64,000 bases of DNA, from positions 248,001 to 312,000 of the forward strand of contig NZ_CP091138.1 of the NCBI RefSeq assembly GCF_021582875.1. The letters run 5' to 3'. The notes below the pieces were generated by a model that did no database searches, was not told where the DNA came from, and saw nothing but the letters and a program-made list of their open reading frames with translations. Below, in pieces: positions 1 to 64,000 of this stretch; the stretch's first letter is position 1, and each line of letters opens with the position of its first letter. Source of the DNA: Microbacterium sp. KUDC0406 (GTDB lineage Bacteria; Actinomycetota; Actinomycetes; Actinomycetales; Microbacteriaceae). The translations under genes and the position numbers were made by a program.

Positions 1-280
1 TGCTCGGCGGCGCGATCAGCCCGATCGCCGGCGTAGGCCCCGACGACCTGCGCATCGCGCAGCTGATGACCCGCCTCGCCGACGGCACCGTGCAGGAGGT
101 CATCCTCGCCACCAACCCCAACCTCGAGGGCGAGGCGACCGCGAGCTACCTCAGCCGCCTGCTGACCACGATGGAGATCACGGTCTCGCGCCTGGCCTCC
201 GGCCTGCCCGTCGGAGGCGACCTCGAGTACGCAGACGAGGTCACCCTCGGCCGCGCCTTCGAGGGCGGCGCCGGCTGTGA
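1..280 (+). CDS. recR: RecR recombination mediator, C-terminal part (frameshifted at its end)
   Basis: The gene enters from the left edge; codons run from position 3 and read [18 protein letters not shown], the Toprim segment of RecR, then [13 protein letters not shown] and VTLGRAFEG. RecR acts with RecF/RecO to load RecA at gaps. As read, the frame does not stop but runs on under the next gene. Adding one C near position 266 gives the end GRAFEGRRRL followed by TGA at 278-280, which forms a GTGA overlap with the next start at 277. I infer that one base is missing here. In mycobacteria recR also lies near the aspartokinase genes, which fits the context. Confidence 0.85.
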
Positions 281-1263
281 GCCCCCACGGCGGATTCACC
301 CGCAAGGGCTGGATCCTCTTCGCGATCATGTCGATCGTGTGGGGCATCACCTACCTGTTCATCAAAGAGGCGGTCGAGTCGTTCTCGCCACCGGCGGTCG
401 TCTCGGCCCGCACCCTGCTCGGCGCACTCGTGCTGCTGCCCTTCGCGATCCGCTCCGGGGCCCTGAAGGCCGCGCTCAAGGTGTGGCCGTGGGTGCTCGC
501 GTTCGGCGCCGTCGAGATGGCCGGCCCCTTTCTGCTGCTCAGTCACGCCGAGACTCAGGTGCCGTCCGGCCTGACCGGACTGCTGGTGTCGACTGTCCCG
601 CTGTTCGCCGTGGTCATCGCCCTGCTGCGCGGCGACCGCTCCGTACTCGCCCCGACGCGCCTGGGTGGACTGCTGGTCGGATTCGTCGGCGTCGCGATCG
701 TCGTGGCCGGCCCGGGTCTGTTCGCGCACGGCACGGCCAGCTTCATCGCCATCGGCGAGATCCTGCTCACCGCGGTGCTGTACGCGATCGCGCCGTTCAT
801 CATCGCCCACAAGCTGTCGGACGTGCCCTCGATCGGCACCATCGCGCTCGCGCTCACCGTGGTCGGCCTGGCCTACCTGCCGGCCGGCCTGCTCACGCAG
901 CACGAGGTGCCGACCGTGCGTTCCACGGTGTCCCTGGTGCTGCTCGGCGTGATCTGCACGGCCCTCGCGTTCGTGTTCTTCTTCGCGTTGATCCGCGAGG
1001 TCGGTCCGGTGCGGGCGCCGCTGTTCACCTACGTCAACCCGGTGGTCGCGATCATCCTCGGCACGATCCTGCTCGGTGAGCCGGTCACCGCCGGTCTGCT
1101 GATCGGTTTCCCGATCATCCTGGCCGGATGCTGGTTCGCCGCCACCGGCGGCCGGCTGAAACCCTCGGCACCCGATCTCACGACCGGTCCGGTGACGACC
1201 GCCGAGACCGCCGAGGCGATCGCCGACGGTCCGCCGGCGCCGAAGACCGATCCCACCCGCTGA
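277..1263 (+). CDS. EamA/DMT-family transporter (10 TM)
   Basis: A 328-aa membrane protein starting at GTG 277, overlapping the inferred recR stop as GTGA. It holds two EamA repeats (about residues 8-138 and 150-285), each with five hydrophobic helices. The first helix includes [20 protein letters not shown] and the second repeat ends in [19 protein letters not shown], the usual signature of drug/metabolite exporters of the RhaT/YdcZ type. The C-terminal 40 residues are hydrophilic and probably cytoplasmic. The substrate cannot be read from the sequence; exporters of amino acids or small toxins are typical of the family. Confidence 0.85.
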
Positions 1264-1299
1264 TCCAGGCTCCCCATGACGTCGCGCCACAGACCTCTG

Positions 1300-1412
1300 G
1301 TCGCGCGGCAGTTCTCGACACGTCCTGCGGTTCGCGCTGCACTTTGTTGCTCACGCTGCGCGTATGTGCGCCGCGTGAGCCAAGAACTGCAGCGCGAGCT
1401 GTTCGAGGCCGT
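1300..1412. repeat. Family A inverted repeat, copy A1
   Basis: An imperfect inverted repeat lies in the gap between the convergent EamA and DUF2871 genes. The left arm 1333-1361 and right arm 1368-1396 pair over most of 29 bp around a GTATGT centre. The same arms, with a GTATTCGCG centre, occur near 25.6-25.9, 52.6, 55.9 and 56.1 kb. No gene is supported in the whole 1264-1462 gap. Confidence 0.7.
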
Positions 1413-1462
1413 TCGCGCGGTCGTTTCTGGTTTGCGCGGCAACGGACAACGGCGGCGGCCGA

Positions 1463-1921
1463 CTAACCCCGGCGGATCGACTTCCAGAGGTTCAGGAGCA
1501 GCAGCACGAAGGCTGCCCCGATCAGGATGTGGCCGACGCCTGCGATGCCGGAGATCGCCATCGACGCCTTCTCACCCAGCACCTGCAGGGTGCCGTGCCA
1601 GACGAGCATCGCCGTGGTCAGCACGACCCCGGCGTTGTAGATCCAGAAGAACCAGCGGAACAGCCTGCTCCCGGACAGCCGGAACGACTTCTCCAGGGCC
1701 ATCACGATGAGCAGCATGATCATGCCGAGTGTGAGGATATGAGTGTGCGCGACGGCGAGCTGCCCCGGCATCCCCTCCTCGAACCCGTTCGCCTTCGTGA
1801 ACTCGCGATAGAACAGGCCCGCGGCCAGCCCCAGCACGGTGTAGACGGCGACGGAAAGCAGCAGCATGCTCAGTGCGGAGCGCTGAGCGCGGGAGGTCTC
1901 GGTCACAGCGTTGTCGGTCAT
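1463..1921 (-). CDS. DUF2871 family membrane protein
   Basis: A 152-aa protein with four hydrophobic helices (about residues 15-37, 52-74, 83-101 and 125-146). It contains AVAHTHILTLGMIMLL and GVGHILIGAAFVLLLLNLW, with conserved-looking histidines in helices 2 and 4 as in the DUF2871 family. The start at 1921 (MTDNAVTETSR) is chosen because helix 1 follows closely; an open frame continues upstream but has the composition of the divergent promoter region. It is divergent from the histidine kinase at 2017 with only about 95 bp between them. The role is unknown. Confidence 0.75.
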   Translation of the reverse strand: MTDNAVTETSRAQRSALSMLLLSVAVYTVLGLAAGLFYREFTKANGFEEGMPGQLAVAHTHILTLGMIMLLIVMALEKSFRLSGSRLFRWFFWIYNAGVVLTTAMLVWHGTLQVLGEKASMAISGIAGVGHILIGAAFVLLLLNLWKSIRRG

Positions 1922-2016
1922 GGTTCCAGGGTGCTCGCAGCCGTGCGGCCCCGCATCCATCGAAGGGACGATGCCCGCCGCCCCCGTTTTCCGCGCAGAC
2001 GCGCGAGAATCGGAGC

Positions 2017-3344
2017 ATGACCGCCGCAGCATCCGTTCCGAGTCGGCATCGGATGCTGCGCACCGCACGCTTCGCGCTGCACCTGATCGCTGTCCTGCTC
2101 ACCGTCGTGACCAGCATCCGCGCGGTGCTGGGCGGCGTGCCGCTGCTGCCGGCGACGCTCGCCGCCGGGCTTTTCCTGGGCTGGTACGGAGCCGGCGCAG
2201 CGCTCATCCACGGCCGCAGTGCGCGCTGGTGGCTGGCCGCGCTCACCGCGATCTGGGCCGGGATGCTGGTGCTGTCGCCGGAGTACACCTGGCTGTCGTT
2301 CCCGCTGCTGCTGCTGGCCGGGCATCTGCTCCGTGGGGGCGTCACGTGGGTCTACGCGGCCGTGGTGCTCGCAGCCGCGATCACTGCGCCGATGCTGCAC
2401 CACACCCCGCTGATGTTCGCGCACATCGTCGGCCCGCTGCTCGGCGGCGGGTTCGCCCTCGCGATCTCGCTCGGCTATGACACGCTGCTGCGCGACGCCG
2501 CCGAGCGCGAGCGGCTGATCGCCTCGCTGCTGCAGGCGCAGCACGAGACGGCCGCTCTGCAGGACGAGCTCGCGCACACCCAGCGCGAGGCCGGCGCCGC
2601 CAAGGAGCGCACCCGGCTCGCCCGCGACCTGCACGACACGATCGCGCAGGAGCTCAGCTCGGTGTCGCTGCTGGCACGCACCGGAGCCGCCGAGCGGATG
2701 CCGCAGATCGACGCCCTCGCGCAGCAGTCGCTGGTCGAACTGCGCCGCATCGTGGCGTCTCTCGCGCCCACCGAACTGGAGGACTCGGCCCTCGCCGGTG
2801 CACTGGAACGGATGCTGGACACGCTGCGCACGGACGCCGGGATCGACACCGCGCTGCAGGTGTCCGAGCCGATGCCTGCGCTGCCGACCGGCGTCGAGGT
2901 CGCGTTTCTGCGTGTGGCGCAGTCCGCTCTCGCCAACGTGCGGCAGCACTCCGGTGCGGCGCGGGTCGAGATACACCTGAGCGCCTCCGAAGGCGTGGCG
3001 CGGCTGGAGATCGCCGACGACGGACACGGCTTCGACGAGGCATCCGCCGGCCGGCCAGGGTCATCGTACGGGCTGATCGCGATGCGCTCGCGGCTCGAGG
3101 AGCTGGGTGGCGAGCTCCGGATCGACAGCACGCACGGTGCCGGGACCCGACTGACGGCGAGCGTGCCGCTCACGTACGACCGCACGGTCGGAGACACAGG
3201 TGATTCGGCGCGAGCGGATGCGAGAACCACCGCACAGGACCCAGAGGTGCGGAGCGTTTTCGACCGCGCGGTGGAAAGCGCAGCGGAGCCGGGCCGTGCG
3301 GATGCAGAATCGACCGCGCGGGGGAAGAAGCGGGGGCGTCGTGA
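2017..3344 (+). CDS. NarL-family sensor histidine kinase (3' end frameshifted)
   Basis: The N-terminal ~160 residues hold five or six hydrophobic helices. A coiled linker leads to a HisKA_3 box with ARDLHDTIAQELSS (phospho-His about residue 206) and a HATPase_c domain with DDGHGFDEA (about 334-342) and the final GAGTRLTASVPL. The protein senses an unknown signal at the membrane and phosphorylates the adjacent regulator. As read, the frame stays open to 3435, overlapping the regulator gene by 95 nt. One extra G in the G-run at 3332-3336 would end the protein at TGA 3342-3344, a GTGA overlap with the regulator start; I infer a missing base. The tail after residue 385 is low-complexity. Confidence 0.8.
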
Positions 3345-3955
3345 GCACCCGCATCCTCCTCGTGGACGACCATCCGATCGTGCGTGCCGGACTGCGTGCG
3401 GTGATCGAGAGCCGGGGCTTCGAAGTCGTCGGTGAGTCGTCGACGGGCGAGGAGGCGCTGGTCGCGGCATCCGAGCTGCGCCCCGACGTCGTGCTCTGCG
3501 ACCTGCGGCTGGGGGAGGGCATCGACGGCGTCGCCGTGACGGCGGCACTGCGCGCGAAGCCGGAGCCGCCGGCAGTCATCATCCTCACCACGTTCGATCA
3601 TGACGCGCAGATCGTCCGCGCGATCGAGGCCGGTGCCGCCGGATATCTGCTCAAGGAGGTCGGCACCGACACGATCGCGAAGGCGATCACGGATGCCGCA
3701 TCGAGCGGCCTCGTGGGCGGGCTGGCCGACGACCGCCTGATCGGCGCGCTGCGCGCGCCACGGGTGACGCTGACCGCGCGGGAGCGCGAGGTGCTCCAGC
3801 TCATCGACGCCGGCGCCGCCAACCGCGAGATCGCCACCCGGCTGTTCATCACCGAGGCCACGGTGAAGACACACGTCGTGCACCTGCTCGAGAAGCTCGG
3901 TGTGCCCAGCCGCACAGCTGCCGCCGCCGAAGCCCGCCGTCGCGGCCTGATCTGA
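3341..3955 (+). CDS. NarL/LuxR-family response regulator
   Basis: A 204-aa regulator starting at GTG 3341 (VSTRILLVDDHP). The receiver domain has the acidic pair at residues 9-10, the phosphoacceptor Asp at residue 54 (VLCDLRLG) and a conserved Lys in GYLLKEVG. A LuxR-type helix-turn-helix follows (LTAREREVLQLIDAGAANRE, then TEATVKTHVVHLLEKLG). It pairs with the kinase just upstream, with which it forms a two-gene operon. The targets are unknown. Confidence 0.85.
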   Translation: MSTRILLVDDHPIVRAGLRAVIESRGFEVVGESSTGEEALVAASELRPDVVLCDLRLGEGIDGVAVTAALRAKPEPPAVIILTTFDHDAQIVRAIEAGAAGYLLKEVGTDTIAKAITDAASSGLVGGLADDRLIGALRAPRVTLTAREREVLQLIDAGAANREIATRLFITEATVKTHVVHLLEKLGVPSRTAAAAEARRRGLI

Positions 3956-3986
3956 CACATACGCCACGAGGCATGAACCCGCTCCG

Positions 3987-3992
3987 TAGAAT
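3987..3992 (+). promoter_or_regulatory. Possible -10 box of the lysC promoter
   Basis: TAGAAT matches the actinobacterial -10 consensus and lies 38 bp before the lysC start, in the only spacer between the regulator and lysC. No clear -35 hexamer is visible 16-18 bp upstream, so the call is tentative. Confidence 0.35.
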
Positions 3993-4030
3993 GTGCGTGG
4001 GCTGATCGCCCGCAATCCCAGGGAGTGAAC

Positions 4031-5317
4031 GTGGCCCTCATCGTGCAGAAGTACGGCGGCTCCTCCGTCGCCGACGCAGAGAGCATCAAGCGCGTCGCGA
4101 AGCGCATCGTCGACACCCGGCGCGCCGGGCACGACGTCGTCGTGGCGGTCAGCGCGATGGGAGACACCACCGACGAGCTGCTCGACCTCGCGCACGAGGT
4201 GGCGCCCATCCCCGCCCCGCGCGAGCTCGACATGCTGCTGTCCAGCGGTGAGCGCATCTCGATGGCGCTGCTCGCGATGACCATCCACTCGATGGGCTTC
4301 GAGGCGCGCTCGTTCACCGGCAGCCAGGCCGGCATGATCACCGACTCGCACCACGGCAAGGCTCGCATCGTCGACGTGACCCCGGTGCGCGTGCGGGAGG
4401 CGCTCGACGAGGGCGCCATCGTCATCGTCGCCGGGTTCCAGGGCATCAACCGCGACACCCTCGACATCACCACGCTCGGCCGCGGCGGCTCCGACACCAC
4501 CGCCGTCGCGCTCGCCGCCGCGCTGAACGCCGACGTCTGCGAGATCTACAGCGACGTCGACGGCATCTTCACCGCCGACCCGCGCGTCATCCCGAACGCC
4601 CGCAAGCTCGACCACGTCTCCAGCGAGGAGATGCTCGAGCTTGCGGCCAACGGCGCGAAGGTGCTGTACATCCGAGCCGTCGAGTACGCCCGCCGGCACC
4701 GTGTCATCATCCACGCCCGGTCGACCTTCTCGGCGGCCGAGGGCACCTACGTTCTGGGCGAGGGCATGAAGAACCCCCGCGAATCCGAGGGAGCAGCCAT
4801 GGAAGAACCCATCGTCGCCGGCGTCGCCACAGACCTCAGCCAGGCCAAGATCACCGTCTCCGGCGTCCCGGACGTGCCGGGCAAGGCCGCGGAGATCTTC
4901 ACCGTCGTCGCCAAGTCGGGTGCCAACGTGGACATGATCGTGCAGAACGTGTCCGCCGCCTCCACCGGTCGCACCGACATCTCGTTCACGGTCCCCAAGG
5001 CGGATGCGGCGGCGGCGCTGAAGGCGCTGGCCGCGGAGCGCGACCGCATCGGGTTCGAGGCGCTCCTTCACGACGACCAGATCGGCAAGCTCTCGGTCGT
5101 CGGAGCCGGCATGCGCACCCACTCCGGCGTCTCGGCCATCCTGTTCGAGGCGCTCTCGACCGCCGGCATCAACATCGAGATGATCTCCACCTCCGAGATC
5201 CGCATCTCGGTCGTGCTGCGTGCCGACGAGCTGGTCGAGGCCGCACGCGGGGTGCACACCGCGTACGGCCTCGACAGCGAGATCGAGGCCACGGTCCACG
5301 CCGGCACCGGCCGCTGA
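4031..5317 (+). CDS. lysC: Aspartate kinase, alpha subunit
   Basis: A 428-aa aspartokinase that phosphorylates aspartate, the first step toward lysine, DAP, threonine and methionine. It starts with [12 protein letters not shown] (nucleotide-binding KYGGSS) at GTG 4031, 6 nt after a GGGAG ribosome site; GTG 4025 is also in frame but overlaps that site. The kinase domain covers about residues 1-245 ([17 protein letters not shown]), followed by two ACT domains (about 265-340 and 345-420), the site of feedback inhibition by lysine/threonine in the family. asd lies downstream, as in other actinobacteria. Confidence 0.93.
4799..5317 (+). CDS. Aspartate kinase beta subunit from an internal in-frame start
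   Basis: ATG 4799 is in frame with lysC and is preceded by GAGGGAG about 6 nt upstream, a good ribosome site. The product would be 172 aa, starting [20 protein letters not shown], and would hold only the two ACT domains. In Corynebacterium glutamicum and Bacillus lysC an internal start makes the regulatory beta subunit of an alpha2beta2 enzyme, and the C. glutamicum beta also begins with MEE. The start here is inferred from that family knowledge plus the visible ribosome site. Confidence 0.65.
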
Positions 5318-5332
5318 CGACCTCCGGTCGTC

Positions 5333-5420
5333 GGTCGTTGAGCGAGCGAAGCGAGACGAAACGCTCTCAGATCAGCCGGGGCGTTTCGTCTTCGCTCCTT
5401 CGTCGCTCCGCTCAACGACC
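5333..5420. repeat. Family B palindrome, copy B1
   Basis: The left arm at 5333-5364 (GGTCGTTGAGCGAGCG, then GACGAAACGC) and the right arm at 5381-5420 (GCGTTTCGTC, then CTCAACGACC) form a long imperfect hairpin between lysC and asd. Related copies lie at 10991-11094, 16653-16736, 21603-21635 (half) and 50907-52604 (split by the IS). It may end lysC transcription but has no T-run. Confidence 0.8.
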
Positions 5421-5452
5421 AAGAGCGCCAGAGCCCATCCAGGGCACGGTAG

Positions 5453-8180
<2,728 letters not shown>

Positions 8181-8189
8181 TCAACGACC

Positions 8190-8815
8190 GTGGCGAAGCT
8201 CTACTTCCGCTACGGCGCGATGAACTCGGGCAAGTCGACGGCCCTGCTGCAGGCGGCGTACAACTACGAGGAGCGCGGCCAGCACGTGCTGCTCGCCAAG
8301 CCCGCGATCGACACCAAGGGTGCGACGCAGATCGAGAGCCGCCTCGGCGTCACCCGAGAGGTCGACTTCCTGATCGGCGCCTCTGATGATGCCCGGGAGC
8401 TGTTCGCACGCGAGCGGGAGCGGATCCGGCAGCAGGACGCCGCGACGCTGCTGCCGCAGCACGTCGACGTGGCCTGCCTGCTCATCGACGAGGCCCAGTT
8501 CCTGTCGCCCGAGCAGATCGACGACCTGTTCCGGATCGCGGTGCTGGACGGCATCCCGGTGATGGCGTACGGCATCCGCAACGACTTCCTCACCCACGCG
8601 TTCCCCGGTTCGGCCCGGCTGCTCGCGATCGCGCACTCCTTGGAGGAGCTGAAGACGATCTGCCGCTGCGGCCGGAAGGCCGTGTTCAACGGGCGGCTGG
8701 TGGACGGCCGCTTCGTGTTCGACGGCGATCAGGTCGCGATCGACGGCGCCGCGGTGACCTACGAATCGCTGTGCGGCAACTGCTACCTCGAGGAGTCCGG
8801 GGAGTGCTCGGCTGA
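8190..8815 (+). CDS. tdk: Thymidine kinase (3' end frameshifted)
   Basis: It phosphorylates thymidine in the pyrimidine salvage pathway. The P-loop GAMNSGKST is at residues 9-17, the DEAQF box is in LLIDEAQFLSPEQ, and zinc cysteines are in CRCGRKAVF and CGNCYLEE. As read, the frame runs on to 9149, through the next promoter and into the GntR gene, giving a tail unlike any Tdk. One extra G in the run at 8799-8802 gives the end EESGGVLG with TGA at 8813-8815, a normal length of about 208 aa. I infer a lost base. Confidence 0.85.
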
Positions 8816-8835
8816 GGCACTGACTTCTTCTTCCC

Positions 8836-8906
8836 GGGTTTGCGGCGGAATCCCCCGTCTGGGGCGGTGCCGGAGCGCCCCGAACACCAGAATCCGCCCC
8901 AAACCC
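8836..8906 (+). terminator. Hairpin after tdk
   Basis: Arms GGGTTTGCGGCGGA (8836-8849) and TCCGCCCCAAACCC (8893-8906) pair with one mismatch around an inner TGGGGCG/CGCCCC stem. The position between the inferred tdk stop and the lldR promoter suits a terminator; there is no T-run. Confidence 0.5.
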
Positions 8907-8949
8907 AAGGGAAGTGAGTGGGTGAGTGACCGGTGTACGCACGGGTTGC

Positions 8950-8987
8950 GTGGTCTGACCACACGGGATAACCTGTGGTCAGACCAC
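8950..8987 (+). promoter_or_regulatory. Two GntR/LldR-type operators
   Basis: TGGTCTGACCA (8951-8961) and TGGTCAGACCA (8976-8986) are near-perfect palindromes of the FadR-subfamily TGGTCNGACCA type, with centres 25 bp apart. The second directly abuts the AGGAGG ribosome site (8988-8993) of the regulator gene, so binding should block its expression and that of lldD. Confidence 0.8.
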
Positions 8988-8997
8988 AGGAGGACGG

Positions 8998-9717
8998 ATG
9001 CCGGAGCCCATTGCCGCTCGCGCCTGGCGCACGGTGCTCGAACGCATCGAGAGCGACCTCGTGGAAGGGCGCCTCGGCCCCGGAGACCGGCTGCCGTCCG
9101 AGCGCGACCTGTCCGCCGACCTCGGCGTCGGCCGGTCCAGCGTTCGTGAGGCGCTGCGCGTGCTCGAGGTGATGGGCCTGATCCGCACGGCGACCGGCTC
9201 CGGGCCCCAGTCTGGCGCGATCGTCATCGCAACGCCCGCGGGCGGGATGCAGCAGCTGCTGCGCCTGCAGGTCGCCGCACAGGGCTTTCCGATCGCCGAC
9301 GTCGTGCAGACGCGGCTCGTGCTCGAGGGTGCCGTCGCGGCATCCCTCGCCGCCTCCGAGTCCCGCGACACCGCCGCAGCGCACGCGCTGCTGGATGCGA
9401 TGGACGACGCCGATCTTCCCGCCCCGGAGTTCCTCGCTCTCGACGCCCAGCTGCATCTGGCTCTCGCCGAGGCATCCGGCAACTCGGTGATCGCGGCGAT
9501 GATGGCGGGACTCCGCAGCGCGATCGAATCGTACGTTCTGGAGGGGTCCGCCCGCATCGACGACTGGCGCGGGATGGCCGAACGCCTGCGCGCAGAGCAC
9601 CGTGCCCTCGTCGCGGCGATCGAGAGCGGCGACGGCGACAGCGCACGGTCTCTGGTCCACGACCACATCATCGGCTACTACACCGCGTCGGGGCTCGTCC
9701 CCGACGCCGCCCTCTGA
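8998..9717 (+). CDS. GntR-family (FadR subfamily) regulator, LldR-like
   Basis: A 239-aa regulator. The N-terminal winged helix (about residues 8-72, with [20 protein letters not shown]) is followed by an all-helical FCD domain (about 95-225, with [13 protein letters not shown] and [13 protein letters not shown]), which binds small acids in this subfamily. The start ATG 8998 follows AGGAGG. It is 11 nt upstream of lldD and behind two TGGTCNGACCA boxes, so it is probably an autoregulated lactate-responsive repressor. The effector is inferred from context only. Confidence 0.85.
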
Positions 9718-9728
9718 AGGAGAACACC

Positions 9729-11000
9729 ATGGTCCAGCGGCAGCTGCCCAAGCCCGCAGAGCTCTTCGAGCTGATGCGGTTCAAGAAGCCCGAGCTCGAC
9801 GGCCGCAAGCGCCGCCTCGACGCCGCGCTCACGATCTACGACCTGCGCACGATCGCCAAGCGCCGCACGCCCAAGGCGGCGTTCGACTACACCGACGGCG
9901 CTGCAGAGGGCGAGCTGTCGCTGGCCAGGGCACGTCAGGCCTTCGAGGACGTGGAGTTCCACCCCGGCATCCTCAAGCCCGCACCGACTGTCGACACCAG
10001 CGTCGAGATCCTCGACGGGCCCAGCGCGCTGCCTTTCGGCATCGCGCCGACCGGCTTCACCCGCCTGATGCAGACCGAGGGCGAGGTCGCCGGCGCGGGC
10101 GCCGCCGCCGCGGCTGGCATCCCGTTCACGCTCTCCACGCTCGGCACCACCTCGATCGAGGGCGTGAAGGCGGCCACCCTTCGAGAGCCTCAGGGACCGG
10201 TGCCGGGAAGGAACTGGTTCCAGCTGTACGTCATGCGCGACCGCGAGATCTCCTACGAGCTCACCCGTCGCGCCGCCGCGGCCGGTTTCGACACCCTGCA
10301 CTTCACCGTCGACACCCCGGTCGCCGGCGCGCGCCTGCGCGACAAGCGCAACGGCTTCAGCATCCCGCCGCAGCTGACCTTCGGCACGATCGTGAACGCC
10401 ATCCCGCGGCCGTGGTGGTGGGTCGACTTCCTCACGACGCCGAAGCTCGAGTTCGCATCGCTGAGCACCACCGGCGGCACCGTCGGCGAGCTGCTGGATG
10501 CCGCGATGGATCCGACCATAAGCTACGCCGACCTCGATGTCATCCGCGGAATCTGGCCGGGCAAGATCGTGGTCAAGGGCGTGCAGAACGTCGAGGACTC
10601 GGTGCGCCTGAAGGATGCCGGCGTCGACGGCATCGTGCTCTCGAACCACGGCGGGCGCCAGCTCGACCGCGCGCCGATCCCGTTCCACCTGCTGCCGCAG
10701 GTGCGCAGGGCTGTGGGTGACGACTTCACCGTCATGGTCGACACCGGGATCATGAACGGCGCCGACATCGTCGCCTCCGTCGCGCTGGGTGCCGACTTCA
10801 CCCTGATCGGCCGGGCGTACCTGTACGGGCTGATGGCGGGCGGCCGCCAGGGCGTCGATCGCACGATCGCCATCCTGCGCACCGAGATCGAGCGCACGAT
10901 GCGTCTGCTGGGCGTCTCATCGCTCGCCGAGCTGACGCCTGCGCACGTCACGCAGCTGACCCGGATGGTGCCGCTGGGGGAGTCCGTCGCGGTTCGTTGA
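9729..11000 (+). CDS. lldD: FMN-dependent L-lactate dehydrogenase (LldD2-like)
   Basis: A 423-aa alpha-hydroxy-acid oxidising enzyme that converts L-lactate to pyruvate. It has the FMN/substrate motifs [49 protein letters not shown] (catalytic His and Arg) and [11 protein letters not shown]. An insertion of about seven residues (TLREPQG) before GRNWFQLY coincides with a family C repeat at 10177-10198. The TGA stop lies in the left arm of palindrome B2, so the repeat supplies the stop codon. It forms an operon with the GntR gene. Confidence 0.9.
10177..10198 (+). repeat. Family C repeat inside lldD
   Basis: This stretch differs at two positions from CCCTTCGACAGGCTCAGG followed by GACC, the element seen at 16622, 22714 (inverted) and 24245. 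It encodes the extra residues LREPQG that mycobacterial LldD2 lacks. Confidence 0.6.
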
Positions 11001-11094
11001 GCGAGCGAGGAACGAGCGAGACGAAACGCGCTGCGCCCGCCAGGCACGTCGCCGCGTTTCGTCTGCGGCGCTGGCGCGCCTCCGCTCAACGACC
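10991..11094. repeat. Family B palindrome, copy B2, carrying the stops of both flanking genes
   Basis: The left arm 10991-11030 and right arm 11053-11094 are inverted copies (GTTGAGCGAGCG, GACGAAACGCG). Each arm contains TGA in GTTGA: the left one stops lldD (10998-11000), the right one stops the convergent HAD gene (11086-11088). It probably also acts as a two-way terminator. Confidence 0.85.
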
Positions 11095-11853
11095 GATGGG
11101 CAGAGCCACGAGCAGCTCGTCGAGCTTGTCGGCCGTGTCCTCCCAGCCCTCCACGGCCACGCACGGCACGCCGATCGCGAGCACCGGGTAGTCGTTGCCG
11201 CCCTCGTCGAGCCGGTCGCCGTAGAACAGCATGTCCGAGAGCGGGATGCCGCTGAGCTCGGCGAGCTGGCGCATGCCGTAGGCCTTGTCGATACCGGCCC
11301 GGGTGATGTCGATCGACGTGGATCCGCCGGATCGCACCTCCAGACCCGGAAGCCGCGCGGCGACCGCGTCGCGCAGCGCTTCGCGCTTCGCCCCGTCGGG
11401 ATCCCACGCCACCTTCGCATCGCGCGGTGCCCGCTGGCCGAGGGCTGAGAAGGTGATCTGCGAGCCGCGGTCCTCGAGGATGTCGCCCCAGGGCTCCGGT
11501 TCCCAGAGACCCAGGCGCTGTGCCTCCTCGCGGAGCGCCAGCAGAGCGGCATCCCGCTCGTCGGCGGTCAGATCGCGGGCGTAGACCGGGGCGAAGTCGT
11601 GTCCGTCGTGGCGCAGGTAGCGGGTGCCGCAGGTGGGCAGCAGGTGCAGTCGCTGCAGGTCCGTGGCATCCGCGTCGCCGAGCTGGGCGATCACCTGGGA
11701 GCGGAACTGCTCCTCGTTGCCGCCGGAGATGATCGCGACGTCGACGCGGTGCATGAGGACGCGCAGGAGACCCGCGATGCGAGGATCGATCGCGCCCTTC
11801 GAGGGAGCCAGCGTGTCGTCGAGATCGAAGGCGACGAGGCGGGGCGAGGTCAT
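11086..11853 (-). CDS. HAD-superfamily IIB phosphatase
   Basis: A 255-aa cytosolic hydrolase. Motif I is FDLDDTLAPSKG (Asp residues 10 and 12), motif II ISGGNEEQF, the conserved Lys is in GIDKAYGM, and motif IV is FYGDRLDEGGND. The cap is of the Cof/phosphomannomutase-like type. The substrate is unknown, probably a sugar phosphate. The stop codon comes from repeat B2. The family usually has a Ser/Thr motif II, as here. Confidence 0.8.
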   Translation of the reverse strand: MTSPRLVAFDLDDTLAPSKGAIDPRIAGLLRVLMHRVDVAIISGGNEEQFRSQVIAQLGDADATDLQRLHLLPTCGTRYLRHDGHDFAPVYARDLTADERDAALLALREEAQRLGLWEPEPWGDILEDRGSQITFSALGQRAPRDAKVAWDPDGAKREALRDAVAARLPGLEVRSGGSTSIDITRAGIDKAYGMRQLAELSGIPLSDMLFYGDRLDEGGNDYPVLAIGVPCVAVEGWEDTADKLDELLVALPIGR

Positions 11854-12069
11854 CCCTCCAGCCTAGACGAGCGATGATGGCGGGATCGTCAGATGGGTCG
11901 ACGCTCGGGACGGCGCTGCCGCGATGCGGCATCGCCTGCGAGGCACGTCGCGACGGGGTGCGTCCCCACGGCGCCCTCCACATGCCGCTGGCAGGCGGGC
12001 AGGTCGCGTTTGGGAGGTAGGCGGCATGCGGAGCCTCCTGCGCCGCGGGGGCCCGCCTGACACCCTCGG

Positions 12070-12124
12070 GCATGCAAGAAGGGGCCTGATCCGCCTCCGG
12101 CGGATCAGGCCCCTTCTTGCATGC
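12070..12124 (-). terminator. Terminator of tRNA-Pro: perfect 26-bp hairpin
   Basis: Arms 12070-12095 and 12099-12124 are perfectly complementary over 26 bp with a 3-nt loop (TCC). It begins three bases past the tRNA 3' end on the minus strand. The spacer from here to the HAD gene (11854-12069) shows nothing I can support. Confidence 0.85.
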
Positions 12125-12125
12125 T

Positions 12126-12200
<75 letters not shown>

Positions 12201-12238
12201 TTTTTGCAACTGTTCGAGTCTACATGGAACGAGCGCGG

Positions 12239-13201
12239 TTACCGAATCGAGGGCGCCGCGACGAGGGTCAGCAGCGAGGCCTCGGGACGGCACGCGAAGC
12301 GCACCGGAGCGTAGATCGATGTGCCGCATCCGGCGCTCACGTTCAGCGGCACCGAACGCCCGCCGTGCGACCAGGTGCTCAGGCCCTTGGCCTGCTTCAG
12401 CGGGATGTCGCAGTTCGCGACGATCGTGCCGTACCCGGGCAGGCAGACCTGGCCGCCGTGCGTGTGGCCGGCGATGAGCATGTCGGCTCCGAGGTCGACG
12501 AACTCGTTCAGCACCCGCTGGTAGGGCGCGTGCGCGACCCCCAGCACGGGAGCTCCGGGATGCTGCGGTCCGACCTCGGCGATCCGCTGCGGGAGGTCCT
12601 CGAGGCGATCCCAGTCACGGTGCGGGTCGTCCACGCCGAAGAAGTCGACGGGGCGCCCGGCGACGGTCAGCCGGGCCGCCGCGTTGTTGAGGTCGGTCCA
12701 GCCCAGCTCGTCGGTGAAGAAGGCGTCCATCGCGTCGGTGTCGAGCAGGCGTGGCGCGGAGCGGCGCGCGGACGGACCGGCGAAGTACTTGAACGGGTTG
12801 CGCGGCGAAGGGGCGTGCACGTCGTTGGAGCCGTGCACGAACACGCCCGGAATGCCCGCCAGCGGCGCGAAGGCGCGGCGGATGCCGGCCAGACCGTCCG
12901 GATGCCCGAGGTTGTCGCCGGTGTTCACGACCAGGTCGGGCTCGAGCTCGGCGAGCGAGGCCAGCCACTGCTGCTTGCGATGCTGCCACGGCGCCATGTG
13001 CGCGTCGGACAGGTGCAGCACCCGGATCGGGGCAGACCCAGGGGAGAGCATCGGAACAGTCGCGGTGCGCACCGTGAACAGGTAGCGCTCGATGCCGATG
13101 CCCCACGTCGCAGCGGCTACGCCGACGGCCCCCACCGCGCCGAGCGCGATGAGGGCCGGGTGAGCGTCACGAGCGGTCAATGTCCGTCTTCCCGTTCGCA
13201 T
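12239..13201 (-). CDS. Membrane-anchored metallophosphoesterase
   Basis: A 320-aa protein with one hydrophobic segment near the N-terminus (about residues 16-36), then a calcineurin-like domain: HLSDAHMAPW (metal-binding Asp/His), NTGDNLGHPDG, HGSNDVHAP in place of the usual GNHD, GVAHAPY and IAGHTHGGQV. It resembles actinobacterial YkuE/YaeI-like phosphodiesterases. ATG 13201 overlaps the end of the PBP gene by 25 nt; TTG 13180 would give a tight TTGA overlap and is a good alternative start. It is co-transcribed with the PBP, so a cell-envelope role is likely. Confidence 0.8.
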   Translation of the reverse strand: MRTGRRTLTARDAHPALIALGAVGAVGVAAATWGIGIERYLFTVRTATVPMLSPGSAPIRVLHLSDAHMAPWQHRKQQWLASLAELEPDLVVNTGDNLGHPDGLAGIRRAFAPLAGIPGVFVHGSNDVHAPSPRNPFKYFAGPSARRSAPRLLDTDAMDAFFTDELGWTDLNNAAARLTVAGRPVDFFGVDDPHRDWDRLEDLPQRIAEVGPQHPGAPVLGVAHAPYQRVLNEFVDLGADMLIAGHTHGGQVCLPGYGTIVANCDIPLKQAKGLSTWSHGGRSVPLNVSAGCGTSIYAPVRFACRPEASLLTLVAAPSIR

Positions 13202-15801
13202 CTCACCTTGATCCCCTGGTTGGCCTGGGCGGTGGACCCTGCGGCCGGATCGGTGTCGGCCACCTTGGAGCTGGGCTCGCAGCGGCCGTCCCAGTTGATG
13301 TTCGTGAAGCCGGCGCCGTTGAGCTCGGCTATCGCCTCGGCAGCGGACTTGCCCTTGACGTCGGGCACCTTCAGGCCCGTCTCCTTCGGCTTGCCCGTGC
13401 TGGGCGCGATCGTCACCGTCGTACCGGCCGCGACCTGTCCGGCGCCCGGTGCCTGAGTCGCGACGTTGCCTGCCGGCTGGTCGCTGTCCACGGCAGTGCC
13501 GACACTCACCTGGAACCCGGCGTCAGTCAGGGTCCTCTTCGCGTCGTCGACGCTCATCCCGACGACGTTCGGCAGGTCCTTGAGCACCCTGCGCGTGAGG
13601 TTCTTGTCGGGCGTCGGGAAGGCGTCGCCGCCATACGCCTTGTTTGCGGCACGCTGGATCTCTCTGGCCATCCCATAGCGGATGTCGTTCAGCCGCACGC
13701 CATGCGCCGTGAACTTCTTCAGGGGCACCAAACCGACGATGTTGCCCACCCAGACTGCGGTGGTCACCTTGGTGCTGGACTCGACCAGCATCGTGTGCTC
13801 TTTCTCGGCGGTACCGGTCTTGCCGATCAGCTGGGTGCCGTCGTACGGGTTCGCGCCACCACCGGTGCCGCCCTCCATCACGCCTCGCAGCGCGTAGGCG
13901 GCGGTCGCGGCGACCTCGGGAGAGATCACCTGGCTGCACGCGGGCGTCGGTGGAGCGATCTCCTTGCCGTCCTGGCCGATGATCTTGTCGATCACCCGCG
14001 GCTCGCAATACTTGCCCTTGTTGGCGACGGTCGCATAGGCGCCGGCGATCTGAATAGGAGCGATGTTCTTCGAACCGAGCACCGAGGGGAACGGGTCGTT
14101 GGCACCGGGGTTCTTTTCCTGGTCCGGCTTGGTCACGTCCCAGCCGCTGCCGAGGTGCACGCCCATGCGCTTGGCGACCTGGTTGATGTCGCAGAGGTTC
14201 AGCTGCTTCGCCATCGCCAGGAAGCCGGTGTTCAGCGACCTTGCGGTGAACCGCATGACGCTGCCCACATATCCGCTGTTCCGGCCTGAGTTGCCGATCG
14301 CCTTGTCCTTCGCCAGCGTGTAGGTACCGCCGCAGCCGTCGCGGTTGTACGTGCCGGCGGTGCCCGATGCCCGGCCGTCGAGCGTCTCGTTCACAGAGTG
14401 GCCCTTCTCGAGCCAGTCGATCAGCGTGAACAGCTTGTACGTCGAACCGACCGAGAAGCCGTTGGCGCCGTTATGGGCAGAATCGGCGGCGAACACCTGC
14501 GAGCTGATACCGCTCTTCTTGGCATCCGCCGCGGACTCGCTGAACTGGGTGTTCTGCGCGATGGCCAGGACGCGTCCAGTGCTCGCCTCGATCGAGACGG
14601 CCGCGCCGCCCAAGTTGATGCCAGACATGAAGGCGGGTACCCGGCTGTGCACGGACTCGACGGCAGCGCTCTGCACGCGCAGGTCGAGCGAGGTGTACAC
14701 CTGCATGCCACCGCGCTTGAGGTTCGCCGCCCGTTCTGACGCAGTGGCGCCGAACGCCTTGTCCTTCTTGATCACCGACAGCGCGTACTGGCAGAAGTAG
14801 GCGTTGTCGCGGGCGCTCGCACAGCCCTGCGTGGTGGTCGAGATCTTGGGTGTCACCGGTGTGGCCTTGGCCTCGTCGTACTGCGCCTTGGTGATCTGGC
14901 CGTTCAGATACATCTGGCCGAGCACGTAGTCGCGACGCTTCTTGGTCGTCTCGTACCCGTCATCCTTCGTATTGTGCGCCTTGCCGTCCTTGTCGGTCCA
15001 GGTGCCCTCCGGCTTGTCGATGCGCAGCAGGTTGGGCTCCTGCACCATGCCGGCCAGGGTCGCCGCCTGCGCCAGGTTCACCTTGGCGGCCGTCGTGCTG
15101 AAGTAGCGGTTCGCTGCGGCCTCGATGCCGTACGTCGTGCCGCCGAAGTTCGACACGTTCAGGTACCCGAGCAGGATGTCGTTCTTGGAGTAGTCCTTCT
15201 CGACCTGGATCGCGTAGCGCATCTCCTGCAGCTTGCGCTCGATGCCCGCCGACCCCTTCGCCGTCGCGGCATCGAGGTAGCACTGCTGCATCTTGTCGTC
15301 GTAGTGCTCGTCATCCGGCGGTACATCCTGCTCGCACTGCTGGATGAGCACGTTCTTCACGAACTGCTGCGTGATCGTCGACGCGCCGCGAGACGAAGTG
15401 CCCCTGACGTTCTCGACGACGGCCTTCACCGTTGCCAGCAGGTTCACGCCGCCGTGCGAGTAGAAGTTCTTGTCCTCGCTGGACAGCAGCGCATCGACCA
15501 GCGTGGGAGACAGCTGATTGAAGGTGACCGGGGTGCGGTTCTGCTCGTAGAACGTGGCGAGCTTGAACGGCTTGCCGTTCGCGTCATTGCCGTAGATGGT
15601 CGTCGGCGACATCGGCTCGGACGGCTTCAGATAGCTCGGCAACTCGTCGAAAAGGGTCAGCGCCTGCGAACCGGTGAAACCGGCCATGGCGATCGCAGGG
15701 GTGACCGTCGCGGTGACCAGGAGGCCGGCGACTGCGCTCAGGCCGACCAGGCCGAGCAGTCCGCCGAGCACACCTTTCACCGTGCGTTTCGTTTGGGGCA
15801 T
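13177..15801 (-). CDS. Class A penicillin-binding protein with PASTA domains
   Basis: An 874-aa bifunctional peptidoglycan synthase. It has an N-terminal membrane anchor (about residues 10-40), a GT51 glycosyltransferase domain (SSEDKNFYSHGGV, STITQQFVKN) at about 80-270, and a transpeptidase domain with SxxK Ser near 452 (GSTYKLF), SLNTGF as the SxN motif, and KTGTAEK near 660. Two PASTA domains follow (about 715-785 and 795-870; LPNVVGMSVDDAKRTL, VPDVKGKSAAEAI). The PASTA pair is typical of PonA1/PonA2-type PBPs in actinobacteria. It is divergent from DUF4177. Confidence 0.93.
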   Translation of the reverse strand: MPQTKRTVKGVLGGLLGLVGLSAVAGLLVTATVTPAIAMAGFTGSQALTLFDELPSYLKPSEPMSPTTIYGNDANGKPFKLATFYEQNRTPVTFNQLSPTLVDALLSSEDKNFYSHGGVNLLATVKAVVENVRGTSSRGASTITQQFVKNVLIQQCEQDVPPDDEHYDDKMQQCYLDAATAKGSAGIERKLQEMRYAIQVEKDYSKNDILLGYLNVSNFGGTTYGIEAAANRYFSTTAAKVNLAQAATLAGMVQEPNLLRIDKPEGTWTDKDGKAHNTKDDGYETTKKRRDYVLGQMYLNGQITKAQYDEAKATPVTPKISTTTQGCASARDNAYFCQYALSVIKKDKAFGATASERAANLKRGGMQVYTSLDLRVQSAAVESVHSRVPAFMSGINLGGAAVSIEASTGRVLAIAQNTQFSESAADAKKSGISSQVFAADSAHNGANGFSVGSTYKLFTLIDWLEKGHSVNETLDGRASGTAGTYNRDGCGGTYTLAKDKAIGNSGRNSGYVGSVMRFTARSLNTGFLAMAKQLNLCDINQVAKRMGVHLGSGWDVTKPDQEKNPGANDPFPSVLGSKNIAPIQIAGAYATVANKGKYCEPRVIDKIIGQDGKEIAPPTPACSQVISPEVAATAAYALRGVMEGGTGGGANPYDGTQLIGKTGTAEKEHTMLVESSTKVTTAVWVGNIVGLVPLKKFTAHGVRLNDIRYGMAREIQRAANKAYGGDAFPTPDKNLTRRVLKDLPNVVGMSVDDAKRTLTDAGFQVSVGTAVDSDQPAGNVATQAPGAGQVAAGTTVTIAPSTGKPKETGLKVPDVKGKSAAEAIAELNGAGFTNINWDGRCEPSSKVADTDPAAGSTAQANQGIKVRCEREDGH

Positions 15802-15881
15802 ACGCTTGATCGTAGGGGAGTTCCCTGAATAACAGCCCGAACGTCAGGCCGCTGAGGGCCTGCCCGACGCATAGGAGTGCC

Positions 15882-16100
15882 ATGACCACGTGGGAGTATC
15901 TGACCACCCCGCTGCTGATCCACAACACGGCCGCGATCCTCAACAACTGGGGCAAGCAGGGCTGGGAACTCGTGCAGGTCGTCACCGGACCCGAGGGAGG
16001 GCTGGTCGCGTACTTCAAGCGTCCCGTTCAGGAGGACGCGGCCACCAACGCCGGTCTCGCGGCTGCGGCCGAGGCCGCCCGCCAGTTCGAGGGGAACTGA
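15882..16100 (+). CDS. DUF4177 domain protein
   Basis: A 72-aa protein with WEYLTTPLLIHNTAAIL, then NNWGKQGWELVQVV, the DUF4177 pattern (EYK... LNxxGxEGWELV). The start ATG 15882 follows a GGAG site. In Mtb-like genomes the same small protein sits beside the PonA2-type PBP and a RidA protein, as here. The function is unknown. Confidence 0.85.
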   Translation: MTTWEYLTTPLLIHNTAAILNNWGKQGWELVQVVTGPEGGLVAYFKRPVQEDAATNAGLAAAAEAARQFEGN

Positions 16101-16104
16101 TCCG

Positions 16105-16563
16105 ATGAGCACCACCGCACGTCTCGCCGAACTCGGCATCGAGCTGCCGGCCGTCGCCGCACCCGTGGCCGCCTACGTGCCCGCCACGGTGCACGGCGAC
16201 GTCGTCTACACCTCCGGCCAGCTGCCGTTCGAGGAGGGGGCGCTCCCCGCCACGGGCAAGGTCGGCGCCGGAGTCGACGCCGAGGACGCGAAGTCCTACG
16301 CCCGCAACTGCGCGCTGAACGCACTCGCCGCGGCCGCGGCGGCGGCAGGCGATGCCGACCGGATCGTCGGGGTGCTGCGAGTCGGCGGCTTCGTGGCATC
16401 CGACCCGGCGTTCACCGGTCAGCCCGGTGTGATCAACGGCGCCAGCGAGGTGCTCGGCGAGATCTTCGGCGACGCGGGCAAGCACGTCCGTGCCGCCGTG
16501 GGCGTGCCGGTGCTGCCGCTGGACAGCCCGGTCGAGGTCGAGGTCGCCTTCCTCCTCGGCTGA
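16105..16563 (+). CDS. RidA-family protein
   Basis: A 152-aa protein of the YjgF/YER057c/UK114 fold, longer than canonical RidA (about 130 aa) and closer to the YjgH/Rid-like branch with VVYTSGQLPFEEGALPATGKVG and the C-terminal VLPLDSPVEVEVAFLL. RidA hydrolyses reactive enamine/imine intermediates; whether this branch does so cannot be told. It lies 4 nt after the DUF4177 gene, in one operon. Confidence 0.85.
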   Translation: MSTTARLAELGIELPAVAAPVAAYVPATVHGDVVYTSGQLPFEEGALPATGKVGAGVDAEDAKSYARNCALNALAAAAAAAGDADRIVGVLRVGGFVASDPAFTGQPGVINGASEVLGEIFGDAGKHVRAAVGVPVLPLDSPVEVEVAFLLG

Positions 16564-16576
16564 TCGATCGTGCACA

Positions 16577-16612
16577 TGACGAAGGCCCCCTCCACGGAGG
16601 GGGCCTTCGTCA
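16577..16612 (+). terminator. Terminator after the RidA gene
   Basis: Seventeen-bp arms 16577-16593 and 16596-16612 (GAAGGCCCCCTCC / GGAGGGGGCCTTC) with a 2-nt loop, 13 bp after the stop codon. Confidence 0.8.
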
Positions 16613-16621
16613 CGTCCCGGG

Positions 16622-16643
16622 CCCTTCGACAGGCTCAGGGACC
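16622..16643 (+). repeat. Family C repeat, intergenic copy
   Basis: CCCTTCGACAGGCTCAGG followed by GACC, lying just before palindrome B3. The same 22 bp occur inside topA (22714, inverted; 24245) and, diverged, in lldD (10177). Confidence 0.75.
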
Positions 16644-16652
16644 CAGAGACTC

Positions 16653-16736
16653 GGTCGTTGAGCGAGCGAAGCGAGACGAAACGCCCCAGCCGGACTTAGA
16701 GCGTTTCGTCTCGTCGCTGCGCTCCTCGCTCAACGA
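16653..16736. repeat. Family B palindrome, copy B3
   Basis: The left arm starts GGTCGTTGAGCGAGCG at 16653 and the right arm ends GCTCAACGA at 16736. It sits between the convergent RidA and acs genes and probably ends acs transcription. Confidence 0.8.
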
Positions 16737-16746
16737 GCGGGGAGCG

Positions 16747-18717
<1,971 letters not shown>

Positions 18718-18807
18718 GGCGCTCGCTCCTTTGCGCGGATGGTGGGGTCGTGCAGGGACACGACCGTGGCACGGCGAATCTATCCCGCGCCCCTTACCGG
18801 GCCTACT

Positions 18808-18889
18808 GCCGAAAGTCGGTATTCCGGCCTGGTTTTGTGAGGACGCCTCCCTTGCGTACACTCTTGCTCAGCCGAAATCGTATTCCGGC
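18808..18889. promoter_or_regulatory. Pair of related imperfect palindromes between acs and the 6C RNA
   Basis: GCCGAAA...ATTCCGGC occurs at 18808-18828 (6-nt centre) and again at 18871-18889 (3-nt centre GTA-type CGT), 63 bp apart. Each is a near inverted repeat (GCCGRAAT / ATTCCGGC). They flank the -10 box of the small RNA and lie 90-170 bp upstream of acs, so they could be operators for either; the second could instead be a 5' hairpin of the RNA. Confidence 0.45.
18835..18862 (+). promoter_or_regulatory. Promoter of the small RNA
   Basis: TTGTGA (18835-18840), 16 nt, then TACACT (18857-18862). Transcription would start near 18869, just before the structured RNA, and no protein gene begins there. 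Confidence 0.5.
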
Positions 18890-18972
18890 TTTCGCGCGCC
18901 CGATACCCCCCGATTCGGTGGCGCGCCCTGGGCGGCATCTCATTCCCCCGTGAGATGCCGCCCTTCATCTTG
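18869..18972 (+). ncRNA. Candidate 6C small RNA
   Basis: About 100 nt with two C-loop hairpins. Stem 1 pairs GCGCGCC (18894-18900) with GGCGCGC (18920-18926), plus CGA/TCG inside, leaving a loop with exactly six Cs (18906-18911). Stem 2 has 13-bp arms (18930-18942, 18951-18963) with a TTCCCCCG loop, followed by TTCATCTT, so it doubles as the terminator. Two stem-loops with runs of C in the loops define the actinobacterial 6C RNA. In mycobacteria 6C lies beside the same tad genes, and here it is 120 bp before the Tad ATPase. Confidence 0.72.
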
Positions 18973-19089
18973 GGAGCGCTCCCGCGCCTCGTCCGCGTCG
19001 GCACTCCACAATCGCCCCCGACGATCTCTTCTGCACAGGGCGTGGGTTCCGTGCATCCGGGCGCCGCGGCGCGCTTCTAGCGTCGGGAC

Positions 19090-20091
19090 ATGACCGATCC
19101 GTTCGTGCTCCGCCCTCGCCGTGCGCCGACTGCCCCTGGCGCTCCCGCCGCGCCACTGCAGGTGGATCCGGCCTTCGGCGCGCTCGCCGAGCACTGCGCC
19201 GACGAGCGGGTCACCGACATCTTCGTCAACGGTGCGAGCGGGCTCTTCGTCGATCGCGGTCACGGTGCTGAGCGTGTGCCCCAGTGGCGGGCATCCGAGC
19301 GCGAGGTGCGCGATCTGGCCGTCGCACTGGTGGGTCTCGGCGGACGTCATCTGGACGACCGAGCCCCGTGCGTCGACGTGCGCCTCGACTCCGGCATCCG
19401 GGTGCACGCCGTACTGGCCCCGGTGTCGACGTCGGGCACCGCGCTGTCGATCCGCGTGCCGCGGGTGCGCGCCGCGGATCTTGCCGCGCTCGCCGCACTG
19501 GGCGCCTTCGACACTGCGCAGCACAACTGGCTGCGCACGCTTGTCGCCGACCGTGCCAACGTGCTCATCACCGGAGGGACGGGCACGGGCAAGACGACTC
19601 TGCTCTCGGCGATGCTGGCCGCTGTGCCCGAGGCGGAGCGCATCGTCACGATCGAGGACGTCGCGGAGCTGCGGCCGCCGCATCCGCACCACGTCGCGCT
19701 GGAGGCGCGCCAGGCGAACCTGGAGGGCGCCGGCCGGATCACCCTCGCCATGCTGGTCCGCGAATCACTGCGGATGCGGCCCGACCGGCTGATCGTGGGG
19801 GAGTGCCGTGGTGAGGAGGTGCGCGATCTGCTCACCGCGCTGAACACCGGGCACGACGGCGGAGCGGGCACCCTGCACGCCAGCGGTCTGGCCGACGTGC
19901 CTGCCCGCCTCGAGGCGCTCGGCGCGCTCGCGGGGATGGATGCGCCGGCGCTGGCGCGCCAGGTCGTGAGCGCGTTCACCGTGGTGGTGCATCTCGCCAG
20001 GCGCCCGGACGGCACCCGGCAGATCGTGCAGACCGGCCGGTTCGTGCTCGACGGCGAACGCCTGGGAATCGAGGAGGTGCGGCCGTGGTGA
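19090..20091 (+). CDS. Tad pilus secretion ATPase (TadA/CpaF)
   Basis: A 333-aa cytoplasmic motor that powers pilus assembly. An N-terminal all-beta part (VTDIFVNGASGLFVDRGHG) leads to the RecA-like domain: Walker A GGTGTGKTTLL (about residues 162-172), Asp box IVTIEDVAELR, Walker B RLIVGECRGEE, and His box GTLHASG. It starts the tad operon and overlaps the next gene by 4-7 nt. It is shorter than CpaF of alphaproteobacteria, as usual in actinobacteria. No TadZ/Ssd gene is present upstream. Confidence 0.9.
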   Translation: MTDPFVLRPRRAPTAPGAPAAPLQVDPAFGALAEHCADERVTDIFVNGASGLFVDRGHGAERVPQWRASEREVRDLAVALVGLGGRHLDDRAPCVDVRLDSGIRVHAVLAPVSTSGTALSIRVPRVRAADLAALAALGAFDTAQHNWLRTLVADRANVLITGGTGTGKTTLLSAMLAAVPEAERIVTIEDVAELRPPHPHHVALEARQANLEGAGRITLAMLVRESLRMRPDRLIVGECRGEEVRDLLTALNTGHDGGAGTLHASGLADVPARLEALGALAGMDAPALARQVVSAFTVVVHLARRPDGTRQIVQTGRFVLDGERLGIEEVRPW

Positions 20092-20993
20092 GATCTCTGC
20101 GGTCCCGCAGGACGACGGATGGCGGAATCGACGCCGCCCAGGCGGCGGCCGCAGTCCGCACCCTCGCGGTGCTGCTTCAGGCCGGTGCCCGGCCGATGAC
20201 GGCCTGGGGGCATCTCGCCGAGTCCGGGGACGCCCATGCCGAGCGCGTGGTGGCGCGCTGCGACGAGGGCGGGGAACTGATCGCGGCGATCGCCGCGGAG
20301 GACGGTGCCTGGGTCGATGTCGCCGCTGCGTGGGAGATCGCGACGATCGTCGGTGCGCCGCTCGCCGAGGTGCTGCGGTCTCTCGCCGAGTCGCTGCAGG
20401 ACGCTGCGACCGCGGCCGACGATGTGCGGATCGCGCTCGCCGAGCCGACCGGCACGGCCCGGCTGCTGCTGTGGCTGCCGTTCGCCGGGCTGCTCCTGGG
20501 GCTCGCGCTCGGCTTCGACACGATCGGCGTGCTCGTGACGAACCCGTTCGGCGCGGGATGCGTGGTGGCGGGCGTGCTTCTCGTGCTGGCTGCACGCGGG
20601 TGGACGGCGGCGCTGGTGCGCAGGGCGCAGCCCGCCTCCGGCACGCCGGGGATGCATGCCGAGCTCATGTCCGTCGCCCTCGCCGGTGGCGCGGCGATCC
20701 CGCGGGCGCTGCAGCTGGTGGAGCGCAGTGCCGCCTCGCTCGGCGACGACGCCGACCGCACCGCCTCCGTGCTGGAGCTGTCGCGTTCCGCCGGTGTCCC
20801 CGCCGGTGAGCTGCTGCGCGCCTCAGCGGCGCAGCAGCGTCAGGAGGCCCGCGTGCAGGGACGGCTGCGCGCGGCGCGCCTCTCGTCGCGGCTCCTGCTG
20901 CCGCTCGGAGCGTGCACGCTGCCGGCGTTCCTGCTGCTCGGCGTCGCCCCGCTCATGCTCAGCGTCCTCACCTCGACCCCGTTGCCGATCTGA
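20088..20993 (+). CDS. Tad pilus membrane protein (TadB/TadC-like, T2SSF)
   Basis: About 301 aa. Two T2SSF-like helical halves are separated by hydrophobic segments (LLLWLPFAGLLLGLALGFD, then CVVAGVLLVLAARG), with a final membrane segment LLLPLGACTLPAFLLLGVAPL. One protein seems to serve as both TadB and TadC. GTG 20088 overlaps the ATPase stop as GTGA; GTG 20085 is also possible. It is the inner-membrane platform on which the ATPase acts. Confidence 0.82.
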   Translation: MRSLRSRRTTDGGIDAAQAAAAVRTLAVLLQAGARPMTAWGHLAESGDAHAERVVARCDEGGELIAAIAAEDGAWVDVAAAWEIATIVGAPLAEVLRSLAESLQDAATAADDVRIALAEPTGTARLLLWLPFAGLLLGLALGFDTIGVLVTNPFGAGCVVAGVLLVLAARGWTAALVRRAQPASGTPGMHAELMSVALAGGAAIPRALQLVERSAASLGDDADRTASVLELSRSAGVPAGELLRASAAQQRQEARVQGRLRAARLSSRLLLPLGACTLPAFLLLGVAPLMLSVLTSTPLPI

Positions 20994-21037
20994 ACGTCCG
21001 GGCGCAGCAGGCGCCCGCCGAGAGAAAGAAGAAGGAA

Positions 21038-21241
21038 ATGAACGAGAACCCGATCCCCGAGCTGACCCGGCGCAGAGCCGCGTCGCTGTTCGCCGACGAG
21101 TCAGGAGCCGCGACGGCTGAGTACGCGATCACGACGATGGCGGCCGTGGCCTTCGCGGGTCTCCTGGTCGTCATCATGAGGTCCGACGAGGTGCGCGGCA
21201 TCCTCACCGACCTCGTGCGCCGGGCGCTCACGGTGTCGTGA
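21038..21241 (+). CDS. DUF4244 Flp-pilin-like protein
   Basis: A 67-aa protein starting at ATG 21038 after GAAGGA. It has a short charged N-terminus (ELTRRRAASLFADESGAATAEYA), then a hydrophobic helix ITTMAAVAFAGLLVVIM. The Glu followed by Tyr in AEYA is the type-IVb/Flp prepilin feature, and the small size and place in the operon match DUF4244 proteins. It is probably the pilus subunit. No prepilin peptidase is seen in the window. Confidence 0.8.
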   Translation: MNENPIPELTRRRAASLFADESGAATAEYAITTMAAVAFAGLLVVIMRSDEVRGILTDLVRRALTVS

Positions 21242-21594
21242 TGCGATCGCGCGGGCGGCGGACGCCGGACGATCGGGGATCGGTGGCGGCGGAACTCGCC
21301 ATCGCGGTCCCCGCCGTGCTCCTGGTGCTGCTGCTGGGCGTCGGCGCGCTCGCCGCCGCCGCTCGCCAGGTCGCGCTGCAGGATGCCGCGGCCGATGCCG
21401 CCCGGCTGCTCGGTCGGGGCGAGAGCGCAGGCCGCGCGTTCGGAGCCATCAGCTCCGCGGTCGACGGGGCCAGTGCGGCGTCCGAGCAGCGCGGCGATCT
21501 GATCTGCGTCACCGCGACGGCCGATCTGTCGGTCGGTCGGGTGATCACGGTGCCCCTGCGTGCGTCGAGCTGCGCGCTCTCGGGCGGCCTGTGA
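21241..21594 (+). CDS. TadE-like pseudopilin
   Basis: A 117-aa protein with a single N-terminal helix after DRGSVAAELAIAVPAVLLVLL (GS-AAE before the helix is the TadE pattern), then a soluble part with two Cys (LICVTA, SSCALS). It starts at ATG 21241 (TGATG junction with the preceding stop); GTG 21238 is also possible. It is likely a minor pilus component exposed outside the membrane. Confidence 0.8.
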   Translation: MRSRGRRTPDDRGSVAAELAIAVPAVLLVLLLGVGALAAAARQVALQDAAADAARLLGRGESAGRAFGAISSAVDGASAASEQRGDLICVTATADLSVGRVITVPLRASSCALSGGL

Positions 21595-21602
21595 CCTCAC
21601 CC

Positions 21603-21635
21603 GATCGTTGAGCGAGCGCCAGCGAGACGAATCGC
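21603..21635 (+). repeat. Family B half-copy B4
   Basis: Only the left arm (ATCGTTGAGCGAGCG...GAGACGAATCGC) is present, in the gap between the two TadE/G-like genes. A half palindrome inside the operon should not terminate transcription. Confidence 0.6.
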
Positions 21636-21663
21636 ATCACCATCTGCAGAGAGAGGACAGGTC

Positions 21664-21993
21664 ATGGCAGGAACGGCATTCGCGACCGGCGTGCTCGCCG
21701 TCACCGCGACACTCGCCCTCGGCCTCGCGGCGGTGGGCGGAGCATCCGCCACCGCACAGCGCTCGGCGGCCGCGGCGGACGCCGCCGCGCTCGCCGCCGC
21801 CGACACGGCCTCCGGCGCGGTGGCCTCGGGAGACGATCCCTGCGTCGTCGCCGAACGGGTGGCCGCGGCATCCGGAGCAGCCATGGTCGACTGCTCGGTG
21901 GACGGGCTCGTGGCGACCGTGCAGGTGCAGGCGGCGTACGCTGGTCTCGCCGCCGTCGCCCGCGCCAGAGCGGGCCCACCCGAAGGATCATGA
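21664..21993 (+). CDS. Rv3654c/TadG-like secreted protein
   Basis: A 109-aa protein with a hydrophobic N-terminus (FATGVLAVTATLALGLAAVG) followed by an Ala-rich helix (QRSAAAADAAALAAADTA) and two Cys (DDPCVVAE, VDCSVDG). This is the pattern of the last tad-operon protein in actinobacteria (TadE/TadG-like helicase-misnamed group). It starts ATG 21664 after GAGAGGACAG. The role in the pilus is inferred from the operon. Confidence 0.75.
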   Translation: MAGTAFATGVLAVTATLALGLAAVGGASATAQRSAAAADAAALAAADTASGAVASGDDPCVVAERVAAASGAAMVDCSVDGLVATVQVQAAYAGLAAVARARAGPPEGS

Positions 21994-22072
21994 CAGCGGA
22001 ACCCCTCACTCATCGCTGTGTCCCGTACACGAACGCGGTGTGTATGGTGTGCTTCGAAGAAAGGACGCACCC

Positions 22073-24972
22073 TTGGCTGAAGGCAAGAAGCTCGTCATCG
22101 TCGAGTCCCCGACGAAGATGCGGTCTATTCAGGGGTACCTCGGCGACGGCTACGAGGTGCTCAGCTCGGTGGGTCACATCCGCGACCTCGCCGACAAGAA
22201 GGACATCCCGGCGGCCGACAAGAAGGCGTACGGCAAGTACTCGATCGACGTCGACCACGGCTTCGACCCGTACTACGTGGTCTCGGACCGCAAGACGAAG
22301 ACCGTCGCCGAGCTCAAGCGTGCCCTGAAGTCCGCCGACGAGCTCCTGCTCGCCACTGATGAGGACCGCGAGGGCGAGGCCATCGCGTGGCATCTGCTCG
22401 AGACGCTCAAGCCCAAGGTCCCCGTCAAGCGGATGGTCTTCCACGAGATCACCAAGGACGCCATCCAGGCCGCCGTCGGCAACACCCGCGAACTCGATCT
22501 CGCCCTCGTCGACGCGCAGGAGACCCGCCGCATCCTCGACCGCCTGTACGGCTGGGACGTGTCGCCGGTGCTCTGGTACAAGGTCAAGACCGGCCTGTCC
22601 GCCGGCCGGGTGCAGTCCGCCGCGACGCGCATGATCGTCGACCGGGAGCGCGAGCGCATGGCGTTCACCTCGGCCGAGTACTGGGACGTCGAGTCGCAGG
22701 CGTTCAAGACGTCGGTCCCTGAGCCTGTCGAAGGTTTCCGCGTCCGCCTGGTGCGCGTCGACGGCGGCCAGCTCGCCCGCGGCACCGACTTCGACGACAC
22801 CGGAAAGCTGAAGAAGGCCGCCGTCGTCCTCAGCGAGAAGCAGGCGGCCGAGCTCGCCGCCGCCGTGGATGCCGCAGGCCGGGCGACCGTCACCAAGGTC
22901 GAGGCCAAGCCCGGAACCCGCAGCCCGTACGCTCCGTTCACCACGTCCACCATGCAGCAGGAGGCCGGACGCAAGCTCTCGATGAGCGCGAAGCAGGCGA
23001 TGAGCGCCGCCCAGCGCCTGTACGAGAAGGGGTACATCACCTATATGCGCACCGACTCGACGGCGCTGAGCACGCAGGCTGTCCAGGCCGCGCGCAACCA
23101 GGCCGTCGCGCTGTACGGCGACGCCGCCGTGCCGCTCAAGCCGCGCGTGTACAAGTCCAAGAGCAAGAACGCGCAGGAGGCGCACGAGGCCATCCGCCCC
23201 TCCGGCGAGACCTTCCGCACTCCGGCATCCGTCTCCTCGCAGCTGGACCGCGACGAGCAGCGCCTGTACGACCTGATCTGGAAGCGCACCGTCGCCAGCC
23301 AGATGTCGGACGCGAAGTACGAGACCACCACGGTCACGCTCGAGGCCGACACTTCGACGGGGCTCAGCGCAGGTGCAATCAAACGCGTCGAGTTCACCGC
23401 CTCCGGCACCGTCTACACCTTCAAGGGGTTCCTCGAGGCCTATGAGGAGGGCCGCGACGAGAAGCGCAACGCGCAGGATGCCGCCGAGAACCAGTCCCTG
23501 CCCGCCGTCGCCGTCGGCGACGAGCTCGGCATGGGTGAGTCCGAGGCCAAGGGGCACCGCACCAGCCCGAAGCCCCGTTACACCGAGGCATCCCTCGTGA
23601 AGGCGCTCGAGGAGCACGGCATCGGCCGTCCGTCGACGTTCGCCAGCATCATCGGCACCGTCATCGATCGCGGCTACGCGACCAAGCGCGGCCAGGCGCT
23701 CGTGCCGACCTGGATGGCGTTCAGCGTGGTGCGGCTGCTCGAGCAGCATTTCGCCGATCTGATCGACTACGACTTCACGGCCGCACTCGAGGACGACCTC
23801 GACGCGATCGCCCGCGGCGAGCAGAACCGCAACGAATGGCTCAGCTCGTTCTACTTCGGCTCGGACGCGCATCAGGGACTTCGACAGGTCGTCGACAACC
23901 TCGGCGAGATCGATGCCCGCGCGCTGAACTCCACCCCGATCGCCGAGAACGTCACGCTGCGGTTCGGCAAGTACGGCCCGTACCTCGAGGTGGTCGACCC
24001 GGCGAATCCCGAGGCGAAGCCGCGCATCGTGAACGTGCCCGAGGATCTCGCGCCCGACGAGCTCACCTCAGCCAAGGCGCAGGAGCTCGTCGACGCCCCG
24101 TCGCCGGCGACCGTGTGCTGGGGGAGAACCCCGAGAACGGCAAGATCATCGTCGTCAAGGACGGCCGGTTCGGACCCTATGTACAGGAGAACGATCCGGT
24201 GACCGATGAGGCCGCGGTCGATGAGGCCACCGGCGAGGTCGTCGCCCTTCGACAGGCTCAGGAACCCCGCTCCAAAGGCAAGAAGAGCGCGAAGAAGGAC
24301 GCCGCGCCCAAGCCGCGCACCGGTTCGCTGTTCCGCTCCATGTCGGTCGACTCGATCGACCTCGAGACGGCGCTGAAGCTGCTGAGCCTTCCTCGCACCG
24401 TGGGCGTCGACCCTGAATCGGGAGACGAGATCACCGCGCAGAACGGCCGGTACGGGCCCTACCTGAAGAAGGGCGCCGACTCCCGCTCGCTCGAGAACGA
24501 GCAGCAGATCTTCGACATCACTGTGGAGCAGGCGCTGGCGATCTACGCCCAGCCGAAGTACGGAGCGGGCGCGCGTCGGGCATCCAGTGCGCTCGCCGAG
24601 TTCGAGGCCGACCCGGTCAGCGGCAAGCCGATCCGCATCCGCGACGGCCGGTTCGGCCCCTACGTGACGGACGGCGAGACGAACGTCACGATTCCGCGCG
24701 GTCAGCAGCCGACCGACATCACGTTCGAGATCGCCGTGCAGATGCTCGCCGACAAACGTGCGAAGGGACCGGCGCCCAAGCGCGGAGCGAAGAAGGCTCC
24801 CGCGAAGAAGGCTCCCGCCAAGAAGGCTCCCGCCAAGAAGGCTCCCGCCAAGAAGCCGGCGGCCAAGAAGGCACCGGCGAAGACGGATGCCGAGAAGGCG
24901 GCGGCCCGCTCGGCAGCGGCGAAGAAGGCGGCGGCGACGCGCGCCGCGAACGCGGCGAAGAAGAACTCGTGA
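22073..24972 (+). CDS. topA: DNA topoisomerase I, frameshifted near 24100, with repeat-derived insertions
   Basis: It relaxes negative supercoils. TTG 22073 follows AAAGGA and gives MAEGKKLVIVESPTKMRSIQ (Toprim). The active Tyr lies near residue 323 in GYITYMRTDST, and C-terminal FGPYV repeats (GRFGPYV, GRYGPYL) end in a Lys-Ala-Pro-rich tail. The frame breaks at about 24100: inserting one G restores VDAPVAGDRVLGENPENGK. Family C elements sit in the coding sequence at 22714 (residues VPEPVEG), 24245 (LRQAQEPR) and perhaps 23350 (STGLSAGAIK). As topA is essential, the frameshift is probably a sequence error. tmk overlaps its stop. Confidence 0.9.
22714..22735 (-). repeat. Family C repeat inside topA (inverted)
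   Basis: GGTCCCTGAGCCTGTCGAAG, the reverse complement of the intergenic copy at 16622, encodes VPEPVEG between QAFKTS and FRVRLVRVD. Confidence 0.75.
23350..23375 (+). repeat. Possible diverged family C repeat inside topA
   Basis: CACTTCGACGGGGCTCAGCG resembles family C with an altered 3' half. It encodes STGLSAGAIK, an extra loop between LEADT and RVEFTASG. The match is weaker than at the other sites. Confidence 0.4.
24245..24266 (+). repeat. Family C repeat inside topA (direct)
   Basis: CCCTTCGACAGGCTCAGG followed by AACC, encoding LRQAQEP in a linker between the FGPYV repeats. It differs by one base from the intergenic copy. Confidence 0.75.
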
Positions 24973-25589
24973 CCTCAGGGCTGTGGATCACGTTCGAGGG
25001 CGGTGACGGCTCGGGAAAGACCACGCAGTCCGAGCTGCTCTCGACCTGGCTCGGCTCGGGCGGGCGCAGTGTGCTGCACACCCGTGAGCCGGGCGGTTCC
25101 GAGGTGGGTCGGTTGATCCGCGACATCGTGCTGCACCATCGCGGAGACATCGCCCCGCGTGCTGAGGCGCTGCTGTACGCGGCCGACCGCGCGCACCACG
25201 TGGCGACGGTCGTCCGGCCGGCGCTGGCACGTGGCGAGGTCGTCATCCAGGACCGGTATCTCGACTCGTCCGTCGCGTACCAGGGAGCGGGCCGCGTTCT
25301 CGACGGCGCCGAGGTGCGCGACCTGTCGCTGTGGGCGACCGAGGGAGCGCTGCCCGATCTGACGGTGCTGCTCGACCTCGATCCGGCGGCGGCCCGCCTG
25401 CGTCTTGACGCCGACGACAAGCCTTTCGACCGCCTGGAGGCCGAGAAGGAGGAGTTCCACATCCGTGTGCGCGAGGCGTATCTCGCACTGGCGGATGCGG
25501 AGCCCGAGCGCTTCCTCGTCGTCGACGCGGCGCTTCCCGCGCACGAGATCGCCGCGCAGATCCGCGTCCGCGTAGATCCCCTGCTCTGA
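24969..25589 (+). CDS. tmk: Thymidylate kinase
   Basis: A 206-aa dTMP kinase. P-loop FEGGDGSGKTTQ (residues 8-19), the TREPGGSEVGRLIRD motif, and the DRYLDSSVAYQG segment are all present. GTG 24969 overlaps the topA stop as GTGA. topA-tmk-holB is a conserved actinobacterial replication cluster. Its stop codon lies in a sequence repeated at 25966-25987 after the family A arrays. Confidence 0.95.
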   Translation: MTSGLWITFEGGDGSGKTTQSELLSTWLGSGGRSVLHTREPGGSEVGRLIRDIVLHHRGDIAPRAEALLYAADRAHHVATVVRPALARGEVVIQDRYLDSSVAYQGAGRVLDGAEVRDLSLWATEGALPDLTVLLDLDPAAARLRLDADDKPFDRLEAEKEEFHIRVREAYLALADAEPERFLVVDAALPAHEIAAQIRVRVDPLL

Positions 25590-25987
25590 CCAGCGGGCGT
25601 CGCCCCGTCTCCCTACGCGCTGCTGTTCTCTGCTCGCGCGGCAGTTCTCGGCATCCGATCTGGGTCGCGCTACTGTTCTTTGCTCGTGCGGCGCGTATTC
25701 GCGTGGCTTGAGCGAGATTGTGTAGCGGGAGCGAGATGGTGTAACGCGAGCCGGATCGTGTGGCGCGACGGTGCGGCGGATGCCTTGTGCGGGTCGCCCG
25801 TCAGTTCGCGCTGCTGTTCTCTGCTCGCGCTGCGGTTCTCGGCATCCGATCTGGGTCGCGCTACTGGTTTTGGCTCGCGCGGCGCGTATTCGCGCAGCGC
25901 GGGCGGGAATGTGTAGCGCGACGGCGCCGCGCCCGCGCCTGCGCCCGCCGAGGGGCGCAGCGCCGCTGCTCTGACAGGCGGGCGTCG
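25581..25987. repeat. Family A double array between flanking duplications
   Basis: The tmk-holB gap (420 bp) holds two ~115-bp copies (about 25616-25728 and 25807-25922) of the same unit, each with CTGCTGTTCTCTGCTCGCG, GGCATCCGATCTGGGTCGCG and the GGCGCGTATTCGCG core with inverted arms. Outside both lies a duplicated 22-bp sequence, CTGCTCTGAC then (C/G)GCGGGCGTCG, at 25581-25602 (containing the tmk stop) and 25966-25987. No gene is supported here. Confidence 0.8.
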
Positions 25988-26011
25988 TACCCTCCGATTA
26001 GGCTGGAGATC

Positions 26012-27169
26012 ATGACCGCCACCGCGACCGCCCCGTTCCCGTGGACGGACGTCTGGGGACAGGATGGCGCGGTGGAGACGCTGCGTCAGGCGTCATCCGA
26101 TCCCGCGGCGCTCTCGCACGCCTGGCTGATCACGGGCCCACCCGGATCGGGGCGCTCCACACTCGCGTACGCCTTCGCCGCAGCGCTCATCGCCGACACC
26201 CCCGACGACGAGAACACCATGCGTCAAGTGCTCGCCGGCACGCATCCGGACGTCACCGTGCTGCGCACCGAGAAGGTGCTCATCACGATCAGGGAGGCGC
26301 GCGACCTCGTCGCCCGCTCGTACTTCGCCCCCTCCGCCGGCCGCTACCGCGTGATCGTCGTGGAGGATGCCGACCGTATGGTCGAGCGCACCTCGAATGT
26401 GCTGCTGAAGGCGCTCGAAGAGCCGCCGGAGCAGACGGTGTGGATCCTCTGCGCGCCCAGCGAGGCCGACCTGCTGCCCACCATCCGGTCCCGAGTCCGG
26501 GCACTGCGCCTGCGCGAGCCCGACGCCGCCGATGTCGCGCATCTGATCGCGGCGCGCACCGGCGTCTCAGAGCAGATCGCCGAGCAGGCGGCGCGGCACG
26601 CGCAGCGTCACATCGGCATGGCGCAGCGGCTCGCCACCGACGAAGCCGCTCGGCAGCGGCGCGACGAGACCCTGCGGGCCGTCCTCGGAGTGCGCGGGGT
26701 CCGCGACGCGGTCGATGTCGCCGGTCGAGTCATCCAGGCCGCGACCGACGACGCGAAGGCGCTCACCGCCGAGCGCGACGCCACCGAGCGCGCAGCCCTG
26801 CTGCGCACGGTCGGAATCGCCGAGGGACAGGCCGTGCCCCCTGCGCTGCGCACCCAGATCTCCGCCCTGGAGGACGACCAGAAGAAGCGTGCGACCCGCA
26901 GCCTGCGAGACGGCATCGACAGAGTGCTCACCGATCTGCAGTCGATGTTCCGCGATGTCGTGATGCTGCAGTACGGCCGTGGCGACGACCTGATCAACCG
27001 CGAGCTCGAGGCCGAACTGCGCGGCCTCGCCGAGTCCTGGCCGATCGAGCGCACCCTGACCGTACTCGATCAGCTCGCCGACACCCGCGAGTCGCTGGAG
27101 CGCAACGTCGCCCCGCTGCTCGCCCTGGAGAGCCTTCTCATGACCGTCACGAGCGGAAGGACACCGTGA
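26012..27169 (+). CDS. holB: DNA polymerase III delta' subunit
   Basis: A 385-aa clamp-loader subunit. ATG 26012 gives MTATATAPFPWTDVWGQDGAV. The AAA+ fold shows WLITGPPGSGRSTLAYAFA (a P-loop with Arg in place of Lys), then KVLITIREARDLV, IVVEDADRMVERTSNVLLKALEEPPE and a degenerate sensor region. The C-terminal third is helical. It works with DnaX and HolA to load the sliding clamp. The long frame upstream of the chosen start runs through the repeat array and is not coding. Confidence 0.92.
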   Translation: MTATATAPFPWTDVWGQDGAVETLRQASSDPAALSHAWLITGPPGSGRSTLAYAFAAALIADTPDDENTMRQVLAGTHPDVTVLRTEKVLITIREARDLVARSYFAPSAGRYRVIVVEDADRMVERTSNVLLKALEEPPEQTVWILCAPSEADLLPTIRSRVRALRLREPDAADVAHLIAARTGVSEQIAEQAARHAQRHIGMAQRLATDEAARQRRDETLRAVLGVRGVRDAVDVAGRVIQAATDDAKALTAERDATERAALLRTVGIAEGQAVPPALRTQISALEDDQKKRATRSLRDGIDRVLTDLQSMFRDVVMLQYGRGDDLINRELEAELRGLAESWPIERTLTVLDQLADTRESLERNVAPLLALESLLMTVTSGRTP

Positions 27170-28719
27170 ACGACCGAACGACCTCCCGGCTGCGCCGGAT
27201 CGCCGCCGTCGTCGCCGGTGGCGTCGCCGCGGCGCTCGTGCTGAGCGGATGCCTGTACTCGATGATCCCCGCCGAGCCGTCGCCGGCCGCCTCGAAGGCC
27301 CCCGACACCTCGGGGGTCGCCGACGACCTGCTGCCGTTCTACGGTCAGGCGATCGATTGGACCGGCTGCGGTCCGTCGTTCGACTGCGCCGATGTGAAGG
27401 CGCCGCTGGACTGGGAGAACCCGGGTGCGGGCGAGATCGAGCTGGCGATCGCGCGGCATCGCGCGGACGGCACCGCGAAGGGGTCGCTGCTGGTGAATCC
27501 CGGTGGACCAGGCGCGAGCGGGAAGGGCTTCGTGCGGGACAGCCTCGACTACGCCGTCGGCCCCGACCTCATCGAGTCCTTCGACGTCATCGGCTTCGAT
27601 CCCCGCGGAGTCGGTGAGTCGACCGCGGTGAAGTGCTACGACGCCGATGAGATGGACGAGTACCTCTACGGCATCCCGAAGTCGGAGCGCAACACCCCCG
27701 CCTGGGAGGCGGAGCTGAACGTTCGCAACAAGAGGTTCGGCGCTGCGTGCGACGAGAACTCCGACGGGATCCTGCCGTTCATCACGACCGTGAACTCGGC
27801 CCGCGACATGGACCTGCTCCGAGCCGTGCTGGGCGACACGGAGCTGAACTACCTGGGCTACTCCTACGGCACGTTCCTCGGCGCGACCTACGCGAAGCTC
27901 TATCCCGAGCGGGCCACGCACCTCGTGCTCGACGGCGCCATCGATCCCTCCGTGCCGGGCTTCGACGTCGGCACCACCCAGGCCCTGGGCTTCGAGTCCG
28001 CGCTGACCGCCTACCTCGAGAACTGCGTCTCGAGCCGGGGCTGTCCGTTCAACGGCACCGTCGACGAGGCGCGAGCCGACCTGTCGGCGCTGCTCGCCAC
28101 CGTCGACCGCAATCCCCTCGAGGGCGGCGACGGCCGGCTGATGGGCGCCGACACGATGCTCACCGGCATCATCCAGGCGCTCTACTCGCAGGACTACTGG
28201 GACTACCTCAGCCAGGCACTGACCGCCGCGCTGCAGGGCGACCCGACACCGCTGTTCTTCCTCGCCGACAGCTACAACGGCCGCGAAGAGGACGGCACCT
28301 ACACCGACAACCAGACCGAGGCGTTCTCGGCGTACAACTGCATGGACTACCCGGTCGACACCGATCCCGCCGACGAGAAGGCGGCACGGGAGAAGGTCGA
28401 GAAGGGTGCTCCGACGCTCGCGCCGTACTGGAACGCGCCCGACCCCTGTCTGCAGTGGCCGCATCCGGCCACCGGCACCCGCGAGAAGATCACCGCACCG
28501 GGCTCGGGGCCGATCCTGGTGGTCGGCACGACCAACGACCCCGCCACGCCGTACGAGTGGTCCGAGTCGCTCGCCGATCAGCTCGAGAACGGTGTGCTGA
28601 TCACGCGCGTGGGGGAGGGACACACGGGTTACAACAAGGGCAACACCTGCGTCGACAACGCCGTCGACGCGTTCTTCCTCGACAGCAGCGTGCCGCAGGA
28701 CGGCCTGCGCTGCGAGTGA
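27166..28719 (+). CDS. Secreted alpha/beta-hydrolase lipoprotein (SlpD/Tap-like peptidase)
   Basis: A 517-aa protein starting at GTG 27166 (GTGA overlap with holB). A lipoprotein signal ends in VLSGC (lipid Cys about residue 29). The hydrolase has the oxyanion loop NPGGPGASG, nucleophile Ser near 232 in GYSYGTFLG, and a C-terminal TAP-like domain with DPATPYEW and GEGHTGYN (catalytic Asp and His). Streptomyces homologues are tripeptidyl aminopeptidases; the exact substrate here is not known. It acts on the outer face of the membrane. Confidence 0.88.
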   Translation: MNDRTTSRLRRIAAVVAGGVAAALVLSGCLYSMIPAEPSPAASKAPDTSGVADDLLPFYGQAIDWTGCGPSFDCADVKAPLDWENPGAGEIELAIARHRADGTAKGSLLVNPGGPGASGKGFVRDSLDYAVGPDLIESFDVIGFDPRGVGESTAVKCYDADEMDEYLYGIPKSERNTPAWEAELNVRNKRFGAACDENSDGILPFITTVNSARDMDLLRAVLGDTELNYLGYSYGTFLGATYAKLYPERATHLVLDGAIDPSVPGFDVGTTQALGFESALTAYLENCVSSRGCPFNGTVDEARADLSALLATVDRNPLEGGDGRLMGADTMLTGIIQALYSQDYWDYLSQALTAALQGDPTPLFFLADSYNGREEDGTYTDNQTEAFSAYNCMDYPVDTDPADEKAAREKVEKGAPTLAPYWNAPDPCLQWPHPATGTREKITAPGSGPILVVGTTNDPATPYEWSESLADQLENGVLITRVGEGHTGYNKGNTCVDNAVDAFFLDSSVPQDGLRCE

Positions 28720-28791
28720 CAGGCGGCTCGGTTTCGCTGCACCGCCCATGACAGGGTAAGATCGTTGATCGTGCCGCAGTTCGCTGCGCAC

Positions 28792-28866
28792 GCCACCTTA
28801 GCTCAGGGGTAGAGCAGTTCCCTCGTAAAGAACAGGTCGTCAGTTCAAATCTGACAGGTGGCTCCA
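28792..28866 (+). tRNA. tRNA-Thr(CGT)
   Basis: Acceptor GCCACCT/AGGTGGC, D-arm GCTCAGGGGTAGAGC, anticodon loop CTCGTAA (anticodon CGT, reading ACG), T-arm GTCAGTTCAAATCTGAC, and an encoded CCA at 28864-28866. The anticodon stem GTTCC/AGAAC has a C-A mismatch at 31-39. A TAAGAT -10-like box lies at 28757-28762. Confidence 0.93.
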
Positions 28867-28870
28867 GAGA

Positions 28871-28900
28871 AGGCCCGGGATGCAGCATCCCGGGCCTTTC
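28871..28900 (+). terminator. Terminator of tRNA-Thr
   Basis: AGGCCCGGGATG / CATCCCGGGCCT with a 3-nt loop, followed by TTCCC, directly after the tRNA. Confidence 0.8.
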
Positions 28901-28936
28901 CCATGCCGGGATGCACCCACGGCGTAGGCTCGGTCC

Positions 28937-29515
28937 ATGGCCAGAGCACTTCTCATCGTCGACGTGCAGAACGACTTCACCGAGGGCGGGGCGCTCGCCG
29001 TCGAGGGCGGTGACGCCGTGGCATCCGGCGTCTCGCGCCTGCTCGCCGAACACGCCGGTGACTACGACGTGATCGTCGCCTCGAGGGACTGGCACGACGC
29101 CGAGGGTGACAACGGCGGGCACTTCGCCACCGAGCCCGACTACGTCGACACGTGGCCGGTGCACTGCGTCGCCGAGACGGAGGGCGCCGCCTACGACCCG
29201 CTGCTGACCACCACGGCGATCACGCACCACGTGCGCAAGGGTCAGGGGCGACCGGCGTACTCGATGTTCGAGGGCATCGCCGACGACGGTGCCACGGTCG
29301 CCGAGATCCTCACCGCGCACGGCATCGTCGAAGCCGACGTCGCCGGCATCGCGACGGATCACTGCGTGCGGGCATCCGCCCTCGATGCCATCGCGCACGG
29401 CGTGCACGTGCGCATACTCACCGACCTCGTCGCCGGGGTCGCTGAGGATCCCAGTGCCGCGGCGCTCGCCGAACTCGCGCACGCCGGCGCGGCACTCGCC
29501 GAGGGCGGCGCGTGA
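28937..29515 (+). CDS. pncA: Isochorismatase-family nicotinamidase
   Basis: A 192-aa cytosolic hydrolase. ALLIVDVQNDFTEGG carries the catalytic Asp (residue 9-10); the metal site includes SRDWHDAEGDNGGHF (Asp/His/His) and the Lys is in HVRKGQG. The nucleophile Cys is in GIATDHCVRASALDA. This fits nicotinamidase/pyrazinamidase, which recycles nicotinamide to nicotinic acid for NAD, better than isochorismatase. It overlaps the next gene as GTGA. Confidence 0.87.
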   Translation: MARALLIVDVQNDFTEGGALAVEGGDAVASGVSRLLAEHAGDYDVIVASRDWHDAEGDNGGHFATEPDYVDTWPVHCVAETEGAAYDPLLTTTAITHHVRKGQGRPAYSMFEGIADDGATVAEILTAHGIVEADVAGIATDHCVRASALDAIAHGVHVRILTDLVAGVAEDPSAAALAELAHAGAALAEGGA

Positions 29516-30039
29516 CCTCGCGCTGCGCGCTGCTCCTGCGCGCGGTCAACGTCGGCGGCAGGAACCGGGTGCCGATGGCGGAGCTGCGCAGCCTGCTCGC
29601 CGACCGGCTCGGTCTGCAGAACGTGAAGACCTACATCGCGAGCGGGAACGTCCTCTGCGATCTGCCCGCCGATCGCGAGGCGGTGCGCGCTCTGATCGCC
29701 GCGGAGTTCGAGGTGGACACGCCCGTGGTGCAGCGCAGCCATGATGAGCTCGTGGCGGCGCTGGCGGGGAACCCGTTCCCGGATGCCGCGGCCGACAGGA
29801 TGCTGCACGCGATGTTCCTGGACGGCTCCGCCGCACCGGGAGCGGTGGACGCGCTGACGCCCCGACTGCAGCCCTGGGAGCGGATGGCCCTCGTCGGGCA
29901 GGAACTCTGGATCGACTACGGTGCGGGCGGCGTGCAGTCCACCAGGCTCACGCCGGCCGCGCTCGATCGTGCTCTCGGCGTGGCGGGCACCGCGCGGAAT
30001 CTGCGCACGGTGCGCACGCTGGCCGACCTGACCGCCTGA
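29512..30039 (+). CDS. DUF1697 family protein
   Basis: A 175-aa protein beginning CALLLRAVNVGGRNRVPMAELRSLL, then KTYIASGNVLCD, the DUF1697 signature; the C-terminus has MERTLGVAGTARNL-like DRALGVAGTARNLRTVRTLADL. GTG 29512 overlaps the pncA stop. These proteins are widespread in actinobacteria, and their function is not established. Confidence 0.85.
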   Translation: MTSRCALLLRAVNVGGRNRVPMAELRSLLADRLGLQNVKTYIASGNVLCDLPADREAVRALIAAEFEVDTPVVQRSHDELVAALAGNPFPDAAADRMLHAMFLDGSAAPGAVDALTPRLQPWERMALVGQELWIDYGAGGVQSTRLTPAALDRALGVAGTARNLRTVRTLADLTA

Positions 30040-30047
30040 ACGCGGGG

Positions 30048-30512
30048 TCAGGCCGCCGCGAGCCTTGCCTTCTCGCGCGCGTTCACCGCGGCGAACAGGC
30101 GGTTGCGCTTGGTGTTCTGGAAGGCGGCACAGCGCCAGCGGTCGCCCTCACGCACAAGCACATAGGTCTGCACCTTGTCGTGTCGGACAGCGCGGTCGTG
30201 ACGGACAGTGCGGTCGTGACGGATGCGGCGCGCCTTGCCTATCCCGCCGTCAGTGACGACCACGGCGACATCCTCTCCGAGCATCCGCACGTCGAGGACG
30301 GACATCGACATGCGGCTGCCGCGCTGCCAGCGCTCGAAGACCGGCACGTGATCGGCGCGGATCTCCCCGCGCCCGCTGCTGATCAGCCCGGCGAAGATCA
30401 CGTAGCTGGCGTCCTCGGTGAACTCCGCAGCATAGGCGTCGGCGTCGCCGGCGTCCCAGGCGGCACGGATGTTGTCGAGCGTCTCATCGATGCCCTGGGG
30501 GTACTCGTTCAT
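30048..30512 (-). CDS. SnoaL-like (SgcJ/EcaC family) protein with an internal repeat
   Basis: A 154-aa NTF2-fold protein: ETLDNIRAAWDAGDADAYAAEF, SYVIFAG, then WRCAAFQNTKRNRL. Between the beta strands an unusual RHDRTVRHDRAVRHDK stretch is encoded by an 18-bp tandem duplication at about 30180-30228. ATG 30512 is chosen because the upstream frame runs into the operator. It is divergent from a PadR regulator that shares an 80-bp spacer. The function is unknown; such proteins are often oxidoreductase-like or ligand-binding. Confidence 0.8.
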   Translation of the reverse strand: MNEYPQGIDETLDNIRAAWDAGDADAYAAEFTEDASYVIFAGLISSGRGEIRADHVPVFERWQRGSRMSMSVLDVRMLGEDVAVVVTDGGIGKARRIRHDRTVRHDRAVRHDKVQTYVLVREGDRWRCAAFQNTKRNRLFAAVNAREKARLAAA

Positions 30513-30523
30513 GTCATCTCCTC

Positions 30524-30542
30524 TTAATGCAGATTGCAATAA
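30524..30542. promoter_or_regulatory. PadR-type operator in the divergent spacer
   Basis: TTAATGCA GAT TGCAATAA is a palindrome with one mismatch per arm in a locally AT-rich stretch between the SnoaL-like gene and the PadR gene. PadR proteins bind such ATGCn3-5GCAT-like sites. Confidence 0.6.
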
Positions 30543-30592
30543 GAAAATCGTGCAGGATGCGCTAAGTTGTGTCAAGCCCTAGACTCGCAGGC

Positions 30593-31175
30593 GTGACCGA
30601 GCAGAATCGCCCGCTGACCCGCGCCGAGCGCGACCTGCCGGCGTTGACCGTGCTCGCTCTGCTCACGGTCGGGCCGCGGCACCCCTACGACATCCACCGC
30701 TTCGTCGTCGAGACCCGTAAGGACTTCGTCACCGGCGCTCCGCGCAGCATCTACCACGCCGTGCAGCGGCTCGAGGCTGCTCATCTCATCGAGCCGATCG
30801 GTTCGGAGCAGGCCGGGGGCCGCCCGGAGCGCACCGTGTTCGCGCTCACCGAGGCAGGTCGCGCGGAGGCGCGCAGACGGGTGTTCGCCCTGCTGTCGAC
30901 GCCGCAGGCGGATCGCACGGTGACTGTCGCTGCGCTGTCGTTCCTGGGCATTCTCGCTCGGGACGACGCCGTGGTCGCCCTGCACGCCCGCGTCGCCGCG
31001 TTGGATGCCGCCATCGCTCTGGCGGCATCTGATCTCGCCGGCGGCGGCCGATGTCCCGCCGATCCTGCTCATCGAGGCGGAGTACGACCGGCATCAGCTC
31101 GCCGCCGAGCGCGAGTGGTTCGCCGGCATCGCCGAGCGCCTGGATTCCGGTGAGCTCGGCTGGCTGCCGTCGTGA
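30593..31175 (+). CDS. PadR-family transcriptional regulator, frameshifted near 31045
   Basis: The N-terminal winged helix (LPALTVLALLTVGPRHPYDIH, then GAPRSIYHAVQRLEAAHLIEP and TEAGRAEARR) is intact. After about 31040 the expected C-terminus (ADVPPILLIEAEYDRHQLAA, ending GELGWLPS) continues in another frame to TGA 31173-31175, consistent with one extra G in GCCGGCGGCGG. With that end it overlaps the next start as GTGA. It likely represses the divergent SnoaL-like gene through the palindrome between them. Confidence 0.8.
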
Positions 31176-31822
31176 CCGACTATCCCGCCACGATCGCCGC
31201 CGCCGTCGACCACGAGCTGGTGATCAAGAAGTCCCGGTTCCTCGCCCATGTCGCCCCCGTCTGCTCTCCTGAGGAAGCCGATCAGGTGATCGCCGCGATC
31301 AGAAAGCGGTACTGGGATGCCAGGCACAACTGCTCGGCGCAGGTCACTGGCCTGCGCGGTGACCGCGCCCGGTCATCCGATGACGGCGAGCCGGCCGGTA
31401 CCGCCGGCATGCCGATGCTCGAAGTGCTGCGCCGTCGTGAACTGACCGATGTGGTAGCCGTCGTCACGCGCTACTTCGGCGGCGTGAAACTGGGAGCCGG
31501 TGGACTGGTGCGTGCATACTCGTCCGCGGTCTCGGAGGCGCTCGATCTCGCCACGCTGAGGGATCGGATGCTGCTCTCGCAGGCGACGGTCGCCGTGCCC
31601 CACGCCGAGGCCGGCCGGTTCGACAACGCGCTGCGCGAGTGGGTGGACGCGCACGGCGCGGTGCTCGGGGAGACGGCGTACGGAGCCGACGCGGCCTTCG
31701 AGGTGTGGGCGCCGGCCGCCGCGCTTCCGGTGCTCGAAGCCGACGTCGCCGCGCTGTCGGCCGGGGCGTGGCATCCGCTCGTCACGGGCGCCTCGCGCGT
31801 GGTCGACGCGCCTCGCGCGTGA
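31172..31822 (+). CDS. YigZ/IMPACT family protein
   Basis: A 216-aa protein. KKSRFLAHVAPVCSPEEAD, then DDGEPAGTAGMPMLEVL and VVTRYFGGVKLGAGGLVRAYS are the UPF0029/IMPACT signature, followed by the DUF1949 C-terminal domain. The family binds nucleic acid or regulates GCN2-like kinases in eukaryotes; the bacterial role is unclear. GTG 31172 overlaps the corrected PadR stop. Confidence 0.9.
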   Translation: MTDYPATIAAAVDHELVIKKSRFLAHVAPVCSPEEADQVIAAIRKRYWDARHNCSAQVTGLRGDRARSSDDGEPAGTAGMPMLEVLRRRELTDVVAVVTRYFGGVKLGAGGLVRAYSSAVSEALDLATLRDRMLLSQATVAVPHAEAGRFDNALREWVDAHGAVLGETAYGADAAFEVWAPAAALPVLEADVAALSAGAWHPLVTGASRVVDAPRA

Positions 31823-31846
31823 TCGACGTGCCGCGCTGATCGGGGC

Positions 31847-32062
31847 TCAGGCGGCTGGCGGCGCGGGTGCGGTGCGACTGAGCGCCACTGGCGGGAGTCC
31901 GGACGGAGGGGCGAGATCGACCCGCCGCGCGTCGCATGCCGCGCAGCGCACGTAGCGGATCTCCCCGCCGGACGTGCGGTGCCGGGACTCGAGAATCCAG
32001 CCGTGCTCGTGGGACGACAGGGTGGCCGGAGCGGCGGGGACGAGCGTGCGCGATGCGGTCAT
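31847..32062 (-). CDS. Small Cys-pair hypothetical protein
   Basis: A 71-aa protein (MTASRTLVPAAPATLSSHEHG) with a RYVRCAACDARRVDL segment that looks like half of a zinc ribbon. It is divergent from the CGNR gene and shares a 25-bp spacer. I do not recognise the family. Confidence 0.55.
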   Translation of the reverse strand: MTASRTLVPAAPATLSSHEHGWILESRHRTSGGEIRYVRCAACDARRVDLAPPSGLPPVALSRTAPAPPAA

Positions 32063-32087
32063 GCCTCCACGATGATGTAATGCTCTT

Positions 32088-32606
32088 ATGCATCTCAACC
32101 CTTACGGGGAGTACGCCGTCCTGCTCGCGGCCTCGCTCGCGAACGACTGGCCCGCCAGCAGGGCCGGGATCGAGCAGCGCACCCGGGACTACGGGATGAC
32201 GATGCTGTTCTCGACCGCCGATGACGACCTCGACGCCACGCGGAGAGTGCTGGACGAGTGGCTGCGCGTCGTGGACGCGGACACCGCGGCGGAGCGCGCG
32301 GCTCTCCTGAACGGTCAGATGGCGGCCAGGGGCGCCTATCCGCAGCTCACCGATCACGACGGCGAGGGCTGGCATCTGCACTACCGCGACGATGCGGCCA
32401 CCCTGCCGCTCGTGCTCGGCGCGGTCTTCAGCGTGGGGACCGCCCTGCACCTCGCAGGTCGCGGGATGGGACGGCTCGGCAGATGCGCCGCCGAGCCTTG
32501 CCGCAACGTGGTGGTCGACGTCACCCGCAACGGCCGGCAGCGGTACTGCTCGCTGCGCTGCGCGAACCGCGACGCGGTGCGCAGGCATCGGGCGCGGCTG
32601 GCCTGA
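32088..32606 (+). CDS. ABATE/CGNR zinc-finger protein
   Basis: A 172-aa predicted regulator: N-terminal ABATE region (ASLANDWPASRAGIEQR), then the CGNR zinc finger (RCAAEPCRNVVVDVTRNGRQ with YCSLRCANRDAVRRHR). The four Cys bind zinc; the family is thought to control genes for stress or aromatic compounds, but no target is visible here. Confidence 0.85.
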   Translation: MHLNPYGEYAVLLAASLANDWPASRAGIEQRTRDYGMTMLFSTADDDLDATRRVLDEWLRVVDADTAAERAALLNGQMAARGAYPQLTDHDGEGWHLHYRDDAATLPLVLGAVFSVGTALHLAGRGMGRLGRCAAEPCRNVVVDVTRNGRQRYCSLRCANRDAVRRHRARLA

Positions 32607-32615
32607 CCCGGCGGG

Positions 32616-33227
32616 TCAGGCCAGCCAGCCGCGCTCCTCCGCGATGCGGGCGGCGTCCGCGCGGGTGCGCGCCTCGAGCTTCTGCATGGCCGAGGAGAGG
32701 TAGTTGCGGGTGGTTCCCTCCGACAGGTGCAGCTGGGCGGCGATGTCGGCGATCGTGCCGCCACCGCGGGCGGCCGACAGCACGTCGGTCTCGCGCGGCG
32801 TCAGCGGGGACTGCCCGGCGGTGAGGGCATCCGTCGCGAGCGCCGCGTCGATCACACGGTCGCCGCGCATCACCCGTCGCACCACGTCCGCCAGCTCCGC
32901 CGACGGGGTGTCCTTCACCACGTAACCGGTCACGCCGGCCGCGAGCGCGCGGGACAGATACCCGGCGCGGCCGAAGGTGGTCACGATCACGACCCGGATG
33001 CCGGGCAGCTCCCTGCGCAGCAGCGCGGCCGCGCCGAGCCCGTCCATTCCCGGCATCTCCACGTCGAGCAGGGCGACATCGGGGCTGTGCTCGCGCGCGG
33101 CATCCAGCACCTCGTCTCCGCGCCCCACCTGGACGACGACCTCGAGGTCGTCCTCGAGGGAGAGCAGGGTGGCGAGAGCACCGCGCACCAGCGCCTGGTC
33201 GTCGGCGACGAGGATCCGCACCGTCAT
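32616..33227 (-). CDS. NarL/DesR-family response regulator
   Basis: A 203-aa regulator: VRILVADDQALVRGALATLL, phosphoacceptor Asp in VALLDVEMPGMDG, Lys in GYVVKDTPSAE, and a LuxR HTH (LTPRETDVLSAARGGGTIAD, SEGTTRNYLSSAMQKL). Its start codon overlaps the kinase stop as ATGA. With the kinase it probably controls the ABC exporter encoded upstream. Confidence 0.88.
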   Translation of the reverse strand: MTVRILVADDQALVRGALATLLSLEDDLEVVVQVGRGDEVLDAAREHSPDVALLDVEMPGMDGLGAAALLRRELPGIRVVIVTTFGRAGYLSRALAAGVTGYVVKDTPSAELADVVRRVMRGDRVIDAALATDALTAGQSPLTPRETDVLSAARGGGTIADIAAQLHLSEGTTRNYLSSAMQKLEARTRADAARIAEERGWLA

Positions 33228-34456
33228 GCCGTGACCTCCAGCAGGAACCCGCCGCGACGCGAGCGTCCGACGCGCAGCGTGCCGCCGGCATCCCGCACCC
33301 GCTCGGCCAGGCCGTGCAGGCCGTTGCCGGCGCCCTCGGCGCCCTCCGCCGGTCCGATGCCGTCGTCCTCCACCGTGATCCGGTGCGGGGTGAGCGTGAC
33401 CCAGCACTGCCGCGCCTGCGCATGCCGGATGATGTTCGTTGCGGCCTCGCGCAGCACCCATCCGAACAGCTCGCGGTTCCGCTCCGGCACCTCGTCCGTC
33501 GTCGTGGGCAGGTGTGCCGTCAGGCCGGATGCCGGCAGCAGGGTGCGCAACGAGGCGAGTTCGCTCGCCACCCGCACCTGCCGGTAGCCGGAGACCACCG
33601 CGCGCATGTCGCCGAGAGTGGAGCGCGCGAGCGTCTGCACCTCGCGGATCTCCTGAGCCGCCGCGTGCGGGTCGCGCTCGGAGAGCGCTGCGGCGAGGTC
33701 GGCCTTCACGGCGATCGCCGACAGCGAGTGCCCGAGGATGTCGTGCATGTCCCGCCCCACCCTGTTGCGCTCCTCTTCCACGGCGACCGCGGCGAGCTCG
33801 TTGCGGGTGGCGTGCAGCAGCCGCACGGTGGCGATGTTGCGCGCGAACGCGGTCATCAGCACACCCGTGGAGAGGATGATCAGCGGCATGGTCCACGCCG
33901 GCAGGTCGCCGAGCGGATGCCAGACGGCGAGGCCGTATGCGGTGAGCGCGAGTGCTGCCACGATCAGCAGCGAGATGCGCGGGCGCATCAGCGCGATCGC
34001 GTAGGCCACGGCGACATAGGCCCACAGGCCGGTGAACCCGGAGTCGAGATCGAGCGCGAACGCTGCCGACACGAGCAGCAGTGCAGTCGGCGGCACCCAC
34101 CGCCAGCGGTCCGGCATCGACATGGCTATCGGCGCGGAGACGAGGAACAGCGCGATGAACACGATGAGCGCGATGGTCCACAGCGTCGCCGTCCGCGCGG
34201 GCTGATCCTGCACCATCGGGATGAGGAAGAACGGCACCGTGAAGCTGATGCTCACGGAGGCGCCGGCGTACCAGCGCCGCGCACCGGGGGCGATCAGCGC
34301 ATCGCGCAGCCAGGCGATGCCGCGCACGGGTGCGGGACGGCCGGCACCCGCGACCGAGCGCTCGTCTCGCGGAGCGGGGATCCAGACGGAGCTCCGTACG
34401 GCGTGCTCGACAGCGCGGTGCAGGGCATCGCGCTCGTCATCGCGGGTCTCGCTCAT
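33224..34456 (-). CDS. DesK-type sensor histidine kinase
   Basis: A 410-aa kinase with several N-terminal membrane helices (ASVSISFTVPFFLIPM, WTIALIVFIALFLVSAPI, and others to about residue 210). A HisKA_3 box VGRDMHDILGHSLSAIAVKADLA (phospho-His) and HATPase_c with VEDDGIGPAEGAEGAGNGLHGLAERV follow. The start ATG 34456 is chosen because the upstream frame runs into the family D hairpin. It pairs with the regulator downstream and sits next to an ABC-2 exporter, as in cell-envelope-stress modules. Confidence 0.87.
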   Translation of the reverse strand: MSETRDDERDALHRAVEHAVRSSVWIPAPRDERSVAGAGRPAPVRGIAWLRDALIAPGARRWYAGASVSISFTVPFFLIPMVQDQPARTATLWTIALIVFIALFLVSAPIAMSMPDRWRWVPPTALLLVSAAFALDLDSGFTGLWAYVAVAYAIALMRPRISLLIVAALALTAYGLAVWHPLGDLPAWTMPLIILSTGVLMTAFARNIATVRLLHATRNELAAVAVEEERNRVGRDMHDILGHSLSAIAVKADLAAALSERDPHAAAQEIREVQTLARSTLGDMRAVVSGYRQVRVASELASLRTLLPASGLTAHLPTTTDEVPERNRELFGWVLREAATNIIRHAQARQCWVTLTPHRITVEDDGIGPAEGAEGAGNGLHGLAERVRDAGGTLRVGRSRRGGFLLEVTA

Positions 34457-34487
34457 CCCCTCATCCTCTCGCGCCTTCCTGCTCTGC

Positions 34488-34554
34488 CGAAACCGCACGC
34501 CCGCGCCGAGACTGCGGCGTTGCCGCCACGTCTCGGCGCGGGCGTGCGGTCTCG
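34488..34554. repeat. Family D hairpin, copy D2
   Basis: Arms 34488-34512 and 34530-34554 (25 bp, one mismatch; core CACGCCCGCGCCGAGAC) enclose a GCGGC/GCCGC inner stem. It lies between the ABC permease and the kinase and could act as a terminator for the permease operon. Confidence 0.75.
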
Positions 34555-34557
34555 AGG

Positions 34558-35379
34558 TCACACCCGCTTCGTGTCCCGGCGGAACATCATCACCGCGAAG
34601 CCGGTGAACAGCACGAACCAGATCAGCAGGTTCGGGATGGCCCACGGATCGGGTGCCACGCCGATGATGGCCGACTGCGACAGGTCTGCGATGCCCCAGA
34701 CCGGGGTGAACTTCGCGGCGATCTGCAGCCCCTCGGGCATCAGGTAGAGCGGGTAGAACAGGCCGCCCATGAAGCTGAGGATGGGCAGGATCGGACCGAG
34801 GTAGCGCATCGCGTTCTGAGCCGGGAACGCGTAGCCGACAGCCAGTCCCAGGCTGGTCATCATCAGCGAGCTGAGCCAGGCGAGCACACCGGCGAGCAGC
34901 AGGTTGCCCAGCGGCGCCGTGATGCCGAGCGAGGTGCCGATGATGAGGGTGACGACCACGGCGATGCCGCCGAGCACTAGACCGCAGAGCACCTTCACGA
35001 GGATGTACACCACGGGGTTCAGCGGGGTGAGCCGCAGCTGCCTGCTCCAGCCCTGGGTCCGTTCGGCGGCGACGCTGACACCGGTCATGGTGCTGGCCAT
35101 CATGGCGCCGTACACGGCCATCGAGATCATGATCGGCACCGCGGCGGACAGACCGCCCTGAGCGACGGGAACGTCGGTGATCGCCTGATCCTTGTTCGGG
35201 ATGCCGATGAGCACGAGCATCACGATCGGGAAGATCAGCGTGAAGACGATGACCGTGGAATTGCGGAACAGGCGCTTGAGCTCGACCGACAGGAACGTCC
35301 AGCTGAAGCCGCCGTTCGCGGGGCGGCGGGCGGACGGGTCGATCGCGTCGAGGCGTGCGAGGGTTGCGGCGGTGGTCAT
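34558..35379 (-). CDS. ABC-2 type transporter permease
   Basis: A 273-aa protein with an N-terminal cytoplasmic part and six membrane helices (VIVFTLIFPIVMLVLIG to LLIWFVLFTGFAVMMF), typical of DrrB-like exporters. It starts 1 nt after the ATPase stop. The substrate is unknown; such pairs commonly export drugs or lipids. Confidence 0.87.
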   Translation of the reverse strand: MTTAATLARLDAIDPSARRPANGGFSWTFLSVELKRLFRNSTVIVFTLIFPIVMLVLIGIPNKDQAITDVPVAQGGLSAAVPIMISMAVYGAMMASTMTGVSVAAERTQGWSRQLRLTPLNPVVYILVKVLCGLVLGGIAVVVTLIIGTSLGITAPLGNLLLAGVLAWLSSLMMTSLGLAVGYAFPAQNAMRYLGPILPILSFMGGLFYPLYLMPEGLQIAAKFTPVWGIADLSQSAIIGVAPDPWAIPNLLIWFVLFTGFAVMMFRRDTKRV

Positions 35380-35380
35380 G

Positions 35381-36328
<948 letters not shown>

Positions 36329-36464
36329 GACTCCAGTCTTCGGCAGCCGGGCGGCACCACGTCATGAACGATGTCATCGATAGGCCATGACATCCGTCAT
36401 GGTCTCGGAGGCCGCCAGTGCTCAGGCTCGAGGCACACGGTGTTCGTCAGGGGGCGCCATGATC

Positions 36465-36899
36465 TCACCAGTCCGCTTCGGCGACCGCGGCGGGGCGGAT
36501 GCCGGCGTCGTAGACCCGCACCCAGGATGGGTGGACGGCGACCACGAGGAATCCGTCTGCGAAAGCCCGGGAACCGGGGAAACGACGCTCGTACGCGCTG
36601 CCGTACCGTTCCCGCTGCGCGCCGGTGGCGATGATCGCGGACCCCTCGGCCTGCACGCTCACGTCGCCCGCGCTCACGACCACCGCGACGCGGTCGTTCG
36701 TGCGCAGGTTGTCGACCTTGCGCGCGGCATCCGGCGTGTTGAAGATCAGGGTGCCGTCCTCGAGCGCCGCGAGGCCGACCAGGGCGGCTTCGGGGCCGCC
36801 GGCGGGGGAGACGGTCGCGACGACGCCGCATCCGATCCCGTCCGCGAAACGGGCGATCGAGGCGGGATCGTGCGGATCGGGGGCTGTCGCAGGGGGCAT
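36465..36899 (-). CDS. Pyridoxamine 5'-phosphate oxidase-like (FMN-binding split barrel) protein
   Basis: A 144-aa protein. ATVSPAGGPEAALVGLAALEDG, TLIFNTPDAARKVDNLRTNDRVAVVV and RYGSAYERRFP fit the PNPOx-like split-barrel fold of actinobacterial F420/FMN-dependent enzymes. The start ATG 36899 gives MPPATAPDPHDPASIARF. The substrate is unknown. Confidence 0.75.
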   Translation of the reverse strand: MPPATAPDPHDPASIARFADGIGCGVVATVSPAGGPEAALVGLAALEDGTLIFNTPDAARKVDNLRTNDRVAVVVSAGDVSVQAEGSAIIATGAQRERYGSAYERRFPGSRAFADGFLVVAVHPSWVRVYDAGIRPAAVAEADW

Positions 36900-36952
36900 G
36901 ATCGAGACACTAGCGAACGTCGAACACCGGCATACGCCGGATGATGACACGG

Positions 36953-37244
36953 TGGGCCCCGTGGGGCTCGAACCCACGACCCGCGGATTAACCTGCCACT
37001 TCGGCTTTCGCCGCCGCCCGGGTGGGCGTTCGTGGTCTGGACTGTCCCTTCACCCTGGCTTTCGCTTTAGGTGCCACCCGTCCAGTCTCTACACCTTCCG
37101 GACTCGCGTCCGGCTTGGCTCGGGATTGCCATCTGGTCTCCCAGGAAGGGTTCCCCGACTTTGAGTGGTGTCATCCCCGGGGTTTCCCCCGAGGCGCTCC
37201 TATTCTGTTGAAGTCCGATGCTCTGCCAACTGAGCTAGAGGCCC
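36953..37244 (-). tRNA. tRNA-Lys(UUU) interrupted by a group I intron
   Basis: Exon 1 (37211-37244) is the 5' half ending ...TCGGACTT; exon 2 (36953-36991) begins TTAATCCGC. Joined, they give acceptor GGGCCTC/GGGGCCC (one T-G pair), D-arm GCTCAGTTGGCAGAGC, anticodon loop CTTTTAA (anticodon TTT, Lys), T-arm GTGGGTTCGAGCCCCAC and discriminator A, 73 nt. There is a mismatch at 27-43 and CCA is not encoded. The 219-nt insert lies between positions 34 and 35, the same place as the cyanobacterial tRNA-Leu intron. Ordinary tRNA searches may report it as missing or truncated. Confidence 0.93.
36992..37210 (-). ncRNA. Self-splicing group I intron (IC3-like) in tRNA-Lys
   Basis: The conserved core is visible: P4 TCGGGG/TCCCGA with GATGGCAATCCCGAGCCAAGC, the R strand AGAGACTGGACGG and S strand GACAGTCC forming P7 (GACTG/CAGTC, a compensatory change from GACTA/TAGTC of other IC3 introns), P8 CACC...GGGTG, and GNRA-capped stems (P2 GAAA, P5 GAGA, P6a GCGA, P9 GAAA). 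The guide GAG, two bases before P2, pairs with exon CTT and puts a U-G pair at the 5' splice site. The intron ends in G. No open reading frame is encoded. Confidence 0.92.
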
Positions 37245-37309
37245 GTGTCCATCCAGTCTAGGGGGAAGGAATGGGCACACCGTTCGGGCAGCGCGCGTAC
37301 CCTGGGGCG

Positions 37310-37939
37310 ATGCCTGCACAGTTCCACCGTCCCGAGCGCCGCCCCTCAGCCGCCTTCGACAACCTGGTCGGGTCGCATGACCCGGCCGAGGAGACGCGGA
37401 TCGCGCACGTCACGGCATCCGCCCTGCTCGCGCGCGTGCGCGCTGACGACAGCGGCGTCAGCGCCGAGCGGTTGATCGCCTACACGGACGAGCACGGCAT
37501 GGACGAGATCGCCGAGCTGTGGTCGAAGGCGACCTCGCGATCCCTGCCGGGCGCACTGTGGCGGCTGTACCTCGTGCAGGCCGCGATCCACGGCGATCCG
37601 ACGACGACGGCGCTGCTCTACGAGCGCGGCCGAGTCGAGCTGCACAGCGCGGATGCCGTGATTGCGGGCGCTCCCGCTCCCGCGAGCCCCGAGGAGCTGG
37701 TCGGCCTGATCGACACGATCATGCGCGGAGCGTTCCGCGGTGACTTCGCCGTCGCGCTCGACCGCGCCGCCGCGTTCTGTCGCGTGCAGGCCTCCGGAGC
37801 CACGCACACCGCGGACGACTACGAGGTCACCGAGCCGGACCGCGCGAGCGACCTCACCCACCGGGCCGCGCGACTGAGTGCCTACGCCGACGATCTCACC
37901 GCCTGCGCGAGGGCCTGGCGCGCCGGCATGCTGACCTGA
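37310..37939 (+). CDS. Conserved actinobacterial hypothetical protein
   Basis: A 209-aa soluble protein starting MPAQFHRPERRPSAAFDNL at ATG 37310. It is rich in Ala-containing helices and has ELWSKATSRSLPGALWRLYLVQ and SPEELVGLIDTIMRGAF. In databases this family is sometimes mislabelled as an RNA polymerase beta subunit, but nothing in it resembles one. No function can be assigned. Confidence 0.75.
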   Translation: MPAQFHRPERRPSAAFDNLVGSHDPAEETRIAHVTASALLARVRADDSGVSAERLIAYTDEHGMDEIAELWSKATSRSLPGALWRLYLVQAAIHGDPTTTALLYERGRVELHSADAVIAGAPAPASPEELVGLIDTIMRGAFRGDFAVALDRAAAFCRVQASGATHTADDYEVTEPDRASDLTHRAARLSAYADDLTACARAWRAGMLT

Positions 37940-38005
37940 CCCCGGTGTCGTCGGTCGGGAACCACAGATCGATCAGGCGGCCTCCGGCGTGTCTGGACCC
38001 GTGCG

Positions 38006-38180
38006 GGCGATGACGCGCCGGATGGTGGGCGTCCTGCCTGTGGCTTCCGGCCCGTGACCGGTGGTGGTGGCTGGTGGGGTGGGGTGGTCGGGTCTGACGA
38101 TCCGGGTGGGCGCCGGCGTGTTGCGGCGTGTCCGGGCGGCGACGCGCCGGATGGTGGGCGTCCGGCCCGTGACCTCCGGC
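38006..38180. repeat. Direct repeat in the spacer after the hypothetical gene
   Basis: GACGCGCCGGATGGTGGGCG is repeated about 127 bp apart (near 38011 and 38140) within two ~47-bp similar blocks. The spacer 37940-38202 has no supported gene. Confidence 0.6.
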
Positions 38181-38202
38181 GAGGACGACCGAGCCCCGGA
38201 CC

Positions 38203-39081
38203 TCAGCGCGGCCTGAGCAGGAAGGCGTTGATCTCGGCGGTCAGCGGGTCGATCGGCAGCTCGCGATCGTCGATCGAGATGATCGGCGCGGCCAGGCGCA
38301 CGCTGGACACCAGCCATGCGGCATCCGCCGTCGCGAGATCGGATGCCGGGATCTGCGCATACTCGGCGTCGAACCCGCGCTCGGTGAGGTGCTCGTAGAC
38401 GCTCAGCTGGGTGGTGCCGTGCAGGATGCCGGCGGACGGCGCCGGTGTGACGAACCGGTCGCCGAACCGCAGGATGAGCGAGGCTGTCGGGGCCTCCAGC
38501 ACGAACCCGTCCGAGCTGAGGAACACCGCATCGTTCGCGCCGCGGCGGTGCGCCTCGCGGATCGCGGCCATGTTCACCGCATACGACAGCGTCTTCGCGC
38601 CCAGCAGCAGCCAGGGCGCCCGCTCGGCGGCTCCGATGTCGTAACCGCGGTCGAGAGTGACGACGCGGATGCCCTCGGTGCGCGGCACGGTGAAGTCGCC
38701 TGCCTTCGCCGCCGTGGCCCACGCCGTCGGCGTGGGACCGTGCTCGATGCCGCGGCTGAGGATGAGCTTGATCACGGACTCTCCCCGGGGGCACTCGGCC
38801 GCGGCGACCGCGACCGCCTGCCGCCACTGCTCGAGGTTCGGGGCGGGCAGCTCGCACAGTGCGGCGGAGTGCGCCAGGCGCTGCACGTGGGCCTCGACCT
38901 CCTGAGGGTGGCCGTCGACGACGCCGATCGACTCGAAGACGCCGTCGCCGCGCTGCGTGCTGAGCTCGCCGACGCTGAGAGCGGGGGCGGAGGCATCCAC
39001 CGTGCGGAACGAGTCGGAGTAGTCCGCGCGCTCCTCGTCGGCATCGGCGGGCACGATCATGAGGGCGAAGCGGGTGACCAT
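38203..39081 (-). CDS. Class IV aminotransferase (aminodeoxychorismate lyase-like)
   Basis: A 292-aa PLP enzyme. RGDGVFESIGVVDGHP, the catalytic Lys in LLLGAKTLSYAVNMAAIREA, and FVLEAPTASLIL with ILHGTTQLSVYEHL match class IV enzymes. Length and pattern fit PabC-like aminodeoxychorismate lyase (p-aminobenzoate for folate), but a D-amino-acid or branched-chain transaminase cannot be excluded, as no pabA/pabB lies near. Confidence 0.82.
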   Translation of the reverse strand: MVTRFALMIVPADADEERADYSDSFRTVDASAPALSVGELSTQRGDGVFESIGVVDGHPQEVEAHVQRLAHSAALCELPAPNLEQWRQAVAVAAAECPRGESVIKLILSRGIEHGPTPTAWATAAKAGDFTVPRTEGIRVVTLDRGYDIGAAERAPWLLLGAKTLSYAVNMAAIREAHRRGANDAVFLSSDGFVLEAPTASLILRFGDRFVTPAPSAGILHGTTQLSVYEHLTERGFDAEYAQIPASDLATADAAWLVSSVRLAAPIISIDDRELPIDPLTAEINAFLLRPR

Positions 39082-39138
39082 GAGACGAGCTTAGATCTCC
39101 GGGAATACCTCAGCGCGAGACGCGTTACACTTGATCGG

Positions 39139-39214
39139 CCGGGCCGCATAACCCCGGGCTCCAACTTCTGCCGCTGCGAGCGGCCTTCCGCCGAGAGGCG
39201 TTCTTGCGGCCCGG
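39139..39214. other. Multi-helix structured element of unknown identity
   Basis: A 9-bp closing helix (CCGGGCCGC 39139-39147 with GCGGCCCGG 39206-39214) encloses hairpins GCCGCT-GCG-AGCGGC (39170-39184) and CGCC-GAGA-GGCG (39189-39200). A TACACT box lies at 39126-39131 on the plus strand and TCTTCTC follows. It sits between two minus-strand genes, so it could be a small RNA on either strand or a complex terminator of the MFS gene. Confidence 0.4.
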
Positions 39215-39238
39215 TCTTCTCATGCCCGCCGGTGCGCT

Positions 39239-40531
39239 TCAGAGCATGGCATCCTCGTGCCGGGCGTCCCGCAGCGGCGAGAACAGCACGACGAACGCGG
39301 CGACCAGGAAGACGGCCGCACCGATGCCGAGCGTCACGCGGTACCCCAGGAAGGTCATGAGCACGCCGGTGAGGAGCGCTCCGAAGAAGAACACGACGCG
39401 GTTGATGGTGCGGATGGTGGAGTTCATCCGTCCCTGCACGCGGTCGGGGGCGACGGCCTGACGGTATGAGATGTCGTTGGTGTCCTCGATGCCCATCGCC
39501 AGGCAGTAGACGAACTGCGCCACCGCGGCGAGGGTGAGCACGAGCGCGGTGCCGCTCGCGGCGGTGAGCGGCACGACGGAGAGCAGCAGCCAGGGGACCA
39601 CCACCAGGGCGCGGCCGAGCAGGATCGCCCGCCCCGCACCCCACTTCGCGCCGACGGCCGGGGCGATCAGCGCCCCGAGGAAGCCGCCGGCCCCGCCGAC
39701 GGCGAGGGCGACGCCGTAGGCCCAGCCCGGCAGATCCAGCTCGCGCAGCACGAACACCGCGAAGACCGTCGTCACGACGCTGTTGCCGAGGAACCAGACG
39801 TGCACCGAGAGCGCGAGCGGGCGGAGCGTGCGATGCCGGTACGTGTACCGCAGGCCCTCCGCGATGTCGTGTCCCACGTGGCGCCCAGAGGAACGCGGCT
39901 CGGGACGCGACTCCTGCACGGGGATCCGCCACTGCAGGATCGCCGCGACGGCATTGATGATCGCCTCGAAGGTGAACAGGAGCGACGTGCCCACGAGGTG
40001 CAGCAGCGCTCCGCCCAGGGCGGGCCCTGCTGTCTCGGCGACGGTCTGGCTCTGCCCGAGGCGTGCGTTGGCCATCACCAGCTGGTGCTTCGGCACGATC
40101 CGGGGCAGCAGCGGCTGCGCGGCGGAATCGGCGAACAGCGTCAGCACGCCGAGCACCAGGACGACGGCGGCCAGAGACCAGAATGTGAGCGTGCCGGTCA
40201 GCTGCAGCACCGGAATCGACGCGAGCGCCAGCGCTCGGCCGACGCTGGTGATCACCAGCGCGCGCTGACGGCGCCAGCGGTCCATCAGCGCGCCGACGAT
40301 CAGCCCGAGGAACAGGTAGGGAACGACGCCGAGCGCGCCCAGAAGGCCGATCTGCATCGGCGTCGCGTCGACGATCGTGACCACCACGATCTGGAAGGCG
40401 ACGCCGGCGATCGCGCCGCCGAAGGCGCGGATCGTCGTGGCGCTCCAGAACAGCGCGAACGGACGCGCGCGGAGCGGCTCCCGCGGACGGGCGGCACCGG
40501 GCCCGGTGTCAGGCTCAGCCTCATCGCCCAT
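39239..40531 (-). CDS. MFS exporter (MFS_3/EntS-like)
   Basis: A 430-aa 12-helix transporter: RPFALFWSATTIRAFGGAIAG, the loop motif GALMDRWRRQRALV and VAETAGPALGGALLHLVG (antiporter motif C region), with the mid-protein loop at about 195-225. It resembles macrolide/siderophore exporters. The substrate is unknown. It is on the same strand as the aminotransferase. Confidence 0.85.
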   Translation of the reverse strand: MGDEAEPDTGPGAARPREPLRARPFALFWSATTIRAFGGAIAGVAFQIVVVTIVDATPMQIGLLGALGVVPYLFLGLIVGALMDRWRRQRALVITSVGRALALASIPVLQLTGTLTFWSLAAVVLVLGVLTLFADSAAQPLLPRIVPKHQLVMANARLGQSQTVAETAGPALGGALLHLVGTSLLFTFEAIINAVAAILQWRIPVQESRPEPRSSGRHVGHDIAEGLRYTYRHRTLRPLALSVHVWFLGNSVVTTVFAVFVLRELDLPGWAYGVALAVGGAGGFLGALIAPAVGAKWGAGRAILLGRALVVVPWLLLSVVPLTAASGTALVLTLAAVAQFVYCLAMGIEDTNDISYRQAVAPDRVQGRMNSTIRTINRVVFFFGALLTGVLMTFLGYRVTLGIGAAVFLVAAFVVLFSPLRDARHEDAML

Positions 40532-40564
40532 GCCGTCAGCGTATCGGGCGGGCAGCCGACCTCA

Positions 40565-40638
40565 ACTTCGGATGCGGCAGACGACACGCCGACAGAACAG
40601 ACGGATGCCGCGGCGTGTCAGCCGGCGGCATCCGAAGT
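40565..40638 (-). terminator. Terminator of the pst operon
   Basis: Outer arms ACTTCGGATGC / GCATCCGAAGT (40565-40575, 40628-40638) and inner GACACGCC/GGCGTGTC form one large hairpin just after pstB. Confidence 0.7.
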
Positions 40639-40672
40639 CGGGGACAGGGAACGAAAGGGGAGAGACCGACCC

Positions 40673-41452
40673 TTACCCGAACCGCCCCGACACGTAGTCC
40701 TCGGTCGCCTGCACCGAGGGGGTGGTGAAGATCGTCGCGGTGTCGTCGTACTCGATGAGCTTGCCCGGCTTGCCGGTGCCGGCGATGTTGAAGAAGGCGG
40801 TGCGGTCGGACACCCGGCTCGCCTGCTGCATGTTGTGCGTCACGATCACGACCGTGTACTCGTTCTTCAGCTCGCCGATGAGCTCCTCGATCGCGTAGGT
40901 CGAGATCGGGTCGAGGGCGGAGCACGGCTCGTCCATGAGGATCACCTCGGGTGAGACCGCGATCGCGCGGGCGATGCACAGACGCTGCTGCTGGCCACCG
41001 GAGAGGCCGGACCCGGGCTTGTCGAGGCGGTCCTTGACCTCGTTCCACAGGTTCGCGCCCACCAGAGAGCGCTCTACCAGCGCGTCCTCGTCCGACCGCG
41101 ACATCCGCTTGTTGTTGAGCTTCACGCCCGCGAGCACGTTCTCCTTGATCGACATCGTCGGGAACGGGTTCGGGCGCTGGAACACCATCCCCACCTGGCG
41201 ACGCACCAGCACCGGGTCGACGCCCGGGGCGTACAGGTCGCGGCCATCCAGCAGCACCTCGCCCTCGACACGCGCACCGGGGATGACCTCGTGCATGCGG
41301 TTCAGGGTGCGCAGGAAGGTCGACTTGCCGCATCCGGACGGGCCGATGAAGGCGGTCACGCTGCGCGGCTGGATGTCGAGGGAGACGCCCTCGACGGCGA
41401 GGAAGTCGCCGTAGTAGACGTTCAGGTCGTTGACTTCGATGCTCTTGGACAT
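40673..41452 (-). CDS. pstB: Phosphate ABC transporter ATPase
   Basis: A 259-aa ATPase at the inner face of the membrane. Walker [36 protein letters not shown], signature [14 protein letters not shown], Walker [17 protein letters not shown], and [10 protein letters not shown] are all standard PstB. It is the last gene of pstSCAB. Confidence 0.97.
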
Positions 41453-41480
41453 ATCGGGATCCTTGTCTGAGAAGGTACGC

Positions 41481-42572
41481 TCAGCGGCCCTTGGCCGGGG
41501 CGAAGAAGCGGGCGATGAGGCGGGCGATGAGGTTGAGCGCCATGACGATGAGTATCAGGACGAGCGCGGCGGCCCATGCCCTGTTCACGTACGCCTCGGG
41601 CGGGATGCCCTGGTTCATGTACTGCGTGTAGACGAACACCGGCAGGGTCATCATGCGGCCGTCGAACAGGTTGTAGTTCATCGATGCGGTGAATCCGGCG
41701 GTGATCAGCAGCGGTGCGGTCTCGCCGATGACGCGGGCGATCGCCAGCATGACGCCGGTGACGATGCCGGCGATCGACGTCGGCAGCACGACCTTCAGGA
41801 TCGTCAGCCACTTCGGCACGCCCAGCGCGTAGGACGCCTCGCGCAGCTCGTTCGGCACGAGGCGCAGCATCTCCTCACTGGAGCGGACCACGACCGGAAC
41901 CATCAGCACGGCCAGCGACAGCGCGCCCATGATGCCGAGCCGGATGCCGGGTCCCATGATCAGAGCGAACAGGGCGTAGATGAACAGGCCGGCGACGATC
42001 GACGGGATGCCGGTCATCACGTCCACGAGGAACGTGATGCCGCGCGCGAGGCGACCGCGGCCGTACTCGACGAGGTAGATCGCGGTGAGCAGGCCGATCG
42101 GGATGGAGATCACGGCCGCTGCCAGGGTGATCTCGACCGTGCCCATGATCGCGTGCAGCGCGCCGCCGCCCTCGCCGACCACGTTGCGCATGGAGTTGGT
42201 GAAGAACTCCGCCGACAGCCCTTTGACGCCGTTCTCGATGACCGTGATCGACACGGAGATCAGCGGCACCATCGCGAGCAGGAAGGCCCCGCTGACAAGG
42301 CCGGTGACGACCCGATCGGTGGCCTTGCGTCGGCCCTCGACGAGTGACGAGATCACGGCGACGAGCACGATGTAGAGCAGCGCGGCGACGATCAGTGCAC
42401 CGGCGATGCTGAACCCGTCGCCGCTGATGGCGACCACGCCGAACACCGCGCCCGAGACGACGAGGGAGAGACCGAGCAGGGCCCATGGCGCCCAGGAGGG
42501 CAGGTGTCCGTTGGTGATGCGCAGGGCGGCCGGCGCCGGGGCGACGGGCGGGGGAGTGGCGGTGAGGGTCAT
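41481..42572 (-). CDS. pstA: Phosphate ABC transporter permease PstA
   Basis: A 363-aa protein with six helices plus an N-terminal extension of about 90 residues with two further hydrophobic stretches ([32 protein letters not shown]). The BPD loop reads [27 protein letters not shown]. The long N-terminus is usual in actinobacteria. It starts 1 nt after the pstC stop. Confidence 0.95.
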
Positions 42573-42573
42573 G

Positions 42574-43518
42574 TCAGTTGGCTCCCGAGAATTCCTTGCG
42601 GCGGTTCACGATCCAGCGGGCGGCGGCGTTCACGAGGAATGTGACCACGAACAGGATGAGGCCGGTCGCGATCAGAACGTTCACGCTGACGCCGTACGCC
42701 TCGGGGAAGGTCTGCGCGATGTTCGCCGGGATGGTGTTGGGGTTCTGTGCCGTGAGCAGGCGCCAGGTGATGCCGCCCGAGGCGGACAGCACCATGGCGA
42801 CGGCCATGGTCTCGCCGAGCGCGCGTCCCAGTCCCAGCATCGCGGCCGAGACGATGCCGCCACGGGCGAAGGGGAGCACCGCCATGCGGATCATCTCCCA
42901 GCGCGTGGCGCCGAGGGCCAGAGCGGCCTCCTCGTGCAGCGGCGGGGTCTGCAGGAAGATCTCGCGGCAGATCGCGGTCATGATCGGCAGCACCATCACG
43001 GCCAGCACGATCGCGGCGGTGAGGATGCTGCGCCCGGACGGGTTGCCGTCGAACAGCGGGATCCAGCCCATGTTCTGGTTCAGCCAGGTGTACACCGGCA
43101 GGGCGGCGGGCGCGAGCACCGCGATGCCCCAGATGCCGAAGACGACCGACGGCACGGCGGCGAGCAGGTCGACGATGTAGCCGAGCCCCTGTGCGAGACG
43201 ACGCGGCGCGTAGTGCGAGATGAACAGGGCGACGGCGATCGACAGCGGCACCGCGAACAGCAGCGCGAGGGCAGCGGCCCAGACCGTGCCGAACGCGAGG
43301 GGGGCGACGTAGCCCCAGAAGTCCGTCTTGAGGATCGTCGCGTCCTCGGGGGTCGCGATCAGACCGGGGACGGACTGCACGACGAGGAAGACCGCGACGG
43401 CCGCCAGGGTGACGAGGATCATCGACCCGGCGAACAGGGCGCTACCGGCGAACCAGCGGTCCCCTGGCCGCTGCTTCGCGGTCTCCGCCGGTGCGGCGGC
43501 CTTCGCGGTGGTGGTCAT
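42574..43518 (-). CDS. pstC: Phosphate ABC transporter permease PstC
   Basis: A 314-aa permease with six helices. VPSVVFGIWGIAVLAP, TAICREIFLQTPPLHEEAALAL and the BPD loop ending ALGATRWEMIRMAVLP are typical of PstC. It lies between pstS and pstA. Confidence 0.96.
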   Translation of the reverse strand: MTTTAKAAAPAETAKQRPGDRWFAGSALFAGSMILVTLAAVAVFLVVQSVPGLIATPEDATILKTDFWGYVAPLAFGTVWAAALALLFAVPLSIAVALFISHYAPRRLAQGLGYIVDLLAAVPSVVFGIWGIAVLAPAALPVYTWLNQNMGWIPLFDGNPSGRSILTAAIVLAVMVLPIMTAICREIFLQTPPLHEEAALALGATRWEMIRMAVLPFARGGIVSAAMLGLGRALGETMAVAMVLSASGGITWRLLTAQNPNTIPANIAQTFPEAYGVSVNVLIATGLILFVVTFLVNAAARWIVNRRKEFSGAN

Positions 43519-43554
43519 CGAGGGCTCCTCGGGTGTGAGTCGGTCTGTGTGCCT

Positions 43555-43594
43555 GCGGCGGCCCGGCAGCGCAGGTGCGCTGCCGGGCCGCCGC
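43555..43594 (-). terminator. Hairpin between pstS and pstC
   Basis: Arms 43555-43572 and 43577-43594 pair perfectly over 18 bp with a 4-nt loop. Placed directly after pstS, it probably stops part of transcription or protects the pstS message, giving more PstS than permease. Confidence 0.75.
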
Positions 43595-43600
43595 GGTGGA

Positions 43601-44707
43601 TCACTTGGTGACGATCAGGTCGACCGCGGCCTGGGCCTTGGTGCGCAGGTCGTCGGAGATGGGGGCGCTGCCGGATGCCTCGGCGGCGGCCTTCTGGCCG
43701 TCGGCGCTGATCGCGACGTCGAAGAACCCCTTCACCAGCGCGGCCTTGGCCGGGTCGGCGTACTCCTCGCAGCCGATCAGGTAGCTGACCAGGACGATCG
43801 GGTAGACGCCGTCCTTGTCGGAGGTGCGGTCCAGCTTGATCGCCAGGTCGCCGTCGGTGCGGCCCTCCTCGAGCGGCGACTCGTCGACGATGGCGGCGGC
43901 GGCCTCGGGCGAGTAGCCGACGAACTTGTCGCCGACCTTGACGGAGACGGTGCCGAGGTCGCCGGCGCGCGAGGCGTCCGCGTAGCCGATGGTGCCCTTG
44001 CCGCCCTCGACGGCCTGCACGACGCCCGAGGTGCCCTGGGCGGCCTCGCCGGCCTTGATCGGCCACTCCTCGACGGAGCCGTGGGTCCAGGCATCCGGAG
44101 CAGCAGCGGAGAGGTAGTCGGTGAAGTTGCCCGTGGTGCCGGACTTGTCGGCGCGGTGCACGGGGTTGATGGCCAGGTCGGGCAGCGTCGCGTCGGGGTT
44201 GGTGGCGACGATCGCCGGGTCGTTCCACTTCGTGATCGTGCCGGCGAAGATGCCGGCGAGGGCCTTCGGGTCGAGGTCGAGCTCGTCGACGCCCTCGACG
44301 TTGAAGATCACGGCGATCGGCGAGATGTAGGCCGGGACCTCGATGATCGGGGAGTCGGCGGCGCAGCCGGTGAACTCCATCGAGGACAGCTCGTCGGTCT
44401 TGAACGCGCGGTCGGAGCCGGCGAAGGCGTAGGCGCCGGCGGCGAACGACTCGCGCCCGGTGCCGGAGCCCTGCGGGTCGTAGTCGACGGTCACGTCGGG
44501 GTTCGAGGTCTGGAACGCCTTGGTCCAGGCCGAGATGGCGACTTCCTGCGAGGTCGCGCCGCCGCCGACCAGGTTGCCGCTGAGCGACGACTCCTTCGGC
44601 GCGTCCGAGGAACCGGGCGCGGCGCCCTCGTTCGCGGCACAGCCGGCGAGGGAGAGAGCGGCGATGGCGCCGACGGCGCCGATTCGAGCGATGCGGGAGA
44701 TCTTCAC
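43601..44707 (-). CDS. pstS: Phosphate-binding lipoprotein PstS
   Basis: A 368-aa secreted binding protein anchored by lipid. It starts VKISRIARIG at GTG 44707 with signal LAGC (lipid Cys about residue 23). Phosphate-binding segments are GGGATSQEVAISAW, DPQGSGTGRESF, GSDRAFKTDE, and HRADKSGTTGNFTDYL. It is the first gene of the pst operon, behind a PHO box. Confidence 0.95.
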   Translation of the reverse strand: MKISRIARIGAVGAIAALSLAGCAANEGAAPGSSDAPKESSLSGNLVGGGATSQEVAISAWTKAFQTSNPDVTVDYDPQGSGTGRESFAAGAYAFAGSDRAFKTDELSSMEFTGCAADSPIIEVPAYISPIAVIFNVEGVDELDLDPKALAGIFAGTITKWNDPAIVATNPDATLPDLAINPVHRADKSGTTGNFTDYLSAAAPDAWTHGSVEEWPIKAGEAAQGTSGVVQAVEGGKGTIGYADASRAGDLGTVSVKVGDKFVGYSPEAAAAIVDESPLEEGRTDGDLAIKLDRTSDKDGVYPIVLVSYLIGCEEYADPAKAALVKGFFDVAISADGQKAAAEASGSAPISDDLRTKAQAAVDLIVTK

Positions 44708-44770
44708 TGTGGATCCGTTCGATCGTGGGTGGGTTTCGGGCCCGGTGCAGGGCACACAGTGACGTTAGGA

Positions 44771-44816
44771 GCGACGGTTAACGAGACTGTCCCGTGCGGG
44801 TGAACGGAAGGTGAAC
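44771..44816 (-). promoter_or_regulatory. PHO box upstream of pstS
   Basis: On the minus strand, GTTCACC is repeated exactly 11 bp apart (44799-44805 and 44810-44816), the PhoP/RegX3 box spacing. Further down, CTCGTTAACCGTCGC (44771-44785) matches exactly a sequence upstream of ppk (48003-48017). Confidence 0.8.
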
Positions 44817-44850
44817 GGATGGCGGCGCCGAGAAGACGCCCCGCGTGAAA

Positions 44851-45813
44851 TCAGACCTGCGGGTCGTGCGTCTCGATCGAGATGATCCCGGATCCGGGAT
44901 TGGTCGCCGAGAGATGGACGACCGAGAACGCGCCCACCTCGAGCGCGCTCGCGCTGGCGACGTACGAGCCCTGCATGGTCGCGGTGGCGAGGGCGATCTC
45001 CGACAGGATGCCGGGAAGCACGGGCCCGTGACTGCAGATCACGGCCGCCTCGCGCAGGCGCACGCGCTTGCCGATGACACCCCGGATGTCGTCGGCGCCC
45101 GCCTCCCAGGCATCCTGGCCGATGCGGTCGGTCTTCTTCGGCTTGATGCCGAGCGCTTTGGCGAGCGGCTTCACGGTTCGCACGCAGCGCACGGCGTCGC
45201 TGGTCACGATCTTCGCCACTCCGAACGCCTGCAGCGGGCCGACGATGGCCTTGGCCTGCGCCTCGCCCCGCCCGGTGAGGGGCCGCTCGACATCGGGGCC
45301 GGCCCAGTCCGCCCGCGCGACGGCCTTCCCGTGCCGCAGCGCGATCAGCGGGAAGGTGTGCAGTACGCCGTCGTCGACGAGCCGCGCGAAGTTGTCCAGG
45401 ATCTCGGTGTCCACCGGATAGCTCAGGTGCGCGCGGGCCTTCTTCAGGCTGACCCACTCGATGGCGGCGATCTCGTGGTTCGGCACGAACGTGGACGCCC
45501 TGATCGCGTCGTCTGTCGCCTCGGCGGCCCAGTAGTGCACGACCTTCTGCCGCTTGGGCTTGAGGAAGTAGCGGCTGACGCCGACCGGAACACCGAGCGA
45601 CACCCGGATGCCGGTCTCCTCCTGCACCTCGCGCACCGCGGTCTCGGCGAGAGTCTCGCCGGGATCGACCTTGCCCTTGGGAAGAGTGACGTCCTGGTAC
45701 TTGGTGCGGTGGATCAGCAGGATGCGCAGCTTGCCCTCGATCAGTCGCCACACGATGCATCCGGCCGCGTAGACGGCCTTGTCCGACGCCAGCGCGATCG
45801 TCGCCGGGATCAT
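44851..45813 (-). CDS. mutT1: Nudix plus histidine-phosphatase protein (MutT1-like)
   Basis: A 320-aa two-domain enzyme. The Nudix box is [23 protein letters not shown] (about residues 44-66; GX5EX7REUXEEXGU) and the C-terminal phosphoglycerate-mutase-like domain has [12 protein letters not shown] and [11 protein letters not shown]. Mycobacterial MutT1 removes oxidised nucleotides (8-oxo-GTP) and sits next to ppk, as here. It starts at ATG 45813, overlapping the ppk stop as ATGA. Confidence 0.88.
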
Positions 45814-47975
45814 CGCACCGAACGCGGCCGCCGTCGCCGCTGGATCTGGATCATGGTCTCGTCCTGCAGGTCGGTGAGCGGATTGCCGTCGGAATCCTCG
45901 GTATGGCGCGTCCACACGCCCTCGGCGCCGAGATGCCACGAGTTCGTGCCGTCGTCCATCGCGCGGTCGAACAGCGTGATGAGCTCCTGCACGTGGGTCT
46001 CGCCGGTGACCCGCACCAGCGCTTCGACGCGGCGGTCGAGGTTGCGGTGCATCATGTCGGCGCTGCCGATGAAGACCTGCGGATCCCCGTCGTTGTGGAA
46101 CGTGAAGATCCGGGAGTGCTCCAGATAGCGGCCCAGGATGCTGCGCACCGTGATGTTGTCGCTCACACCGGGCAGGTCGACGCGCAGGCTGCAGATGCCG
46201 CGCACCCAGACGTCCACCTGCACGCCGGCCTGGCTGGCGCGGTAGAGCGCGTCGATGATCTGCTCGTCGACCATCGAGTTGACCTTGATGCGGATGCGTG
46301 CGGGTCTTCCCTGCTCGGCGTTCTTCCGCTCCCGGTCGATGTGTCGCAGAAGTCCCTTGCGCAGGTGCAGCGGCGCGACGAGCAGACGCTTGAACTTCTT
46401 CTCGATCGCGTAGCCGGACAGCTCGTTGAAGAGCCGGGTGAGGTCCCTGCCGACCTGCGGGTCGGCGGTGAACAGGCCGAAGTCCTCGTAGATGCGGCTC
46501 GTCTTGGGGTTGTAGTTGCCGGTGCCGACGTGCGAGTAGTACCGCAGCACGCCGTCCTCCTCGCGGATGACCAGCGCGAGCTTGCAGTGCGTCTTCAGCC
46601 CGACCAGGCCGTACACCACGTGCACGCCCGCCTTCTCGAGCTTGCGCGCCCAGACGATGTTGTTCGCCTCGTCGAAGCGCGCCTTCACCTCGACCAGGGC
46701 CAGCACCTGCTTGCCCGCCTCTGCCGCGTCGATGAGCGCCTGCACGATGGGGCTGTCGCCCGAGGTGCGGTAGAGGGTCTGCTTGATGGCGAGCACGTGC
46801 GGGTCGCGGGCGGCCTGCTCCAGGAACGCCTGCACGCTGGTGGCGAAGGATTCGTAGGGGTGGTGCACGAGCACGTCCGCCTTGCCGATCGCTTTGAACA
46901 CGTCGGGACGCTCGTTGCTGTCGCCGGGCTGGAACGCCACGGCGGTGGTCGGCACGTGCGGCGGGTACCGCAAGTCGGGCCGGTCGACGCGGGACAGGTC
47001 GAACAGCCCGCGCAGGTCGAGCGGGCCGGGCAGCCGGTAGACCTCCTGGCCCGTGATGTCGAGCTCCTTGAGCAGCAGCTCCAGGGTCACCTCGTCCATG
47101 TCGTCGGTGATCTCCAGGCGGATCGGGGGGCCGAACCGGCGCTTGAGCAGCTCGGCCTCGAGCGCCTGGATGAGGTTCTCGGACTCGTCCTCCTCGACCT
47201 CGACGTCCTCGTTGCGGGTGAGTCGGAAGGCGTGGTGGTCGAGCACCTCCATGCCCGGGAACAGGTCGCCGAGGTGATTGGCGATCAGCTCCTCGAGACG
47301 GATGAACCGCATGATCTCGCCGCTGCGGGGCACCGCGACGAAGCGCGGCAGCATCGGCGGCACCTTCAGACGCGCGAACTCCTGGCGTCCGGTGCGGGCG
47401 TTGCGGATCCGGATGGCGAGGTTGAGGGACAGGCCGGAGATGTACGGGAACGGATGCGCCGGATCGACGGCGAGCGGCATCAGCACCGGGAACACCTGGG
47501 CCTGGAAGTACTCGCCGAGCGCGTCGCGCTCGGCGTCGGTGAGATCATCCCACTCGGTGATCTCGATGCCGGAGTCGGCGAGGGCCGGCTTGACCTGCGT
47601 GGTCCACACGTCGGCGTGCCGCAGCTGCAGGGCGTGCGCCTCGGCGGAGATGTCGGCGAGCACGTCGGTGGGGGCGCGGCCGACGTTGGTCGGCACGGCG
47701 AGACCGGTGAGGATGCGGCGCTTGAGGCCGGCCACGCGGACCATGAAGAACTCGTCGAGGTTGCTCGCGAAGATCGCGAGGAAGTTCGCCCGCTCCAGCT
47801 CCGGGAGCGTCGGGTCCTCCGCCAGCTCCAGGACGCGCTGGTTGAACGCCAGCCAGCTCACCTCACGGTCGAGGTACCGATGATCGGGCAGCGATGAGTC
47901 GGGTTCCTCGATGGCGTCGAAGTCGTCGTCCTCGGCGTCGCCGAGCCCGGAGTCTGCCAGTAGGGGATCGATCAT
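45810..47975 (-). CDS. ppk: Polyphosphate kinase
   Basis: A 721-aa PPK1 that makes polyphosphate from ATP. It starts [17 protein letters not shown] at ATG 47975 after AAGGATG. N domain [19 protein letters not shown], catalytic [36 protein letters not shown], histidines in [15 protein letters not shown] and [11 protein letters not shown] (autophosphorylated His). The acidic N-terminus is long. Polyphosphate storage fits the nearby pst and glnR genes. Confidence 0.95.
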
Positions 47976-48002
47976 GGGTACATCCTTGCACCGACCGATG
48001 AC

Positions 48003-48017
48003 GCGACGGTTAACGAG
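48003..48017 (-). promoter_or_regulatory. GTTAACC element upstream of ppk, shared with pstS
   Basis: CTCGTTAACCGTCGC lies 28 bp before the ppk start and is identical over 15 bp to a site in the pstS upstream region. GTTAACC also occurs in the phoU upstream box. It is probably a phosphate-regulon site. Confidence 0.55.
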
Positions 48018-48023
48018 TGACAC

Positions 48024-48695
48024 TCACTCGTCCGAGGCATCCTCGTCGTAGACGTTGAAGCGGTAGCCGACGTTGCGGACGGTGCCGATGACCTGCTCGG
48101 CGTCGCCGAGCTTGGCGCGCAGGCGCCGCACATGCACATCGACGGTGCGGGTGCCGCCGAAGTAGTCGTAGCCCCACACCTCGCTGAGCAGCTGCTCGCG
48201 GGTGAACACCCTGGACGGGTGCGTGGCGAGGAAGTGCAGCAGCTGGAACTCCTTGTAGGTGAGGTCCAGCGGGCGGCCGTGCAGCTTGGCCGAGTACGAC
48301 TGCTCGTCGATCGTGATCCCGGATGCCTGAACGCGGACGGGCTCTGCGGATTCCGCGGCACGCCCCAGGGCGAGCCGGATCCGGGCGTCGACCTCGGCGG
48401 GGCCCGCCGAGGTCAGCAGGACGTCGTCGAATCCCCAGTCGGAGGCGATCGCCGGCATCCCGCCCTCGGTCACGACGAGCAGCAGCGGGGTGCGCTCGCC
48501 GGTGGTGCGCAGCAGTCGGCAGAGTGACTTCGACGCGGAGAGGTCGGTGCGGCCGTCCACGAGCAGCAGGTCGGCCTCCGGGGCGGTCAGCAGGTGGCCG
48601 GCATCCGCAGGATGCGGGCGCACGGAGTGGGTGAGGAACTCCAGTGCGGGCAGCACGGCGTCCGCATCGGAGGTCAGTACCAGCAACCGGGCCAC
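48024..48695 (-). CDS. glnR: GlnR-type nitrogen regulator (atypical OmpR family)
   Basis: A 223-aa regulator. The receiver part is degenerate ([58 protein letters not shown]), as in Streptomyces GlnR, which lacks the acidic pocket and is not phosphorylated normally. The winged helix has [20 protein letters not shown] and [17 protein letters not shown]. No partner kinase is adjacent. It controls nitrogen genes elsewhere in the genome. Confidence 0.85.
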
Positions 48696-48735
48696 CTGCC
48701 CATGCTATTCAGTCTGAGGTGAGAGGATGTGACTC

Positions 48736-49029
48736 ATGACCGAACCAGCACTGGCGCCGCGGAACGCGTACCTCGGTGTGTACGTGGTGTGGGGCATCGC
48801 CGTCGTGGCCTCGATCGTGCTCGGCATCGTGCTCGACGAGGATGCTCGCGTGCCCTGGATGCTGGTGGCGTTCGGCATCGTCGTCCTGCTGTCCTTCGCC
48901 GTGCAGCTGTGGTTCGGCAGGGTCGAGGGATTCATCGTGCGGGTCTCCGCCAGCGTGATCGGCGCGCTGCTGATCATGGGCCTGATCTCGGTCGGCTTCG
49001 GCCTGGCCGCACTCGTCCCCGTCGCCTGA
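48736..49029 (+). CDS. Small integral membrane protein
   Basis: A 97-aa protein with three helices (YLGVYVVWGIAVVASIVLGI, WMLVAFGIVVLLSFAVQLWF, VIGALLIMGLISVGFGLAAL). The start ATG 48736 follows GAGGATG. It is divergent from glnR by 40 bp. The function is unknown. Confidence 0.75.
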   Translation: MTEPALAPRNAYLGVYVVWGIAVVASIVLGIVLDEDARVPWMLVAFGIVVLLSFAVQLWFGRVEGFIVRVSASVIGALLIMGLISVGFGLAALVPVA

Positions 49030-49065
49030 CCGCCGCGCCCGCGGGCGAGACGTTAGAGTGGAGGC

Positions 49066-49179
49066 ATGGACGTCGTCGCGCTCGAATTCTTCTTCCTCGG
49101 TCTGCTCGGCCTGGCGAGCCTCGCGATCGCATTCGTCTCGGTCGTGGTGCTGGTCAACCTGTTCCGCGGCCAGCGCTGA
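49066..49179 (+). CDS. 37-aa single-helix membrane protein
   Basis: ATG 49066 follows GTGGAGG at a good distance and opens a frame of 37 codons: MDVVALEFFFLGLLGLASLA, then IAFVSVVVLVNLFRGQR and TGA at 49177-49179. It is one long hydrophobic helix with a positive C-terminus, so the tail is probably cytoplasmic. It sits tightly between two genes on the same strand. I do not recognise it. Confidence 0.65.
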   Translation: MDVVALEFFFLGLLGLASLAIAFVSVVVLVNLFRGQR

Positions 49180-49186
49180 CCGGATC

Positions 49187-49780
49187 GTGTTCGATCTGCC
49201 CACAGACCTTCCCGCCGACCTGGTGCCGCTCTCGTGGCTGCTCGGCGTGTGGGAGGGCACGGGCGTCATCGACTACAGCGCGGGCGAGCGGCACCTGCAG
49301 GGCGAGTTCTCGCATCGCGTCAGCTTCAGCCATGACGGCGGCCCGTTCCTGAACTACGCGGCGACCGCGTCGTTCCTCGGCGGTGGCGCTCCCGTCCCGC
49401 TGCTCGCCGAGACCGGGTTCTGGCGCCTCGGTCGCACCCAGGGCGATTCCGACCCGGGGCCGGCGCTGCTGCCCCCGACGGCAGAGGGCGGAGTGCGCAC
49501 CGCCGCCGATGTCGAACAGCTTCGCACCGACCAGGGCTTCCCGCTCGAGGTGTCGCTCGTGCACTCCGACGGCGCGCTCGAGCTGTACCTCGGCCGCATC
49601 GACGGCCCGCGCATCGACATCGCCACCGACGCCGTCGTGCGCACCGCGGGTGCGAAGCCCTATGCCGCGGCGTCCCGCATGTACGGCCTGGTCGACGGGC
49701 ATCTGCTCTGGGCGTGGGACATCGCGGCGTTCGGCGCGCCGCTGGCCTCGCACGCCTCCGCGAGATTGGCGAAGGTATGA
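49187..49780 (+). CDS. Nitrobindin-like (FABP/THAP4 fold) heme-binding protein
   Basis: A 197-aa protein. WLLGVWEGTGVIDY is the GxWxGxG motif of the nitrobindin family (UPF0678), followed by EFSHRVSFSHDGGPFLNYAA, ETGFWRLG and LYLGRIDGPRIDIATDAV. The barrel binds ferric heme and can isomerise peroxynitrite in Mtb homologues. GTG 49187 is used (MFDLPTDLPADLVPLSWLLG). It overlaps ygfZ as ATGA. Confidence 0.85.
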   Translation: MFDLPTDLPADLVPLSWLLGVWEGTGVIDYSAGERHLQGEFSHRVSFSHDGGPFLNYAATASFLGGGAPVPLLAETGFWRLGRTQGDSDPGPALLPPTAEGGVRTAADVEQLRTDQGFPLEVSLVHSDGALELYLGRIDGPRIDIATDAVVRTAGAKPYAAASRMYGLVDGHLLWAWDIAAFGAPLASHASARLAKV

Positions 49781-50876
49781 ACCTCGACGTGTTCGCCGCC
49801 CTGCCCGGCGCGGTCCGCGACGGCAGCACGATCGGTCACTTCGGCGACCCGATCGGCGAGCAGCGCCGCCTGGCATCCGGCTCCGCCGTCGTGCCGCTCG
49901 GCGACCGAACCGTCATCGAGGTCGCGGGGAGGACCGGCTGACCTGGCTGGACTCGATCACCTCGCAGGCGCTCACGCAGCTGCGCCCCGGTGACAGCAGC
50001 GAGCTGTTCGTGCTCGACCCGCAGGGCCGCATCGAGCACGACGCCGGCGTCTTCGAGGACGGCTCTTCGGTGTGGCTGATCGCCGACTCCGGCGATGCCG
50101 AGGGGCTGGCGACCTGCCTGCAGCGGATGGTGTTCCGCTCGCGCGCCGTGGTCACGCTGCGTCCCGAGCTCTCGCTCGTCGGCTTCGTCGACGGTGGTTC
50201 GGCCGCTGGTGCCGTCTCGGCCGACGCCCCGAACGGCGTGCCCCTGGTGTGGGCCGACCCCTGGCAGCAGGTGCAGCCGGGCGGGTTCCAGTACTCGCAG
50301 GTGGCGGAGCATCCCGGAGCCGACCTGGCATGGCGGGTCGCGATCATGTCCGATCCGTCGTCGCTCGCCGCGGGAGACGTGGCCGGGGCGCTCGCCGCCG
50401 AGGCGCTGCGCATCGCGGCGTGGCGGCCCCGCTGGGCGTTCGAGGTCGACGAGAGGTCCATCCCGCACGAGGCCGACTGGATCCGCAGCGCGGTGCACCT
50501 GAACAAGGGCTGCTACCGCGGACAGGAGACCGTCGCGAAGGTGCACAACCTCGGGCATCCGCCCCGCCGTCTCGCGCTGCTGCAGCTGGACGGCAGCGAT
50601 GCGGTGCTGCCGGAACCGGGTGCGCCGGTGTTCGCCGGCGATGCCGAGGTCGGGCACGTGACCTCGTCGGCCCGGCACTATGAGGACGGCCCCATCGCGC
50701 TGGCGATCCTGTCTCGCCGAGCGCCGGTGGGCGACCTGGTCGTGCGTGCCGGCGGCGTCGACATCGCGGCCGCCCAGCAGGTGATCGTCCCGGCGGATGC
50801 CGGTGCCACCGCCGAGGTCCCGCGACTCACCCGCCTGTCCCGCCGCCCGGCCGGCCAGGACCCTCGCGGCGCCTGA
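49777..50876 (+). CDS. ygfZ: YgfZ/GcvT folate-binding protein, frameshifted near 49928
   Basis: ATG 49777 gives MNLDVFAALPGAVRDGSTIG, which stops early at 49939-49941. One extra G in the G-run at 49926-49929 restores VIEVAGEDRLTWLDSITSQ and the rest of the protein, including KGCYRGQETVAKVHNLGHPP, the YgfZ signature with its conserved Cys. The role is in Fe-S cluster assembly with folate. I infer a lost base. Confidence 0.83.
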
Positions 50877-50911
50877 GGGCGTAGCGAGGAGCGCAGCAGC
50901 ACCTCCGGTCG

Positions 50912-50916
50912 TTGAG
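50912..50916. repeat. Target-site duplication, left copy (TTGAG)
   Basis: TTGAG directly precedes the left inverted repeat; the partner is at 52571-52575. Confidence 0.75.
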
Positions 50917-52570
50917 CCTGGATCCACCGATGGGCCCTTGGCGGGTGGGGTCGGTGTGGTCGGCGTGGGGTGATCCTGTCGCGGGCAGGGGTGGGTTCCG
51001 GGCGTCTCATCCCGGTCGTCCACTTCGTTCTCGGTCGTGCCGTCGTCGCGGCGGTGGTCAGCTTGCCGCTGATGGTGGTGGCGCGTGCGTAGTGATGAAC
51101 AGCCGGTCGAACGCGCTCTGCCAGGGCCAGGCCTCGGGCAGGTGCAGGGTGATCCGGCGCGCGGACCGTGCCAGCCGTGCTGGCACTGAGATGAGGGTGC
51201 GGCGGATCGTCGCGGTCGTGGCGGTGGCGAGCCGTCCGGCGTGGTCGGCGATGAGTCCGGCAGCGCGGGTGAGGTTGAATGCGATCGTGGCGAGGACGAG
51301 CCAGGCGCTGTTGGCGGCGAAGCGGCCGGAGGGCAGGTGCGCGAGGGGGCCGTTCTTCAGGTCGGCGTGGACGTGCTCGATGATCGCGTGGGCGCGGTGG
51401 GCCCGGTCCGCGGCGATGGTGTTCAGGCGGTCGGCGGTGACGGTGGTGAAGAACGCGTGGTAGCGGAACGTGTCGAACAGAGGATCCTGGTCTGGCCTGG
51501 GGCGGTGGGCTTTCACGCGGCGCACGATGAGCCGTCCGGTGATGCCGCCGTGTTTGGCGAATGCGGTGAACCGGGTCTCGGCGACCTCCGCGTCGCTGAC
51601 CATTTCGTCGGTGTCGGGGTCGAAGATCGCGTTCGGGTAGTGGATCGGTGTCCAGTCGTTCTCGGCAATGGTCGCGATCGCGGCGGTCACGGCGGGGTTG
51701 CGTTTGACGGTGACCGACACGTCGGCGCCGGCGGCGAGTGCTCGGGAGATGGTGGGGTGGCCGTAGTAGGCGGAGTCCGCGCGCATCAGCACCGGCCCGG
51801 CGGTGCCGGTGCGGTGCAGCAGAGTGAGCGCGTCGCTGAGGAGCCGGTCCGCGCCTCTGGGCGAGTTCACCTGCCCGCGGCGCAGCCGCTGGGCCAGGAT
51901 CACCGGCGCCGACGAGGCTGTCGACGCGGTCACGACCGCCGCGTTCAGGCCCCGCACCCGGGAGTAGCCGATCCCGGCGCCCTGCTTGCGGGCAGAGTGC
52001 ACCTCGATGACAGTGTCGTCGATATCGACGAACACGAACCCCGCGCCCGCCGGCGCGGGGATGATCGGCGCCCGCGTGGCCAGGCCGGCCAGCACGCGAG
52101 CGGCGACCGCATCGAGCTGGCGGACATGCCCGAACGTGAACGCACGCAGGAACGAACCCAACGTCGACGGCGCATACACCGAGCCGAACAGCGACCGCAT
52201 GCCGCCGTGACGGAGCACGTTCATGTCGTCGATCGAGTCCGCCCCGGCAAGCATCCCCGCCACCAGCGCCATGACCTTCGCACCGGCGTTGGCGCCCTTG
52301 TCTGTCGGGACTCTCAACCGCGATTGGGTGAGCTCGTCCAGGCCCGCGGAACGCGCGAGGCGGAGCATCGGGACCAGACCCGCAGCCGACACGAGATTCG
52401 GATCATCGAACACCGCGGACACAGCGGCCGGAGCATGCTTGAATTGCATCTACGAGATGCCTCTCGCTTCGGGGAACTAGAACCTTAGACCAGCTCTATT
52501 TTCCCTGATCCGGGAGGCATTTCCGCGTTACGGCACCCACTCAACGCCCACGCTCATCGGTGGATCGAGG
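50917..52570 (-). mobile_element. Complete IS1380-family insertion sequence, 1654 bp
   Basis: Terminal inverted repeats CCTGGATCCACCGATGGGC (50917-50935) and its near reverse complement at 52552-52570 (17 of 19 match) bound one transposase gene. The element is flanked by 5-bp direct repeats TTGAG (50912-50916, 52571-52575), so the copy is intact and not recombined. The size is normal for IS1380. It has landed in a family B palindrome. Confidence 0.88.
51058..52449 (-). CDS. IS1380-family transposase
   Basis: A 463-aa DDE transposase: FVFVDIDDTVIEVHSARKQ with the first Asp, VLMRADSAYYGHP with the second, and later IIEHVHADLKNGPLAHLPSG holding the Glu region. The N-terminus has SVFDDPNLVSAAGLVPMLRLA and the C-terminus VLATIAFNLTRAAGL, both typical. 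No frameshift is seen, so it is probably active. It is the sole gene of the element. Confidence 0.93.
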   Translation of the reverse strand: MQFKHAPAAVSAVFDDPNLVSAAGLVPMLRLARSAGLDELTQSRLRVPTDKGANAGAKVMALVAGMLAGADSIDDMNVLRHGGMRSLFGSVYAPSTLGSFLRAFTFGHVRQLDAVAARVLAGLATRAPIIPAPAGAGFVFVDIDDTVIEVHSARKQGAGIGYSRVRGLNAAVVTASTASSAPVILAQRLRRGQVNSPRGADRLLSDALTLLHRTGTAGPVLMRADSAYYGHPTISRALAAGADVSVTVKRNPAVTAAIATIAENDWTPIHYPNAIFDPDTDEMVSDAEVAETRFTAFAKHGGITGRLIVRRVKAHRPRPDQDPLFDTFRYHAFFTTVTADRLNTIAADRAHRAHAIIEHVHADLKNGPLAHLPSGRFAANSAWLVLATIAFNLTRAAGLIADHAGRLATATTATIRRTLISVPARLARSARRITLHLPEAWPWQSAFDRLFITTHAPPPSAAS

Positions 52571-52575
52571 TTGAG
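52571..52575. repeat. Target-site duplication, right copy (TTGAG)
   Basis: Matches the left copy at 50912-50916. Confidence 0.75.
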
Positions 52576-52611
52576 CGAGGAGCGCAGCGACGAGACGAAA
52601 CGCGCCAGCGT

Positions 52612-52740
52612 CACTCGCGCGCCAGTTCTCTGCTCGCGCTGCGCTTGTGTGCTCGCGCTGCGCTTGTGTGCTCGCGCTGCGCTTGTGCGCTCGCGCTGCG
52701 CGGATATGCGCCGCGTGAGCGAAGAACAGCAGCGCGACGT
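52612..52740. repeat. Family A array with a 19-bp tandem repeat, copy A3
   Basis: GCTCGCGCTGCGCTTGTGT is repeated 3.7 times in tandem (52632-52701), followed by GCGGATATGCGCC and the inverted arm GCGTGAGCGAAGAACAGCAG. The gap 52571-53049 otherwise holds half of palindrome B5 and no supported gene. Confidence 0.75.
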
Positions 52741-53049
52741 GCATCGGATGCTGCAAAGAGCAGCGCGTCCGCACCCGCGGCGCAGCCTGCCGCCCCCCGC
52801 TCGCCCGCCAGCGGATGAAAGGAGGAAAGTGCGCCTCCGCCACGCATGTCAGCGGCGAGAACCTCCTTGCACGGGCGCTTGCCGCGCTCGCTCGGAGCGC
52901 ATGCGGTGGCCGCGTCGACCACCACGCCCAAAACCGCTGTCTGCAAGAAGGAAAATGCGCGTCTCGAAGCTTGTTCGACTGCGATACCCTCCTTGCGCGG
53001 GCTGCGGGCGGGCAGAGGAATGCGTGGTGCCTCGGATAGGCATCGCCGG

Positions 53050-53997
53050 ATGCCTGACACAGTCAAGACCCGCGTCCTCTGGGACGACCTGCCCGCCGAT
53101 CTGCGAGCTGAGATCGAGCACGTGCTCGGCGGCGGCGTGGTCTCGGCACAGAGCCAGGCGGGCGGGTTCTCGCCGGGCAGCGCCGATCGCGTTACGACGG
53201 CGGACGGACGCCGGGCGTTCGTGAAGACCGTGCACCGTGACCGCAACGAGGGGGCGTACGAGCTGCACCGGCGCGAGATCGACGTGATGCGACTCCTCCC
53301 TGCTGAGGTGAGCGCGCCGGCACTGCTCGGGACCGTGGTGACGGAAGACTGAGCTGTACTCGTACTCGCCGATGTCGACGGAACCCATCCCGGGCGGCTG
53401 CGGGACGGCTCGGAGCTCGTCGCCGTGCTCGACGCGTTCGCGGCATTCCCACGGCTCGACCCCTTCGCACTCGCGGCTCTGCCTGCTGCGGAGAGCGAGC
53501 TGATCGACGCGCGGGACAGCTGGCGGACGATCGACGAGCACGGGATCGAGGTGCCGCACTGGGCCGCCGCGAATCGCGGACGGCTCCGCGCAGCAGCTGA
53601 GCGGGTGCTCGATGTGGTCACCGGCGAGCATCTGCAACACTCTGACGGCCGGGCCGACAACGTGCTGATCGATGCCGACGGCTGAGCGTGGATCATCGAC
53701 TGGCCGTGGGTGTCGGTGGGGGCGCGCTGGCTGGACGGGCTGTTCTATCTGCTCGACGTGCGGCTGCGCGGTGAGGCTGTCGACGTCGAGGAGCTGCTGG
53801 CGCAGCATCCGCTCTTCCAGGGTGTCGCCGAGGCCGACGTCGACTCGGTGCTTGCGGCCGTGACCGGCGGGTTCTTCGTGAAGGCGCAGTCGCCTGCGCC
53901 GCCGAACATGCCCACGTTGCGCGCGTTCCAGCATCGCGAGGCCTTCGCCGGCATGGAATGGCTTCGCGAGCGCTGGACCCTGCCTCAGAACTCGTAG
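53050..53997 (+). pseudogene. Aminoglycoside phosphotransferase-family kinase with two in-frame TGA codons
   Basis: One uninterrupted frame from ATG 53050 to TAG 53995 encodes an APH/ChoK-type kinase (GGFSPGSADRVTTADGRRAF, catalytic LQHSDGRADNVLID, then WIIDWPWVSVG), but TGA occurs at 53350-53352 (after TED) and 53683-53685 (before AWIIDW). Trp (TGG) and Arg (CGA) would be expected at these sites, both one transition away. No indel is seen, so this is probably a recent pseudogene. The last 13 bp overlap the convergent methyltransferase gene. Confidence 0.82.
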
Positions 53998-54812
53998 GCC
54001 GGGGCGACGGTGCGCCACGGCACCGTCAGCTCGCCGAGCCGCCAGCGACGGCGGTCGTCCAGCACGGCCACGCCCTGTTCGCGCAGGGCCGTGGCCATGG
54101 CGATGAAGCGCTGTGCCGCGCCGAAGGCCGACAGAGGAGCGGCTCGCTCCCACTCCCGGTCCAGCGCGGTCAGCAGCTCGTGCACGCGTTCACCGCGGAT
54201 GTTGCGGTGGATGAGCGCCTTGGGCAGTCGCTCCGCCACGATGCCCGGATGCTCGAGATCGGCGAGTCTCAATGAGATGGTGAAGCGCTGCGGGATGCCG
54301 TGCTCGTCGACCTCGATCCATGAGGCGATACGGCCGATCTCGTCGCAGGTGCCCTCGAACAGTCTCCCGCCGTGCGCGAGACGCGAGGTCATGCGGCCCC
54401 ACGCGTCGGGCACCTGGGCTTCGTCGTACTGCCGCAGCACGTTCATGGCCCGGATCACCGCGGGTCGGCGATCGTCCGGCAGCGGTACCTCGAACCCGCC
54501 TCTGCCGAACGACACCGGCAGATCCGCCGGGAACGAGGTCGCTCCTGCGCGCACCTCCTCGAGCTGAGCGGATGCCGTCGCGACGCGCTCCGGGTCGAGT
54601 TCGAGCCCTCGCACCGAGGCATCCGCCCGCACCTTGCGCAGCCGGCGCGCCAGCTCGAATGCCGTGACGCCGCTCGCCCCGAATCCCAGGTCGATGACCA
54701 GCGGATCGCCCGCCCTGCGGAACGCCTCCGACGCCGCGATGGCCCGATCGTTCCGCCGCAGCCGGTTCGTCCCCGTCGTCCCCCGCGTGGGCTGCCCGAT
54801 CACTCCCGCCAT
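53985..54812 (-). CDS. Class I SAM-dependent methyltransferase
   Basis: A 275-aa protein. LVIDLGFGASGVTAFELARRL carries the GxGxxG-like SAM motif, LRGLELDPERV-like VRGLELDPERVATA the acidic residue, and LAHGGRLFEGTCDEIG the later strand. The N-terminus NRLRRNDRAIAASEAFR suggests an actinobacterial-specific group. The substrate is unknown. Confidence 0.8.
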   Translation of the reverse strand: MAGVIGQPTRGTTGTNRLRRNDRAIAASEAFRRAGDPLVIDLGFGASGVTAFELARRLRKVRADASVRGLELDPERVATASAQLEEVRAGATSFPADLPVSFGRGGFEVPLPDDRRPAVIRAMNVLRQYDEAQVPDAWGRMTSRLAHGGRLFEGTCDEIGRIASWIEVDEHGIPQRFTISLRLADLEHPGIVAERLPKALIHRNIRGERVHELLTALDREWERAAPLSAFGAAQRFIAMATALREQGVAVLDDRRRWRLGELTVPWRTVAPAYEF

Positions 54813-55011
54813 GGCTCCATCCTCCCAAAGCTCGCAAGTCCACAGACACCTCCACCCGCGTACCTCACCCCCGAGGGGGCGCCCCTCCGAGAAGCGTCAG
54901 TGCGCAGTGACGCTCCCGAAGCGAGCATCGGGAGGGGCCCATGAAGCGGGAGGGAACCCGCTCTGCGAGCGCAGGGAACGTCACGGAACCCGCCCAGTGA
55001 TCCGGCCCCGA

Positions 55012-55023
55012 TAAACTGCCCAT
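55012..55023 (+). promoter_or_regulatory. -10 box giving a leaderless gpmA message
   Basis: TAAACT (55012-55017) lies 6 nt before ATG 55024 and there is no ribosome site, so transcription should start at or next to the ATG. The upstream spacer 54813-55011 has only small inverted repeats. Confidence 0.5.
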
Positions 55024-55767
55024 ATGACGCGCACCCTGATCCTGCTCCGCCACGGCCAGAGCGAATGGAACCAGCTCAACCTCTTCACCGGCTGGGTCGA
55101 CGTCCGTCTCACCGAGCAGGGCAGGGCCGAGGCCCGCCGCGGCGGCGAGCTGCTGGCCGAGTCGGGTCTGCTGCCCGACGTGCTGCACACGTCCCTGCTG
55201 AGCCGGGCGATCCAGACCGCGAACATCGCGCTGGACACCGCCGACCGCCTGTGGATCCCGGTCACCCGCTCCTGGCGACTGAACGAGCGCCACTACGGCG
55301 CTCTGCAGGGCAAGGACAAGGCGCAGACGCTCGCCGAGTTCGGTCCTGAGCAGTTCCAGCTGTGGCGCCGCTCGTTCGACGTGCCGCCGCCACTGCTCGA
55401 CGACGACAGCGAGTTCAGCCAGGTGAACGACCCGCGCTACGCCGGCATCGACGGCGACATTCCGCGCACCGAGTCGCTCAAGCTCGTCATCGACCGTCTG
55501 CTGCCGTACTGGGAGTCAGCGATCGTCCCCGATCTCGAGGCCGGCAAGACCGTGCTGGTCACCGCGCACGGCAACTCTCTGCGCGGCCTGGTCAAGCACC
55601 TCGAGGGCATCAGCGACGACGACATCGCCGAGCTGAACATCCCCACCGGCATCCCGCTGGTCTACGAGCTCGACGACAACAACGTCCCGACCGCCCCCGG
55701 CCGCTACCTCGACCCCGAGGCGGCCGCCGCCGGCGCCGCCGCGGTCGCCGCGCAGGGCAAGAAGTAG
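55024..55767 (+). CDS. gpmA: 2,3-bisphosphoglycerate-dependent phosphoglycerate mutase
   Basis: A 247-aa glycolytic enzyme. [19 protein letters not shown] has the catalytic His (residue 10), with [15 protein letters not shown] and [20 protein letters not shown] (second His). The dPGM length is normal. It starts at ATG 55024 without a ribosome site. It interconverts 3- and 2-phosphoglycerate. Confidence 0.96.
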
Positions 55768-55790
55768 GGGCGGCGCAGGCTCCCTCACGA

Positions 55791-55834
55791 CGCCGAGGCC
55801 CCTCCGGATCCACGGATCAGGAGGGGCCTCGGCG
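55791..55834 (+). terminator. Terminator of gpmA
   Basis: CGCCGAGGCCCCTCC / GGAGGGGCCTCGGCG arms with an inner GATCC/GGATC, 23 bp after the stop. Confidence 0.85.
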
Positions 55835-55838
55835 CATC

Positions 55839-56246
55839 GGCTCGCGCTACTGCTTCCGGTTCGCGCTGCACTCCCGGCATCCGGAGTCGCTCGCGCGGCT
55901 GTTTCGTGCGCGCGCGGCGCGTATTCGCGCAGCGCGGGCGAAGAAGAGCAGCGCGGGCGAGGAAGAGCAGCGCCGGCGAAGAAGAGTAGCGCGGAGAGGA
56001 TGCGTCGCGCGGGCGTGTGCCCGTGGGTGGACGCCGAGGCTGACGCATTAGCGCTACTGGTTCCGGGTCGCGCTGCAGTTCGCGGCATCCGGGGTCGCTC
56101 GCGCGGCTGTTGCCTGCTCGCGCGGCGCGTATTCGCGTAGCGCGGGCGAACAAGAGCAGCGCGGGCGAAGAAGAGCAGCGCGAGCGAAGAACTGCAGCGC
56201 GGGCGAAGAAGAGAAGCGCGAGCGAAGAAGAGCAGCGCGGGCGGCT
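55839..56246. repeat. Family A double array with 19-bp units, copies A4a and A4b
   Basis: Two copies (about 55839-55996 and 56050-56246) each carry the CGCTAC-TG-TTCCGG entry, GGCATCCGG...GTCGCTCGCGCGGCTGTT, the GGCGCGTATTCGCG core, then tandem 19-bp units GCGCGGGCGAAGAAGAGCA: three at 55932-55988 and five at 56140-56234. No gene is supported in the gap 55768-56284, which lies between convergent gpmA and phoU. Confidence 0.85.
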
Positions 56247-56284
56247 CGCCCGGACCGGACGGCACCGGAAGGCGGCGGGGCGGA

Positions 56285-56995
56285 TCAGGCGTGGCCCGAG
56301 CCGGTGTCCTCCTGCTCCTGGGCCTCGGCTGCCAGGGCGATGTCCTCTTCGTCGACGGCCCAGTCACCGGTGGCGAGGTAGACGACCTTCTTCGCGACGG
56401 CCACGGCATGGTCGGCGAAGCGCTCGTGGTAGCGGCTGGCGAGCGTGGCGTCCACGGTCGCGGTCGCCTCGCCCTTCCAGTTGTCGCTGAGCACCTTCTC
56501 GAACACGCGGGCGTGCAGCTCGTCGACGTCGTCGTCCGCGTTGCGGATCGCGTCGGCCAGGCGCAGGTCCTGGGTGCGCAGCAGGTCGGCCAGTGTGCGG
56601 GAGATCTCGACGTCCAGCTCGCCCATCCTGGTGAAGGTGCCCTTCAGCCCCTTCGGGATGGCGCGCTCCGGGAAGCGCAGGCGGGCCAGCTGGGCGATGT
56701 GCTCGGCCATGTCGCCCATGCGCTCGAGCGACGCGCTCACGCGCAGCGCCGTGATGACGATGCGCAGGTCACGGGCGACCGGCTGCTGGCGGGCGAGGAT
56801 CTCGATGGCGCGCTCGTCGAGCGTCACCGCCATCTCATCGATCCGCGCGTCGTCGGCGATGACCTCCTCGGCGAGGGACACGTCGCTGGTGGCGAAGGCG
56901 CGGGTGGCCTTGTCGATCGACACGGTGACGAGCTCGGCGATCTCGACCAGCTGGGCCTGGAGATCCTCGAGGGACTGGTGGAAGACTTCGCGCAT
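56285..56995 (-). CDS. phoU: PhoU phosphate-signalling regulator
   Basis: A 236-aa cytosolic protein with two PhoU helical repeats (MREVFHQSLEDLQAQLVEIAEL, then ARDLRIVITALRVSASLERMGDMAEHIA, and RYHERFADHAVAVAKKVVYLATG). It links the Pst transporter to the phosphate kinase. It is divergent from senX3, with a PHO box between them. Confidence 0.93.
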   Translation of the reverse strand: MREVFHQSLEDLQAQLVEIAELVTVSIDKATRAFATSDVSLAEEVIADDARIDEMAVTLDERAIEILARQQPVARDLRIVITALRVSASLERMGDMAEHIAQLARLRFPERAIPKGLKGTFTRMGELDVEISRTLADLLRTQDLRLADAIRNADDDVDELHARVFEKVLSDNWKGEATATVDATLASRYHERFADHAVAVAKKVVYLATGDWAVDEEDIALAAEAQEQEDTGSGHA

Positions 56996-57094
56996 TGTCC
57001 GGCGCAACCTTTCGTCGTGGGCCCGGGCTCCTGTCGCCGGGTGGGCGGCGCGCGCAACGGCTGCGGCACGCCCTGGGCGATTGTGTCCGCCGAA

Positions 57095-57123
57095 GGTTAA
57101 CGGACGGTGCCCGGCATGTGAAC
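57095..57123. promoter_or_regulatory. Three-unit PHO box between phoU and senX3
   Basis: GGTTAAC (57095), GGTGCCC (57106) and TGTGAAC (57117) recur with an 11-bp period, the reverse complement of GTTNACC. Each lies about 100 bp from phoU or 75-100 bp from senX3. Confidence 0.7.
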
Positions 57124-57195
57124 AGTATGCCGTGCGCCCGCGGAAGCCCGGGCGAACGGCGGGTGACGCACTCGCGGCGGCCCTACGCTGGTGGC

Positions 57196-58407
57196 ATGAC
57201 CTCGCCGGATATCGCGCTGTTCGCCCTTGCTGTCGGCGCGATCATCGGAGCAGGTCTCGTGGTGCTGGTCGGCTGGGCGTACCGCGCCCGCGCGCAGGCG
57301 GCGGAGGAGACGTCGGCGACGGTCCCCGCCGGCACGATCGACGTGCTCGCGAGCATGGACGACGCGGCCTGTGTGCTGGATGCCTCCGGTCTGGTCCTCG
57401 CGGTCTCGCAGGCGGCCACGCGCTTCGGCATCGAGGCGGGGGCGGTGCTGGAGAACGCGGAGCTGCGCCAGCTGGTGCGCTCGGTGCGGCAGAGCGGGGG
57501 CAGTGCGACCGAGACCCTGCGCATCTCCGGCGGAGGGGTGCGGCTGGACCCGCGACTGGTCTCTGCGCGCGCGAGCGCGATGGGCGCGCAGCTCACCCTC
57601 CTCGTGATCCGCGACGTCACCGAGCGCGAGCGACTCGACCAGATGCGCAATGACTTCGTCGCCAACACCAGCCACGAGCTGAAGACCCCTGTCGGCGCGG
57701 TGAGCCTGCTCGCAGAGGCTATCGAGTCCGCGGCCGACGACCCGGAGCAGGTGCGACGCTTCGCAGGCCGCATCCAGGCTGAGGCGGGACGGCTCGGACA
57801 GCTCACCGGCCGCATCATGAGCCTGTCCCGGCTGCAGTCGTCGGACGGCCTCACCAATCTGCATCCGGTGTCCCTCGACGAGGTGATCGCCTCCTCGCTC
57901 GAGGCGCACGTCGTGCAGGCCGACTCGGCGGCCGTCGAGCTCGTGCGCGGCGGCGACCGCGGTGCATGGGTGCTCGGCGACGCGCAGATCCTGGTCGAGG
58001 CCGTCGGCAATCTCGTCGCGAACGCGATCGCGTACTCACCGCGGGGTTCGCGTGTCGGCGTCGGAGTGCGCATCGAGGACGAGGTCGTGGAGATCGCGGT
58101 GACGGATCAGGGCATCGGGATCGCCGAGGCCGACCGGGAGCGCATCTTCGAGCGCTTCTATCGCGCTGACGATGCGCGTTCCCGCCGCACCGGCGGCACC
58201 GGACTCGGCCTCTCGATCGTCAAGCACGCCACGCAGCGACATGGGGGCGAGGTGCGGCTGTGGTCGCGTCCCGGCCGCGGATCGACCTTCACCATCCGGC
58301 TGCCGCGCATCGAGGCGCCCTCTGGAGACGGAATGGGAAAGAAGAAGAAGAAGAAGCGGGCGAAGAAGGACGTCGTCACCCGCACCCCGAACGGAGAGAA
58401 CGCATGA
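57196..58407 (+). CDS. senX3: Phosphate-responsive sensor histidine kinase (SenX3/PhoR)
   Basis: A 403-aa kinase: one or two membrane helices (IALFALAVGAIIGAGLVVLVGW), a PAS-like middle, H-box RNDFVANTSHELKTPVGAVS (His about residue 160), and HATPase_c with VTDQGIGIAEADRERIFERF and GGTGLGLSIVKH. The C-terminus has a run of Lys (GKKKKKKRAKK). It starts at ATG 57196; the stop overlaps regX3 as ATGA. With RegX3 it senses low phosphate via Pst/PhoU. Confidence 0.9.
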   Translation: MTSPDIALFALAVGAIIGAGLVVLVGWAYRARAQAAEETSATVPAGTIDVLASMDDAACVLDASGLVLAVSQAATRFGIEAGAVLENAELRQLVRSVRQSGGSATETLRISGGGVRLDPRLVSARASAMGAQLTLLVIRDVTERERLDQMRNDFVANTSHELKTPVGAVSLLAEAIESAADDPEQVRRFAGRIQAEAGRLGQLTGRIMSLSRLQSSDGLTNLHPVSLDEVIASSLEAHVVQADSAAVELVRGGDRGAWVLGDAQILVEAVGNLVANAIAYSPRGSRVGVGVRIEDEVVEIAVTDQGIGIAEADRERIFERFYRADDARSRRTGGTGLGLSIVKHATQRHGGEVRLWSRPGRGSTFTIRLPRIEAPSGDGMGKKKKKKRAKKDVVTRTPNGENA

Positions 58408-59087
58408 CCCGCATCCTGCTCGTCGAGGACGAACCCGATCTCGCGGACCCGCTCGCGTACCTGCTGCACCGGGAGGGCTACGAGGTCGAGATCGCCGAGG
58501 ACGGACCGGGCGCCCTCAGCGCGTTCCGCGAGCGCGGCGCCGACATCGTGCTGCTCGATCTGATGCTCCCCGGCATGCCGGGCACCGAGGTGTGCAAGCA
58601 GATCCGGCAGTCCTCGGCCGTGCCGATCATCATGCTGACGGCCAAGGACTCCGAGATCGACATCGTGGTGGGGCTCGAGCTCGGCGCCGATGACTACATC
58701 ACCAAGCCGTACTCGTCACGGGAGCTGCTGGCGCGCATGCGCGCCGTGCTGCGCCGTGTCGTGCCGGGGGAGGACGAGCTCGACGAACGGGTGCTCGACG
58801 GCGGCCGGGTGAGCCTGGACATCGACCGGCACACCGTCACGGTGGCGGGGGAGCAGATCAACATGCCGCTGAAGGAGTTCGAGCTGCTCGAGGTGCTGAT
58901 GCGAAACTCCGGGCGCGTGCTCACCCGCGGCCAGCTGATCGACCGCGTCTGGGGCAGCGACTACTTCGGCGACACGAAGACCCTCGACGTGCACATCAAG
59001 CGCATCCGCTCGCGCATCGAGGAGAACCCCTCCGAGCCGGTGATGCTGGTCACCGTGCGCGGCCTCGGGTACCGGTTCGAGGGCTGA
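58404..59087 (+). CDS. regX3: OmpR-family phosphate response regulator (RegX3/PhoP)
   Basis: A 227-aa regulator: RILLVEDEPDLADPLAYLL, phosphoacceptor Asp52 in VLLDLMLPGMPG, Lys in ITKPYSSRELLARM, and a winged helix with LKEFELLEVLMRNSGRVLTR and TLDVHIKRIRSRIE. It should bind the PHO boxes at pstS and phoU. Confidence 0.93.
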   Translation: MTRILLVEDEPDLADPLAYLLHREGYEVEIAEDGPGALSAFRERGADIVLLDLMLPGMPGTEVCKQIRQSSAVPIIMLTAKDSEIDIVVGLELGADDYITKPYSSRELLARMRAVLRRVVPGEDELDERVLDGGRVSLDIDRHTVTVAGEQINMPLKEFELLEVLMRNSGRVLTRGQLIDRVWGSDYFGDTKTLDVHIKRIRSRIEENPSEPVMLVTVRGLGYRFEG

Positions 59088-59102
59088 CTCCTCCGCAGAC
59101 GG

Positions 59103-59138
59103 GAAGAGGCCGGCCGCGGAACGCGAGCCGGCCTCTTC
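59103..59138. terminator. Bidirectional terminator after regX3
   Basis: GAAGAGGCCGGC / GCCGGCCTCTTC arms with a 12-nt loop, followed by T-rich sequence; shared with the convergent lipoprotein gene. Confidence 0.8.
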
Positions 59139-59161
59139 TGCCGTGTACTGAAAGCGGGATG

Positions 59162-59718
59162 TCAGGATGCGGGCGTCTCGGTGGGTGCCGGCGATTCCGT
59201 CTGGAACTCCACGACGGGGGTCGGCTCGGGGCGGGCACCAGGTCGGAGTAGTACGGCAGGGTGCCGTCGAGGACGGGCACGTCCGCGGTCCGTCCGGAGG
59301 AGTCGCCGGACTGGAAGAGGACCTCGGCGTTCGCGCCGGGCTGCACGTTGAGGTCGTCGATGCGCAGGGGCTCCTCGTCGGCGCCGAGGCTGACTCGCTC
59401 GCCGGCGGGAACGTCGACCTCGAACGGCTCATGGCCCTCGAGGGAGATCGTGATGGTCTCGTCATCGGCCGTGTCGTTGACGAGGCCCGCGACGAAGTTG
59501 CCGGTGGAGCCATCCTCGGTGGCGACGATCATGGCGTTGCGCACCTTGACCGGGCCGGCGTCGTTGCTGACGTTGACGCCGTCGGAGGGCGAGTAGGGGA
59601 TCTCGGTCGCCTGATCGGTGATGAAGGTGCATCCGGTGGTGCCGAGCAGCGCGACCGCGCCGAGCGCGATGGACGCCAGAAGGCGCGGGGCGATGGACGC
59701 AGCAGGGCGCGATTTCAC
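59162..59718 (-). CDS. Secreted lipoprotein, frameshifted near 59226
   Basis: GTG 59718 follows GGAGGATCC and starts a signal with ALLGTTGC (lipid Cys about residue 30), then a DUF-like beta domain (NAMIVATEDGSTGNFVAGLVND, FEVDVPAGERVSLG). After GTLPYYSDLVPAPS the frame fails; one extra C near 59226 gives an acidic Pro/Thr tail (PTPVVEFQTESPAPTETPAS) and TGA at 59162-59164. As read, the frame runs on to 59050, into regX3. The function is unknown. Confidence 0.78.
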
Positions 59719-59866
59719 GGATCCTCCAGAGGTGCGATCGATGGGCCGCGACAAGTCTAGTGGGTGCACGCGGTCCGCCGTGGCTGCGTCGCCGAGAGGC
59801 AGCGGCGGCGAACCTTAGTACATATCCGTTGTGGTATCCTGGAGGTTGCCGAAAGGACACGTTTTT

Positions 59867-60349
59867 ATGCTTTTTGAGGTTGGCGAAACCGTCGTCTACC
59901 CGCACCACGGGGCCGCGACGATCATCGAGGTCAAAGACCGTGTGATCAAGGGCGAGACGAAGAAGTATCTGAAGCTCAACGTCACCCAGGGCGATCTCAT
60001 CATCGAGGTTCCGGCCGAGAACGTCGACCTGGTCGGCGTGCGCGACGTGATCGGCAAGGAGGGCCTCGACCACGTGTTCGAGGTGCTGCGTGCGCCGTTC
60101 ACGGAGGAGCCGACCAACTGGTCGCGCCGTTACAAGGCGAACCTCGAGAAGCTCGCCTCCGGCGATGTCATCAAGGTCAGCGAGGTCGTCCGAGACCTGT
60201 GGCGCCGCGATCAGGACCGCGGTCTGTCGGCCGGTGAGAAGCGGATGCTGGCGAAGGCCCGTCAGATCCTCATCTCCGAGCTGGCCCTCGCCGAGAAGAT
60301 CGACGAGGACAAGGCCGGCGAGCTGCTCGACGAGGTGCTCGCCTCCTGA
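59867..60349 (+). CDS. carD: CarD-family RNA polymerase-binding regulator
   Basis: A 160-aa protein: N-terminal Tudor-like RNAP-interaction domain ([41 protein letters not shown]) and a helical C-terminal DNA-binding part ([20 protein letters not shown], ending [17 protein letters not shown]). It stabilises open complexes at rRNA promoters. It starts at ATG 59867 after GAAAGGACAC; a TATCCT box is at 59835-59840. In mycobacteria the next gene is ispD; here the ABC cluster lies between them. Confidence 0.95.
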
Positions 60350-60370
60350 GCCGAACAGGCTTCCGAGTTC

Positions 60371-60410
60371 ACGAGGGAGGGCGGATGCTGCGGCATCCGC
60401 CCTCCCTCGT
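60371..60410 (+). terminator. Terminator of carD
   Basis: ACGAGGGAGGGCGGATGC / GCATCCGCCCTCCCTCGT with a 4-nt loop, followed by CTTGT. Confidence 0.87.
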
Positions 60411-60425
60411 CTTGTCGGGCGCCCC

Positions 60426-61226
60426 TCAGATCGATCGCTGATAGCGGCGGATGGAGCGCACCGCCCAGAGGAAGGCGAGCACGGCGAGGGCCAGCAGCCC
60501 GCCGGCCTGCCACCACGCGGCATCCGGGTAGACGCCGGTCAGCGCACCGCGCCCGAGTTCGACCGCCCAGGTCATCGGGTTCCAGCGCGACACGTTCTGC
60601 ACCCACTCGGGCATCAGCGCGGCGGGCATCATCGTTGTGGACAGGAACGTCGCCGGCAGCACGATGAGCTGGGAGAGGCTGATCAGCGCGATCTGGCTTC
60701 TCGAGGTGAGGGCGACGGCCGCCGAGGCGCCGCAGAAGATCGCCGCGAGCATCGTGGCGACGACGACCGCTGCGATGACGCCGGCAGCGCCACCGGGATA
60801 ACGGGCGCCGGCCAGCCAGCCGATGCCGAGCACGACCAGGGACTGCATCAGGTTGACCACCAGCTGCTGCGCGAGCTGACCGGCGATGATCGCCGATCGC
60901 GACAGGGGCGATGTCAGGTACTGGTCCATGACGCCGGAGGCGATGTCGTCGATGAAGCCGGTGCCTGCCCACGCGCCCGCGTAGAGCACGGTCATCATGA
61001 GGATGCCCGGCACCAGGTAGCCGATGTAGCCGGCATCGCCGAACTGCGGGAGCGCACCGAGGGCGTGGAACACCTGGCCGAACAGCACGATCCAGATGAC
61101 CGGCTGGATGAGGCTCATCACAGGGCCCCAGGCCTGCCGGAGCGAGACGATGGACCACCGCCGGAACACCTGGCCGGCCTGTGCCGGCCAGCCGATGCGA
61201 GCCGGAACGAGGGAGATGGCGTTCAT
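60426..61226 (-). CDS. ABC-2 permease (DrrB-like)
   Basis: A 266-aa protein with six helices and the ABC2 pattern SVLGIGWLAGARYPGG-like region and MTWAVELGRGALTG (the DrrB box). It starts at ATG 61226, overlapping the ATPase stop as ATGA, and is the last gene of the PadR-led cluster. The exported compound is unknown. Confidence 0.88.
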   Translation of the reverse strand: MNAISLVPARIGWPAQAGQVFRRWSIVSLRQAWGPVMSLIQPVIWIVLFGQVFHALGALPQFGDAGYIGYLVPGILMMTVLYAGAWAGTGFIDDIASGVMDQYLTSPLSRSAIIAGQLAQQLVVNLMQSLVVLGIGWLAGARYPGGAAGVIAAVVVATMLAAIFCGASAAVALTSRSQIALISLSQLIVLPATFLSTTMMPAALMPEWVQNVSRWNPMTWAVELGRGALTGVYPDAAWWQAGGLLALAVLAFLWAVRSIRRYQRSI

Positions 61227-62236
61227 GCCGCTGCTCCTTCCTGGAGGGTGATGTCGTCGCCGAAGGAATGCCCGACGAAGTGCAGGTACACGTCGTCGAG
61301 CGTGGGGTGGGAGGCCGAGACCTGGCCATAGCGGATGCCTGCGGCATCCAGCGCCGAGATCACGGCGCCGACCGCGGTGGAGGCGTCCTCCACCCGGGCG
61401 ATGAGCTGACCGTCGACACCGGAGGTCTCGACGATCGCGTCGGACCCGAGCGACGGGATGCGGGCGATCGCGGCCCGCACGGCGTCGGCGTCGGGCTCGA
61501 TCAGCGCGACCCTCAGCGAGTCGCCGTGCAGCGCGGCCTTCAGCGAGTCCGGGGCGCCCTGCGCCACGGCCCTGCCGCGATCGACGAGGAGGATCTCGTC
61601 GGCGAGCCGATCGGCCTCCTCCATGTAGTGCGTGGTGAGGACGACGGTGAGGGCGTCGTGCGCTGACAGTCGGCGGATCTCCGTCCACATCGTCGCCCGC
61701 GCCTCCGGGTCGAGGCCGGTGGTCGGCTCGTCCAGGAACAGCACGCGCGGCCGGTGCACGAGGGCGGCGGCGACGTCGAGCCGGCGGCGCATGCCGCCGG
61801 AGAAGGTGCGCACCGGCCGGCCGGCGGCATCCGCCAGACCGAAGTCGTCGAGAAGCTGGGCGGTGCGGGCGACGGCGTCGCCTCTGGACGAGCCCCGCAT
61901 CCGCGCCGCGATCTCGAGGTTCTCCGTGGCGGTGAGGTTCGGATCCGTACCGGTGCCCTGCGACACATAGCCGATGGCGGCGCGCACCGCCCCGGGGTCG
62001 GTCCGCACGTCATGTCCGGCGACGGTTGCGTGCCCGGAGGTCGGGCGCGACAGAGTGGTGAGGATCTTGGTGGTGGTGGACTTGCCGGCGCCGTTGGGGC
62101 CGAGCAGGCCGAAGACGCGGCCGGCCGGCACGACGAATCCGAGTCCGTCCAGTGCGCGGACCGTCGTACGGCGTCGGCGGCCCGGATAGACCTTGACGAG
62201 GTCCTCGGCGACGATCGCCGAGCTGTTCTCGGGCAT
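61223..62236 (-). CDS. ABC exporter ATPase (DrrA-like)
   Basis: A 337-aa ATPase: Walker A LLGPNGAGKSTTTKIL (about residues 44-59), signature FSGGMRRRLDVAAAL, Walker B VLFLDEPTTGLDPEAR, His switch TTHYMEEAD and a DrrA-type C-terminal domain (PTLDDVYLHFVGHSF). It is translated with the permease. Confidence 0.92.
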   Translation of the reverse strand: MPENSSAIVAEDLVKVYPGRRRRTTVRALDGLGFVVPAGRVFGLLGPNGAGKSTTTKILTTLSRPTSGHATVAGHDVRTDPGAVRAAIGYVSQGTGTDPNLTATENLEIAARMRGSSRGDAVARTAQLLDDFGLADAAGRPVRTFSGGMRRRLDVAAALVHRPRVLFLDEPTTGLDPEARATMWTEIRRLSAHDALTVVLTTHYMEEADRLADEILLVDRGRAVAQGAPDSLKAALHGDSLRVALIEPDADAVRAAIARIPSLGSDAIVETSGVDGQLIARVEDASTAVGAVISALDAAGIRYGQVSASHPTLDDVYLHFVGHSFGDDITLQEGAAA

Positions 62237-62255
62237 GACGAGACATCCCTTCCTG

Positions 62256-62282
62256 TTCTGAGGGTTCTGAGGGTCCTGAGGG
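62256..62282. repeat. Three tandem 9-bp repeats before the ATPase gene
   Basis: TTCTGAGGG, TTCTGAGGG and TCCTGAGGG stand in a row in the short spacer between the membrane protein stop and the ATPase start. Confidence 0.6.
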
Positions 62283-62303
62283 AGGTGCCGAGTTCTGGCG
62301 GTG

Positions 62304-63196
62304 CTACCGGTCGCTGCGCGAGCCGAACAGCATCCTCGCCAGGAGGAGCATCATGGCGGCGAAGCCGCCGACGAAGGCGAGCGGGGCCCACCACCATCCG
62401 ACCGTGAACACCAGCACGGCGATGACCGCGAAGGTGACGATCCAGATCACGGCGGTGTAGATGCCGAACCGCGCGGCGGTCTCGGGCTCCTGCTCGAAGC
62501 GGTTCGGAGGCATGTCGGAGTATGCGGCCCGCGTCCACGCCTTGTGGCGGTTCGTCTGGGTGGCGCCGAGGAAGGCGAACAGGATGATCGAGGCGATCCC
62601 CCTGAGGCGCCGAACACCACGCACCACACCGGCAGGGACTGCAGCACGACGAGCCCGATGAAGCCGAGGCCGTAGAGCCCCAGGAAGCTCGCGAGGGCGT
62701 ATGAGGCGGCGCGATTCTGCGGCATCGGATGGTTCGTCGTCGTCTCCTGCGAGAGCGAGTCGCCGACGAGGAGCCCCACGCCGGTCGCGGCGACGCCGAG
62801 CAGCCCGATGATCGGGCCCGCGGGCAGGGGGAGCGCGCCGGTCGCGCCGAGGACCGACAGCGTGACTCCGATCACGACCAGGGCCGACCAGAGGACGGCG
62901 CGCACGATGAAGCCGGGCTTCGGGCGCACCCTGTTCCGCTGGGCGATCGCGATGTAGTCGGGCGTCGTGACGCCTCGGCCCGAGTCGGTGCTGGCGTCCT
63001 CGAGCAGGTCGCGCACGTCGCCGAGGTCGGAGATGGCGCGCCGTGCGGCCTCGTCGGGGGAGGTGCCCGTTGCGGTGAGCTCGTCGACCTGGGCGACGAG
63101 GTTGGCGCGGATCTCCTCCTTCAGGTCCTGGGCGGCGGGGGTCATCTCGACGCCGGCGAAGGCCTCGTCGAGCAGGCGGTGGATGTCGGTGTTCAT
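62304..63196 (-). CDS. Permease-prefix (DUF1700-like) membrane protein, frameshifted near 62600
   Basis: The N-terminus (EEIRANLVAQVDELTATGTS and ARRAISDLGDVRDLL) is the permease-prefix/DUF1700 domain found beside PadR regulators; helices follow (AVLWSALVVIGVTLSVLGAT, IIGLLGVAATGVGLLVG). The frame breaks at a G-run near 62596-62600; one extra G gives VVFGASGGIASIILFAFLGA and the C-terminal helices to the stop at 62304. The role is probably in envelope sensing together with the ABC pair. Confidence 0.8.
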
Positions 63197-63546
63197 CGGT
63201 CGTTGTCCTTCACGTCGAGCAGGGAGTCGATGATGCGGCGGGTGGCGACCCAGGCCGCGACGTTGCCGCGGTAGACCGCGCGGCCGGCGTCGGTGATCCG
63301 GTAGTACTTGCGGCGGCCGCCCTGCGTCTCGTCGCCCCAGTAGGACTCGACGAGCCCGTCCTTCTCGAGGCGGCGGTACGTCGCGTAGAGGGTGGCTTCC
63401 TTGATCTCGTGGTCGCCGCCTGTGGCGTCGCGGATGCTCTTGTAGATCTCGAAGCCATAGCGATCGCCGTCGCGCAGCACCCCGAGCACGATCGTGTCGG
63501 TGTGCCCGCGCAGCAGGTCGGCCGCGAACGCATCTTCTCTTGCCAT
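63193..63546 (-). CDS. PadR-family regulator
   Basis: A 117-aa regulator: winged helix DTIVLGVLRDGDRYGFEIYK, KEATLYATYRRLEKDGLVES, and TDAGRAVYRGNVAAW. It starts at ATG 63546 with no ribosome site; a TACAGT -10-like box is 7 nt upstream, so the message is probably leaderless. Its stop overlaps the next start as ATGA. It should repress its own operon through the TCAAGTACT repeats. Confidence 0.9.
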   Translation of the reverse strand: MAREDAFAADLLRGHTDTIVLGVLRDGDRYGFEIYKSIRDATGGDHEIKEATLYATYRRLEKDGLVESYWGDETQGGRRKYYRITDAGRAVYRGNVAAWVATRRIIDSLLDVKDNDR

Positions 63547-63547
63547 G

Positions 63548-63573
63548 TCAAGTACTGTATCACATCAAGTACT
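63548..63573 (-). promoter_or_regulatory. PadR operator: direct repeats of TCAAGTACT
   Basis: TCAAGTACT occurs at 63548-63556 and 63565-63573, 17 bp apart, over the promoter and immediately before the PadR start codon. This AT-rich site lies between padR and ispD. Confidence 0.65.
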
Positions 63574-63624
63574 CGATAAGGCAAGGAATCTGCGCAGTCC
63601 GATGTGCGCCGGTAACGTGAGAGC

Positions 63625-64000
63625 GTGACACTGCAGCCGGTACCGGACACCGCGATCATCGTCGTCGCCGCAGGCTCGGGAACCCGCCTGGGCGCCGACG
63701 CGCCCAAGGCCCTGGTCGGCATCGATGAGCGCACCATCCTGCGCCATGCCCTCGACGGCGTCTTCTCCGCCGCACCCATGCAGGTCGTCGTCGTCGCCCC
63801 CGCCGGATACGAGGGGGTGGCTGAGACGGTGCTGCACGCAGCGGCCGGCGACCGCGCAGACCTGGGGCGTGTGGTGACCGGCGGCGACACACGACAGGGC
63901 TCCGTCGCCCGCGGACTCGCCGCGCTGTGGGGCGATGTGAGCACCGTGCTCGTGCACGACGCGGCGAGGGCGCTCACGCCCGCAGCCCTGATCGACGCCG
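63625..64000 (+). CDS. ispD: 2-C-methyl-D-erythritol 4-phosphate cytidylyltransferase, N-terminal part
   Basis: From GTG 63625, 125 codons run off the right edge with no stop. IIVVAAGSGTRLGADAPKAL is the CTP-binding loop with Arg and Lys, followed by VTGGDTRQGSVARGLAAL and VLVHDAARALTPAAL, the IspD catalytic motif. It makes CDP-methylerythritol in the MEP isoprenoid pathway. carD-ispD adjacency is normal in actinobacteria; here the PadR-ABC cluster is inserted between them. Confidence 0.95.
   Translation, partial: MTLQPVPDTAIIVVAAGSGTRLGADAPKALVGIDERTILRHALDGVFSAAPMQVVVVAPAGYEGVAETVLHAAAGDRADLGRVVTGGDTRQGSVARGLAALWGDVSTVLVHDAARALTPAALIDA

Follow-up and report, generated by a model that had tools for sequence, protein, structure and literature searches.

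Group I introns of tRNA-Leu(UAA) genes occur in cyanobacteria and plastids, and small group I introns also lie in the anticodon loop of bacterial tRNA-Ile(CAU), tRNA-Arg(CCU) and tRNA-fMet. The fMet and Ile2 intron cases are named in the available text of the tRNAscan-SE 2.0 paper (PMC8450103), and the hosts listed in that of PMC4033280 are cyanobacteria and alpha- and beta-proteobacteria. Among the matches listed in our mainly open-access literature search, no paper described a group I intron in a bacterial tRNA-Lys(UUU), apart from the claims in the accessible part of PMC5733544 of cyanobacterial 'group I introns' of 22–49 nt in tRNA-Lys, tRNA-Arg and tRNA-Gly; a search for Lys in the available portion of PMC11835236 returned nothing.

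Here we describe such a gene in Microbacterium, in what we call the window, the whole 64-kb stretch of DNA that was analysed. A tRNA-Lys(UUU) gene at 37244..36953 (-) is interrupted between U34 and U35 by a 219-nt group I intron, and ARAGORN names the joined exons tRNA-Lys(TTT), so that both the anticodon-loop location and the isotype given in the first-pass annotation were borne out. The parts of the locus are as follows.

37211..37244 (-), 5' exon, tRNA positions 1–34, ending in C32-U33-U34
36992..37210 (-), group I intron, 219 nt, last base G, with no need for a protein-coding frame
36953..36991 (-), 3' exon, tRNA positions 35–73 (UUAA...A73), CCA not encoded
37197..37200 (-), internal guide GGAG, forming P1 with 37210-37213 (CUUC), with U-G at the splice site
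37175..37194 (-), P2 hairpin, 8 pairs with a GAAA loop; two-sided changes in 7/8 pairs
37163..37168 (-), P3 5' strand, partner 37074-37079; two-sided changes in 4/6 pairs
37153..37158 (-), P4 5' strand, partner 37120-37125
37129..37150 (-), P5 and P5a, GAGA loop
37093..37119 (-), P6 and P6a, GCGA loop
37083..37087 (-), P7 5' strand GACUG, partner 37040-37044 CAGUC, crossing P3; two-sided changes in 2/5 pairs
37051..37073 (-), P8
36996..37035 (-), P9 three-way junction with P9a and P9b (GAAA loop)
37271-37939, flanking gene, no Pfam family
36465-36902, flanking PNPOx gene

In the splicing pathway that these parts suggest, the guide GGAG would pair with C32-U33-U34 and with the base that opens the intron; attack by guanosine would then cut off the 5' exon, and joining of the exons behind the terminal G would yield a mature tRNA-Lys(UUU) of 76 nt (73 + CCA), needed for AAA. 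Taken together, the sequence evidence makes it highly probable that the only tRNA-Lys(UUU) gene found in the genome is interrupted by an active group I intron.

P1 to P9b were drawn by hand from the window row and counted over an alignment of 44 sequences. Base pairing was found in 98.8% of 2705 cells (62 pairs, 44 sequences), and 32 of the 62 pairs changed on both sides, compared with 14.4 in shuffles, none of 500 shuffles being as high. When the partners were slid as a control, the best pairing was 46.3%, a control that favours a structure drawn from one row. All 62 pairs form in the window intron, where the P3–P9 core is complete and P3 crosses P7, and 56 of 62 form in the intron of the Gordonia phage Daredevil, described below. 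The folding energy of the window intron lies 3.2 s.d. below that of 200 shuffles, one of which folds equally well. The last pair of P7 takes all four Watson–Crick forms among the 44 sequences (G-C 38, A-U 3, U-A 2, C-G 1), and the exchange of GACUG/CAGUC for GACUA/UAGUC, the strands that the first-pass annotation gave for the Azoarcus tRNA-Ile intron, occurs among the relatives in the alignment. Subgroup IC3, a possible placement of the intron, is marked by signature helices and tetraloop contacts; GAAA loops in P2 and P9b are present in all 44. So is the terminal G, which was demanded by the 3'-junction search pattern, the window intron having been found without that demand. The splice-site U likewise stands opposite a guide G, with GGAG facing CUU and the first intron base, in 44/44, a count that is partly preset because the splice sites of relatives were cut with a pattern containing GACTT and GGAG. 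Thus the intron class proposed at first reading is upheld by a complete core with compensatory change, together with an Rfam match given below, and the P7 strands, GNRA loops (GAAA among them) and terminal G listed at that reading were all found in the window intron. The proposed guide pairing held for the U-G at the splice site and fell short in length, P1 being CUUC/GGAG, one pair longer than claimed. The idea of a P10 adapted to the new 3' exon was rejected: P10 is possible in 48/55 Lys introns, but in 7/15 Leu and 0/5 Gln introns.

The intron is easily overlooked by standard tools. When 501 bases were searched, Rfam RF00028 matched 37220..37031 (-) at 32.5 bits with E 1.4e-6, and the same intron was its sole match across the 3.61-Mb one-contig genome (E 2.4e-6). 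The score is below the RF00028 gathering score of 50 bits, a cut-off that belongs to the database and is not a biological feature; a standard Rfam scan of the window therefore comes back without this intron. ARAGORN with default settings reported tRNA-Pro and tRNA-Thr alone in the window and missed the split Lys gene, and its intron mode called the gene tRNA-Asn(GUU) with a 219-nt intron shifted by one base. The first-pass annotation had warned that gene finders could miss it. The same holds for the relatives: default ARAGORN detected the unspliced gene in none of 45 loci and named the spliced exons tRNA-Lys(TTT) in 45/45. These loci are 42 pattern stretches, the window, L037 and Daredevil, and L037 and L086 represent one strain.

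The genome has 46 tRNA matches, of which two are in the window; typing of the other 44 gave 43 names and one low-scoring match without a name. No second tRNA-Lys(UUU) was found among the 46, the only other tRNA-Lys being CUU, in agreement with the sole copy considered in the first-pass annotation. Unsplit genes were sought by an exact search for the arm GAGCNNNNGACTTTTAATC. This was missing from the window genome and from 32/33 carriers of the genus, and present in 33/33 hand-picked non-carriers. The exception is a carrier MAG (G505), where a further tRNA-Lys(UUU), intact and different from the split one, lies on a contig of 7.6 kb (L120 264-337, C75). By eye, this small contig also has large kinase-helicase-like and phospholipase-like frames, and misbinning is possible. 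The C34 of tRNA-Lys(CUU) should not read AAA, and the window does have AAA codons in use (17 vs 252 AAG, in 40 rough ORFs); splicing should therefore be needed. We infer both that the intron is spliced in the cell and that the cell depends on it.

The exons match what an empty site would look like, 73/73 bases being identical to the intron-free tRNA-Lys genes of seven congeners (8 loci, one genome twice). Both flanking genes surround filled (L089) and empty (L136) sites in close relatives. When intron presence was placed on a tree of the 37271-37939 gene, 8 changes were required, at least 5 of them forced by strong branches, in a non-random sample of 46 rows in which carriers are oversampled. 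In five strains the exons are 71/73 identical to those of Phytoactinopolyspora and 6 bases off the usual Microbacterium gene, and a close intron-free strain is without these divergent exons; the whole tRNA gene was probably exchanged in these five Microbacterium strains. The intron would be likely to move either by reverse splicing followed by recombination or by transfer of the entire intron-bearing tRNA gene.

Other readings of the locus must be set against these data. The tRNA-Asn(GUU) call made by ARAGORN with introns allowed, which moves the 219-nt intron by one base, deserves almost no credence: it would place an A, not a G, opposite the pre-intron base in P1 and put the final intron base in a variable column, the empty site of the seven congeners reads CUUUUAA, that is Lys(UUU), and a normal tRNA-Asn(GTT) is already present in the genome, where no other Lys(UUU) was found. 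It is also very improbable that the intron is dead, or the gene a pseudogene, with AAA decoded in another way. The case for activity is built from sequence and AAA is rare in the window, but a dead intron would hardly keep all 62 pairs, nor would compensatory change be expected across 44 sequences; moreover, 32 of 33 carriers have no unsplit copy to fall back on, and the other tRNA-Lys, with its C34, should not serve AAA. An old intron, mainly inherited within Microbacterium with many losses and little transfer, is unlikely on balance. Such a history would account for the Microbacterium-type introns forming one clade of 25 rows (96/96, a bootstrap value that is not settled), but the eight presence changes on the neighbour-gene tree, even in a sample that is not random, and the Phytoactinopolyspora-like exons of the five strains, unlike those of the close intron-free strain, speak against it.

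A whole-intron match was present in 33/366 Microbacterium genomes, which answers the question of whether relatives share the insertion; carriers include M. hydrocarbonoxydans and M. azadirachtae, and the nearest introns with a named source are likewise from Microbacterium. A 3'-junction pattern retrieved 42 stretches in GTDB species. Those from Actinomycetota include Microbacterium, Nesterenkonia, Tsukamurella, Mycobacterium, Phytoactinopolyspora, Frankiales and others; the remainder are from Alphaproteobacteria MAGs and one Gemmatimonadota MAG, misbinning being possible for MAG contigs. In viral contigs the pattern had one match, the Daredevil genome. RF00028 gave matches in 4/394 genomes of the class under strict filters, by which some were lost, and three of these are this intron. 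A second, divergent intron type occupies the identical tRNA-Lys(UUU) site in three more Actinomycetota genomes (L072, L125, L126). The first-pass annotation knew of no well-described Lys(UUU) case; the present one proves not to be isolated but one of a family in many genera and phages. Three further actinobacterial loci were seen in passing. One from another Actinomycetota genome (L124, G1389) has a related intron between CAU-type exons that splice to tRNA-Met(cat), probably fMet; another (L123, G1423) has a related intron with CAU-type exons and a possible coding insert, and received no call from ARAGORN. In another actinomycete genus, a group I match of 71.3 bits (L116, G765 C11 32590-32884) seemingly lies in 23S rRNA, judged by eye.

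Related introns are also found in other tRNAs. A 5'-half pattern yielded 60 viral stretches, which were spliced in two passes, giving tRNA-Leu(UAA) in 25, Lys(UUU) in 12 including Daredevil, Gln(UUG) in 6 (L179, L187, L197, L207, L214, L216), Glu(UUC) in 1 (L184) and Arg(UCU) in 1 (L209). The Gln, Glu and Arg genes are split after U34; insertion after CUU in all the viral cases was demanded by the pattern, and two of the six Gln cases also admit a Leu reading, for which the intron is shorter. In 15/60 stretches neither pass gave a tRNA, and some of these resemble coding DNA. With a guide that matches C32-U33-U34, an intron of this type can invade more than one U34 tRNA, and the Leu, Lys, Gln, Glu and Arg cases after U34 therefore indicate that one guide fits several of them. 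A related intron on enterobacterial plasmids matched in 1,275 records, 1,272 of them within the 60–80% band, and the two copies tested are in tRNA-Leu(UAA) at the identical site, with introns of 212 and 213 nt.

Some observations were made along the way on the Leu copies. The resistance plasmids NZ_KT818627, NZ_OP242236 and NC_004464 (L067-L069) have, at ∼2480-2780, an unannotated tRNA-Leu(UAA) gene with a group I intron of 212–213 nt, which has aac(3)-IId for a neighbour on two of these three plasmids. A match is present in 626/5,426 complete E. coli genomes. The huge phage LR756511.1 (L070) has a tRNA-Leu(UAA)-like gene with a 700-nt intron at ∼1398-2130, and this intron seems to contain an HNH-type frame, judged by eye.

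Named loci led to 40 other carrier genomes (locus L114 left out), and the unsplit arm was present in 7 of them. Two of the seven have intact tRNA-Lys(UUU) genes, both MAGs, and five have 5' halves only. These five are a Ferrovibrio MAG and four species of Nesterenkonia; N. alkaliphila, the remaining carrier in that genus, shows no half gene but a pair of intron copies. For each of the four Nesterenkonia species the 3' half was located at another place, preceded by the same core of 12 bp, CTTTTAATCCGC (L161-L168), and the joined halves are tRNA-Lys(TTT) in 4/4. The native tRNA-Lys(UUU) is thus halved by an integrated element in these species, and the intron-bearing gene is the only whole copy found. 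Going inward from attL, a tyrosine integrase is reached after 1.5 kb in both N. sedimenti and N. sphaerica and after 7 kb in N. salmonea, Pfam PF00589 having been tested on that of N. sedimenti only; in N. alba the 4.3 kb remaining inside attL showed none. The Nesterenkonia integrase resembles that of phage Fionnbharth (33%, E 1e-37), which, according to the available text of PMC10865867, was shown to insert at tRNA-Lys-TTT. By eye, the region downstream of attL in N. sedimenti is not prophage-like, and the 3' flanks of the intron genes and attR halves appear shuffled between species; because of this shuffling we do not claim that the intron gene lies inside each element. The half gene of the Ferrovibrio MAG is 77 bp before the intron-bearing gene, and neither an integrase nor the second half was found by motif on the 106-kb contig.

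The one phage retrieved by the 3'-junction pattern presents a similar arrangement. In the available text of PMC10865867, Daredevil targets tRNA-Lys-TTT without rebuilding it, has no tRNA of its own and forms clear plaques, and a figure legend names tRNA-Ile2 for it. Its genome has an unannotated tRNA-Lys(UUU) gene with a 238-nt intron at NC_048021.1 42131..41821 (-) (L066 3994-4304). A 15-bp core, CGGACTTTTAATCCG, lies 154 bp before this gene at NC_048021.1 42300..42286 (L066 3825-3839), with the integrase beyond it, so that the intron-bearing tRNA-Lys stands beside attP. Six relatives likewise have a tRNA at this position, upstream of the integrase and opposite to it, and the joined Daredevil exons are 86% identical to the Fionnbharth rescue tRNA. 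The sequence suggests that Daredevil does carry the cognate tRNA gene it was reported to lack. Both the Nesterenkonia and the Daredevil integrases use a short tRNA core and leave the gene without rebuilding it (for Daredevil, as stated in the accessible part of PMC10865867). In some genomes and one phage, where integrases target the anticodon loop of tRNA-Lys(UUU), the intron-bearing gene is, or could be, the rescue copy. The clear plaques reported for Daredevil speak against this reading and may reflect poor splicing or another defect.

A strict rule that rescue tRNAs hide the core was dropped after comparison of 10 phages besides Daredevil, several of which keep it. Four rescue tRNAs fit such a rule, deviating from the core at pair 31-39: those of Fionnbharth, of the near-identical Reptar3000, of BrutonGaster and of Appletree2. 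That of Breezona retains 9/11 core bases, and in the tRNA-Ile2 phages 10 bases (OneUp and SpeedDemon) or 9 (Mollymur, Bantam and DatBoi) are common with their own attP. No rescue tRNA was found for Moostard and Yuna in the stretch examined. Near the integrase of BrutonGaster (L236 8664-9881) and of OneUp (L247 1-264) there is an annotated 'tRNA splicing ligase'.

The intron splits the anticodon-loop core CGGACUU|UUAAUCCG that these integrases use, and two accounts of this position can be given. Tentatively, and with the odds rather against it, the intron may act as a shield: the core would be split in the DNA and the mature tRNA unchanged, so that attachment would be denied at a native gene, and elements and phages would gain an integrase-proof rescue tRNA. 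Since the intron of the window genus sits in the native gene, there it could only block incoming elements. The account that we consider probable is that of a selfish intron without benefit, spreading through its guide and through exchange of genes, with a position in integrase cores that is due to chance because intron and integrase both favour the anticodon loop. This would fit the many viral intron loci without an integrase match in the stretch examined, including 11 Lys loci besides Daredevil, the failure of Breezona and the five tRNA-Ile2 phages to hide the core, or to hide it fully, in their rescue tRNAs, and the patchy presence of the intron, which is consistent with gain and loss. Against pure chance, an intron-bearing gene accompanies a split tRNA-Lys or a same-core attP in four Nesterenkonia species, the Ferrovibrio MAG and Daredevil. 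From these sequence comparisons shielding emerges as a possible benefit and not as a general rule.

If shielding is true, the native gene of bacteria like this Microbacterium would be useless as an attachment site, and elements and phages would carry a rescue tRNA-Lys(UUU) immune to their own integrase, Fionnbharth, BrutonGaster and Appletree2 reaching the same end through another 31-39 pair and Daredevil through an intron. More broadly, a presumably essential tRNA joins the bacterial genes known to house group I introns, the AAA decoder of many bacteria and phages is open to being lost or misnamed in annotation, C32-U33-U34 offers a simple guide rule for which tRNAs can be invaded, and tRNA introns gain a testable link, absent from the first-pass annotation, with integrases that target tRNAs.

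It remains to compare the locus with the systems already described. The introns of PMC5733544, in its available text, include tRNA-Lys by name, but at 22–49 nt they are too short for a group I core and are a different thing. The group I introns of tmRNA, in the accessible part of PMC11915505, resemble ours in interrupting an RNA gene that is a favoured integration target, but lie in the tmRNA T-loop and not in the anticodon loop of a tRNA. With tRNA-dependent lysogeny, as presented in the available text of PMC10865867, Nesterenkonia and Daredevil have in common an integrase that splits tRNA-Lys(UUU) and the presence of a second cognate tRNA; what sets them apart is the group I intron in this second tRNA. 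The Microbacterium intron differs further, as it is in the native gene in its usual place, and no integrase match was found in the 64-kb window. The introns of tRNA-Ile(CAU), tRNA-Arg(CCU) and tRNA-fMet (PMC8450103, as far as its available text goes) are likewise small, in the anticodon loop and missed by tRNA finders, but belong to other isotypes and differ in guide and loop position. The closest likeness is to the tRNA-Leu(UAA) introns, in the site after U34, the guide for CUU and 74% intron identity to the plasmid copies, whereas the window has another tRNA, another 3' exon, an actinobacterial host and the sole AAA decoder. The intron would thus function like one of the tRNA-Leu(UAA) type, yet is not one, because its host gene is tRNA-Lys(UUU).
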